Below, in pieces: positions 1-43,654 of a stretch of 43,654 nt of DNA; position 1 is the first letter of the stretch, and the number at the start of each line of letters is the position of its first letter. The stretch is from an uncultured bacterium (GTDB taxonomy: Bacteria > Cyanobacteriota > Vampirovibrionia > Gastranaerophilales > Gastranaerophilaceae), in contig CASFXY010000011.1 of assembly GCA_949298805.1 (NCBI GenBank), positions 29,784 through 73,437 on the forward strand. The letters are read 5' to 3'. The notes below the pieces were generated by a model. The model was not told where the DNA came from and did no database searches. It worked only from the letters and a program-made list of their open reading frames with translations. The translations under genes were made by a program, and so were the position numbers.

Positions 1-96
1 ACACATAATAAAACGTCCAATAAGAAAACTTTGTTCTTCTTCCGAATATTCTTTACCGTCAAATTGAACAATAAAATTTGGTTTCTTTGCTGTCAT
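1..96 (-). CDS. Partial hypothetical protein (N-terminal 32 residues)
   Basis: The ATG at 96..94 is preceded on the minus strand by an aggag-type ribosome binding site (the + strand reads ttctccttt). The frame stays open to the window edge. The visible 32 residues begin MTAKKPNFIVQFDGKEYSEE and are hydrophilic, with no signal peptide. The product cannot be named from this much. It is divergent from the PIN-like gene at 151, with 54 bp between the starts, so the two promoters must share that gap. Confidence 0.55.
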   Translation of the reverse strand, partial: MTAKKPNFIVQFDGKEYSEEEQSFLIGRFIMC

Positions 97-150
97 AATG
101 TTCTCCTTTTATATTGTGGTAATATTTATATGAGAAAAAGGATCAAATAA

Positions 151-1089
151 GTGTTTAATTTGCCATATTGTATATATTTAGAAACATCTGCAGTAAATTA
201 TCTTGTAGATAATTTTACGATTGAAGAATTAATTTTAATTAGAAAATTAATAAAAGAAACCCAAAATGCCGATTTTTTTATTTCTTCTGTAACCATTACT
301 GAAATATTAGCAACTAAAGATGATTTACGAAAAGAACAATTAATTTATTGTATACAAAATATTTGCAATGATAACCTATTAAATTCTCCATCAGAATTTT
401 TAATTAATTATATAAAAACTGGTATGCCTAAAATAGAAGAAAAATATAAATTTTATTCAAATTATGAGTTATCTAAAATTTGGAAAGATTTATGCAGAAA
501 TATTGACAAAACTTTTGTATACAATTCGTATGACTTATGTCAAAGAATTAAATTTTTACAAAAAGAGTTTACTGAAGTTGTAGAAATCTTATTCAAAGAA
601 AATTCTTATTTGCAAAGTACAATTCAATATGCAATGGAACAACAGAACAAAGATAAAACATTATCTGAATACGAAAAAATGATAATAAAAACCTCATGGT
701 TATTAATTTTTATTATATTGTGTTGTGGCATTGATTTACTCGAAAATTCATTAATAGAAAGTTTTTGGGCAGATTTAAAAATCGAGTCAATATTTAATAG
801 ACTTTTTTTTGCAATAAATAATTTGGCAATATTATCGGAACGAGGTCCAATAGTTATGATGTCAAGAATGTTTTATTGTCAAAAGGAGAAAAAAATTAAT
901 CGAGGCACAATAATTGATATGTTGCATAGCATTTATTTAGTATATTGCGATACTTTTTTAACTAATGACAAACATTTCTTGTTATTAAAAAATAGTGATG
1001 AACATATTAACTTTAATAAAATTCAATTAATTTCAGAAAACACATTCTTTAAACAATTAAGAAATACAATAAATACTTTTAACAAATAA
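151..1089 (+). CDS. PIN-like domain protein, possible ribonuclease
   Basis: 312 residues starting at GTG, chosen because AAGGA lies 8 nt upstream and no in-frame ATG fits better. The N-terminus has the first strand of a PIN fold (CIYLETSAVNYLVD), then ISSVTITEIL, and near the C-terminus YCDTFLTNDKHF, which resembles the last PIN acidic motif. The family is metal-dependent RNases, often toxins. Here the usual first Asp (as in LDTN) is Glu, and a helical insert of about 200 residues makes the protein twice the size of a VapC toxin. No small antitoxin gene precedes it. It may be a stand-alone nuclease or a toxin-like relative; the fold call is moderate and the function is inference. Confidence 0.6.
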   Translation: MFNLPYCIYLETSAVNYLVDNFTIEELILIRKLIKETQNADFFISSVTITEILATKDDLRKEQLIYCIQNICNDNLLNSPSEFLINYIKTGMPKIEEKYKFYSNYELSKIWKDLCRNIDKTFVYNSYDLCQRIKFLQKEFTEVVEILFKENSYLQSTIQYAMEQQNKDKTLSEYEKMIIKTSWLLIFIILCCGIDLLENSLIESFWADLKIESIFNRLFFAINNLAILSERGPIVMMSRMFYCQKEKKINRGTIIDMLHSIYLVYCDTFLTNDKHFLLLKNSDEHINFNKIQLISENTFFKQLRNTINTFNK

Positions 1090-1094
1090 AAATA

Positions 1095-1431
1095 TTAAGC
1101 CGCTTTTCTCAAATTTATACAATCAATCATTCTTCCAAGTTCAAACATTTCAAAAGTACGGACTTTTTCAATAAATTTATTGATTATAAGTTCTAACTTT
1201 GTAACCTCTAGACCACCATTTATTTTATAAAAAGAGACCAATTAAGGTCTCTTTTTAAATGTAAAAAATATAAAATTTATACAAAATATTTATAAATATC
1301 ACGAATATTCAAACCATTATTCCGCAATTCAAACACCTAATTCATCTTAATTATAAAAATCAATTAGCCTTAACAGCGAATAATTTAGCCAAATCTCATT
1401 TTAATACCTGAACACCAACAATAAATTTCAT
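1095..1431 (-). pseudogene. Possible decayed gene remnants between the PIN-like gene and the phosphonate operon
   Basis: No intact gene lies in this 380-bp gap, but the minus strand holds three protein-like pieces. At 1431-1360, MKFIVGVQVLK, a stop, then DLAKLFAVKAN continue in one frame. At 1336-1277 there is VFELRNNGLNIRDIYKYFV before a stop. At 1241-1095 an open frame of 48 codons ends KVRTFEMFELGRMI then DCINLRKAA and a stop. They look like parts of one or more old genes broken by stops and frame changes. I do not recognise the family, and AT-rich noise remains possible. Confidence 0.25.
1229..1256. terminator. Bidirectional rho-independent terminator
   Basis: A perfect 11-bp inverted repeat: AAAAAGAGACC (1229-1239), a 6-nt loop, GGTCTCTTTTT (1246-1256). 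The stem ends in a T run on both strands. It lies downstream of the PIN-like gene and upstream of the phosphonate operon, so it should insulate the two. Confidence 0.8.
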
Positions 1432-1469
1432 GCTAATATTATTTATGAAGAATTTAGAGAATATTGCGG

Positions 1470-2774
1470 ATGAAAAAAATTTACATAGGTATGAGTGCTG
1501 ATTTATTACACCCCGGGCACCTCAATATTATAGAGCAAGCAAGAAAACTTGGCGGAGAAATAATTGTAGGACTACTGACAGATAGCGCAATTGCAAGTTA
1601 TAAAAGACTCCCCTATATGTCTTTTGAGCAAAGAAAAATTGTAATAGAAAATGTAAAAGGAGTATCGCAAGTAATAGCTCAAGAGACTTTAGATTATGTT
1701 CCAAATTTAAAAAAAATAAAACCTGACTATGTTTTACACGGCGACGATTGGAAAGAAGGAGTACAAGCAAAAACAAGGCAAAGAGTGATTGAAGCAATGA
1801 AAGAGTGGGGCGGAAAAGTTATAGACATTCCTTATACTCAGGGTATATCTTCAACACAATTAAACAATATCCTAAAAGAAATAGGTACAACTCCGCAAAT
1901 AAGATGCGAAAGGCTAAGAAGACTACTTGCAAGCAAAGATATAGTAAGAATATGCGAAGCGCATAACGGATTAAGCGGGCTAATAGTAGAAAATACCTGC
2001 ATTACGAAAAATAATAAAAAATTTGAATTTGACGGTATTTGGATTTCCTCTCTTACGCAATCTGCTGCAAAAGCAAAACCTGACACAGGTTACCTCGATA
2101 CAACTTCAAGGCTTGAGATGATAAACGACATTTTAGATGTCACTACAAAATCAATCATTTATGACGGGGATAACGGTGGAGTGGAAGAACATTTTGTATT
2201 TACAGTAAAATCTCTTGAAAGACTTGGGATTTCGGCAATAATAATTGAAGATAAAACAGGATTGAAAAAAAATTCTCTTTTTGGTACCGAAGTTGAACAA
2301 ACTCAAGAAGACAAAGATATTTTTGCAAATAAAATTAAAGCCGGTAAACAAGCGCAAGTTACAAAACATTTTATGATAATTGCAAGAATTGAAAGTCTTA
2401 TATTAAAAAAAGGTATTAATGATGCCCTTATAAGAGCAAAAACCTACCTAGAAGCAGGTGCTGACGGCATTATGATACATTCTTGCTCAAATACATTTGA
2501 TGAAATAAAAGAATTTGCAAAAGAATACAACAAATTTGAAAATAGAAAACCCCTTGTGGTTGTGCCATCTTCATATCCTCAAGTAAAAGAAAGTGAGCTT
2601 ATTAAAAACGGTATTAATATGGTAATATATGCAAATCATCTTTTAAGGGCAGCTTATCCTGCAATGGTTAAAACCGCAGAATCAATTCTTAAAAATCAAA
2701 GATGTGAAGAAGCATCGGATGAATATTGCATGAAAATAAAAGATATAATAACCTTAATACCGGGGGCAAAATGA
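1470..2774 (+). CDS. Cytidylyltransferase-phosphoenolpyruvate mutase fusion
   Basis: 434 residues from the ATG at 1470 (a TTG two codons upstream is possible). Residues 1-135 form a TagD/CTP_transf_2-type nucleotidyltransferase with HPGH at 14-17 and ISST at 126-129. Residues about 155-415 form a PEP mutase of the isocitrate-lyase superfamily, with the diagnostic EDK-x5-NS motif at 260-269. PEP mutase converts phosphoenolpyruvate to phosphonopyruvate and makes the C-P bond. The fused domain is expected to form a CMP-activated phosphonate from CTP, like PntC. It overlaps the decarboxylase gene by ATGA, so the two are translationally coupled. The mutase call is firm; the exact cytidylyl acceptor is inferred. 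Confidence 0.93.
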
Positions 2775-4990
2775 TAAGTACAAAAATATTTTTTGATACC
2801 TTAAAAGACCAAGGGATTAATTTTTTCTGCGGAGTCCCCGATAGTCTTTTAAAGGACTTGTGTGCTTATATTTCTGATAATACAAACGCTCAAAACCATA
2901 TTGTATGCGCTAACGAAGGAAACGCAATTGCACTTTGTGCGGGTCATTATCTTGCAAATTCAACTCCCGGGCTTGTATATATGCAAAATTCAGGACTCGG
3001 AAATTGCATTAACCCTCTTTTGTCCTTGGTTGATGAAGAAGTTTATAAAATTCCTCTTTTAATGCTTATAGGTTGGAGAGGAGAAGTGGGCACCAAAGAC
3101 GAGCCGCAGCACATTAAACAAGGCAAGGTCAGTGATAAAATTTTGAAAGCATGTCAAATAGATTTTTCCATTTTGCCACAAGATAAAGACGAAGCGGTAA
3201 AATCGCTTATAAATGCTTGCAATTATATAAAAGAAAGCTCAAAACCATACGCTTTAATAATAAGAAAAGGAACTTTTGAACAATATACATTAAAAAATTC
3301 CAAAAAAACAAATTATAAAATCACGCGTGAATTTGCAATAAGTGAAGTTGTAAATTCAATAAGTGAAAATGCAATAATAATTTCAACTACAGGACAAATA
3401 TCAAGAGAACTTTATGAAATAAGGGAAAATGCAAACAAGCCTCATAACAAAGATTTCTTGACAGTCGGTTCTATGGGGCATGCAAGCTCTATTGCTCTTG
3501 GCATTGCATTAAAAGATAAAGAAAGGGAAGTATATTGTCTTGACGGCGACGGATCAATGATAATGCATTTAGGTTCATTGCCAGTAATTTCAAAAACTCA
3601 AAGCAAAAATTTTAAACATATAGTTTTAAATAACGAAGCTCACGACTCTGTTGGCGCACAGCCTACTTGCGCAGATAAAATAAATTTTGTAAAACTTGCA
3701 AAAGCATGCGGCTATAAAAATGTTTTTTGCGTAAAAAATGAAAACGAACTAAAAAGAATACTAAAAAGTTTTCATAAGTCACATGGTCCATCTTTGCTTG
3801 AAATTAAAGTCAAGTGCGGGGCAAGAACAAATTTGGGCAGACCAAAAGAAACACCTTGTGAAAATAAAAAATCTTTTATGGAATTCTTAAATGAAAATAC
3901 CGCATTTTTAAATGAAAATTCATTTAAAAATCTTTCAAAAATAATAAAAAAACATCAAGCAAAAAACATCCTTTTATTTTGTACAAAAAATTCTTTTAAA
4001 AGATTTGAAAAACTGATAAAAAATGAATTAAAAAATGTTAAATACAACATTTATAGCGACATCGAACCTAATCCAAAAGCGCAAGACGTCCAAAAAGCTT
4101 TGGAAAAAGAAAAAAGTTTTGATTTTATCGTTGCAATAGGCGGGGGAAGCGTTATAGATTTTGCAAAACTTTTCAGATTTTGCAATGACAATAAAATAAC
4201 ACCAGATAATGCAATTTCAAACAGCGGCAAAAATAAATTTACCCCCCTTGTTGCAGTACCAACAACAGCAGGAACAGGTGCAGAAGCTACAAAATTTTCA
4301 GTGATATATGTTAAAGGCAAAAAATATTCTTTTGAAAATCAAAATATGCTGCCTGATTATGCAATAATAGACGGACGATTTTCAAAAGACAGTCCGAGAT
4401 ACATAAAAGCATGTTGCGCTGCAGATGCATTATGTCAAGCCATAGAATCATATTGGTCGGTAAATTCCACCAAGGAAAGTAAATATTATGCAAAAATTGC
4501 AATGGAATTATGCAAGAGTTATTTGTGCTCTTTTGTAAATTCAAATAACAAACATTACGCTCAAAAGATGGCACAGGCAGCATTTTATTCTGGTAGAGCA
4601 ATCAACATTTCAAAAACTACTGCAGCACATGCTCTCTCGTATAAAATTACAACCGATTACAATATAGCCCATGGGCATGCGGTATCATTGAGCATTAAAG
4701 AACTTATGAAAACAAATGAACAAGCACAACAAGTAATTGATTTAAGGGGTGAAACATATTTAAAAAACACAATTCGGGAAATTAAACAAATTCTTGAAAT
4801 TAAAAATACAGACGATTATTTTGATAATTTATTTAAAAATATAGGTCTGGAACAAAATATTGCAAAGCTCGGAATAAAAGATGCAAATGAAATTGCACAA
4901 TCAGTAAATATACAAAGGCTTAAAAACAATCCTGTTGAGCTAACTAAAAAACAAATGGCAAAATTTTTCACAAATACACTTGAGAACTAA
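2771..4990 (+). CDS. Phosphonopyruvate decarboxylase-phosphonoacetaldehyde reductase fusion
   Basis: 739 residues from the ATG at 2771, which overlaps the previous stop and has GGGGG upstream. Residues 1-370 are a ThDP-dependent phosphonopyruvate decarboxylase: catalytic Glu49 in CANEGN, GDGS at 259-262, NN at 287-288. Residues about 385-739 are an iron-type (group III) alcohol dehydrogenase: GGGS at 457-460, PTTAGTGAE at 497-505, metal-site Asp552, His620, and His634/His636. The His four residues after the Asp in most Fe-ADHs is Gln556 here. Expected reactions are phosphonopyruvate to phosphonoacetaldehyde plus CO2, then NAD(P)H reduction to 2-hydroxyethylphosphonate. These steps are normally separate proteins. 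No AEP transaminase lies nearby, which favours hydroxyethyl- over aminoethylphosphonate. Confidence 0.9.
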
Positions 4991-4999
4991 GAGGTTAAA

Positions 5000-6145
5000 A
5001 TGCAAGAAGAACAACTCATTAATCAAATACCGCAAAACTCTAAAATTGCGATATATGGCGCAGGCACAGTAGGAAAAGAACTGCATAAATATATTGAAAA
5101 AAATCGCAATGACATCAAAATTATTTGTTATATTGACAATACTGCCCAAGGAGATTTTGAAGGAATAAAGATTTATAACCTTAAGAGCATTAATGAAATT
5201 AAAGAAGACATTGATTTAATTCTTATGAGTGTAAGAACAAAAAACCACGAACTTGTTGAACTTTTTTCTTTTTTCAATATTCCTTATTTATTAATTTCTC
5301 AAGAAACAGAAAAATATTGTAGAATTAAAAATTATTTAGCTGATATACAAAAGGTATCAGAAATTTTTGAAAGAGGCGAAGATAAAGCATTATATAATAT
5401 GGTATCTGAACTTTGGCTTGCAAAAAAACCGGATAAACTGAGAGAATACGTAATGGAAAAAAGCGGCATAAGTATATATGGACCCATAAGAAATTATCAC
5501 AAGCAATATTTTGAATACATTAATTATGATGCCATTAAAACAGTAATCGATGGAGGGGTATGTAACGCAATACAATTTTTTAATTATAAAAAGTTTTTTA
5601 AAAATTTAAAAGCAATATACGGGTTTGACCCAATGTATGAAACATTTAAAAACGATGCCTACGATTATCTTATAAAAAAAGAAATTCCTGAAGCAAAAAT
5701 AATATATCGCGGTTTATGGGATAAAGAAGAAGAACTTAATTTTATTGAAACACCGCACAACCGAGCAGGTTCTTATGTGCAAAATTCAAGTGCAATAAGA
5801 ACATCAAAAGATACTGATATTATATTAAAAATAAAAACTACATCAATTGACATATTTAAAAAACAAAATAATCTGCCCAAAACAGATTTTATTAAAATGG
5901 ATATTGAAGGTTCGGAACAAAAAGCACTGCTTGGTGCACAAAATACAATATTAAATGATCGCCCCCAGCTTGCAATTTCGATTTATCACAGCTTGGATGA
6001 TTTTACAAAAATACCGATTTATTTGTCTAATTTACTTAAAGATAAAAATTATAGTTTCAGATTGGGACATTACAGCCCTAAAATTCATGAAACAGTCTTG
6101 TATGCAATTCCAGAGGAAATATTAAAAGAGGAAAAAGATGTCTAA
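5000..6145 (+). CDS. FkbM-family methyltransferase with N-terminal Rossmann-like domain
   Basis: 381 residues, 9 nt after the decarboxylase stop, with gaggt as ribosome binding site. Residues about 10-105 are a small nucleotide-binding-like domain (IAIYGAGTVGKEL at 16-28, then CYIDN at 43-47). The same module recurs in three other proteins of the locus. Residues about 175-370 are an FkbM SAM-dependent methyltransferase, with VIDGGVCNA at 182-190 as the SAM loop and KMDIEGSE at 299-306 as the family signature. FkbM enzymes usually O-methylate sugars or lipids. In this operon the acceptor could be the glycan or its phosphonate. The last 8 nt overlap the next gene. Confidence 0.82.
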   Translation: MQEEQLINQIPQNSKIAIYGAGTVGKELHKYIEKNRNDIKIICYIDNTAQGDFEGIKIYNLKSINEIKEDIDLILMSVRTKNHELVELFSFFNIPYLLISQETEKYCRIKNYLADIQKVSEIFERGEDKALYNMVSELWLAKKPDKLREYVMEKSGISIYGPIRNYHKQYFEYINYDAIKTVIDGGVCNAIQFFNYKKFFKNLKAIYGFDPMYETFKNDAYDYLIKKEIPEAKIIYRGLWDKEEELNFIETPHNRAGSYVQNSSAIRTSKDTDIILKIKTTSIDIFKKQNNLPKTDFIKMDIEGSEQKALLGAQNTILNDRPQLAISIYHSLDDFTKIPIYLSNLLKDKNYSFRLGHYSPKIHETVLYAIPEEILKEEKDV

Positions 6146-6542
6146 TCCATACTTAGACTTTTATAACCAAATAAATACCCAAAAACAAATTAACTCACTT
6201 GCAAAAAAATTCAAGAATAAAAGGATTATTTTCTATGGTGCAGGTATAATGAGTAAAATCCTGTTTGAAAATTTCGATTTATCAAAATTAAATATAATCG
6301 CCATTTGCGATATGAAATATGAAAAATCCCAAAATGAAACTTTCTTTTCCTATCCGACCATATCTCCTGATGAACTCAAAACAGCTGATTTCGATGTTAT
6401 TTTCGTAAATCTTAAAAATTACGAAAGAGCAATAAATAATATAAAATATAATATTCTTATAAACACTAAAAATGAGGATAAAGAAGTAAAACCTTTTTTA
6501 AAGGTAACTCTATATTTTCTAATAAAGCAAATATTATTTTAA
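6138..6542 (+). CDS. Stand-alone Rossmann-like domain protein
   Basis: 134 residues, starting within the end of the methyltransferase gene. The core is RIIFYGAGIMSKILFENF, then IIAICDMKYEK and VIFVNLKNYE, i.e. a glycine-rich first loop followed by two beta strands, as in the PglD N-terminal domain or a CoA-binding fold. It matches the protein at 11181-11582 in length and order of motifs (YGAG, NYDLS, ICDIKY) and the N-terminal domains at 5000 and 8703. The short C-terminus FLKVTLYFLIKQILF is hydrophobic and may be a membrane-facing helix. No catalytic residues are recognisable and the function is unknown. Confidence 0.65.
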   Translation: MSNPYLDFYNQINTQKQINSLAKKFKNKRIIFYGAGIMSKILFENFDLSKLNIIAICDMKYEKSQNETFFSYPTISPDELKTADFDVIFVNLKNYERAINNIKYNILINTKNEDKEVKPFLKVTLYFLIKQILF

Positions 6543-6550
6543 GGTAAATT

Positions 6551-7627
6551 ATGAAAAAAAATTATAAACAGCTATACAAAGAGGCTATAAAGGAATACAA
6601 CGAATTTTACAAGACCATTGAAGCTGCAAACTTAAAACCCGCATCGGGAAATTTAAGAGAATATCAGCTTAAAACATTAAATTTTTGCAAAAAAATTTTA
6701 ATACAACTTGAAGAACTAAAATTATCTTATTTTCCAATCGGAGGAACATTAATAGGTGCACTAAGGCACAAAGGTTTTATTCCTTGGGATGACGATTTTG
6801 ATATCGGCATGATGAGAGATGATTATGAAATTTTTTTAAATTATTGCAAACAAAATTATATAGAAATACCGGCAAAACTCATATATTTTTCATCAGACAA
6901 TCGTTTTAAAATCTGGGATAAATTTCTCCATAAATACCCAAAACAATACATTTTCTCAAGAACTCCGCACCATACACAAATTATTTTCGGGACCAATATA
7001 GAAGATTGTGTAAACATAGATATTTTCCCCCACGACAGATATAGTGAAGATTATACCGGTGAACAATATAAGAATTACATAGATATTATAAATAAGAAAA
7101 AATATATACTCGATAATTATCAAAAAATTATTGATTTTTTTGATAACGAAAGAATAACAAATTCTTTTTTTGACAATAATAGCAAGAAAATATATTACGG
7201 ATTGGACAATATTGATAATTATATTCTCCAATTTAAAGGGTTTTTTAATGAAGATATGATTTTTCCGCTTAAGAAAATAAAATTTGAAAATACAGAAATT
7301 TCAATACAAAATAAGGGACTTGAATACGCACAAAGGCAATATAAAAATTGTTTACAAATGCCTTATGACATAATAATTTCTCCGCATTTGGATAATAAAT
7401 TTTTATCAGAAGAATTACACAAAAGCAAAATTTTTGATTTTAAATTAAAAGAAGTGCTTTTTAAACTTGCATACAAAAAAGAAACAACAAATGATTTTTG
7501 CAAAGATATTGCAATAAGTGAAATAAGAAAATTATTTAGAAAAAAACCGACAGAACAAGAAAAATACAAAACACTTTATAAAAAGCTAAATCAAAAACTT
7601 GAATTTTTAAAATCAATTAAATCTTAA
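6551..7627 (+). CDS. LicD-family phospho(no)transferase
   Basis: 358 residues. The LicD nucleotidyltransferase-like core is plain: FPIGGTLIGALRHKGF at 61-76, with Gly64-Gly65, then the metal-binding acidic run PWDDDFD at 78-84. LicD proteins move phosphocholine from CDP-choline onto sugars of teichoic acid or LPS. As the last gene of an operon with a cytidylyltransferase-PEP mutase, this one probably moves a phosphonate from its CMP form onto a glycan. The C-terminal 80 residues are Lys-rich with no known domain. The gene ends convergently on the GT2 gene with a 15-nt overlap. Confidence 0.87.
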   Translation: MKKNYKQLYKEAIKEYNEFYKTIEAANLKPASGNLREYQLKTLNFCKKILIQLEELKLSYFPIGGTLIGALRHKGFIPWDDDFDIGMMRDDYEIFLNYCKQNYIEIPAKLIYFSSDNRFKIWDKFLHKYPKQYIFSRTPHHTQIIFGTNIEDCVNIDIFPHDRYSEDYTGEQYKNYIDIINKKKYILDNYQKIIDFFDNERITNSFFDNNSKKIYYGLDNIDNYILQFKGFFNEDMIFPLKKIKFENTEISIQNKGLEYAQRQYKNCLQMPYDIIISPHLDNKFLSEELHKSKIFDFKLKEVLFKLAYKKETTNDFCKDIAISEIRKLFRKKPTEQEKYKTLYKKLNQKLEFLKSIKS

Positions 7628-8620
7628 ATACATTAATATAACTTTATAAGTTTTTACTGCATTTGCGTAAAAACAATAGAGATTGTAGGGCATAGTACAG
7701 ATTTTATTGAAGATTCTTAAGTCAAATTCTATTATTTTTAAATCATTTATGTAGTTTTTCTTTATGTAGCAAAAAAGTTTACGCATATTTTTGTACCATA
7801 TTTTTTTATCCTGAGCAGTAAACTTTTCATAGTAATTAAGCGCAACTTTAATCTTTCTTGCTGCAAAATAAGCTTTAAATACTTGCCAATTATCGAAATT
7901 TCTAAGCTCTTTCTCGCATTCAAGGAAATTTTCAAATATAATATCGGCATATTTTGCCGCATTTGCAGTGGCTGAAGCCTCATGTAGTCTGTAATTATAA
8001 ATATAATCGTTAAGAATGCTCATTCTGCTTGATTGAGAAAGGGCGGAGAAATGTGGCAAATGGTCTTCCCAAAACTTGTTCTTTCCATAGTGATAACCTA
8101 TTTTATCAAGAAATGATTTTTTATATATTTTAAAAGGAAACGCAGGTATATAAAAAAGACAATCTTTAACATCCGTAGGACTAAAAACTTTGTCGTCAAA
8201 TCCTCTTATATATTTAAGAGCATAAGGATATTGTGTTTTGCTACCGGTTTTTTGCCTGTATGTATTTACACAAAAAAATACCACATCAGAGTCATCTTTC
8301 TCCATTTTATCGTAAAGCTTCTGAAGTGCACCCTGCTCAAACCAATCATCGCTGTCCGCAAAAATGATATATTTTCCCCTTGCAAGTTCAAGTCCTTTGT
8401 TTCTGGCAATTCCTTGACCTTCATTCTCTTTTGAAATAACAACTATACGATTATCTTTTTCTTTGTAAGAATTTAAAATCTCCAAAGAATTATCTTTTGA
8501 ACCATCATTTACACAGATAATCTCAAACTTTTTAAAAGATTGACAAAGTATACTGTCTAAGCATTGTTTAAGATATTTTCCCGTATTATAAACAGGAATA
8601 ATAATTGAAATTAAAGGCAT
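7613..8620 (-). CDS. Glycosyltransferase family 2
   Basis: 335 residues on the opposite strand to the phosphonate operon. The GT-A fold is clear: ISIIIPVYNTGKYLKQCLDS at the N-terminus, CVNDGSKDNS near residue 38, and the DxD-type metal site FADSDDW near 90. The C-terminal half has no membrane helices, so this is a soluble or peripheral enzyme of cell-surface glycan assembly. Donor and acceptor cannot be told. Its 3' end overlaps the LicD gene by 15 nt, and its 5' end faces the methyltransferase gene at 8703 across an 82-bp gap. Confidence 0.88.
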   Translation of the reverse strand: MPLISIIIPVYNTGKYLKQCLDSILCQSFKKFEIICVNDGSKDNSLEILNSYKEKDNRIVVISKENEGQGIARNKGLELARGKYIIFADSDDWFEQGALQKLYDKMEKDDSDVVFFCVNTYRQKTGSKTQYPYALKYIRGFDDKVFSPTDVKDCLFYIPAFPFKIYKKSFLDKIGYHYGKNKFWEDHLPHFSALSQSSRMSILNDYIYNYRLHEASATANAAKYADIIFENFLECEKELRNFDNWQVFKAYFAARKIKVALNYYEKFTAQDKKIWYKNMRKLFCYIKKNYINDLKIIEFDLRIFNKICTMPYNLYCFYANAVKTYKVILMYLRFN

Positions 8621-8702
8621 AAATAGATATTTGCATACAAATCTTTATTTGTAAATAATTTTCTGTTAAAATTAAGCACAAATAACTTTTGCGAGAAAAT
8701 TG

Positions 8703-9893
8703 ATGGATGATTTTTTAAACAGAATAAAATATGGTTGTAAAATTGCAATTTTTTCAACATCCATTATTGCAAAATACTTTTTTGAAATAATTTCAAAGGA
8801 ACGTCCGGATATAGAAGTTATCTGTTTTATAGATTCAAACAAAACAGGTTATTTTCAAGGGGTTAAAATACTCTCGGCGCAAGATGCTGTTAAAAACAAA
8901 CAAATAAAACTCTTTATAATAGCTTCAATTTCAAATGCAAAATTGCTTAAAAATATTCTTCTCTCCTATAAGAAAGTAAAAACGCTTGTTTTAAACAAGA
9001 AAGCTGCAATGGAAATTAATAATCGAATTGCCAAAGATGCAGGCATTGCTTTTTCCAAAGGTGGCATTCAAGAGCGTTATCATTGCGGTCATTACTATTC
9101 TGCTGTCCCATCGGAACAAGATATTGAAGAAGCAATAGCGCAAAAGGAATTTGATGAAAAACAGCTGAAATTCGAAGGTATTGATTTAAATTTAACTTGC
9201 CAGCTTGAAAATCTGAATTATTTTGAAAACGCATACGAAAAAATAAAAATTCCACAATACAAAATTGAAGAAAAACTCTATTATCTTGATAACATTTGGT
9301 TTCATCCATACGATGCTTATTGCCTTTTTGGAATGATATTAAAAAATAAACCATCAAGAATTATTGAAATAGGATCAGGCTATTCAACAGGACTTATGCT
9401 TGATATCAATAAAGAATTTTTTGGAGAAAAAATAAAACTTATTTGCATAGAACCTAACCCAAAAAGGCTTAAAGAAGTATTAGGCAGGGATTTCGAAAAA
9501 ATTGAAATACACGAAAAAAGACTACAGGATATTGACTTATCCATATTTAAAGAATTAAAAGATAATGACATACTTTTTATTGATTCAAGCCATGTCGCAA
9601 AAATAAACAGTGATGTATTAAAAATATTTTTTGAGATTTTGCCCAATATTAATAAAAATGTAATTGTGCATTTTCATGATATATTCAACAATTTTTCATA
9701 TCCTAAAGAATGGCTTATTCAAAGAAGATGTTGGAATGAAGCCTTTATGTTGAGAGCATTTTTAATGTATAACCAAAATTTTAAAATAGAATTTTACTGC
9801 GATTTTATAAAAGCATATTTAAAAGAAAATAACATACAAACAAAATTACCCATAAATAAAGGTAGCGGCAGTATCTATATCAGGAAATTATAA
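8703..9893 (+). CDS. Class I SAM-dependent methyltransferase with N-terminal Rossmann-like domain
   Basis: 396 residues from the ATG at 8703 (TTG one codon earlier is possible). Residues 1-100 carry the locus-specific small domain in weaker form (IAIFSTSIIAKYFF, then CFIDSNKTGYFQG). Residues about 195-370 are a methyltransferase of the Methyltransf_24 type: IIEIGSGYSTG at 220-230, CIEPNP at 248-253, and DILFIDSSH at 289-297. Residues 100-195 match nothing I know. It likely methylates a sugar of the surface polymer. It is transcribed alone and meets the TagF-like gene tail to tail with a 6-nt overlap. Confidence 0.75.
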   Translation: MDDFLNRIKYGCKIAIFSTSIIAKYFFEIISKERPDIEVICFIDSNKTGYFQGVKILSAQDAVKNKQIKLFIIASISNAKLLKNILLSYKKVKTLVLNKKAAMEINNRIAKDAGIAFSKGGIQERYHCGHYYSAVPSEQDIEEAIAQKEFDEKQLKFEGIDLNLTCQLENLNYFENAYEKIKIPQYKIEEKLYYLDNIWFHPYDAYCLFGMILKNKPSRIIEIGSGYSTGLMLDINKEFFGEKIKLICIEPNPKRLKEVLGRDFEKIEIHEKRLQDIDLSIFKELKDNDILFIDSSHVAKINSDVLKIFFEILPNINKNVIVHFHDIFNNFSYPKEWLIQRRCWNEAFMLRAFLMYNQNFKIEFYCDFIKAYLKENNIQTKLPINKGSGSIYIRKL

Positions 9894-11177
9894 AAGCATT
9901 TTTAATAAATCGCTTACAATATTTTGCGCAGCATAATTATTTTGGCAAAAAAGTTCATCGTATAAATTTAGGCGTTGTTCTTTTTTAGTATCTATACCCC
10001 TTAAAACAACTTCATCAAGGATTTGTTCCAATTCTTTAATATCTTGCACATTATAATAAGTTTCAACAATTTTAGCAACAGACGGATTAAAAGGCATTGC
10101 ACCATTTGATTTAAGGTGAATAAGCGGTTTTTTTGTTAAAAAATATTCCGTTTCAAACGAACCGCAATCCGTAATCATTGCTTTTGAAGATTTAAACATG
10201 TCAAGATAATTCCCGCTCTCACACAGCTTGCCGATTTTTTCCCATTCTTTCCAATATTGTTCAATTTCCTGTGTGCTCATATAATTGTTATTTTTCAGGT
10301 AACCTTTGAGGCACGGATGTGGTTTAAATACCCAATTTATTTCAGGATGTTTTTTTGCATAATCCAACATAAATTGTCCACACCATAAAAAAGTACCCCA
10401 AAAAAGAACATTTTTATTGTCAACTGACCAATGAGGGGCATATATTACATAATTTTTATTTTCAAATTCCTTTTCTCTGTTTAAATAGAAAAAATCAAGT
10501 GCAGGATGACCGACTGATTTTATATTCACACCTTTATTCGGTGCATTTTCACAATAAAAATCTTTTATCGCATCGTTTAACACATAATGATTTTGGACAT
10601 ACTGATGAAATCTTAAAAAATATTCCGTAGGCGAAATTGATGTTGCAATAAAATAGGGAACATAGCATGTAAGGGCAAATTTAGAACATACTACCGGTCC
10701 TTGAGAAGTTTCTACATACCAAGGATGTTGATAAAAAATTATATCAGGCTTGGGTTCCATTTGCTCAAAAGGAATAAAATTATTTCTTTTATAAGCATAC
10801 AAGACTCTCATATTTTGCAATTTAAAAAAATCAAAAATCTTTTCAAGTTCATTAGGTTTTTGAAAGTTGAAATTATCTTTTGGCGCGCAATTTTTAGTCA
10901 CAAAAATGTATGGAATAAAATTTTCGCTTTTTTCCAATAAATCGTATAAACTTTGACATTTCCACTTGGCTTGGTCATAAACATAGAAAGCAACAACCAA
11001 TTTTCTCTTTTTTATTTCTTTTTTAAGTTTATTTGTAATTTTTTTCTTGTTATTTTTTATATAGTTTAAATTTTGGGCAATCTTTTTTTTATATCCCCAT
11101 TTCCTTATTGCATATTTGTATTTTACTGGAACAAACAGCGCAATTGTCCTTGCAACTTGATAATAAGGCAAGTGCAT
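9888..11177 (-). CDS. CDP-glycerol glycerophosphotransferase family protein (TagF/TagB-like)
   Basis: 429 residues. The C-terminal half has the family's GT-B signatures: VIYAPHWS at 244-251, WVFKPHP at 282-288 and MITDCGSFETEYF at 334-346, the last giving the nucleotide-binding Ser/Glu region. An N-terminal basic stretch (about 20-60) suits membrane association. Known members polymerise or prime poly(glycerol phosphate) chains from CDP-glycerol, and relatives in Gram-negative capsule loci build phosphate-linked polymers. No CDP-glycerol cytidylyltransferase other than the PEP-mutase fusion is in the window. It follows the small Rossmann gene with a 3-nt gap, so the pair is an operon. Confidence 0.8.
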   Translation of the reverse strand: MHLPYYQVARTIALFVPVKYKYAIRKWGYKKKIAQNLNYIKNNKKKITNKLKKEIKKRKLVVAFYVYDQAKWKCQSLYDLLEKSENFIPYIFVTKNCAPKDNFNFQKPNELEKIFDFFKLQNMRVLYAYKRNNFIPFEQMEPKPDIIFYQHPWYVETSQGPVVCSKFALTCYVPYFIATSISPTEYFLRFHQYVQNHYVLNDAIKDFYCENAPNKGVNIKSVGHPALDFFYLNREKEFENKNYVIYAPHWSVDNKNVLFWGTFLWCGQFMLDYAKKHPEINWVFKPHPCLKGYLKNNNYMSTQEIEQYWKEWEKIGKLCESGNYLDMFKSSKAMITDCGSFETEYFLTKKPLIHLKSNGAMPFNPSVAKIVETYYNVQDIKELEQILDEVVLRGIDTKKEQRLNLYDELFCQNNYAAQNIVSDLLKMLL

Positions 11178-11180
11178 AAA

Positions 11181-11582
11181 TTACTTACTCCAAATTTCTT
11201 TTATTAATTGCCACAATGAAACTTTAGCAAGAGGATAAATCAATGTTTTTGTTTTATAAAAAACATTACTTTCAAAATCCTCAATTATTCCAAGATACTT
11301 AAGCGTAGCAATAAGTACAACATCAGGGTTATAATTTAAAATATTTTCCTTAGATATTATGTTATAGCCTAAAAACTTTTGCCCCTCTTGTTCTTTAGAA
11401 TATTTAATATCACAAATACCTGTTATATCAAGTGCCGACAAATCATAATTTTCATTAATATATTGGAATAGCGAACCGGCACCATAAATGATAATCTTTT
11501 TATTTTTTAATTTTTTATTTAGTTTTTTCAGGTATTTATCAAAACCTATTTTCTTAAGGTATTCTTGTAAATCAGTACTCAT
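11181..11582 (-). CDS. Stand-alone Rossmann-like domain protein (second copy)
   Basis: 133 residues, a paralogue of the protein at 6138-6542. Shared marks are KIIIYGAGSLFQYI, NYDLSALDITGICDIKY and a hydrophobic tail (LAKVSLWQLIKEIW). One copy precedes LicD and the other precedes the TagF-like transferase, in both cases directly upstream on the same strand. That pairing suggests a shared partner role, such as binding a nucleotide-linked donor, but this is inference and no enzyme residues are visible. Confidence 0.63.
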   Translation of the reverse strand: MSTDLQEYLKKIGFDKYLKKLNKKLKNKKIIIYGAGSLFQYINENYDLSALDITGICDIKYSKEQEGQKFLGYNIISKENILNYNPDVVLIATLKYLGIIEDFESNVFYKTKTLIYPLAKVSLWQLIKEIWSK

Positions 11583-11650
11583 TAACTAATTCCGAAATAA
11601 AACAATTATTCTTAATTTTAACAAAATAAATATATTATTTCAAATTATCT

Positions 11651-12229
11651 TTATTGAATTTCATTTTCTATTACCTTAATAACTTTTGCGGGGACTCCTG
11701 CAACAATGGTATTTTGTGCAACATCTTTTGTGACAACTGCACCAGCTGCAATAATTGCCCCGTCTTGAATTTGAACTCCGCCCAAAATCGTAGCATTTGA
11801 ACCTATCCAGACATTATTTCCTATCCTGACCGGTTTTGGCAAAATTGATGCTCTTTTGTGGGGATTTTGGTTATGATTTAAGGTCGCAATTACCACATTA
11901 TGCCCTATTAAAACATTATCGCCAATTACAATTCCGCCCTGATCCTGAAAGTGACAACAGGAATTTATAAAAACATTTTTTCCTATTGTTATATTTTTAC
12001 CGCAATCGGTATAAAATGGCGGAAACAATCTGAAAGAATAGTCGACTTGTTTACCTGTGAGTTGAAAAAATAATTCACACACACGTTTTGGCGGATTATA
12101 CTTGCAATTAAGCTCACAAGTCAATTTCATGGCTTCATCAGCCAAAAAAGACATATATCTATGAATTTCGCTACCTGCAATAACTTCACGACCTGAGTTT
12201 AAATGTTCTAAAAAAATGTTTAAATTCAT
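11651..12229 (-). CDS. Hexapeptide-repeat O-acetyltransferase (LacA/NodL/Maa type)
   Basis: 192 residues from the ATG at 12229, 7 nt after the cupin stop; an upstream in-frame ATG at 12268 would overlap the cupin gene. The left-handed beta-helix repeats run from about residue 75 ([60 protein letters not shown]) and end with the typical AGVPAKVIK. The catalytic His sits in ATLNHNQNP. These enzymes acetylate sugars or galactosides with acetyl-CoA. It is co-transcribed with the cupin and could be under the divergent LysR regulator. Confidence 0.88.
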
Positions 12230-12236
12230 AAAGCAC

Positions 12237-12623
12237 CTACTTATATTCATTGTTTGAAACAGGCTCAAGCCAAGTTGTTTGATTATTTGGAATATTTGTT
12301 TCTATCGAAATATGGGCAAAATCACAATCAGGAGAAGCGCCATGCCAGTGAATAACATCCTTTGGAATTTTTACCACATCGCCTGCTTTTAAAATTCGAA
12401 TTTCCTTGCCTTTTTCTTGATATCTGCCTTCACCTGCGGTTACAAGAAGGATTTGACCTCCTGAATGCTTATGCCAATTTGTCCTTGCACCTTTTTCAAA
12501 AGTAACGTTACCTATTGATGAATTCCACATCTCATCCTTTTGAACAAGCATATTCAAATACGTAGTACCTGTAAAATATTTTCCGTAAGGATTAATTTCA
12601 CCCCGATTAAACACTTGCTGCAC
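12237..12623 (-). CDS. Small cupin-domain protein
   Basis: 128 residues. I place the start at the GTG at 12623 because GGAGG sits 8 nt upstream and conserved sequence begins there ([19 protein letters not shown]). A GTG at 12680 would add 19 residues. The cupin metal site shows as NWHKHSGGQ, then a second motif with [11 protein letters not shown]. Relatives occur next to LysR regulators, often fused to or beside carboxymuconolactone-decarboxylase-like or flavodoxin genes; their substrate is mostly unknown. It is the first gene of the minus-strand unit facing the LysR gene. Confidence 0.83.
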
Positions 12624-12869
12624 AATATTTTCCTCCGTTATATCTTTAAAAATATATAGGGCTTTTAAGAGTATTTTCACTGCCGTCGGTTATCAAAATT
12701 GCTAAAACCAACAATTCTCTTGTTTTATTATCCAATTTACCTATTGCAAAAATCTCGCCAAAAAGCAAATAAGATAAAAGTTGTTATCTTTTTACGACCC
12801 ATATTAACACCTGTGTATTTTATAATTATTTATCATGTTTTGTTAAATAGCAAATACTTATATATTATA

Positions 12870-12909
12870 ATTTTATATGCTTGACAGGCATATAAAATAC
12901 AAATATTAT
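12870..12909 (+). promoter_or_regulatory. Promoter embedded in a perfect palindrome upstream of the LysR gene
   Basis: ATTTTATATGC (12870-12880) and GCATATAAAAT (12888-12898) form a perfect 11-bp inverted repeat around TTGACAG. The spacer holds a consensus -35 TTGACA (12881-12886); 17 nt later is TATTAT (12904-12909). The start point would fall at about 12916, the A of the LysR ATG. LysR boxes are dyads of this size, so this is a good candidate autoregulatory operator. Confidence 0.6.
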
Positions 12910-12915
12910 AAAACT

Positions 12916-13791
12916 ATGGAATTAAGAGTTTTAAAATATTTTTTAGCAGTCGCACAAGAAGAAAACATCTCAAAAGCAGCACAATTATTGCATATAACAC
13001 AACCGACCTTATCTCGTCAATTAATTGATTTAGAACTTGAACTTAAAACAAAACTTTTGATACGCGGCAAAAGGAACAAAAAAATAACGCTAACGGACGA
13101 AGGCAAACTTTTAAAAGCGAGAGCTCAAGAAATCATTGAACTTGCAAACAAAACAAAAACAGAATTTTTATTCGATGAAAAAAATATAATAGGCGATATT
13201 TATATAGGCGGAGGCGAAACTGATGCAATGAGAATTGTTGCAAAAACAGCCAAAAAACTTGCTAAAAAATATCCTGATATAAAATACAACTTATACAGCG
13301 GCAACGGTGAAGATGTAAAAGAAAAATTAAATAAAGGGTTATTGGATTTTGGAATTTTTATAGAACCTTTTGACAAAAAAGAATTTGATTTTATAAGTTT
13401 TACACAAAAAGACCATTGGGGCATTTTAATGAGAAAGGATTCACATCTTGCAAAAAAAGATTTTATAACACCGCAAGACTTGAAAGGTATACCAATTCTT
13501 TCTTCAAGACAATTTCTTGTTAAAAATTTATTATCAGGTTGGCTCGGCTATGATTTTGAAAATCTTAATATAGTCGGCACATACAATCTTTTATTCAATG
13601 CCTCAATTATGGTTGATGAAGGTTTTGGTTATGCTCTTTGTATAGATAAACTTATTAATCTTACCGGTAAAAGCAACTTGTGTTTTAAACCGCTAAAACC
13701 GACCCTTGAAGCAGGAATTTTAATTGCTTGGAAAAAAAACGCGCCTCTTTCAAAATGCGCAAAATTATTCTTAAATACATTGCAAAATTAA
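12916..13791 (+). CDS. LysR-family transcriptional regulator
   Basis: 291 residues from the ATG at 12916 (an earlier in-frame ATG at 12877 lies inside the operator). Residues 1-60 are the winged helix-turn-helix: MELRVLKYFLAVAQEENISK, then AAQLLHITQPTLSRQL. From about residue 90 there is a LysR substrate-binding domain (GDIYIGGGETDAMRI, then GILMRKDSHLA). There is no Shine-Dalgarno sequence, fitting the predicted start point at the ATG. It probably controls the divergent cupin-acetyltransferase unit and its own gene. The photolyase follows 46 nt downstream. Confidence 0.92.
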   Translation: MELRVLKYFLAVAQEENISKAAQLLHITQPTLSRQLIDLELELKTKLLIRGKRNKKITLTDEGKLLKARAQEIIELANKTKTEFLFDEKNIIGDIYIGGGETDAMRIVAKTAKKLAKKYPDIKYNLYSGNGEDVKEKLNKGLLDFGIFIEPFDKKEFDFISFTQKDHWGILMRKDSHLAKKDFITPQDLKGIPILSSRQFLVKNLLSGWLGYDFENLNIVGTYNLLFNASIMVDEGFGYALCIDKLINLTGKSNLCFKPLKPTLEAGILIAWKKNAPLSKCAKLFLNTLQN

Positions 13792-13837
13792 TAATTAATA
13801 CAATGTTTTAAAAAATTTAGCGTTTCATACTTATTTT

Positions 13838-15100
13838 ATGCAAAGAATTAAAAGAAATACTCTTTTAAATTACATCCCAAAAAATCTTGAAACCGAAAAG
13901 AAAGTAAACCCCGCAAGAATATATGATTTCAATTATCAAGAAATCAAAAAAGGGCAAATTGTTTACCTTATGGAAAGAAATATTCGTGCGCAGGACAATT
14001 TTGCACTGCAGTTTTGCGAAGAAATATCAGAAGAATTAAATTTACCATATAAAATAATATGCAGTGTAAATCCTTGTATACACAAGCCAAAAGAAGATTT
14101 TATAAATCAGCAAATTAATTGTATAAAAAATGAATTTTTAAAAATTAAACGTGATTTTTTAATTTTTAAAGGAAATAAAAACGAATTACTAAAATATTTG
14201 AAAGAAACACAAACAAGTATACTTATTTTAGATTTTAATCCTATTTTTGACAGGGCATATTTAAAAAAGGCACCATTTAAAATATATGAAATTGATTCGC
14301 ACAATATTATTCCTGCAAGATTTTTATCCGACAAGCAAGAATACGGTGCATCAACAATAAGGAGAAAAATATATAAAAATATTTACTCTTTTTTGACTCA
14401 TTACAAACACCAAACACCATTAGCCCAACAAGTGCAAAATTTTATAGACAATAAATTGCCTTTTTATGAAAAATTTAGAAATAATCCCATAAAAAATGTG
14501 CAATCCGGACTATCAAAATATTTAAATTTAGGTTTTATCTCTCCTCAAAGAATTGCTCTGGAAGTTATTAGAGCAGATGTTGACAATGAAAATAAAGAAG
14601 CTTTCTTTGAAGAATTAATAGTGCAAATGAGCCTTGCTGACAACTTTTGTTTATATTGCAATAATTTTAAAAGCTTAAAATGTATACCAAACTGGGCAAA
14701 AAATACAATTTTAAAACACAAAAACGATTTTAGGGAGTATATTTATTCAATAAAAGAACTTGAAGATGCAAAAACACACGACAAACTTTGGAATGCTACG
14801 CAAAAACAACTGATAAACGAGGGCACAATACACGGATATTTAAGAATGTATTGGGCAAAACAATTAATTAAGTGGACAAAAACAGCACAAAATGCACTTG
14901 AAGTTGCAATTTACTTGAATGACAAATATGCCTTTGATTCCCCCTCGCCAAACGGATATGCGGGGATTTTATGGTCAATAGGCGCTTTGCACGACAGGGC
15001 TTTTGCAGACAGATATTTAACAGGTAAAATTCGAACTATGACCTTCGCTTCTATAAGCAAAAAATTTGATATAAATTTGTACATTAAAAAATATCAATAA
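13838..15100 (+). CDS. Class II DNA photolyase (deoxyribodipyrimidine photo-lyase)
   Basis: 420 residues, slightly shorter than the usual 440-460. The C-terminal FAD domain carries the class II signatures: HGYLRMYWAKQLIKWT, then LNDKYAFDSPSPNGYAG, ILWSIGALHDRAF and GKIRTM. The N-terminal half has the antenna-type Rossmann fold (QIVYLMERNIRAQDNFAL, ILILDFNP). It should split UV-induced cyclobutane pyrimidine dimers in blue light using reduced FAD. It is unexpected in a light-free anaerobe. It could be transcribed with the LysR gene. There is no clear ribosome binding site. Confidence 0.9.
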   Translation: MQRIKRNTLLNYIPKNLETEKKVNPARIYDFNYQEIKKGQIVYLMERNIRAQDNFALQFCEEISEELNLPYKIICSVNPCIHKPKEDFINQQINCIKNEFLKIKRDFLIFKGNKNELLKYLKETQTSILILDFNPIFDRAYLKKAPFKIYEIDSHNIIPARFLSDKQEYGASTIRRKIYKNIYSFLTHYKHQTPLAQQVQNFIDNKLPFYEKFRNNPIKNVQSGLSKYLNLGFISPQRIALEVIRADVDNENKEAFFEELIVQMSLADNFCLYCNNFKSLKCIPNWAKNTILKHKNDFREYIYSIKELEDAKTHDKLWNATQKQLINEGTIHGYLRMYWAKQLIKWTKTAQNALEVAIYLNDKYAFDSPSPNGYAGILWSIGALHDRAFADRYLTGKIRTMTFASISKKFDINLYIKKYQ

Positions 15101-15193
15101 TAAATGCCTAAAAAGCATAAAATTATATTTAATATAAGTATTTGCCATTTTTTAAAAAAGGTTAATAATAAGAATAGTATTTAAGGAGAGTTT

Positions 15194-15730
15194 ATGAAAA
15201 AAGTTTTAATTATAGCTACAAGCCCAAGGAAAAACGGTAATTCAACCCTGCTTGCTCAAGAATTTCAAAAAGGTGCGCAAGAGGCCGGAAATATTACGGA
15301 AATTATTTATCTTTGCGAAAAAAATATAAATTTTTGCAAGGGTTGTCTAGGTTGTATAAAAACTAAAAAATGCATTATTAATGATGACATGAGAGAAATT
15401 CTTGAAAAAATTAAAACTTCGGATGTTATAGTTTTTGCAACCCCAATATATTATTATGAAATGTCAGGACAAATGAAAACATTTTTAGACAGAACAAATC
15501 CGCTTTTTGAATCTGATTACCCGTTTAGAGATATTTATCTTTTAGCGACTGCTGCAGATAGCGGAGAATACTGTGCAGATGGCGCAATTAAAGGAGTTGA
15601 AGGTTGGATTGCATGTTTTCCCAAAACAAAATTAAAAGGTGTGATAAAAGGTTTTGGTGTGACTGCGGCAGGCGACATAAAAGGTCATAATTCCCTTATT
15701 GAATCTTATAATGCCGGTAAAAATATTTAA
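15194..15730 (+). CDS. Flavodoxin-fold NAD(P)H-dependent oxidoreductase / iron-sulfur flavoprotein type
   Basis: 178 residues with aaggag as ribosome binding site. The FMN phosphate loop is TSPRKNGNST at the N-terminus. Next comes a Cys-rich loop CKGCLGCIKTKKC, as in iron-sulfur flavoproteins and their relatives, then the isoalloxazine-binding ATPIYYYEMSGQ and TFLDRTNPLF. Relatives reduce quinones, azo compounds or nitro compounds, or act in redox defence; the substrate is unknown. It is a distant paralogue of the protein at 28074. It ends tail to tail with the CoA-transferase gene, with a 4-nt overlap. Confidence 0.85.
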   Translation: MKKVLIIATSPRKNGNSTLLAQEFQKGAQEAGNITEIIYLCEKNINFCKGCLGCIKTKKCIINDDMREILEKIKTSDVIVFATPIYYYEMSGQMKTFLDRTNPLFESDYPFRDIYLLATAADSGEYCADGAIKGVEGWIACFPKTKLKGVIKGFGVTAAGDIKGHNSLIESYNAGKNI

Positions 15731-16404
15731 ATCATTTTTTTAAGATTTTCACTAACCTTAAAATCCGCTGCCGTTGAAATTTTTATGTCTTCTATTGTAA
15801 AATAAGGATTAATTTCAGTCATTAAAAGTCCATTATCTGTTACCTCAAATACACATTTTTCGGTAATTATCATATCTACTTCTTTACTTGCAGTTAAGGG
15901 CAAATTACATTTTTTAACAATCTTCACCTGCCCCTTTGAGGTGTGTTCCATAACTACAATAACTCTTTTTGACCCCACAACAAGGTCCATGGAACCGCCC
16001 ATGCCGGGCACAAATTTGTTTGGTATCATCCAGCTTGCAAGATTGCCTTCTTCATCAACTTGAAGTGCCCCTAAAACTGTCGCATCAATATGACCCCCGC
16101 GCATAATCGTAAAAGCCATTTGAGTATCATAAAAACAACAACCTTTAATTGGTTCTACAAAAGCACCGCCGGCATTAATTATTCTTGGGTCCGGACTTTC
16201 CCCCTGATGAAGTCTGCCTGCGCCTAAAAGCCCGTTTTCAGATTGAAATATTACACCTTTTTCGTCAGGTACATAATTTGCAATTTCAGTTGGCAAACCA
16301 ATTCCAAGAGTGACAACATCCCCTCTTTTAAATTCTTTTGCTGCGCGTTTTGCAATTATTTCTCTTACTTTTTCTTTTGTTAATTCGTCTTGTGCAACAG
16401 GCAT
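15727..16404 (-). CDS. 3-oxoacid CoA-transferase subunit B (AtoA/CtfB/ScoB type)
   Basis: 225 residues, family length. The catalytic Glu56 lies in the SENGLLG motif (55-61). VTLGIGLPTEIANYVP and GGHIDATVLGALQVDE are family marks, and GGSMDLV follows. With subunit A it moves CoA between acetoacetate or short-chain acyl-CoA and acetate or butyrate. The start overlaps the stop of subunit A as TAATG, so the two are coupled. Substrate preference (acetoacetate, butyrate or other) cannot be told from sequence alone. Confidence 0.93.
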   Translation of the reverse strand: MPVAQDELTKEKVREIIAKRAAKEFKRGDVVTLGIGLPTEIANYVPDEKGVIFQSENGLLGAGRLHQGESPDPRIINAGGAFVEPIKGCCFYDTQMAFTIMRGGHIDATVLGALQVDEEGNLASWMIPNKFVPGMGGSMDLVVGSKRVIVVMEHTSKGQVKIVKKCNLPLTASKEVDMIITEKCVFEVTDNGLLMTEINPYFTIEDIKISTAADFKVSENLKKMI

Positions 16405-17054
16405 TATCTTTCCTCCCGTTTTACAATATAATCGACAAAAAGTCCCGGAATAACAACCTCATTAGGGTCGAGACAATCCACAACTTCATCAGCCTGAACA
16501 ATTACTGTATCAGCTGCCGTTGCCATAACTGTATTAAAATTTCTTGTTGTACCAAAAAAAGAAACATTACCGAATTTATCAACTTTTGTGCCGTAAATTA
16601 GAGCAAAATCAGCACTAAGAGGTTTTTCAAAAATAAATTTTTTGCCGTCTACTTCCAGTATTTTTTTATTTTCCTCTAAAATTGTTCCAATTCCCGTTTG
16701 TGTCAAAACACCGCCCAAACCCGCGCCTTTTGCACGAATTTTTTCCACAAGAGTACCCATTGGGATTAACTCTACTTCTATTTCACCATCATGCATTTGT
16801 TTCCCTGTTTCGGGATTTGTGCCTATATGAGCAGCTATAACTCTTTTTGCAAGTTTATTTGTAATAAGCTTTCCTTTATCAATATTGGGGTAAGAGGTAT
16901 CATTGCAAATTAACGTAAGATTTTTTTTACCCTGTCTTACAAGTTCGTCAATCAGCTTGTCAGGCGCACCACAACTCAAAAAACCGCCTATCATTATAGT
17001 GGCACCGTCTTTAATTAAGTCTATTGCATCCTTTATACTTGTTATTTTTTCCAT
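16404..17054 (-). CDS. 3-oxoacid CoA-transferase subunit A (AtoD/CtfA/ScoA type)
   Basis: 216 residues from the ATG at 17054; the longer frame to 17111 would run into the porin gene. MEKITSIKDAIDLIKDGATI then IMIGGFLSCGAPDKLID is the standard N-terminus with the CoA-binding GGF loop. GAGLGGVLTQTGIGT and DFALIYGTKVDKFGN follow in order. It is the alpha partner of the adjacent beta subunit. It lies 31 nt after the porin stop with no hairpin between, so porin, atoD and atoA may share one transcript. Confidence 0.93.
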   Translation of the reverse strand: MEKITSIKDAIDLIKDGATIMIGGFLSCGAPDKLIDELVRQGKKNLTLICNDTSYPNIDKGKLITNKLAKRVIAAHIGTNPETGKQMHDGEIEVELIPMGTLVEKIRAKGAGLGGVLTQTGIGTILEENKKILEVDGKKFIFEKPLSADFALIYGTKVDKFGNVSFFGTTRNFNTVMATAADTVIVQADEVVDCLDPNEVVIPGLFVDYIVKREER

Positions 17055-17085
17055 AATTCTTGAAAAAAATATACCACAAATTTTT

Positions 17086-18288
17086 TTATAATACAATTTG
17101 TGTGCCGACAATTAACTTGTGTGAATCAGGCTTTGCATCATTTTGACAATATACATAATTAAAAATCAGCTTTAGCGCTTGTCCTTTTAAATAATAATTA
17201 ATACCCGCACTATACTCTCTTTGATTATTATCATGCTTTGTTTTATCCGGATTAAATTCATCATAACGTGCAAGAAGCTCAATTTTTTTCGTCAAATGAT
17301 AAGCAAGCGTAGCATAAAAACCCTCTGCACCTTTGTTTGTCGGTCCACTGCCACCGTTTGAACCGTCAGAATTTGCATATTCTGCCCTCGCCCAGAATTT
17401 TTTGTACTCATAGCTCAGAGCCGCACCTGTCATAAAATAATCAACGGAATGCCTCCTGCCTGCTACAATACCGCCTCCTGCAACAATTTTACCCCATTTG
17501 CCGTCTGTCTTGCCCAGTGGTTTGATATTAACCCAGCCGTCAAATTCAAGGCCGGGGAAAAATTCTTGAAAGAAAGTGTCTGAACTATAACCGCCAAAAT
17601 CATAATCCGCAAGAGAATAATCTCCTCTAACCCTTAAGCCAAATTTTCTTACATTTGCAAGATTTCTTGAAATTTGTGAACGGGCAACAAAAGGCAAAGT
17701 ATACGGAGATTGCGCGCCCTCATAACCCACACCTGGGCGAGAATTACCTATTAAAACATTGTGATGAGGTATTCTATTTGTTTCAAAATAAGCATCTTGT
17801 ATTAACTGTTGGAAAAACCCATGCGCATGAGTTGGGGTCGGATCTAACATTAAACGGAAACCTTCTTTTCCGCCCCTGAATTTACCGTCGAATATAATAT
17901 TTATCAGAGCCATATTAAATTTTGTATCAGTGTCGGAATTTTCATTCATTTGGGTGGTAATATTTCCTTGCAGTGCTACCCAAGTATGAAAACTTTCCAA
18001 GGGCCCCTTGTCAAATGTCATTGTTAATTGCTTTTTTAACAGTTGCGAAGGCACATCAGTACGCTCAATCTGCAATTCCCATACATCTTTTGGCGCACTT
18101 AATAAATTTGATAAAAAAGTATCTTTTTCTTTTTGAATATCTTGTTCAAATTCTTCTTTTGTTTGACCTGTTATATTTTCTATAAAGTCGCCGTCAGGAT
18201 TTTGTTCAAGCGTAATTTCTTCCTCAACGGCAAAAACTTGAGGAATAAATATAAAAAGAAAAATAATACTCAATAAAATCTTTTTCAT
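17086..18288 (-). CDS. OprP/OprO-family outer-membrane porin
   Basis: 400 residues. The signal peptide is MKKILLSIIFLFIFIPQVFA, cleaved after VFA. The mature chain shows alternating beta-strand patterns and family signatures near the C-terminus: GFYATLAYHLTKKIELLARY, REYSAGINYYLKGQALKLIF and the last strand KLIVGTQIVL, with a hydrophobic final residue. Family members are 16-strand trimeric porins; P. aeruginosa OprP is phosphate-selective, but many relatives carry other anions. Beside a FocA channel and a CoA-transferase it may pass small carboxylates. This is direct evidence for an outer membrane. It starts 9 nt after a terminator-like hairpin and has no clear ribosome binding site. Confidence 0.85.
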   Translation of the reverse strand: MKKILLSIIFLFIFIPQVFAVEEEITLEQNPDGDFIENITGQTKEEFEQDIQKEKDTFLSNLLSAPKDVWELQIERTDVPSQLLKKQLTMTFDKGPLESFHTWVALQGNITTQMNENSDTDTKFNMALINIIFDGKFRGGKEGFRLMLDPTPTHAHGFFQQLIQDAYFETNRIPHHNVLIGNSRPGVGYEGAQSPYTLPFVARSQISRNLANVRKFGLRVRGDYSLADYDFGGYSSDTFFQEFFPGLEFDGWVNIKPLGKTDGKWGKIVAGGGIVAGRRHSVDYFMTGAALSYEYKKFWARAEYANSDGSNGGSGPTNKGAEGFYATLAYHLTKKIELLARYDEFNPDKTKHDNNQREYSAGINYYLKGQALKLIFNYVYCQNDAKPDSHKLIVGTQIVL

Positions 18289-18296
18289 AGTCTTAA

Positions 18297-18319
18297 AAAG
18301 GGCACTTTAAGTGCCCTTT
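18297..18319 (-). terminator. Terminator or attenuator hairpin between focA and the porin
   Basis: Perfect 9-bp stem AAAGGGCAC / GTGCCCTTT with a 5-nt loop. On the minus strand the 3' arm runs into CCCTTTTTAAGAC and then the porin ATG at 18288. It should end most focA transcripts. Its position against the porin start suggests read-through or attenuation sets porin expression. Confidence 0.7.
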
Positions 18320-18325
18320 AAACTT

Positions 18326-19198
18326 TTATTTCATATCCTTACCATGGTCATCTCTTAAATATGCAGTCCAGAACAGTAAAACTACAAAGACAAAAGCACC
18401 GACCATATTACCTAAAGTAACAGGCAGTAAATTTCCCAAAAGGAATGACTTAATATTTAATGTTGCAAGTTGTTCCGCAGTAAAACCGGAAGCAGCCGCT
18501 ATTGCGGGAGTTGCCTTTAAAAATAAGCCGTTTGAAATAAAGTACATATTTGCAATACTGTGTTCATAACCTGATGCAACAAATGTTGTAATTGGGAAAA
18601 ATATTGCAAATATCTTTCCTATAACGTGACGAGAAGATGAAGCCATCCAAATTGCAAGACATACAAGCCAATTACATAAAATACCTCTTGTGAAAGCCTC
18701 TACAAATGTTAGATTAACTTTTGTATATGCTGTTGTTAAGCCTAAAACTCCAAGAGCCTCATGTGAATTGTGCGAACATCCCGTAAAATAAATTATTGTT
18801 GCAAGTAAAACCGAGCCTACAAAATTACCTATATAAACAATTGTCCAGTTCCTAAGCAACTTTGCAAGACTTGTTTTCTTTTCAATAACCGAAAAAGTCA
18901 TCATGACATTTCCGGTAAACAACTCCGCACCGGTAAGGACAACCATCATAAGACCTGTAGCAAAAGTCATTGCACCGATTAACTTTGCAAAACCCCAGCT
19001 TACAGCCTCAGTTCCCGTCATAACATTTAGGGATACCTGCGCACCAAAGGCAATTAGAGCACCGGCAGCTATTGCAAGCACAAATGTTTTTGATTTTCTA
19101 AAGTTTGCTTTCGCAGGCATAACGTTGTCTGCAATTTCATGCGCCACATGATTTGGCGAGATACAGTCTTTTGTATCTAAATTTTGTTGCATTTCCAT
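18326..19198 (-). CDS. focA: Formate/nitrite transporter family channel (FocA-like)
   Basis: 290 residues, six predicted transmembrane helices. Family motifs are present: GAELFTGNVMM after helix 2, CNWLVCLAIWM, and ASGYEHSIANMYFI with the conserved His/Asn of the channel. The start has AGGAG 6 nt upstream. FNT proteins are pentameric channels for formate, nitrite, hydrosulfide or lactate. The fermentation-type neighbours point to formate, and no nitrite reductase is near. It is divergent from the Ehr/Hyf-like operon, recalling E. coli, where focB sits in the hyf operon. Confidence 0.9.
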   Translation of the reverse strand: MEMQQNLDTKDCISPNHVAHEIADNVMPAKANFRKSKTFVLAIAAGALIAFGAQVSLNVMTGTEAVSWGFAKLIGAMTFATGLMMVVLTGAELFTGNVMMTFSVIEKKTSLAKLLRNWTIVYIGNFVGSVLLATIIYFTGCSHNSHEALGVLGLTTAYTKVNLTFVEAFTRGILCNWLVCLAIWMASSSRHVIGKIFAIFFPITTFVASGYEHSIANMYFISNGLFLKATPAIAAASGFTAEQLATLNIKSFLLGNLLPVTLGNMVGAFVFVVLLFWTAYLRDDHGKDMK

Positions 19199-19238
19199 AT
19201 TTTTCTCCTGTTAACTCATTTTTGAACATTAACAAACG

Positions 19239-19287
19239 CGCAAAACTTATGTTTTGCGGTTATACGGTGCATATAGTCCCTATACGG
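19239..19287. promoter_or_regulatory. Dyad and spaced direct repeat in the focA leader
   Basis: Two structures lie between focA and the Ehr operon. CGCAAAAC-TTAT-GTTTTGCG (19239-19258) is a perfect 8-bp inverted repeat without a T run, so it is not a terminator. TATACGG occurs at 19261-19267 and 19281-19287, exactly 20 bp apart (two helical turns). Both could be regulator sites; no known consensus fits. Confidence 0.35.
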
Positions 19288-19336
19288 CTCTGTATAAAAT
19301 AATTCTTAAGTTGTTAATGACCAAAGTCGCAAGAAA

Positions 19337-19364
19337 ATTTTATATCGTAAAATTTTAATTTCAA
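19337..19364 (-). promoter_or_regulatory. Candidate focA promoter
   Basis: On the minus strand, TTGAAA (19364-19359), a 16-nt spacer, then TAAAAT (19342-19337). Each box has 5 of 6 consensus bases. It would give a leader of about 130 nt containing the dyad at 19239. In AT-rich DNA such matches also arise by chance. Confidence 0.35.
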
Positions 19365-19393
19365 GCGATTTTTTTTGAAATAAAAATTCAAAC

Positions 19394-19422
19394 TTGACAT
19401 TGTTTTTTGTTAGATTTATAAC
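19394..19422 (+). promoter_or_regulatory. Strong sigma-70-type promoter of the Ehr operon
   Basis: Consensus TTGACA (19394-19399), 17-nt spacer, TATAAC (19417-19422). The start point should be near 19429, leaving about 35 nt before the ATG at 19464. This is one of the best promoter matches in the window. Confidence 0.65.
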
Positions 19423-19463
19423 ACCGATTGTTATACACACAGCCGAATTTTGGGATGGAAGTA

Positions 19464-21440
19464 ATGAATAATTTTTTTATAGGAATTTTAATTTTTATAC
19501 TAAGCGGTTTTATTGCAAGTATATTTAAGAAAAACAATAAAATAAACATATTAAGCATCTTATGTCTTGCAGGTTCGTTATTTTCTCTTACTCCTGCTTT
19601 AAATGTGCTTTTTACAAATGAAAAATTAATGACACAATGCAATTTTAATCCGATTTTTGGAACAATTACTTTTGCACTGGACCCTCTGAGCGCTTTTTTT
19701 GTTGTTGTAATTTGTACAATGTCCCTTATGGGCGTAATATATTCAAAAGGCTATTTAAAACCATATCTTGATAAAGTAAAAAATATTAATTCGCATTTAA
19801 TATTTTTACCGCTGCTTATAGCATCAATGCTGCTTGTCGTAAGTTGTCAAAATGCTTTTGCTTTTTTAATCTTTTGGGAAATAATGTCTTTAAGTTCATT
19901 TTTCCTTGTTATATTTGAATCGGATAAAAAAGAAGTTTTAAAAGCCGGAATAAAATATCTTGTTTTTATGCATATTTCTGTAATTTTTATAATAATTGCT
20001 TTTGCGCTTTGTGCAATTAATTCCGGCAGTTATGACTTTGATATTTTTTCACAAATATTAAAAGAAAATCAACATTTGGCAAATTTAATATTTATCTTTG
20101 CATTCATAGGTTTTGGCACAAAAGCCGGCTTTGTACCTTTTCACAATTGGCTGCCCGATGCACACCCTGCCGCACCAAGCCATATCAGCGCGATTATGTC
20201 CGGAGTTATGATAAAAACAGGTATTTATGGAATTTTAAGAGTAATTTCATTCTATGCAATGCCTTCTAAAGCACTTGCCTTTGCCGTACTTGCAATTTCG
20301 CTTGTATCGGCACTTTACGGAGTGTTATATGCAATTACTCAACACGATTTAAAAAGACTTTTAGCATACCACTCGATTGAAAATATTGGCATAATAGGAA
20401 TAGGCACAGGTATCGGCATGTTGGGTCTTGCCTATGGTCAAAATCAAATTGCACTTATCGGTTTTGCAGGTGCAATATTACATGTACTAAACCATTCGAT
20501 ATTTAAAGAACTGTTATTTTTAAGTGCGGGCAGCGTCTATATAAAAACACACACACGTGACATTGAAATATTGGGCGGGTTAATAAAACAAATGCCTCAC
20601 ACTGCAATACTTTTTTTAACAGGTTCTGTAGCAATATGCGGTTTGCCTCCGTTCAACGGTTTTATAAGTGAATTTTTAATATATTTCTCAATGTTAAAAG
20701 GTCTTGCAATTAAAGATTTCTTTGTATTGATTGCGCTTTTGTTTTCAATAGCAGGTTTGGCGCTTGTCGGTACAATGGCGGTTTTATGCTTTACAAAAGC
20801 TTTCAGTATAATATTTCTGGGAATACCAAGAAGTAAAAATGCACAAACCGTAACAACAGACAGTGAAAAATCAATGCTTTTACCCATGGGGTTTTTAGCC
20901 ATACTTACACTTTTAATTGGTGTTTTTCCTCAATATATTCTTGATATTGTATTAAAGCCGGCTTCAACCGTTGCAAACATGACAATCATCCCGAGCACAT
21001 CTTGCGCTGGTTTAATGCAAACAATTTCACTGTGCACTTTTGGTTTTATTGCTTTTGTAATTGTGCTATTAGCTATCAAACTTAAATTCTCGGGCAAAAT
21101 TGAAATGCACGAGACTTGGGGGTGTGGCTATGACAGAGGAAACAATCGTATGCAATACAGCGCATCATCTTATGCAAGTCCCTTTTTATCTATGTTAAGA
21201 CCTTTATTTAAAAAGATTTTTGATATAGAAAAACCAAGACAGCTTTTCCCAAAATCGGCACACTTTAGCTTACACATTGACGATATTGAAGAAGCTTACG
21301 TTATTAATCCGCTTGTTAAATTTGATGAATGGTTCTTGTCAAAATTTGAAACTATCCAAAGTGGAAATATTCAAAGTTACATAAAATACGGTTTGATATT
21401 TTTAGTTTTAATAATAATCGGAAGTTTGTTTATAGGATAA
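19464..21440 (+). CDS. Ehr/hydrogenase-4-like complex, antiporter-type subunit (HyfB/NuoL-like)
   Basis: 658 residues from the ATG at 19464 (ATG at 19455 also possible). It has about 14-16 membrane helices with the proton-channel core FVPFHNWLPDAHPAAPSHIS, then AIMSGVMIKTGIYGILRV, which keeps the channel Lys, and HDLKRLLAYHSIENIG. The C-terminal MHETWGCGYDRGNNRMQYSA is typical of HyfB rather than NuoL. In group 4 hydrogenases and complex I this subunit moves H+ or Na+ across the inner membrane. First gene of a six-gene operon with 6 nt or less to the next gene. Confidence 0.9.
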   Translation: MNNFFIGILIFILSGFIASIFKKNNKINILSILCLAGSLFSLTPALNVLFTNEKLMTQCNFNPIFGTITFALDPLSAFFVVVICTMSLMGVIYSKGYLKPYLDKVKNINSHLIFLPLLIASMLLVVSCQNAFAFLIFWEIMSLSSFFLVIFESDKKEVLKAGIKYLVFMHISVIFIIIAFALCAINSGSYDFDIFSQILKENQHLANLIFIFAFIGFGTKAGFVPFHNWLPDAHPAAPSHISAIMSGVMIKTGIYGILRVISFYAMPSKALAFAVLAISLVSALYGVLYAITQHDLKRLLAYHSIENIGIIGIGTGIGMLGLAYGQNQIALIGFAGAILHVLNHSIFKELLFLSAGSVYIKTHTRDIEILGGLIKQMPHTAILFLTGSVAICGLPPFNGFISEFLIYFSMLKGLAIKDFFVLIALLFSIAGLALVGTMAVLCFTKAFSIIFLGIPRSKNAQTVTTDSEKSMLLPMGFLAILTLLIGVFPQYILDIVLKPASTVANMTIIPSTSCAGLMQTISLCTFGFIAFVIVLLAIKLKFSGKIEMHETWGCGYDRGNNRMQYSASSYASPFLSMLRPLFKKIFDIEKPRQLFPKSAHFSLHIDDIEEAYVINPLVKFDEWFLSKFETIQSGNIQSYIKYGLIFLVLIIIGSLFIG

Positions 21441-21446
21441 AATAAA

Positions 21447-22364
21447 ATGGCAATTAAAATTTTAAACATATTGATAGTATTATTTGTTCCGTTTTTAATG
21501 CTTGGAATTATTAAAAAAACAAAAGCATTTTGGGGCGGAAGGTATGGTGCATCAATATTTCAACCACTATATGATTTTATAAAGCTAATGAAAAAGGATT
21601 TTGTAATAAGTAAAACTACAAGCGGAGTTTTTAGAATAACCCCTGTTATAGTTATTGCAAGCGTTCTTTTTGCAGCTTTATTTGTACCGCTAGCCTCATC
21701 GAGCGCAATAATTAATATAGAAGCAGGTTTTATAGTTTTTGCTTACATTTTAAGTTTTTCAAAATTCTTTTCATTAATTTCTGCTATGGACACGGGCAGC
21801 AGTTTTGAAGGTATGGGTGCATCTCGCGAAGCCTGCTTTACAACGATAGTTGAACCTGCATTTTTTATGCTTTTGGCTTCGGTTATGGCACTAAGCGGCA
21901 ATTATACATTTGATTCACTTGGAAAAATCATTGAAAATGCCGGCGGTTATGGAATTTTAATTTGTATTTTTGCAGTACTTGTACTTTTTATAATGATTTT
22001 AATCGAAGGTTCAAGGGTTCCGGTTGACGATCCTGCAACACACCTTGAATTAACAATGATTCATGAAGTTATGATTTTAGACAACTCGGCTTCGGATTTA
22101 GCACTTATCAGCTGGGCAAACGGGATAAAGATGCTATTGCTATCCTCGCTTATAGCTGCAATTGTTATTCCGCAAGGACTTACTACGGGCTTATCCGCAG
22201 TAGCTTATCTTGTTTTAATGTTCTTAATTTCAGTTATAATCGGAACTATTGAATCCGCAACGGCAAGAATAAGAATGTCGCATGTTTTTGAATTTGTTTT
22301 TGTAATGAGTTCATTCGCACTTATAGTTCTTTCTCTTGTGGCTGCAAGGATGTTTGGAGGCTAA
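21447..22364 (+). CDS. Ehr/hydrogenase-4-like complex, membrane anchor subunit (HyfC/NuoH-like)
   Basis: 305 residues, about eight membrane helices. The conserved acidic loops are GSSFEGMGASREACFTTIVE and EGSRVPVDDPATHLELTMIH, then EVMILDNS. In complex I the matching NuoH loops line the quinone site and couple it to ion pumping. In Hyf and Ehr complexes this subunit docks the soluble arm. RBS is weak (ggataaaat). The gene fits tightly between HyfB-like and HyfE-like genes. Confidence 0.92.
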   Translation: MAIKILNILIVLFVPFLMLGIIKKTKAFWGGRYGASIFQPLYDFIKLMKKDFVISKTTSGVFRITPVIVIASVLFAALFVPLASSSAIINIEAGFIVFAYILSFSKFFSLISAMDTGSSFEGMGASREACFTTIVEPAFFMLLASVMALSGNYTFDSLGKIIENAGGYGILICIFAVLVLFIMILIEGSRVPVDDPATHLELTMIHEVMILDNSASDLALISWANGIKMLLLSSLIAAIVIPQGLTTGLSAVAYLVLMFLISVIIGTIESATARIRMSHVFEFVFVMSSFALIVLSLVAARMFGG

Positions 22365-22367
22365 ATT

Positions 22368-23021
22368 ATGGAAAATGGTTTTATAATACTTTTTGGTCTT
22401 ACAATGCTCTATCTGGCTGCTACAAGCAGAATAATTTCTCATGTCAGATTACTTGTGGCACAAGGAGTGTTGTTGTTTTTAATATGCGCATGTCACTTTG
22501 AACATCAAAGCGCACTTAATATAACATTTTTAACTATTGAAACATTAATAGTTAAAACAATTGTTATACCTTGGTTTTTATTTAAAGTGCTTAAAAAAAC
22601 AAAGGCAAACAGGGATGTAAGCGCGAATATTCCACACTTTTACTGTCTTGTAACCGCAAGCATTATTCTTCTTTGCGGATTTTTACTACCAAATCATTTT
22701 TTCAATTCGGATACTATGAAAATGATTTCTCCGATTTATTTTGGAGTGTCATTAGCAACAATAATTATCAGCTTATGGTTAATTACAATTAAACATAAAA
22801 TTATTTCCAACGTTATTGAATTCATCACAATGGAAAACGGAATATTTTTGCTTTCGCTCTCTGTTGCAAAAGAAATGCCCGTCCTTGTCAATATGGGTGT
22901 TTTGCTTGATGTATTTATAGCAATTTATATTCTCGGTTTATTTATTAACGAAATAAGCAAAGAATTTAAGGATTTAGAAGTTTCAAACTTATCGGATTTA
23001 AAGGATTATAATAATGATTAA
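22368..23021 (+). CDS. Ehr/hydrogenase-4-like complex, small membrane subunit (HyfE-like)
   Basis: 217 residues with about seven membrane helices and ggaggc upstream of the ATG. It has the family's internal marks, an N-terminal SRIISHVRLLVAQGVLLFLI and the central TIKHKIISNVIEFITMENGI, then FLLSLSV. The region matching NuoK (IEFITMENGIFL) gives the expected conserved Glu. It overlaps the HyfF-like gene by 8 nt, which implies coupled translation and fixed subunit ratio. Confidence 0.87.
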   Translation: MENGFIILFGLTMLYLAATSRIISHVRLLVAQGVLLFLICACHFEHQSALNITFLTIETLIVKTIVIPWFLFKVLKKTKANRDVSANIPHFYCLVTASIILLCGFLLPNHFFNSDTMKMISPIYFGVSLATIIISLWLITIKHKIISNVIEFITMENGIFLLSLSVAKEMPVLVNMGVLLDVFIAIYILGLFINEISKEFKDLEVSNLSDLKDYNND

Positions 23022-24444
23022 TACAATTTTAATATTTCCAATATTGGCCTGCATTTTAATGGCATTAATTAAAAAAAGAGCTTTTGATTGTTTAATGGTA
23101 AATTTATATGCTGTTTTACATGCAATATCTACAATTCTTTTAGCAATGGGAATAGGTAGAGATGGCAATATTCCATATTTTACCGTTGATAATACCAACC
23201 TGATATTTTTAATAATTTTATCACTTGTATTCCTGATGGTCGCAATTTATAACAACGGATACGTAAAAACCCTTGATTATTCTGACAAAAAAATAGGTCA
23301 TTACTCTTTTATGACAATAATTTTTGTACTTGCAATGACAGGAACTGTTTTATCAAGCAACTTAGGAATTGCTTGGATATTTGTTGAAGCAACAACACTC
23401 TCAAGTGCTTATTTGATATATTTTAACAAAACAAAACATTCTATAGAAGCTGCCTGGAAGTATGTTTTTATATGCTCAATCGGTATTGCGCTTGCTTTTG
23501 TAGGTATAATTTTCTTAAATATAGCACAGGGCAATATTAATACACTTGACTTTGCACAATTATATAAACATGCAAATAATTTTGATACATTTTGGTTAAA
23601 AATGTCTTTTGTATTTATGCTTTTTGGTTTTGGTACAAAAATGGGTCTTGCGCCGGTTCATTTTTGGCTACCTGATGCACACTCTGAGGCGCCTTCACCA
23701 ATATCGGCATTACTTTCTGCCACTTTATTAAACTCGGCATTTTTAGTAATTGTGAGAGTATTTAAAGTTTTGGATATAGCTCAATGTGACTATTGGGCAA
23801 GAATAATGCTTTTAATTTGCGGTTTTATATCCCTCTTTGTAACTGCAGTTTTTGTTTACCATATTAAAAACTACAAAAGAATGCTTGCATACTCATCAAT
23901 CGAAAATATGGGCATTTTAGCAATCGGTACAGCGCTGGGCGGTGCTGCACTTTATGCGGTTATCTTACATTTAATCGGACACTCACTTGCAAAAGCATCC
24001 TTCTTTTTAACCTCAGGCAATATTTTAGAACTGTTTGGCACAAAAAGAATTAAATCCATAAGCGGTGTTATTGAAGCCGACAAGAAAACAGGCTGGTTAT
24101 GGGTGTTCTCTTTCCTTGCAATTTGCGCTTTCCCGACATCTGTTTTATTTATAAGCGAATTTTTAATAGTAAAATCTATGATACAAAACGAACACTATAT
24201 ACTTTGCGCATTATTTGTGCTGCTTTTGACAATTATACTATGGGGTATAGCTAAAGTTACAATAAAAATGACTTTTGGCAAACTAAGTGAAGATAAGACA
24301 CAAATAATAAAAGAAAATAAAAACAAGCTTAAATTTTGCATGTTTGCACCTCAATTTGTAATGCTTTTAATAGTATTTGTTTTGGGTGTATATGTTCCAC
24401 CGTTTTTAAATAACATTATAAACTGCGCTATGGCAGGATTTTAG
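23014..24444 (+). CDS. Ehr/hydrogenase-4-like complex, second antiporter-type subunit (HyfF/NuoN-like)
   Basis: 476 residues, about 14 membrane helices. The ion-channel core reads GLAPVHFWLPDAHSEAPSPI, then SALLSATLLNSAFLVIVRV, in which the usual channel Lys after the SALLS segment is replaced (LLNSAF). IKNYKRMLAYSSIENMGILA follows. Together with the HyfB-like subunit this gives two antiporter-like modules, fewer than complex I. There is no HyfD homologue in the operon, as in many Ehr clusters. Confidence 0.9.
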   Translation: MINTILIFPILACILMALIKKRAFDCLMVNLYAVLHAISTILLAMGIGRDGNIPYFTVDNTNLIFLIILSLVFLMVAIYNNGYVKTLDYSDKKIGHYSFMTIIFVLAMTGTVLSSNLGIAWIFVEATTLSSAYLIYFNKTKHSIEAAWKYVFICSIGIALAFVGIIFLNIAQGNINTLDFAQLYKHANNFDTFWLKMSFVFMLFGFGTKMGLAPVHFWLPDAHSEAPSPISALLSATLLNSAFLVIVRVFKVLDIAQCDYWARIMLLICGFISLFVTAVFVYHIKNYKRMLAYSSIENMGILAIGTALGGAALYAVILHLIGHSLAKASFFLTSGNILELFGTKRIKSISGVIEADKKTGWLWVFSFLAICAFPTSVLFISEFLIVKSMIQNEHYILCALFVLLLTIILWGIAKVTIKMTFGKLSEDKTQIIKENKNKLKFCMFAPQFVMLLIVFVLGVYVPPFLNNIINCAMAGF

Positions 24445-24455
24445 AGGATAATAAT

Positions 24456-25919
24456 ATGAATTGGATTAAAACAAAAAACAATACAAAGGTTAATCTTAAT
24501 GAAATTCCTACTCTTAAAATTAATGATTTAAGAGAGGAGATTATAAGCTTAAACAAAAGACCTGTCGGCTTTTTTGGAAAAGACTGGGGATATGGCACAA
24601 CAAAACTTTTTACAATTCTTGCAGATGACCAAAACGGAGATTTATATATTTCATCTGCACTTTTTGAACAAAGTGAGAAAGAATATGAGTCATTAACCCA
24701 AGTTTTACCATCTTTTCACATTTTTGAAAGAGAATTCTACGAACAGTTCGGAATAAAACCAAAAAATCATCCTTGGCTAAAACCACTCAGAAAAAATCAA
24801 AAAGATTATCAATTCTTTGAAATGGAAGGCGAAGAAGTCCACCAAGTAGCTGTCGGACCAATTCATGCGGGAGTTATTGAGCCTGGACATTTCAGATTTA
24901 TGTGCAACGGAGAAACTGTCTATCATCTTGAAATTATGCTTGGCTATCAAAACAGAGGCATTGAAGATTTGATAGTAAAACATCCGACAAATCAGCTTGC
25001 AGAGTCTATATGCGGAGATAGTACAATTGCCCACAATCTTGCATATTCAAAAGTTATAGAAATATTAAAAGAAACAAAAATTACAAAAAGAGCACAGTTA
25101 ATTAGAACTCTTGCACTTGAAATGGAACGTGCCGCAATTCATATAGGTGATTTAGGCGCAATAGCAGGTGATATAGCTTATCTTATGGGCGCATCAGTTT
25201 TTGGCGCGATAAGAACTCTTGTAATTAATACAATGCTCGAGTTTTCAGGAAGCCGATTTGGCAGGGGTTTAATAACTGTTGGCGGTGTTAATTTTGATAT
25301 AGATGATGAAAAAATTCAACGTGCCGTAAAGACATTTTCAAAAGTTGAAAAAGATGTTGAAAGAATGGTAAAAACCATGCTTAAAAATACATCTGTTATG
25401 TCAAGACTTGAAAAAACAGGTGTTGTAAGCCAAGAAAAAGCACATGAAATAGGAGTTGTAGGCATGGCAGCGCGTGCTTGCGGTATTGTTATAGACTCCC
25501 GTTTTGATTTTCCTGACGAATGCTTTAAAAATCTTGCTTTACCAAGAAAAATATTTAAAGGCAAAGGGGATGTTAATGCAAGATTTCAACTGAGATATCA
25601 AGAAACTATGGAGTCGTTGTCAATTGCAAAAAGAATACTTGAAATGCTCAAAAACGGCTACAAGGAAGAAGTTTTTACCCAAAATGAAAACTTACTTTGC
25701 GCTAATTCAATGGCAATTTCAATAACTGAAGGCTGGAGGGGCGAAGTAGTACATATTGCTTTAACCGATGGTAATTCAAATCTTACAAGATATAAAATTA
25801 AAGACCCGTCATTTAATAACTGGTACGCTCTGGCGCTTGCTGTCAGAAACAATGGAGTGTCAGATTTCCCATTGTGCAACAAAAGCTTTAATCTTTCATA
25901 CTGCGGAAACGATTTATAA
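24456..25919 (+). CDS. NuoC-NuoD/HyfG-like large subunit lacking the NiFe-site ligands (Ehr type)
   Basis: 487 residues. Residues 1-115 are a NuoC-like domain (FHIFEREFYEQFGIKPKNHP at 88-106). The rest is NuoD/hydrogenase-large-like (VGPIHAGVIEPGHFRF at 133-148, GYQNRGIEDL). Hydrogenases bind NiFe with two CxxC motifs. Here the first is SICGDST (only Cys186 left) and the C-terminal one is FPLCNKSFNLSYCGNDL (Cys474 and Cys483, nine apart, no CxxC). No cleavable C-terminal extension follows, and no maturation protease gene is nearby. It therefore should not carry a NiFe centre; it fits 'energy-converting hydrogenase-related' complexes with unknown electron partner. Confidence 0.88.
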   Translation: MNWIKTKNNTKVNLNEIPTLKINDLREEIISLNKRPVGFFGKDWGYGTTKLFTILADDQNGDLYISSALFEQSEKEYESLTQVLPSFHIFEREFYEQFGIKPKNHPWLKPLRKNQKDYQFFEMEGEEVHQVAVGPIHAGVIEPGHFRFMCNGETVYHLEIMLGYQNRGIEDLIVKHPTNQLAESICGDSTIAHNLAYSKVIEILKETKITKRAQLIRTLALEMERAAIHIGDLGAIAGDIAYLMGASVFGAIRTLVINTMLEFSGSRFGRGLITVGGVNFDIDDEKIQRAVKTFSKVEKDVERMVKTMLKNTSVMSRLEKTGVVSQEKAHEIGVVGMAARACGIVIDSRFDFPDECFKNLALPRKIFKGKGDVNARFQLRYQETMESLSIAKRILEMLKNGYKEEVFTQNENLLCANSMAISITEGWRGEVVHIALTDGNSNLTRYKIKDPSFNNWYALALAVRNNGVSDFPLCNKSFNLSYCGNDL

Positions 25920-25930
25920 GGAAGAAAAAA

Positions 25931-26686
25931 ATGTTTGATACACTAAAATCAAGAATTTATCAAGGAAATCAATTTATAAAAGATATCAAAAACGCACAAA
26001 TGCGTGAACAATTCAGGGGCTTGCCAAAACTATGCAACAGCAAGTGTAACAATTGCGAGGCTTGTTTAAACATTTGCCCGACAGGCGCGCTAAAACTTAA
26101 CCCCTTATCAATTGATATGGGCAAATGCACTTTTTGCGGCGCATGTAAAAATGCTTGCAAAACGGGTGCAATTAATTTTTCAAATTTCTACAAATTATCT
26201 GCAACAAGCAGGGAAAAACTTATAATAACAGAAAATATGACTGAAGAAGAATTTTCAAAAGTTGCAATTGAAGTTAAAAAGGAAATCAAAAAAGTTTTCG
26301 GTAAGTCTTTAAAATTAAGACAAGTATCTGCTGCAGGCTGTAATGGTTGCGAAATGGAATTAAATGCCTGCTCAAACGTAAACTTTGATATGGGTAGATT
26401 CGGCATTGATTTTGTTGCCTCACCTCGCCATGCTGACGGTATTGTCATAACAGGCCCTATTTCAAAAAACATGGCTTATGCATTAAAGGATTGCTATAAA
26501 TCAACACCTAACCCAAAAGTTGTTATACTCTGCGGTGCATGTGCAATTTCAGGCGGTATTTTTCAAAACAGCAGCGAACTGGACCGAAAATTTTTAGAAA
26601 AATATCCGATAGATTTGTATATTGCCGGTTGCCCTGTGCATCCTCTGACTTTTATAAACGGTATTTTAGGTTTAATAGGAAGATAA
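25931..26686 (+). CDS. Ferredoxin-NuoB/HyfI-like small subunit fusion
   Basis: 251 residues with gaag upstream. Residues 35-80 hold a two-cluster ferredoxin: C39xxC42xxC45xxxC49P and C66xxC69xxC72xxxC76. Residues 125-251 are a NuoB-like small subunit with C137xxC140, C201/C204 in LCGACA and C234 in AGCPVHP, enough ligands for the proximal (N2-like) 4Fe-4S cluster. In E. coli Hyf these are two proteins, HyfH and HyfI. The fusion would bring electrons along three clusters toward the modified large subunit. Last gene of the operon, followed by a terminator. Confidence 0.88.
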   Translation: MFDTLKSRIYQGNQFIKDIKNAQMREQFRGLPKLCNSKCNNCEACLNICPTGALKLNPLSIDMGKCTFCGACKNACKTGAINFSNFYKLSATSREKLIITENMTEEEFSKVAIEVKKEIKKVFGKSLKLRQVSAAGCNGCEMELNACSNVNFDMGRFGIDFVASPRHADGIVITGPISKNMAYALKDCYKSTPNPKVVILCGACAISGGIFQNSSELDRKFLEKYPIDLYIAGCPVHPLTFINGILGLIGR

Positions 26687-26689
26687 CAA

Positions 26690-26714
26690 AAAACCCGCTT
26701 AATAAAGCGGGTTT
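26690..26714. terminator. Bidirectional rho-independent terminator
   Basis: Perfect 10-bp stem AAACCCGCTT / AAGCGGGTTT with an AATA loop. It is flanked by TTTTTTG on the minus strand (end of the sulfhydrylase gene) and GTTTAGTTTT on the plus strand (end of the Ehr operon). It serves both converging units. Confidence 0.88.
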
Positions 26715-26719
26715 AGTTT

Positions 26720-27985
26720 TTATATCGCATTTAAGGCGTTATCAATATCACTTAAAATATCCTCGACATTTTCAAGACCGACTGATAATCTCACAAGCCC
26801 GGGGCTTATACCGCATGCTATTAGCTGTTCATCACTTAATTGTCTGTGAGTTGCTGAAGCAGGGTGAAGCACACAAGTCCTGATATCTGCCACATGAACT
26901 TCGTTTGAAGCCATTTTAAGATTATCCATAAATTTAATACCGTTTTCTTTTCCACCCTTGATATTAACAGCCATAACACCGCTTTGTCCGTTTGGCAAAT
27001 ATTTTTGTGCCAGAGTATAGTATTTATTACCTTCTAGTCCCGGATAATTGACACTTTCTACCTTTGGATGATTTGACAGGTATTTTGCTACCCGTAAAGC
27101 ATTAGCACAATATCTTTCCATACGAATTGCAAGTGTTTCCAGACCTAAATTAAGCAAAAAGCCGCTGTGTCCTGAAGGATACGCCCCAAAATCACGCATA
27201 AGCTGCATTCTGGCTTTTATAATGTATGGTGCAAAAGCATAGTCACGAGTGTAAATTGTACCATGGTAAGACTCGTCAGGCTCGCTAAATTCAGGAAATT
27301 TTCCGTTTGTATAGTCGAATTTTCCGCCATCCACAATGACTCCGCCGACTTGTAAAGCGTGACCGTCCATATATTTGGAAGTTGAATGCATTACAACATC
27401 TGCGCCAAAATCAATAGGCTTACACAAAATCGGCGTTGCAAAAGTATTATCGACAATAAGGGGCAGACCGTTATTGTGTGCAACATGTGCAAACTTTTCT
27501 ATATCTAAAATCTGTAAAGAAGGATTTGTAAGAGTTTCACCAAAAATTGCTTTAGTATTCGGCTTAATTTTTGATTGAATTTCATCCTCATCGGCATCGA
27601 CATCAACAAAAATACATTCAATCCCGAGTTTTTTTAAAGTGTAGGCAAAAAGGTTTACAGTACCGCCATAAATTGCACTTGCACTTACAAAACTGTCCCC
27701 TGCTCTACAAAGGTTTAAAACAGACATCAAAGATGCCATTTGCCCTGATGAGGTACACATAGCAGCAACGCCATGTTCTAAATCGGCAATTTTTTTCTCG
27801 ACAACATCAACTGTCGGATTAGTAAAACGCGAATAAATATGCGCACGTGTCGGATCGTCAAAAACTGCTGCTATTTCTTGCGTTGAATTAAATCTGAAAG
27901 TTGTACTCTGGTAAATCGGCATTACCCTTGGACCGCCATTTTCGGGAGTATAACCCGAATGCAAACATTTTGTTTCATCTCTCAT
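26720..27985 (-). CDS. metY: O-acetylhomoserine sulfhydrylase / aminocarboxypropyltransferase
   Basis: 421 residues, a full-length Cys/Met-metabolism PLP enzyme. The N-terminal tags TKCLHSGYTPENGGPRVMPI and YQSTTFRF, plus IYSRFTNPTVDVVEKKIADLE, are typical. HSTSKYMDGHA holds the PLP lysine, and GVIVDGGKFD follows. It should make homocysteine from O-acetylhomoserine and sulfide (or methionine with methanethiol). The start has gaggt upstream. There is no SAM or T-box riboswitch in the 88-bp leader shared with the divergent flavoprotein gene. MetZ or cystathionine synthase is less likely given the long insert after GGVIVDGG. Confidence 0.9.
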   Translation of the reverse strand: MRDETKCLHSGYTPENGGPRVMPIYQSTTFRFNSTQEIAAVFDDPTRAHIYSRFTNPTVDVVEKKIADLEHGVAAMCTSSGQMASLMSVLNLCRAGDSFVSASAIYGGTVNLFAYTLKKLGIECIFVDVDADEDEIQSKIKPNTKAIFGETLTNPSLQILDIEKFAHVAHNNGLPLIVDNTFATPILCKPIDFGADVVMHSTSKYMDGHALQVGGVIVDGGKFDYTNGKFPEFSEPDESYHGTIYTRDYAFAPYIIKARMQLMRDFGAYPSGHSGFLLNLGLETLAIRMERYCANALRVAKYLSNHPKVESVNYPGLEGNKYYTLAQKYLPNGQSGVMAVNIKGGKENGIKFMDNLKMASNEVHVADIRTCVLHPASATHRQLSDEQLIACGISPGLVRLSVGLENVEDILSDIDNALNAI

Positions 27986-28073
27986 AATAAATACCTCAGT
28001 TTTATTTTAAAATAATACCATGTCCACATTTTTTGTGTTATTAAAATAAATACACAGGATGAAAGGGTATAAA

Positions 28074-28694
28074 ATGAAAGTATTACTAATTAACTCAAGC
28101 GCACATAAAAACGGTTGCACTTTTCGCGCATTAAGCGAAGTTGCAAGCTCTCTTAACAAAGAAGGTATTGAAACGGAGATTATACAATTAAAAGACCCTA
28201 TTAATGATTGTATTGGCTGCGCTGTATGCAAGAAAACTGGCGAATGTATAATCAAGGATGATATTATAAATGATTTTGTAAAAAAAGCAAAAGACTTTGA
28301 CGGTTTTGTTTTTGGTTCTCCTGTATACTATGCTCACCCATCAGGCAGACTGCTTTCATTTATGGATAGAATATTTTATTCAGGCTCAAGCGCATTTGCT
28401 TATAAGCCGGCAGCAGCTGTTGTTTCCGCAAGACGTGGAGGAACAACAGCATCATTAGATGTCATTATGAAACATTTCATGATTAATAAAATGCCTGTTA
28501 TATCATCAAGTTATTGGAATATGGTTCATGGTAATAAGCCCGAACAAGTTGAACAAGATTTGGAAGGGCTTCAAACAATGCGCACATTAGGACAAAATAT
28601 GGCTTGGATTTTAAAATGTATTGAAGCAGGTAAAAATAATGGGATTAAAAAACCTGTAAGTGAAGATAAAGTTTGGACTAATTTTATAAAATAA
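28074..28694 (+). CDS. Flavodoxin-fold NAD(P)H-dependent oxidoreductase
   Basis: 206 residues from the ATG at 28074, with AAGGG 5' of it; the ATG at 28059 lacks a spaced ribosome binding site. The FMN loop is INSSAHKNGCT, the Cys-rich loop is CIGCAVCKKTGEC, and the flavin-contact segment is GSPVYYAHPSGR then LLSFMDRIFY. Members of this family reduce small quinone-like or nitro compounds. The C-terminal half (ARRGGTTASLDV, KMPVISSSYWNMVHG) is typical of the longer NADPH-dependent FMN-reductase-like group. It ends 2 nt from the permease gene on the other strand. Confidence 0.86.
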   Translation: MKVLLINSSAHKNGCTFRALSEVASSLNKEGIETEIIQLKDPINDCIGCAVCKKTGECIIKDDIINDFVKKAKDFDGFVFGSPVYYAHPSGRLLSFMDRIFYSGSSAFAYKPAAAVVSARRGGTTASLDVIMKHFMINKMPVISSSYWNMVHGNKPEQVEQDLEGLQTMRTLGQNMAWILKCIEAGKNNGIKKPVSEDKVWTNFIK

Positions 28695-28695
28695 C

Positions 28696-29565
28696 TTAAA
28701 TAAAATATAAAATTACACCCGATAGTGCGCTTATTAAGAATAACGATAAAACAAGGAGTAGAGAGTCTTTTACATCCTTGTTTTTAACTATTACTATCCA
28801 CATTCCCAATCCTGCATTAGAACACAAACCGGCTATAATCGAACAAAAAGCTATAACACCTTTTGCATAAAGCATAACAAGCGCAACAGATATGGCGCAA
28901 TTTGGTATTAAACCAAACAATGCAGCTATAATTGGCTGAAAAACAGAATTTTTCATCATTTGACCACCCAAAACCTCTGCAGAGCCACATTTTGCGATTG
29001 AAATGTTTACAATAAAAGTAATCAAGAATATAAACAAACTTATAATTAACGTATGTATAATCGGATGAATAAATAAATCTTTAATCACATGACCTTTAAG
29101 CCTATGGTTACAACATCCTTTTTGAGAAAATTCACCAATTTTTGAGCTTATAACATTTTTCTTAGGAAGAATAAAATCAAAAATATAACCTGCAATTACA
29201 CCTATCAAAATTTTTATTGCAATAATCGGAAATACAAGTTTATATTGTTCCGGCAAAGAAAGCAAAAGCGGTATTGCCTCATCCGAAGTGGATAAATAAA
29301 CCGCAAGCAAAGTCCCGCGAGTAATTATACCTTTTACATACAAAACACTTGCTATTATTGAAAAACCACATTGAGGAAACGAAGCAATAAGAGCACCGGC
29401 AAGAGGTGCAAACTTGCCTGATTTTTCAATAAAAATTAAAACTTTGTCAAAATAAAAATACTCGATAAATTCTATTACAATAAAAGTAAAGAACAAAAGC
29501 GGCATAACAAAAACTAAATCCGCTATTGTATCAAATAAACATTCCATTAAAACAATGCCCGACAT
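28696..29565 (-). CDS. Ten-helix permease, putative metal or arsenic efflux type
   Basis: 289 residues, with two homologous halves of hydrophobic helices. The repeated motif is SFPQCGFSIIASVLYVKGII in the first half and LIPNCAISVALVMLYAKGVI in the second, an inverted-repeat-like pattern of the putative manganese/arsenic efflux family. A cytoplasmic-loop motif KGCCNHRLKGH could bind metal. The substrate is uncertain. It lies 52 nt downstream of the peroxiredoxin gene on the same strand and may share its promoter, which would fit a stress or metal defence unit. Confidence 0.7.
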   Translation of the reverse strand: MSGIVLMECLFDTIADLVFVMPLLFFTFIVIEFIEYFYFDKVLIFIEKSGKFAPLAGALIASFPQCGFSIIASVLYVKGIITRGTLLAVYLSTSDEAIPLLLSLPEQYKLVFPIIAIKILIGVIAGYIFDFILPKKNVISSKIGEFSQKGCCNHRLKGHVIKDLFIHPIIHTLIISLFIFLITFIVNISIAKCGSAEVLGGQMMKNSVFQPIIAALFGLIPNCAISVALVMLYAKGVIAFCSIIAGLCSNAGLGMWIVIVKNKDVKDSLLLVLSLFLISALSGVILYFI

Positions 29566-29617
29566 AATAAAATTTTATTACGTCAAGGCATCATTTAAAT
29601 CAACCGTTTTTGGGATT

Positions 29618-30355
29618 TTAAAAATTCTTTAACTTATCATCTATTTCTTTTTTTGATAAAGATTTCGTGCACAAATACCAATCATGGCAAGTTATATTTT
29701 GTGCCCTTTTTTCTTCATCGTTCATTTGGTAGGCCTTTTTATCGGGAGGAACAATAACATCATCCCCTTCTCGCCAATTTGCAGGGGTTGCAACTTCAAA
29801 TGCTTTACTTACCTGCAATGCGGTAACTAATCTCAAAATTTCATCCAAATTTCTGCCTATTGTTTGAGGGTAATATATAACCGCATGTATATTTCCTCTG
29901 GGACATATTACAAATACAGCTCTAACCGTCTTGGTATCATTTTGAAGCATTCCGTATTTTTTTGCAATTTCACCATTTTTATCATCTATTACAGGGAAAG
30001 TGATTTCGGTACCCATTTTTTCTTTCATTGATAAAATCCAACTTTTATGAGATTCGATATTATCAACCGACAAACCGATTAGCTCGGTGTTAATTTCCTT
30101 AAATTTATCGTAATATCTTGCAAATGCCATAAACTCTGTTGTACAAACAGGTGTGAAATCAGCGGGATGAGAAAATAAAACAACCCATTTTCCTTCGTAA
30201 TCACAAGGAAAATTTACTGTCCCGTTTGTTGTTTGGGCATTGAAAAAAGGTGCTCTATCGCCAATTATAGGTATTTTATTCATATTTTTAACCGCATTAA
30301 TTCCAAGGGCTGCAGCACCTATAGTACCTGCTGCGAATAATATTTTTTTAAGCAT
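29618..30355 (-). CDS. 1-Cys/Prx6-type peroxiredoxin with N-terminal hydrophobic segment
   Basis: 245 residues with gaggt as ribosome binding site. The active site is PADFTPVC with peroxidatic Cys71 after the PxxxTxxC pattern. The Prx6-type C-terminal arm is present (ATPANWREGDDVIVPP) plus a late Cys pair in ITCHDWYLCTK. It reduces H2O2 and organic peroxides. Residues 5-20 (ILFAAGTIGAAALGIN) are hydrophobic and precede the usual Prx start (IPIIGDRAPFF). This would act as a signal anchor or uncleaved signal, unlike cytosolic Prx6. Confidence 0.88.
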   Translation of the reverse strand: MLKKILFAAGTIGAAALGINAVKNMNKIPIIGDRAPFFNAQTTNGTVNFPCDYEGKWVVLFSHPADFTPVCTTEFMAFARYYDKFKEINTELIGLSVDNIESHKSWILSMKEKMGTEITFPVIDDKNGEIAKKYGMLQNDTKTVRAVFVICPRGNIHAVIYYPQTIGRNLDEILRLVTALQVSKAFEVATPANWREGDDVIVPPDKKAYQMNDEEKRAQNITCHDWYLCTKSLSKKEIDDKLKNF

Positions 30356-30380
30356 TTTTACCTCTTTCTTTTTAAAAAAT

Positions 30381-30409
30381 TTTATAAATCTTATTTATAA
30401 AAATGTCAT
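30381..30409 (-). promoter_or_regulatory. Candidate promoter of the peroxiredoxin-permease unit
   Basis: Minus strand ATGACA (30409-30404), 17-nt spacer, TATAAA (30386-30381). Each box has 5 of 6 consensus bases. The start point should be near 30374, leaving a short leader with the gaggt site before the ATG at 30355. Confidence 0.45.
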
Positions 30410-30516
30410 TAGCCCGCCTGTGCATAATATTAATTTTTGTAAAACATATATAAATATACAGAGAATTTATAACAAAAAAAATTTATCAAGAAATTTGTAT
30501 AAAAAACGAGGGATGT

Positions 30517-33500
30517 ATGAGAATAGAAAAAATTACAAACATATACAACAAAACTTTTTCAAATGAGTCCAACAAAAAAACCGAATTAAAAAATACAACT
30601 TTTCCTGTTGTAAATAAACTCAACAAAACAAATACAGCATATTATAATATTAATTTTACGGGACTATTTGAAGCAAGCAATCAAAGAAAATTTGCACAAG
30701 CTCAAGAGGACTTCACTCCCGCTGCAAACAAAACCTGGAATAAAATAACATTACTTGCACGAAGGTATAATCATTCCGAAATAACCTTTGAGCATGTATA
30801 TGCAGTGGTTCTTGGTGATTTATTAAAATATATTGAAAGTTTAAATTCAGGCACAAAACAACACGGTAATAATACAAATTATCAAACACCTTATACACTG
30901 GAAGAAATTACCGGATGTATAAACTTATTTAAAGATGAAAAAACAAGAAACAAAGCCGCAAAAATTTTAAAAATTCATTACGAAAATATAATTAGCGAAC
31001 TTTCTACCCTAAACATTCCAAAGAAAAAGTTTGCTAAACCCAAACCATCAGATGTTTTAGCGGTCAGCTTAAATACTTCTTATGAAACAATAAGAAAAAT
31101 AAGCAATTCCGATTCTTTTACCGACAATATTTTTCTTTTTTCTTTATTTAATTCCGGAAATGAAAATATTGCCAAAAGAACAAAAAAATTAAAATTTGAA
31201 ATACAGAAAAGAGTAATGACTAAAGACACTTCAACGGAAGAAAAAAATCATTTACAGTTTTATGATACTTTAGCTGACAGGCTTTGGAAAAATCTTGATA
31301 TGGGCAATAACATCTATGTAACCTATGAAGGTGAAAACACTGAAGCCGAAGAACATTTAATATCAAGCTTTACAAATTTAATTAAAAAACCTGGGCAAAG
31401 ATATACAAACCTTAATGAACAAAACACAAAAGTAATTGTGTTTAATCCGAATGTTATATTCGAAGCAATTGCAAGTTATGTTGAAGAAGCAAAAAAAGAC
31501 CCCTCAACAACTTATATTTTTGTTTTTGATTTAGAGGAAATACTTAAAACAAATACAATAGTAGAGCGCAGAGAAAGAATTTTAATCGATGAAGACGAAG
31601 AAAAACTTATAAAAAATATTGGCTTAGCAAATGTAAGAATGGTTATAATTTCAAATAAAAATGTATATTATGCCAACAGCGGACCAAATTCCGGCCTTAA
31701 AAAAGCACTTGAAAATTATGGTTTACTTTCAATACCCATGATTGACTCAGAAGGCGCAAAAGAAATACTTGCAAGCGAAAAAGGACAAAATTACATAAAA
31801 GCAAAAACGGGTAAAACATTTGATGAAAACGGAATAAGGTATGTTGTAGAAATAGTAGATGAATTAGACGGTTACTATCCTGAAAAAGCCATAAATTACA
31901 TAGCAAAAATTGCTTCCTTTTATACAGATAAAAAAGAAATCACAATAGAAGATATTAAATCTTATGAAAAAGAATTAAGCAATATTCAACAAAAAGCATC
32001 AAACAACACACAAAACGAGTTTAGAATAGTATTTAATACCGAAAAAACTCTTGATGATATTATAGGCTCTCCTATGACAAAGGCTGAAGCAAAAAGCATA
32101 GTAAATCAAATACTTATGTCCAAAAAAGGATATGTTAAAGGTTTTACCACTTATCTTGATAACGGTTCATCTTATGGCGGAGGAAGAAAACACACAGCAG
32201 AGTGCATTGCAGGGGAAGCTGAAATACCTATGATTACAATTAATGCTCGTGACTTTGCTCTAAAAGACATAGATGCTCTGAGCGCTAACGCAAATTTATC
32301 CGAAATAAAAATCAAAAAGCTAATTAACACGGCAAAAGCTCAGGCTGAAGCAAATAAAAATAAAACTGCAATGATATTTATTGAAAATTTTGATAACTTC
32401 GGTTCAAATCCGCTTTTTGGAATTTCTTCAATATATGAACAAAAAGCATTTTCTCAACTTCTTGAAGAAATGGAAAACCTTAGAAAAAAAAGTGATATCA
32501 ATATTATAATAGTAGGTTCTACAAATTATCCCGAGACACTTGATGAAAATATAATGAAACCTTACAAATTCCTAAATAAAATTATTATTTACTCTCCTCA
32601 GGATAACCAAGACAGAGAAGATATATTAAGATACTATATACGTAAGAACGGTTTAAAAGTTGGAAAAACTCCCGAAGAAGAAAGTAAAATAATAAAAAAT
32701 GCAGCCGAGACAACAAATTACTTTAGTGTTGTAGATTTGATTTATTTACTTGAAAAAGCAGATGAAATTTCACGCGAAAGAGGCAAAACAATCATAGATA
32801 AATCAGATATGACTGAAGCATACCTGCAAACAACAACAGGAAGGGTATCAACAAGACATCGTGCAGCACATGAAGATGAGCTTGTAGCAAAACATGAATG
32901 CGGTCATGGTATAACACTGCAAGTGATGTACGAATTGGCAAAAAAACAAAATAAGCCATGGCATATTCCAAATCGTTTAAATTTTATAACTCTTGACCCC
33001 AGAGGCACTTATGGTGGGGCAATGTACCCTAAAAATTCCGAAAATGACGAATACAGTTTTGAAAAAGTATTTTCCGAAATTGTTTGCTCATTTGGAGGAT
33101 ATTCTTGTGAAAAACTATTCTATAATATGGAAGGCAGCTTAGGCATTACACAAGACATTGCAAACGCTACCAATATGGCAAGAATTGCAGTACAAAAAAT
33201 GGGTATGGGTGCAAAAACGGGAAGAATCTCTATAAGCACAGGTCCATCATCTCAACAAATTTCAGACAGTTTAAGAAATAAAATAGATGAAGATATTGAA
33301 GTATTTCTTAAAAACAGTGAATTTGTTTCAAACAAAATTATAGAAGCATACAGAAGTTTTATTGAACAATTCGCACAAAAATACAAAGATAGAGTGGGAA
33401 CAGGTGATTGCATTATTACATCTGATGAGTTTGAAAAAGAACTTGAAGATTGGAAGAACAGTTTAAATAAACAAGAAAAAGAAAATTTATTAAAACTGGA

Positions 33501-33558
33501 AGACGAAATTATTAATATTATCGAAAAAACAAAATCAGGCAAAATTGCAAATACATAG
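30517..33558 (+). CDS. Clp/FtsH-like protein: degenerate AAA modules with M41 zinc protease
   Basis: 1013 residues; GAGGG 5' of the ATG. Order: lineage-type tail with NINFTG (44-49); Clp-N-like helices (about 65-110, ARRYNHSEITFEHVY); a first AAA-like domain (about 260-480) without a Walker A lysine; a second aligning to FtsH from TLDDIIGSPM (511-520); and an M41 peptidase (785-905). In the second AAA, the Walker A region is GSSYGGGRKHT (550-560), Walker B is FIENFD (621-626) and the Arg-finger region is KPYKFLNK (681-688), all degenerate. The protease keeps HECGH (793-797) and Asp880 in the third-ligand position. No membrane helix is seen. It probably unfolds or degrades proteins without ATP or with a partner ATPase. 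Confidence 0.8.
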   Translation: MRIEKITNIYNKTFSNESNKKTELKNTTFPVVNKLNKTNTAYYNINFTGLFEASNQRKFAQAQEDFTPAANKTWNKITLLARRYNHSEITFEHVYAVVLGDLLKYIESLNSGTKQHGNNTNYQTPYTLEEITGCINLFKDEKTRNKAAKILKIHYENIISELSTLNIPKKKFAKPKPSDVLAVSLNTSYETIRKISNSDSFTDNIFLFSLFNSGNENIAKRTKKLKFEIQKRVMTKDTSTEEKNHLQFYDTLADRLWKNLDMGNNIYVTYEGENTEAEEHLISSFTNLIKKPGQRYTNLNEQNTKVIVFNPNVIFEAIASYVEEAKKDPSTTYIFVFDLEEILKTNTIVERRERILIDEDEEKLIKNIGLANVRMVIISNKNVYYANSGPNSGLKKALENYGLLSIPMIDSEGAKEILASEKGQNYIKAKTGKTFDENGIRYVVEIVDELDGYYPEKAINYIAKIASFYTDKKEITIEDIKSYEKELSNIQQKASNNTQNEFRIVFNTEKTLDDIIGSPMTKAEAKSIVNQILMSKKGYVKGFTTYLDNGSSYGGGRKHTAECIAGEAEIPMITINARDFALKDIDALSANANLSEIKIKKLINTAKAQAEANKNKTAMIFIENFDNFGSNPLFGISSIYEQKAFSQLLEEMENLRKKSDINIIIVGSTNYPETLDENIMKPYKFLNKIIIYSPQDNQDREDILRYYIRKNGLKVGKTPEEESKIIKNAAETTNYFSVVDLIYLLEKADEISRERGKTIIDKSDMTEAYLQTTTGRVSTRHRAAHEDELVAKHECGHGITLQVMYELAKKQNKPWHIPNRLNFITLDPRGTYGGAMYPKNSENDEYSFEKVFSEIVCSFGGYSCEKLFYNMEGSLGITQDIANATNMARIAVQKMGMGAKTGRISISTGPSSQQISDSLRNKIDEDIEVFLKNSEFVSNKIIEAYRSFIEQFAQKYKDRVGTGDCIITSDEFEKELEDWKNSLNKQEKENLLKLEDEIINIIEKTKSGKIANT

Positions 33559-33578
33559 CATATAACCTTACGGGCTAA

Positions 33579-33607
33579 TTTACTCATATTCAAATAAACA
33601 TTATAAT
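33579..33607 (+). promoter_or_regulatory. Candidate promoter of the efflux operon
   Basis: TTTACT (33579-33584), 17-nt spacer, consensus TATAAT (33602-33607). The start point near 33614 leaves GAGG 6 nt before the ATG at 33630, supporting that start over the ATG at 33618. Confidence 0.5.
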
Positions 33608-33629
33608 CCAAAACAAAATGAGGATTATG

Positions 33630-34967
33630 ATGCGTAAATTTATAATAATACTCTTGATTTTTATTACTTTTCCGGTATATGCAAAGACACAAAATTCATT
33701 AGATATAAACAAAAGAATATCTTATATAAATCTTGCTTTTTGGCAAAATTTTCAAGATGAATATTTAAACTATTATATACTTGAAGCCATCAAAAATAAT
33801 CACCGCGCAAAAAGCACACTTTATAAAAGCGAACAGTTCAGGCAAAATATTCGCCTTAGTTTTGCAAATCAATTACCGACACTTAATGTTGCTGCAAATT
33901 ATTTAGGGCTCAAAGTCCCTATGCTTGACAATTTTACAGTAAGAAAAAACGGTTTTATTTTACCTTTTGAATTTAACTATGAAGCAGATTTGCTTTTAAA
34001 AAATAAAGACAAAACCAAATCGCAAAAAAAACTTTATAACGCGCAACTTTATGACGAAAAAACGGTTTACATAATGCTGGCTTCAGATGTGGCAACATCT
34101 TATATTAATATTTTAAAATTCGACAAAACAATTGAATTGCAAGAAAAAATCGTTCAAAAAAAAGAAGAAATATTCAAAAGAACGCAAAACAAATTCAAAT
34201 TCGGCATAATTTCAAAAACGGAATTCAACAATGCAAAAAAAGATTTAAACAAAGAAAAAGAAGAACTTGAAAATATAAAAAAGCAAAGGATGTTAATTTT
34301 AAATACTCTTGCATTGCTTTGCGGACAAAGCGCATACAATACAAATGATTTTAAAAGAAGTGACTTTGACAGTTTTGCACTTGAACTTAAATTGCCTGAG
34401 GAAATTTCATCAGATTTAATTTTTAATCGTCCCGACATTCTTGCGGCACAAGAAAAGCTAAAAAGTGCAAAAATAGATATACTTGTTGCCAAAAAGGATT
34501 TTTTGCCTACTTTTAATATCAAAGGAATTTATGCTTTTAATACTTTAGGACCGGGAAATTTTTTCTCTTGGGGTGCAACTCTTGCAACACTTGTCGCAGG
34601 TGCAACACAAAATATTTTTGAAGGCGGTAAAAAAATTGCAAATCTAAAATTTAAAAAAGCATATTATAATGAACTTTTTGAAAATTTCCTGCATATAGAA
34701 TTAGAAGCAATTAAAGAAGTTAATGATGCATTATATCAAGCAAAATATGATTTAAAAATATTGAATGAAGCATATCAAAAATACGATACACAAAAAAACA
34801 TTTATTTTCTTGAGAAAATGCGCTACAAAAATGGAATATCTGATTATATTTCTCTTTTAAATGAAGATGTGCAAACTCTTTTGGAAAAACAAAATTATAT
34901 TGAGAAAAAAACACAAAAATTCTTAGATGCGGTTTCACTCTATAAATCAGTGGGGGGTGAACTTTGA
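33630..34967 (+). CDS. TolC/NodT-family outer-membrane efflux channel
   Basis: 445 residues. An N-terminal signal peptide (MRKFIIILLIFITFPVYA) precedes two long coiled-coil halves, e.g. IELQEKIVQKKEEIFKRTQN then FGIISKTEFNNAKKDLNKEK. LIFNRPDILAAQEKLKSAKI and the NIFEGGKK segment are the classical RND/ABC outer-membrane-factor marks. The trimer would form the exit duct for the HlyD and ABC proteins encoded after it. The stop overlaps the HlyD start. Confidence 0.9.
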   Translation: MRKFIIILLIFITFPVYAKTQNSLDINKRISYINLAFWQNFQDEYLNYYILEAIKNNHRAKSTLYKSEQFRQNIRLSFANQLPTLNVAANYLGLKVPMLDNFTVRKNGFILPFEFNYEADLLLKNKDKTKSQKKLYNAQLYDEKTVYIMLASDVATSYINILKFDKTIELQEKIVQKKEEIFKRTQNKFKFGIISKTEFNNAKKDLNKEKEELENIKKQRMLILNTLALLCGQSAYNTNDFKRSDFDSFALELKLPEEISSDLIFNRPDILAAQEKLKSAKIDILVAKKDFLPTFNIKGIYAFNTLGPGNFFSWGATLATLVAGATQNIFEGGKKIANLKFKKAYYNELFENFLHIELEAIKEVNDALYQAKYDLKILNEAYQKYDTQKNIYFLEKMRYKNGISDYISLLNEDVQTLLEKQNYIEKKTQKFLDAVSLYKSVGGEL

Positions 34968-35821
34968 AACATAAAAAAATATTGATTGCACTTTTAATAA
35001 TGCTTTTAATTTTGGCACTTGTTTTTGCAATTTTAAAAATAAATAAAAAAAATAATAACATACTCACTCTTTACGGAAATATTGAAATACGTCAGGTTGA
35101 TTTGGGTTTTAGAATTGAAGGCAGGGTTATAAAGCTTTTAAAAGAAGAAGGAGATGTAGTAAAAAAAGGAGAGTTATTAGCCGTTTTAGACAGTATCACA
35201 TATAAAGCAAAATATGAAAAATCCCTTGAAGATATAAAACTGTATAAAGCTCAAAGTGAAAATGCCCAAAAGCTTTACCTTAGAAATGTTATGCTTTGCA
35301 AAGACGGTACTACATCAGCAAAAGAATGTGATGAAATTTTGAAAAATAAAAAAGAAAGCCAAGCGATGCTTGCAGCCGAGATAAAGCAAAATAAAATATA
35401 TAAGGACGATTGGGATAATACAAAAATTTATGCCCCAAATGATGGTATTGTAAGCACAAGGATTGTTGAAGAAGGTGCAGTTGTAAATATTTCATCGCCG
35501 GTATATACCATTTCACTCAGCAAACCTGTCTGGATAAGAGCTTATATAAGTGAAAAGAATCTGGGAAATATTAAATACAATATGAAAGCGACCATACTTA
35601 CTGATACAACAGACCCGATTACAAAGAAAAAAAGAAGTTATATCGGCAGAATCGGTTATATTTCGCCTGTTGCCGAATTTACCCCAAAAACCGTACAAAC
35701 AGAAGAATTAAGAACAGACCTTGTTTACAGAATAAGAATTTATATTGACCAAACTGATGAATATTTAAGACAAGGAATGCCTACAACAATTGTAATTAAT
35801 TTAGGGCAAAATAATGAATGA
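34964..35821 (+). CDS. HlyD/YbhG-family membrane fusion protein
   Basis: 285 residues from a TTG start (34964) with a strong GGGGGGTGA site; the TTGA overlaps the TolC stop. One N-terminal helix (about 5-25) anchors it. The lipoyl halves are VDLGFRIEGRVIKLLKEEGD and KIYAPNDGIVSTRIVEEGAV, flanking a short coiled coil (about 85-135). It bridges the ABC transporter and the TolC channel across the periplasm. It overlaps the ATPase gene by 8 nt. Confidence 0.9.
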   Translation: MKHKKILIALLIMLLILALVFAILKINKKNNNILTLYGNIEIRQVDLGFRIEGRVIKLLKEEGDVVKKGELLAVLDSITYKAKYEKSLEDIKLYKAQSENAQKLYLRNVMLCKDGTTSAKECDEILKNKKESQAMLAAEIKQNKIYKDDWDNTKIYAPNDGIVSTRIVEEGAVVNISSPVYTISLSKPVWIRAYISEKNLGNIKYNMKATILTDTTDPITKKKRSYIGRIGYISPVAEFTPKTVQTEELRTDLVYRIRIYIDQTDEYLRQGMPTTIVINLGQNNE

Positions 35822-37325
35822 AAGCGCAATAGAAATTAAAAATCTTACATATAAATTTAACAGCAGCGACAGTTACGCTCTTGAAGACATTTGTGTTGAA
35901 ATCAGAAAAAGCACTATTAGCGGAATTGTAGGTCCTGACAGTGCAGGCAAAACAACTCTTTTAAGATGTATAACCGGACTTTTAACACCGCAAAAAGGGA
36001 ATATAAGAACTTTTAATCTTAATCCCACAAAACAACAAGAAGAAATAAATAAAATTCTTGGTTACATGCCGCAAAAATTTGGACTTTATGAAGATTTAAG
36101 CGTTGAAGAAAACCTTAACCTATACTTTCAATTAAAAGAAATACCCGAAAGTAATAAAAATGAGATATTTGAGAAATTATATCATTTTACCAACCTTGAA
36201 CAATTTAAAAAAAGAGCGGCAGGGAAACTATCCGGCGGTATGAAACAAAAACTCGGACTTGCTTGCGCACTTTTAGGCAAACCTGATTTGCTTGTGCTTG
36301 ATGAACCATCCGTAGGTGTTGATCCTATATCCAGAAAAGAACTTATGAAAATGGTAAAAGAGCTCTCCTCTTGTGATACGACAACAATATGGTCAACAAC
36401 TTATATGGATGAAGCACAAAGTTTTGATTTTTGCATAGTTTTAAATAAAGGAAAAATAATATACAAAGGCAAGCCCTTTAATTTGGGTAAAAATACAAAA
36501 GAATTTGAAAATAAAATAATTAAGATTATGGGAGGTTACAAAGAAAAAGAATCATTTTTGGCAAAAGATTTTACATTAAAAAAAACTGATATAGAATGTC
36601 CGGTGAGAGCAATAGGTCTAGAAAAAAAATATGGAGATTTTTATGCGGTAAAAAATAATACATTTTGCATTAAAAAAGGGGAAATATTCGGACTTTTAGG
36701 TCCAAACGGGGCAGGAAAATCAACCTCGTTTAAAATGATGTGCGGCCTTACAACTCCAAGCGCAGGGAGTGCAAAAATTATGAACATTGATATTGTTAAA
36801 AATCCATCAAAAGCGCGCTCATATATTGGCTATATGGCGCAAAAATTCTCTCTTTACGGAAGCTTAGATGTTTTAGGAAACTTAAATTTTTTTGCAAGCA
36901 TATACGGACTAGAAGGCAAAGAGAAAGAAACGGAAATAAAAAAAGTTGCTGAAGTTTTTGAGCTTGAACCTTTTTTAAAACAAGATGCAAAAGAACTTTC
37001 TTTAGGTTTTAAACAGCGTTTAGCACTTGCCTGTGCAATTATGCACAAACCTCCGGTGTTATTCTTGGATGAGCCGACATCAGGAGTTGACCCCATTGCA
37101 AGAAAAGAGTTTTGGTCACATATTAAAGGACTTGCAAAAAAAGGTGTTACGACAATGGTTACAACACATTTTATGGATGAAGCGGAATATTGTGACAGAA
37201 TTAGTCTTTTTTTTAAAGGAGAAGCCATAGCCACAGGAACACCCGATGAACTTCAAAAAAAAGCTCATACAAAAAATATGGAGGAGGCATTTTCCGTTCT
37301 GATTGAAAGGTCACAAACAAAATGA
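35814..37325 (+). CDS. ABC transporter ATPase with two fused nucleotide-binding domains (YbhF-like)
   Basis: 503 residues. NBD1: Walker A GPDSAGKTT at 40-48, LSGGMKQKLG signature, LLVLDEPSVGVD Walker B. NBD2: Walker A GPNGAGKST, signature altered to LSLGFKQRLA, VLFLDEPTSGVD Walker B. Both domains keep residues for ATP use; Walker A of NBD1 has Asp-Ser in place of the usual Asn-Gly. It drives the two ABC-2 permeases encoded next, as in E. coli YbhGFSR-type drug exporters. ATG overlaps the HlyD stop. Confidence 0.92.
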   Translation: MNESAIEIKNLTYKFNSSDSYALEDICVEIRKSTISGIVGPDSAGKTTLLRCITGLLTPQKGNIRTFNLNPTKQQEEINKILGYMPQKFGLYEDLSVEENLNLYFQLKEIPESNKNEIFEKLYHFTNLEQFKKRAAGKLSGGMKQKLGLACALLGKPDLLVLDEPSVGVDPISRKELMKMVKELSSCDTTTIWSTTYMDEAQSFDFCIVLNKGKIIYKGKPFNLGKNTKEFENKIIKIMGGYKEKESFLAKDFTLKKTDIECPVRAIGLEKKYGDFYAVKNNTFCIKKGEIFGLLGPNGAGKSTSFKMMCGLTTPSAGSAKIMNIDIVKNPSKARSYIGYMAQKFSLYGSLDVLGNLNFFASIYGLEGKEKETEIKKVAEVFELEPFLKQDAKELSLGFKQRLALACAIMHKPPVLFLDEPTSGVDPIARKEFWSHIKGLAKKGVTTMVTTHFMDEAEYCDRISLFFKGEAIATGTPDELQKKAHTKNMEEAFSVLIERSQTK

Positions 37326-38428
37326 GCAGACTTAGCGCACTTATTAAAAAAGAGTTTTTTCAGATTACACGAGACCCATCAAGCGTAATAATAGCCTTTA
37401 TTATGCCACTTATATTACTAATAATATATATGTACGGCGTAAATTTAGACACTTCAAAAATAAAACTGGGACTAAAATTTGAAGATGCAAACCCTGAGCT
37501 TTCAACACTTATGGAATCTTTTAAAACAAGTAAATATGTAAAAACAAAAATATATCAAGACAGACAAACAATGTATGAAGATTTAACAAGAGGGAAAATT
37601 AACGGTTTTATTGTAATACCCAATAATTTTATTGAAAATATTCAAAATAAAAAAGAGGCAAATATTCAAATTATAACCGACGGTTCTGAAGTAAATCTGT
37701 CAAATTACGTTAAAAATTATCCGCTAAGCATAATAAGACAATGGCTCAACGAAAGTACTTTTAAATATAAAGTTCAAAAACCTTTAATAGAAGCGCAAAT
37801 CAGGTATTGGTATAATCAGGACATTAACAGCCATCACTTTATTTTACCGGGGTCATTGGCAATTACAATGACACTTATAGGTATGCTTTTAACTACACTT
37901 GTTATAGCAAGAGAATGGGAAAGAGGAACCATGGAGGCATTACTTACAACACATATAACAAAGAGGGATATTTTCTTAAGTAAATATATCCCTTATTTTG
38001 CTCTTGGCATGTTATCAATGGCATTTAATGTCTTTATGTGTGTTGTTGTTTTTAAAATACCATTCCATGGCAACTACTTAGTACTATTTAGCGTATGTGC
38101 ATTATTCTTATTTTCAGCACTTGGAATAGGATTATTAATCTCATCAAATTTTAAGGACCAATTTCTTGCCAGCCAAAGCGCGCTTTCTATTGGTTTTTTA
38201 CCTGCGCTTTTGCTATCAGGTCTGACTTTCCCTATTAATTCCATGCCTGAAATTTTACAAAATATAACAAAAATTATTCCTACAAGATATTTTGTAACTT
38301 TTATACAAAGTGAATTTTTAGCAGGAACAATTTGGGAAATAGTTTTTGTAAACTCCGTATTTCTCATAATTTTGGGAATACTCACCGCATTAGCCGTTTA
38401 TAAAAATATCAAAACAAGGGTTGAATAA
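37322..38428 (+). CDS. ABC-2 type permease (YbhS-like)
   Basis: 368 residues with ATGA overlap to the ATPase gene. One N-terminal helix (IIAFIMPLILLIIYMYG), a large periplasmic domain (about 45-180), then five membrane helices starting LAITMTLIGMLLTTLVIARE. WERGTMEALLTTHIT then KRDIFLSKYIPYF is the coupling segment of this family. It pairs with the next gene as a heterodimer. The substrate is unknown; relatives export drugs or cations. Confidence 0.9.
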   Translation: MSRLSALIKKEFFQITRDPSSVIIAFIMPLILLIIYMYGVNLDTSKIKLGLKFEDANPELSTLMESFKTSKYVKTKIYQDRQTMYEDLTRGKINGFIVIPNNFIENIQNKKEANIQIITDGSEVNLSNYVKNYPLSIIRQWLNESTFKYKVQKPLIEAQIRYWYNQDINSHHFILPGSLAITMTLIGMLLTTLVIAREWERGTMEALLTTHITKRDIFLSKYIPYFALGMLSMAFNVFMCVVVFKIPFHGNYLVLFSVCALFLFSALGIGLLISSNFKDQFLASQSALSIGFLPALLLSGLTFPINSMPEILQNITKIIPTRYFVTFIQSEFLAGTIWEIVFVNSVFLIILGILTALAVYKNIKTRVE

Positions 38429-39528
38429 TGTTAAAAAGAATTATTGCGCTTGTTAAAAAAGAGTTTCTGATAATCTGGCGCGACCCAAAAAGTCGTATGT
38501 TAATTATAATACCTCCTATTATGCAACTGTTTATTTTTGCTTATGCTATGACTATGGAGGTTAGAAATATTGATATGGCAATTCTTGACAGGTCAAACAC
38601 CTTGGAATCAAGAGAGCTTATTTCGAAATTTGAAAGTTCAAAATGGTTTAGAAAATTTATTTATGTTAAAAATGAAAATGAATTAAGAAAAAGTATTGAA
38701 ACACAAAAAGCCCATATTGCTCTTGAAATCAATAGCGATTTTTCCTCAAAAATTAAAAGAGGTAAAACAGCTGACGTGCAAATTATAACAGATGGCAGGC
38801 AGACAAATACCGCAGCAATAGCAGGCGGATATGCAAATGAAATTATAAATAAATATTCCGATGAATTTTCTAAAGGAAAAAATACAAAAATTAATTTTGA
38901 AACAAGGAGTTGGTACAATGAAAATCTGGAATATATGTACTATACATTAGCTTCGCTTGTTGTACTTCTTGCAATGGTTATCACTCTGCTTTTAACTTCG
39001 CTTTCGATTGCACGAGAAAGAGAACTGGGAACATTTGACCAGCTCATTGTTTCTCCATGTACACCTTTTGAAATTCTTGCAGGAAAAACAATTGCGCCAA
39101 TGGGAGTGGCTTTAAGCTTGAGCATGTTTATGGCATTTGTTGCCGTATTTCATTTCAAAATGCCCTTCAGAGGTTCGGTAATACTTTACCTTATTAGTAC
39201 GGTAATTGCAATTTTATCTATAACAGGAGTTGGACTTTTTGTATCTGCACTGTCAAAAACTCAACAACAAGCAATATTGGGGGCATTTACTTTTCAAACG
39301 CCCGCATCACTTTTAAGCGGCTTTATTTCCCCTATTGAGGATATGCCAAGATTTTTTCAGTATCTTACATTTCTTGATCCGCTCAGATTTTATATGGTAA
39401 TAGGCAAGGGCATATTTTTAAAAAATATGCCCTTGCAAGATGTTATAACAAATCTTATTCCACTTTGCATTATCGCAATTATAACACTTGGTGGCGCAAT
39501 GTGGCTGTTTAACAAACAGTTGGATTAA
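38428..39528 (+). CDS. ABC-2 type permease (YbhR-like)
   Basis: 366 residues, paralogue of the previous gene with the same plan: N-terminal helix (MLIIIPPIMQLFIFAYAMTM), periplasmic domain, then five helices. SIARERELGTFDQLIVSPCT is the coupling motif. It starts on the last base of the previous stop (TAATG). Last gene of the efflux operon, overlapping the 94-residue gene on the other strand by 4 nt. Confidence 0.9.
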   Translation: MLKRIIALVKKEFLIIWRDPKSRMLIIIPPIMQLFIFAYAMTMEVRNIDMAILDRSNTLESRELISKFESSKWFRKFIYVKNENELRKSIETQKAHIALEINSDFSSKIKRGKTADVQIITDGRQTNTAAIAGGYANEIINKYSDEFSKGKNTKINFETRSWYNENLEYMYYTLASLVVLLAMVITLLLTSLSIARERELGTFDQLIVSPCTPFEILAGKTIAPMGVALSLSMFMAFVAVFHFKMPFRGSVILYLISTVIAILSITGVGLFVSALSKTQQQAILGAFTFQTPASLLSGFISPIEDMPRFFQYLTFLDPLRFYMVIGKGIFLKNMPLQDVITNLIPLCIIAIITLGGAMWLFNKQLD

Positions 39529-39809
39529 ATCCTGTTATGCCAAACTCCGCCATCTCTGTCAATAATGGCATCATAAAAAGACCAAAATCTAAAAATACCG
39601 GTAAGTCCCAAAAGAGCATGGGTAACTACTTTATCTTCATGTTGGTCATTTACAATTTGCCCCAAACCGGGCCATATTAACAAAGATAACAAACTTGCAC
39701 CTACCGACCTTGCACTCACATGCCCGTCAACACCATGAGTACCTGCAAGACAAGGTGTGGCAAGTGTTAACATGTAAAAAAGCATTAAAATTGATAAAAC
39801 CTTTTTCAT
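39525..39809 (-). CDS. Small exported or membrane protein of unknown function
   Basis: 94 residues with cggaggt as ribosome binding site. A signal peptide (MKKVLSILMLFYMLTLATPC then LAG) has a possible lipobox-like TPCLAG, though the Cys position is unusual. The rest has a short helix (SLLSLLIWPGLGQIV) and a second (HALLGLTGIFRFWSFYDAII) with an Asp-rich end, resembling TM2-like two-helix hairpins. No function is recognised. It lies 18 nt after the isochorismatase-like gene, probably in one transcript. Confidence 0.65.
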   Translation of the reverse strand: MKKVLSILMLFYMLTLATPCLAGTHGVDGHVSARSVGASLLSLLIWPGLGQIVNDQHEDKVVTHALLGLTGIFRFWSFYDAIIDRDGGVWHNRI

Positions 39810-39827
39810 AATATACCTCCGAATTAT

Positions 39828-40376
39828 TTACTTAATAAGAGCTTGCACATCTTTAAAATTAGGGTTTTTTGCACCTTTTAACCAAGCAAAAAGAACTATT
39901 TCAAGAGAGCAAATTTTGGCACCGCATTGTCTTAAAAGTTCCATTGCACACTTAAATTCAGATTTTTTTCTTGAGGCACAAATATCTCTTACAACATATA
40001 CTTCAAAGCCTTCTTTTATAAGTGCCACAGCAGTTTGCAGCACACAAATGTGAGATTCTATACCGCAAATAACAATTTGTTTTTTATTGTAACTCTTGAT
40101 TGTACTTAAAAAACCGTTTTCCAAAAGGGCATTAAAAGCTGTTTTTTCAAAAGGGAAATAATTCTCACCCAAAATATCTTTTATTTCTTGTATTGTTTGT
40201 CCAAGACCATTAGGGTATTGTTCCGTAACGATTGTATTAATTCCCAAAACTTTTGCCGCAGCAGTTATTTTTTTGGATTTTTCAACAATTTGCTCGCAAA
40301 TTTCTTCGTCAAGCATTTTAGTCAGTTTTTCCTGAATATCAACAATTAAAACGAGCGAATCAAGTGTATTTAGCAT
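39828..40376 (-). CDS. Isochorismatase-family cysteine hydrolase (YcaC-like)
   Basis: 182 residues. The catalytic triad is visible as Asp13 (LIVDIQEKL), the Lys region (PFEKTAFNALLENG) and Cys in GIESHICVLQTA. The cis-peptide pattern after GIE is typical. Members hydrolyse amides or ureido bonds (nicotinamide, N-carbamoyl compounds, biuret); the substrate here is unknown. The ATG has ggatagg upstream. Confidence 0.87.
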   Translation of the reverse strand: MLNTLDSLVLIVDIQEKLTKMLDEEICEQIVEKSKKITAAAKVLGINTIVTEQYPNGLGQTIQEIKDILGENYFPFEKTAFNALLENGFLSTIKSYNKKQIVICGIESHICVLQTAVALIKEGFEVYVVRDICASRKKSEFKCAMELLRQCGAKICSLEIVLFAWLKGAKNPNFKDVQALIK

Positions 40377-40435
40377 TTTCCTATCCCATTTAATTTCAAT
40401 ATAAGTATATCAAAAAACCTCTGGCATATAAACAC

Positions 40436-41200
40436 TTAATTAAATTTATTTTTACAAACAGGAATTACAAAACCAAACATACTTATATTATTTTCGGAAG
40501 ATGCAAGCATTAGTCCGTCATGAGCGCTTATAATTCTTCTTGCAAGATAAAGCCTTAAACTTGAACCCACCTTATTGTACTTAGCGGTGCCGCAAGGATA
40601 TTTTTTAAAAACATTATTTAATACTTCTTTTGTAATATTTGGGCTTTGACACTTTACTGCAAAAACAATTCCGTTTTTTTCTTTTTCCAGAACCACATTT
40701 ATTTTCGTATTTGGATAACCTCTTGATAAAGATTCTAATAAAATATTTTTAATTGCATATTTCAGTTGAACTTCATCCGCCTCAACAAATATATTTTTCA
40801 AATTGCATTGCAGTGCTATATTTTGCCCCTTTGTGTCGGCATAGCGGCTAAATTCAACGCAGCATTCTTTTGCAAGGTTATAAAAATTAAAAACTTTGTT
40901 TAATAAAACCTTGTTTTGTCTTTCGTATTTATATGCCGATAAAACATTATTAATCATTGCATACATATTTTTACATGATTCAAGAGTTTGGAATAACATT
41001 TCCTTTTGTTCTTCATTGAATGAACCTAAAGCACCGCTCAATATAATCTCCAGAGAGCGGATTTGTGCTATTGTGGGTGTTTTTAAATCATGTGTTAATA
41101 TTGCCGCAAATATTTCTTTGTCATTTTGACAATTTTCTTCCGTCGAATTAAACCCGTTCAAGAATAATGACCTGCCAAGACAAGAATAAACCTTTTCCAT
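40436..41200 (-). CDS. Soluble histidine-kinase-like protein with degenerate ATP domain
   Basis: 254 residues without membrane helices or a sensor domain. The dimerisation H-box is intact (FAAILTHDLKTPTIAQI, His37). The ATPase part is degraded: the N-box reads AIKNILLESLSRGY without the second Asn, the G1 box DxGxG is replaced by CQSPNI, and only a G2-like GSSLRLYLARRII remains. It probably cannot bind ATP normally and may be a phosphotransfer or phosphatase module. No response regulator lies in the window. The start has gaggt 5 nt upstream. Confidence 0.78.
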   Translation of the reverse strand: MEKVYSCLGRSLFLNGFNSTEENCQNDKEIFAAILTHDLKTPTIAQIRSLEIILSGALGSFNEEQKEMLFQTLESCKNMYAMINNVLSAYKYERQNKVLLNKVFNFYNLAKECCVEFSRYADTKGQNIALQCNLKNIFVEADEVQLKYAIKNILLESLSRGYPNTKINVVLEKEKNGIVFAVKCQSPNITKEVLNNVFKKYPCGTAKYNKVGSSLRLYLARRIISAHDGLMLASSENNISMFGFVIPVCKNKFN

Positions 41201-41328
41201 ATATACCTCACTTAAAATCAGATTGTATTAGTAAGATAACCTCAAAAAAGATAAATTAATATTACCCGTCAGGGGAATTTACTACGCCTTGATTTTATTG
41301 CCCAAAAGATATCTTTATCCGTATAATT

Positions 41329-41985
41329 TTATAATCCGTTAATATTATTTATTATTAAATCTAAGAGTTCATCCGTATTATTTGCAATTAAATTATTATT
41401 CGACTTCAATACACCAACATCGCAATAACCCCAAGTAACACTCACACATGGAATTTGAGCATTTTTTGCAGTTTGTATATCTACAAGAGAATCTCCTATA
41501 TATATTGCATTTTCTCTATTGCAACCCAAAAACTCCAATATTGTATTAACACCTGTAGGGTCAGGTTTTCTGGGACAAGATTCGGATTCGCCAACTGCAA
41601 CCAAAACCAGATTATTAAAATACTTTTGGCAAAGTTCTTTTACTGCACAATCATATTTATTTGAATTGACCGCAGTTTTAATGCCCATAATGCTGAGTTT
41701 TTCCAAAAGATTTACTATCCCTTTATAAGGTTTTGTATTTCTTTGTGAATATTTAGAATAATAATCTCTAAATATTTCAAGGCACTTAGTAGCCTCATCT
41801 TTATTGTAATTCTCGCCCAATGCGCGTTCGATTAATTTTGCAATCCCATTGCCCACAAAATTTCTTACTTCTTGCAAAGTTCTTTCTTTATACCCGAAAT
41901 AATTTAGTGTATAATTTGTTGCATTATATAAATCTTCTAAAGTATATAAAAGTGTCCCGTCTAAATCAAAAATTGCGCATTTCAT
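41329..41985 (-). CDS. HAD-superfamily hydrolase, phosphoglycolate-phosphatase-like
   Basis: 218 residues. HAD motif I is FDLDGTLL (Asp7, Asp9), motif II lies in TAVNSNK, and motifs III/IV are RKPDPTGV and YIGDSLVDIQTAKNA. The cap sequence (TLEDLYNATNYTLNYFGY, VGNGIAKLIERALG) is that of Gph. It likely dephosphorylates 2-phosphoglycolate or a similar sugar phosphate. It has no clear ribosome binding site. Confidence 0.88.
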   Translation of the reverse strand: MKCAIFDLDGTLLYTLEDLYNATNYTLNYFGYKERTLQEVRNFVGNGIAKLIERALGENYNKDEATKCLEIFRDYYSKYSQRNTKPYKGIVNLLEKLSIMGIKTAVNSNKYDCAVKELCQKYFNNLVLVAVGESESCPRKPDPTGVNTILEFLGCNRENAIYIGDSLVDIQTAKNAQIPCVSVTWGYCDVGVLKSNNNLIANNTDELLDLIINNINGL

Positions 41986-42039
41986 ATTTCGATAATCCGA
42001 TTTTTTTTACAATTTTAAATGCTTTTTACCATATTTTTA

Positions 42040-42069
42040 ATTTTAAACAAATTACCACAAATATATCAA
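42040..42069 (-). promoter_or_regulatory. Candidate promoter of the HAD hydrolase gene
   Basis: Minus strand TTGATA (42069-42064), 18-nt spacer, TAAAAT (42045-42040). The start point near 42033 leaves a leader of about 48 nt. The rest of the 134-bp gap is plain AT-rich sequence. Confidence 0.35.
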
Positions 42070-42119
42070 CATTTAATTGGAATTATATAAATAAAATAAT
42101 ATCTTTAATATAAATATAT

Positions 42120-42848
42120 TTACCATAGCGAGCTATTGTGTGTCATATTTATCAGTTCATCATTAGGTTTTAAGGCAATTTCGCCAAATACATCACTTAT
42201 TTTTGGAATACTGCTACTATTCAATACACCAATTTCCAACCTGTCTTTTTTACGTGAGTAAAAAAGATCCATTTCGGCTTTTTTAAAATCGGATAAAATG
42301 GTAGTAGAAATACCCCTATCATAAAAACGTTTTCTTATTAATGCATTTACATTCATGGATTCTGACCCGCGGGCACCCCAATAATCATACCATTTTCTTC
42401 CGCCTACTATTATAGCTTTTTTTATTTCACCATATTTATTTGCAAAGTCATCTATTGATTTGCCCAAAACATCACCTCGAGCACCACGCAATAAATCCAG
42501 ACTATCTAAAGTAGGTGCAATATGAAACATTCCTATTTTTTTCTTTCCTACAACAATTCCTCCTGTACATATATCAATACCTCCTGTATATCCATAACTA
42601 TCTGTTTCTAATTTATATTTTTTCTTTGGCATAAACCTCTTAGGCTTAGGATTGAAATTTTTCTTATTCAAAAATATATTATGCGGAAGCTTTGTCACAC
42701 TGGTCCGAAAATCACACATTGGTTCTTCAATAGCCTTCAAGCCCCGTGATGAAAATTTACTCCTGATATCTTTTAGAAGATCGTCACGATTACAAACAAT
42801 AATTCTGGTGCCAAAAGTAAGAGCTGTTTTTGGCGAATTGATTTTCAT
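42120..42848 (-). CDS. Unknown protein with lineage-type N-terminus and possible CheD/CNF-like deamidase fold
   Basis: 242 residues from the ATG at 42848 (aaagga upstream). The N-terminus MKINSPKTALTFGTR is like the short tags on Gastranaerophilales proteins. Residues 88-112 read YTGGIDICTGGIVVGKKKIG followed by MFHIA, with Cys94 and His109. Then AIIVGG (145-150) and ESMNVNALIRKRFYDRGI (163-180) follow, resembling in order the CheD core (catalytic Cys, His, then GG and GxxN motifs). CheD and CNF-type toxins deamidate glutamines with Cys/His. Similarity is by eye and weak; a truly unknown protein is also possible. Confidence 0.55.
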   Translation of the reverse strand: MKINSPKTALTFGTRIIVCNRDDLLKDIRSKFSSRGLKAIEEPMCDFRTSVTKLPHNIFLNKKNFNPKPKRFMPKKKYKLETDSYGYTGGIDICTGGIVVGKKKIGMFHIAPTLDSLDLLRGARGDVLGKSIDDFANKYGEIKKAIIVGGRKWYDYWGARGSESMNVNALIRKRFYDRGISTTILSDFKKAEMDLFYSRKKDRLEIGVLNSSSIPKISDVFGEIALKPNDELINMTHNSSLW

Positions 42849-43083
42849 GTAATTATCCTTTCTTATAATAATAGCAAATGTATAAAACACGTAAAAAAAT
42901 TTTGTGCGCAGCAGTAAAGAAACACATGGTTTGATTATTATGTACGCTTAGTTTGCTTATTTTGGTAAAGATAATTTCCGTCCTAAGGATGTTCCCACAA
43001 AGCAAGATGAACTAAAAAGTCGATTACTGATATTGAGAAATTTTTGCGTGCTTTTTTATTGTTTTTTCAATTGTAAATAATTC

Positions 43084-43116
43084 AGTATAGTAATTGACAA
43101 TCATACTTGTCAATTA
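43084..43116 (-). promoter_or_regulatory. Palindrome overlapping a minus-strand promoter
   Basis: TAATTGACAA (43091-43100) and TTGTCAATTA (43107-43116) form a perfect 10-bp inverted repeat with a 6-bp spacer. The minus strand reads TTGACA (43113-43108), 18 nt, TATACT (43089-43084), a near-consensus promoter toward the gene at 42848, with about 230 nt of leader. The repeat lies right after the stop of the gene at 43120 and lacks a T run, so it is an operator candidate more than a terminator. I saw no intact gene in the rest of the 271-bp gap. Confidence 0.5.
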
Positions 43117-43119
43117 GTG

Positions 43120-43617
43120 CTAATCTGCGCAATGTTTTAACTTATTTATAAAAATACTTTCAAGTTTCCATAGTATAAATGTAACAAGGCAAGGTATAAA
43201 AGTTGAAAATATAAAGATTAAAAGAATAAAAGTTGCAAAATTTATTTGATTTTCATGTATTAAGACAAAAAATGTATCAAAGCAAAGTGCAATAAGCAAA
43301 ATAAAAATTTGAATTATATAGTTATTTTTAAGTCTTTTTATTATCTCTTTTGACTTGTCAGAGCCTTTAAGCTCTAAGATTTTTAAGAAAAAATAAAGGA
43401 AAAAATATCTTGAGGTTGAATAAATTGGTACGATTGTAAATAATGACAAAAAAGCCGCTATGCTAATTAATTTTGCAATTGAATAAGGAAATAAAACATG
43501 CGCATCATTGCATAGCATAAAAAAACCAAGCCCTAAAAATGCACCGGAGTAGAAAATAAATACAAGTATAAAAACTAAAAGTATAATTTCAAAAATGAAT
43601 TTTAATTTTTGTGGCAT
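43120..43617 (-). CDS. Four-helix integral membrane protein, unknown function
   Basis: 165 residues with four predicted membrane helices: about 8-35, 45-65, 98-120 and 125-150, joined by a basic cytoplasmic loop (LKGSDKSKEIIKRLKN). The plan recalls DUF4149-like proteins, but I see no diagnostic residues. The start lies 37 nt from the window end and has no clear ribosome binding site in view. Confidence 0.6.
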   Translation of the reverse strand: MPQKLKFIFEIILLVFILVFIFYSGAFLGLGFFMLCNDAHVLFPYSIAKLISIAAFLSLFTIVPIYSTSRYFFLYFFLKILELKGSDKSKEIIKRLKNNYIIQIFILLIALCFDTFFVLIHENQINFATFILLIFIFSTFIPCLVTFILWKLESIFINKLKHCAD

Positions 43618-43654
43618 AGTTAAAACGTATCAATTATTATTTCAAATGTCAATT

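Follow-up and report, generated by a model that had tools for sequence, protein, structure and literature searches.

The window, a stretch of 43,654 nucleotides of DNA, originates from a genome of Candidatus Gastranaerophilales. A compact operon of five plus-strand genes at 1470-7627 had been claimed in an earlier sequence-only reading, and both the open reading frames and their junctions were borne out (in order, a 4-nt overlap, a 9-nt gap, an 8-nt overlap and an 8-nt gap). A putative terminator-like hairpin with the arms AAAAAGAGACC and GGTCTCTTTTT was read from the sequence upstream of the operon at 1229-1256. Gene 1 (1470-2774) encodes a predicted Fom1-type fusion of a cytidylyltransferase (CyTase, residues 1-138 approximately) and a PEP mutase (PepM, residues 145-434 approximately). 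Gene 2 (2771-4990) encodes a predicted fusion of phosphonopyruvate decarboxylase (PPD) and an iron-type alcohol dehydrogenase (ADH), the latter a predicted phosphonoacetaldehyde reductase. Gene 3 (5000-6145) encodes an FkbM methyltransferase (PF05050) with an N-terminal Rossmann-like domain, and gene 4 (6138-6542) a small Rossmann-like protein with a sub-threshold family match only, located directly before LicD. Gene 5 (6551-7627) encodes LicD (PF04991), which carries the nucleotidyltransferase motif GTLIGALRHKGFIPWDDDFD and is a candidate transferase for CMP-activated hydroxyethylphosphonate (CMP-HEP). A family-2 glycosyltransferase gene on the minus strand (7613-8620) converges on the operon and shares 15 nt with the end of gene 5; a similar gene was seen beside the TagB/CpsA-like gene in several relatives. 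It is followed by the plus-strand gene of an accessory Methyltransf_24 protein with an N-terminal Rossmann-like stretch (8700-9893), also present in L019, L171 and L177. The TagB/CpsA-like (PF04464-related) protein, a second candidate CMP-HEP transferase, is encoded on the minus strand at 9888-11177, and directly before it, on the same strand at 11181-11582, lies a gene for a small Rossmann-like protein that resembles gene 4 and had no Pfam match. A small cupin gene was observed at 12240-12680.

The same five-gene order was searched for in relatives, as had been proposed, and was found in six loci (the window, L019, L118, L119, L120 and L122). The operon is not a chance arrangement, since its order recurs in these loci of two genera. 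An initial scan of the genome contigs with one protein as query recovered no relative. Gene 3 was present in all six loci and missing from L123. The gene 4-type small protein was also located directly before LicD in L123, L165, L166, L167, L169 and L170. A second pair of CyTase-PepM and PPD-ADH genes (80% and 54% identical) was found in the same genome at L004, a second phosphonate locus that also carries a LicC/LicA-like MobA-APH fusion. The idea that the operon is peculiar to the lineage was rejected, as the CyTase-PepM/PPD/ADH module was widespread in named loci.

The PEP mutase half of gene 1 matched TIGR02320 with 374.6 bits (cut-off 319.55), and the N-terminus was a CTP_transf_like (PF01467) CyTase fused to the PEP mutase, which places gene 1 among the Fom1-type fusions. 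In the PDB, the CyTase half matched 5x3d best (E 7e-57), an entry labelled phosphoenolpyruvate phosphomutase, which we take to be the CyTase domain of Fom1. The CyTase half was 63% identical to the Fom1 CyTase. Median identity to the latter was 64% in ADH-linked relatives (n=101, with L139 and L151 excluded) versus 32% in Gastranaerophilales loci linked to aminoethylphosphonate (AEP) transaminase (n=10). Two of the alignment columns separating these groups are K45 (100 of 101 ADH-linked CyTases, none of the 10 transaminase-linked) and D75 (101 of 101 and none of 10), both shared by Fom1 and gene 1. L139, with an ADH-linked CyTase that is not of the Fom1 type, retains K45 and has D75S. Judged from the alignment, K45 and D75 of gene 1 may determine whether HEP or AEP is accepted. 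The motif EDKxxxxxNS, stated in the available text of Rice et al. (2019, PMC6697681), was found in gene 1. According to the same text, a fusion to PF01467 is present in 23.6% of 1485 Ppm proteins, and Fom1 is the enzyme that produces CMP-HEP in fosfomycin biosynthesis.

The decarboxylase half of gene 2 passed the equivalog cut-off of TIGR03297 (489.3 versus 312.5). Its ADH half matched PF00465 (131, cut-off 31.3) and PF25137, and was far under the cut-off of the phosphonate-associated Fe-ADH model TIGR03405 (147 versus 423.7); the stand-alone ADH of L036 likewise scored under that cut-off (258.6). The metal site is presumably formed by D552, Q556, H620 and H634, so that three usual ligands are retained and the fourth is Gln. 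Among 77 aligned ADHs, the position of Q556 was occupied by Gln in 53 and by His in 23.

We infer every catalytic step from family membership. The C-terminal PEP mutase half of gene 1 would convert PEP to phosphonopyruvate, the decarboxylase half of gene 2 would yield phosphonoacetaldehyde, the fused iron-type dehydrogenase would reduce this to HEP, and the Fom1-type CyTase half of gene 1 would join HEP and CTP into CMP-HEP. This route from PEP by way of HEP to CMP-HEP had been predicted before, and the family matches of genes 1 and 2 together with the identity to the Fom1 CyTase argue for it. The accompanying claim, that HEP rather than AEP is made and that AEP transaminase is lacking, also held, as no AEP transaminase over the cut-off was found in the locus or the genome. 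AEP could still be the product if a transaminase were encoded elsewhere and the dehydrogenase had another role. The best AEP transaminase match in the genome is a class-V aminotransferase at C16, which shares 27% identity with the L027 AEP transaminase, and the named loci L083, L104 and L105 pair a Fom1-like CyTase with AEP transaminase. However, the C16 protein was under the AEP transaminase cut-offs (217.6 versus 360.8 for TIGR03301) and fitted the BhcA model best, also under its cut-off (316 versus 650), and the CyTase of the order's transaminase-linked loci is just 32% identical to Fom1. AEP as product was rejected for lack of a transaminase over the cut-off and is considered very improbable.

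The 80 best-scoring named loci had PPD and ADH near the fusion in 68 cases, ADH without PPD in one, AEP transaminase without ADH in three, both in none and neither in eight; these counts include five duplicates (L028, L029, L030, L031 and L033, the same contigs as L119, L125, L022, L159 and L161, respectively), which are outside the identity and 7-kb neighbour comparisons. Seven of the eight loci with neither gene have less than 2 kb of downstream sequence. All eight were excluded from both the HEP-type and the AEP/other classes, and LicD was found within 7 kb in two of them and the TagB/CpsA-like protein in none. L153 and L154, which have no fused CyTase-PepM frame and are outside the tree, were counted as AEP/other. 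In the survey of the order, an ADH, either PPD-fused (25) or adjacent (11), was present in each of the 36 loci whose gene 1 reached at least 76% identity. AEP transaminase was found in 10 of 19 AEP/other-type loci of the order. Exceptions were L129, a HEP locus that has an AEP transaminase no more than 7 kb away, and L139, with an ADH beside a non-Fom1-type CyTase; genome G310 has the ADH half of gene 2 only, without gene 1. Near 22 AEP/other-type loci, 15 of 99 proteins (at least 200 aa, within 7 kb of PepM, matches to PPD, AEP transaminase, PepM and LicD excluded) were MobA-like, the family to which the AEP-specific PntC enzymes belong in the available text of PMC6697681.

A free phosphonate of the fosfomycin kind would share its first steps, those of early fosfomycin biosynthesis, with the operon. 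The late enzymes of that pathway are a Fom3-type methylase and a HppE-type epoxidase. No radical-SAM/B12 methylase was found among the window proteins scanned (151-21437), and the conserved neighbours are transferases of kinds used on glycans. A fosfomycin-like product was rejected because no late genes were seen in the locus, and we regard it as extremely improbable.

LicD encoded by gene 5 matched PF04991 with 90.1 bits (cut-off 22.6). The core residues of its nucleotidyltransferase motif were invariant across 14 LicDs, and the motif region of a profile of these LicDs matched fukutin-related protein (6kaj, E 4e-8). The co-occurrence survey of the order covered 383 genomes. A LicD sharing at least 54% identity with gene 5 was found in 13 of 35 HEP genomes and in none of 348 others, and an orthologue of the TagB/CpsA-like protein at an identity of at least 50% (counted by hand) in 24 of 35 and 15 of 348; these co-occurrence counts ignore kinship among the genomes. 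The source genome has three LicD genes, all within its two phosphonate loci. No LicD was found in 10 of the 35 HEP genomes, and the TagB/CpsA-like orthologue was missing at 50% from 11. LicD was the only transferase proposed in the sequence-only reading. Its tie to the HEP pathway stood, and its standing as sole candidate did not, the TagB/CpsA-like protein at 9888-11177 having been overlooked. The TagB/CpsA-like gene tracks the HEP pathway more widely than LicD, and LicD as the only transferase was rejected because eight HEP genomes have the TagB/CpsA-like orthologue and no LicD.

The TagB/CpsA-like protein scored 20.1 bits against PF04464, under the Pfam cut-off of 22.1. In alignment A6, three of four members matched PF04464 at E up to 0.01 (best 4.8e-7), and the protein matched a profile of 28 similar proteins from other loci at E 8.1e-29. 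PDB searches with the protein and its profile gave weak matches only, which were taken as chance. Prion matches, at E 0.03 or worse, were also taken as chance. The WHG motif of TagF-type polymerases was absent from the sequence. A primase-like role is compatible with this absence, since Cps7A itself has Tyr in place of the TagF motif His in the available text of PMC11666461.

Within 7 kb, TagB/CpsA-like proteins were found near 40 of 103 HEP-type clusters and near none of 22 AEP/other-type loci (none of 13 among those with a transaminase), where L139 is placed in the AEP/other class, several of the 22 loci have short flanks, and the profile was seeded from HEP loci only and may miss others. 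PF04464 was outside the 25 commonest Pfam families among the 99 proteins near these 22 loci and thus accounts for at most two of them. LicD was no rarer near AEP/other-type loci (11 of 22) than near HEP-type loci (34 of 103). Within the order, 15 of 40 HEP-type loci had neither transferase inside 7 kb, as did 22 of 63 outside it; some of these loci stop at a contig end. The gene directly downstream of the HEP block (59 of 80 loci) matched PF04464 in 15 cases, LicD in 13 and CDP-OH_P_transf in two, at E up to 0.001. Directly upstream (63 loci), LicD was found in six, and PF04464, absent among the families listed, in at most two.

The two CDP-alcohol phosphatidyltransferases among the 59 downstream genes could indicate that HEP is placed on a membrane lipid, giving a phosphonolipid instead of a glycan. 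Gene 5 also weakly matched NF045866, a model of LicD-type diacylglycerol cholinephosphotransferases (35, cut-off 225). Against this, no CDP-OH_P_transf was found among the window proteins scanned (151-21437), and the locus is surrounded by glycosyltransferase and methyltransferase genes, so that a lipid acceptor appears quite improbable.

LicD and the TagB/CpsA-like protein might also be transferases for glycerol phosphate, phosphocholine or a related group, with HEP being attached by another enzyme, which we consider unlikely. A TagD-like CyTase was located within approximately 2.3 kb of the TagB/CpsA-like gene at 11 of 21 HEP-negative loci versus none of 24 stretches from HEP genomes, the 21 being chosen from the better matches and several stretches on both sides being short contigs. 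Such a role is also suggested by LicD in 106 genomes of the order without this PepM, by the TagB/CpsA-like orthologue in the 15 HEP-negative genomes and by the MobA-APH fusion of L004. On the other hand, a gene-5-type LicD was found in 13 genomes, every one of them a HEP genome, and no other CDP-alcohol maker was found among the window proteins scanned (151-21437). Moreover, 17 of 19 HEP genomes searched, the source genome included, lacked TagD-like matches with E below 1e-40; the HEP genomes G217 and G124 do have a TagD-like CyTase. Of three HEP-negative genomes in this search, G245 and G005 match by construction, having contributed rows to the query alignment, which leaves G195 as the one independent case.

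The operon thus probably makes CMP-activated HEP and places HEP on a surface glycan, as judged from sequence. Evidence against this reading includes the ADH score under TIGR03405 and the Gln found for the usual metal-site His. Two cytidine-nucleotide-dependent transferases, LicD and the TagB/CpsA-like protein, would pass HEP to the glycan, each adjoining its own small Rossmann-like protein. From gene order and co-occurrence we infer that both serve the HEP pathway, and the predicted acceptor is a glycan, as opposed to a lipid or to HEP staying unattached. For the FkbM protein, O-methylation of the phosphonate product, its sugar or the glycan is predicted. A tentative and rather doubtful extension is a teichoic-acid-like linker or polymer in which HEP replaces glycerol phosphate. 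Here the TagB/CpsA-like protein would prime the glycan with one HEP from CMP-HEP, and LicD, in the manner of CpsC, would add more, resulting in a hydroxyethylphosphonate ester chain. HEP, unlike AEP, has a free hydroxyl for chain extension, which could explain the TagB/CpsA-like genes near HEP-type and not AEP/other-type loci. Replacement of glycerol phosphate by HEP could likewise explain a TagD-like CyTase near TagB/CpsA-like genes only where HEP is absent.

The chemistry itself is already known; the fused decarboxylase-reductase and the pairing of partners set this variant apart. The fosfomycin pathway includes a decarboxylase and an iron-type reductase. The early pathway of Streptomyces wedmorensis has the CyTase-PEP mutase fusion (Fom1) giving CMP-HEP in common with the predicted route, whereas here decarboxylase and reductase are one protein, no late enzyme was seen in the locus, and transferases come next instead. 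Yu et al. are said to have described, in 2014, HEP phosphonoglycans of Glycomyces and Stackebrandtia. HEP on a polysaccharide would be in common, theirs being actinobacterial exopolysaccharides. In Pnt/phosphonoglycan clusters, PEP mutase occurs with a cytidylyltransferase and LicD-like transferases nearby, and the tested MobA-like PntC enzymes activate AEP, whereas the present locus has a Fom1-type CyTase and a reductase instead of AEP transaminase (Rice et al. 2019, PMC6697681, available text). The same text calls it unknown how an activated phosphonate becomes a surface modification, and the portions of the searched literature that were available name no enzyme transferring a CMP-phosphonate to a glycan. 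The locus supplies two candidates for this step, LicD and the TagB/CpsA-like protein, and offers a reason why the latter might pair with HEP but not AEP. Titles and opening lines of abstracts on Gastranaerophilales or Melainabacteria and phosphonate mention no C-P surface chemistry, which is predicted here for the surface of a Gastranaerophilales lineage. In the Actinobacillus pleuropneumoniae capsule, CpsA/CpsC unite PF04464 and LicD (PF04991) in one CDP-glycerol pathway (PMC11666461, available text). In comparison with these transition transferases, the PF04464-like protein described here lies under the Pfam cut-off, and the evident cytidine donor would be CMP-HEP.

Five plus-strand genes at 1470-7627 had been read as encoding a cytidylyltransferase-PEP mutase (CyTase-PepM) fusion, a phosphonopyruvate decarboxylase-alcohol dehydrogenase (PPD-ADH) fusion, an FkbM methyltransferase, a small Rossmann-like protein and LicD, and this layout was borne out by ORF reading and domain profiles. 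The genome carrying them comprises 1.68 Mb in 32 contigs. It is placed in Candidatus Gastranaerophilales because one contig of its congener G013 recurs among the named loci, as L030, in a MAG of that group. A terminator-like hairpin was read upstream of the operon (1229-1256). Gene 1 has the same domain order as Fom1 of the fosfomycin pathway, with CyTase halves 63% identical, and the product of Fom1 is CMP-2-hydroxyethylphosphonate (CMP-HEP) according to PMC6697681. Domain profiles placed the decarboxylase and an iron-type ADH in one protein in gene 2 (2771-4990). Among the best-scoring 80 named loci of at least 464 relatives, a selection that leans to the HEP type, PPD and ADH lay near a CyTase-PepM fusion in 68, and because of this gene position the ADH half is probably a phosphonoacetaldehyde reductase. 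Of these best 80, one had ADH without PPD, three had an aminoethylphosphonate (AEP) transaminase without ADH and eight had neither; ADH and transaminase were found together in none. PPD was fused to ADH in four of the 80. The fusion was carried by three named Gastranaerophilales and by L028, a contig of G154 from the same order. Residue 556 of gene 2 is Gln, where iron-type ADHs usually have a metal-site His; among 77 aligned ADHs, 53 share the Gln and 23 have His.

Within the order, surveyed as draft MAGs with some counts made by hand from tables, gene 1 was matched in 52 of 383 genomes (E ≤1e-60). Identities were bimodal, at 76-100% (36 loci in 35 genomes, taken as the HEP type) or 47-61% (20 loci). 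ADH was present in all 36 HEP-type loci, fused to PPD in 25 and adjoining it in 11; G310, with the ADH half alone and no gene 1 match, was placed among the non-HEP genomes. One lower-identity locus, L151 (61%), combined ADH with a Fom1-like CyTase. The remaining 19 held a transaminase (10), a CyTase-bearing protein of 475-479 residues (4), ADH (L139) or no classified partner (4). A FastTree phylogeny of 131 fusions separated the HEP type of Gastranaerophilales, a single group with 40 members (support 96), from the other type, whose 17 members grouped on their own (support 100). MobA-like proteins made up 15 of 99 proteins near AEP/other-type loci, and PMC6697681 assigns AEP-specific PntC enzymes to this family.

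The CyTase residues K45 and D75, both present in Fom1, were kept in 100 and 101, respectively, of 101 ADH-linked CyTases and in none of 10 transaminase-linked ones. Fom1-like loci with a transaminase had one change each (L083 K45W, L104 D75S, L105 K45S). A counter-case outside the 101-protein set is the ADH-linked L139, which has D75S.

L139 (5773-8901, minus strand) was also the only examined locus of the order where ADH adjoins a CyTase-PepM not of the Fom1 type. Of 136 loci, L129 alone is of HEP type and has a transaminase-like gene (14057) no more than 7 kb away. In L026 a fusion of a radical-SAM protein and a CyTase domain (5024-6460, minus strand) lies between CyTase-PepM and decarboxylase, and similar ORFs in L137, L138 and L153 are likely the same fusion. 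Neither transaminase nor ADH was seen in these loci, which perhaps represent a third phosphonate fate.

The same genome has a second CyTase-PepM/PPD-ADH pair in L004, with two LicDs, a TylF-like methyltransferase and an ABC transporter. L004 10903-14050 is 93.1% identical in DNA over 3155 bases to L127 of G127, from another genus, whereas the window shares 77.1% over 10240 bases with L019, a locus from its own genus; these identities are most simply read as recent horizontal transfer of the L004 pair. L004 also encodes, at 16616-18175, a LicC/LicA-like fusion of a MobA-like nucleotidyltransferase with an APH-type kinase. By eye, the HEP pair adjoins murG/dcw-looking genes in L023 (5993-9522) and lpxC/fabZ-looking genes in L024 (1328-4858). 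An ORF in L005 (9527-9880) contains two like stretches separated by a run of masked bases.

All three LicD genes of the genome lie inside its two phosphonate loci. Across the order LicD was found in 40 of 52 PepM genomes versus 106 of 331 others (hand count; p=1e-9, kinship ignored), and among 11 survey genomes of the genus in 3/3 with PepM and 0/8 without. LicDs with an identity to gene 5 of 54% or more occurred in 13 genomes, all of HEP type (p=3e-15, kinship ignored); the next two (41-43%) were also from HEP genomes, and lower identities came from both kinds. In six of the 13, this LicD and gene 1 were on different contigs, and in G144 each was inside a separate long contig.

A second candidate transferase, a TagB/CpsA-like protein (9888-11177, minus strand), matched PF04464 below threshold. 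Orthologues at least 50% identical were counted by hand in 24 of 35 HEP genomes versus 15 of 348 others (p=9e-20, kinship ignored). Eight HEP genomes had the orthologue without LicD (G117, G122, G135, G209, G217, G218, G235, G282); G189 and G032 had no LicD and no orthologue at this identity. A TagD-like CyTase lay within about 2.3 kb of the TagB/CpsA-like gene in 11 of 21 stretches from HEP-negative genomes and in 0 of 24 from HEP genomes. At E <1e-40 the TagD-like profile matched 2 of 19 HEP genomes (G217, G124) and not the present one (third match, 2.5e-15); it matched 3/3 HEP-negative genomes, two of which had supplied profile rows. One of three TagD-like proteins scanned passed the glycerol-3-phosphate cytidylyltransferase cut-off and two failed.

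Beyond the order, 59 of the best 80 loci (of at least 464) had a gene in reach directly downstream of the HEP block, and 21 had none. Of these 59 genes, 15 matched PF04464, 13 LicD and two CDP-OH_P_transf (E ≤0.001; fused proteins may have been counted twice). LicD lay directly upstream in 6 of 63 loci from the same 80. An iterated profile placed PF04464-like proteins no more than 7 kb from PepM at 40 of 103 HEP-type loci and at none of the 22 loci of AEP/other type (p=9e-5; p=0.004 against the 13 transaminase-bearing loci alone). Its seed sequences all came from HEP loci, it may have drifted, and one of its members scored only 23 bits. A Pfam scan of AEP/other-type loci gave PF04464 matches in at most 2 of 99 proteins. 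LicD showed 34/103 versus 11/22 (p=0.15).

A small Rossmann-like protein directly precedes each candidate transferase gene. In capsule priming of Actinobacillus, a PF04464 protein (CpsA) and LicD (CpsC) use CDP-glycerol, according to PMC11666461. By analogy, a CpsA/CpsC-like pair with CMP-HEP as evident cytidine donor favours placement of HEP on a surface glycan; a bold extension is that HEP would form a teichoic-acid-like linker.
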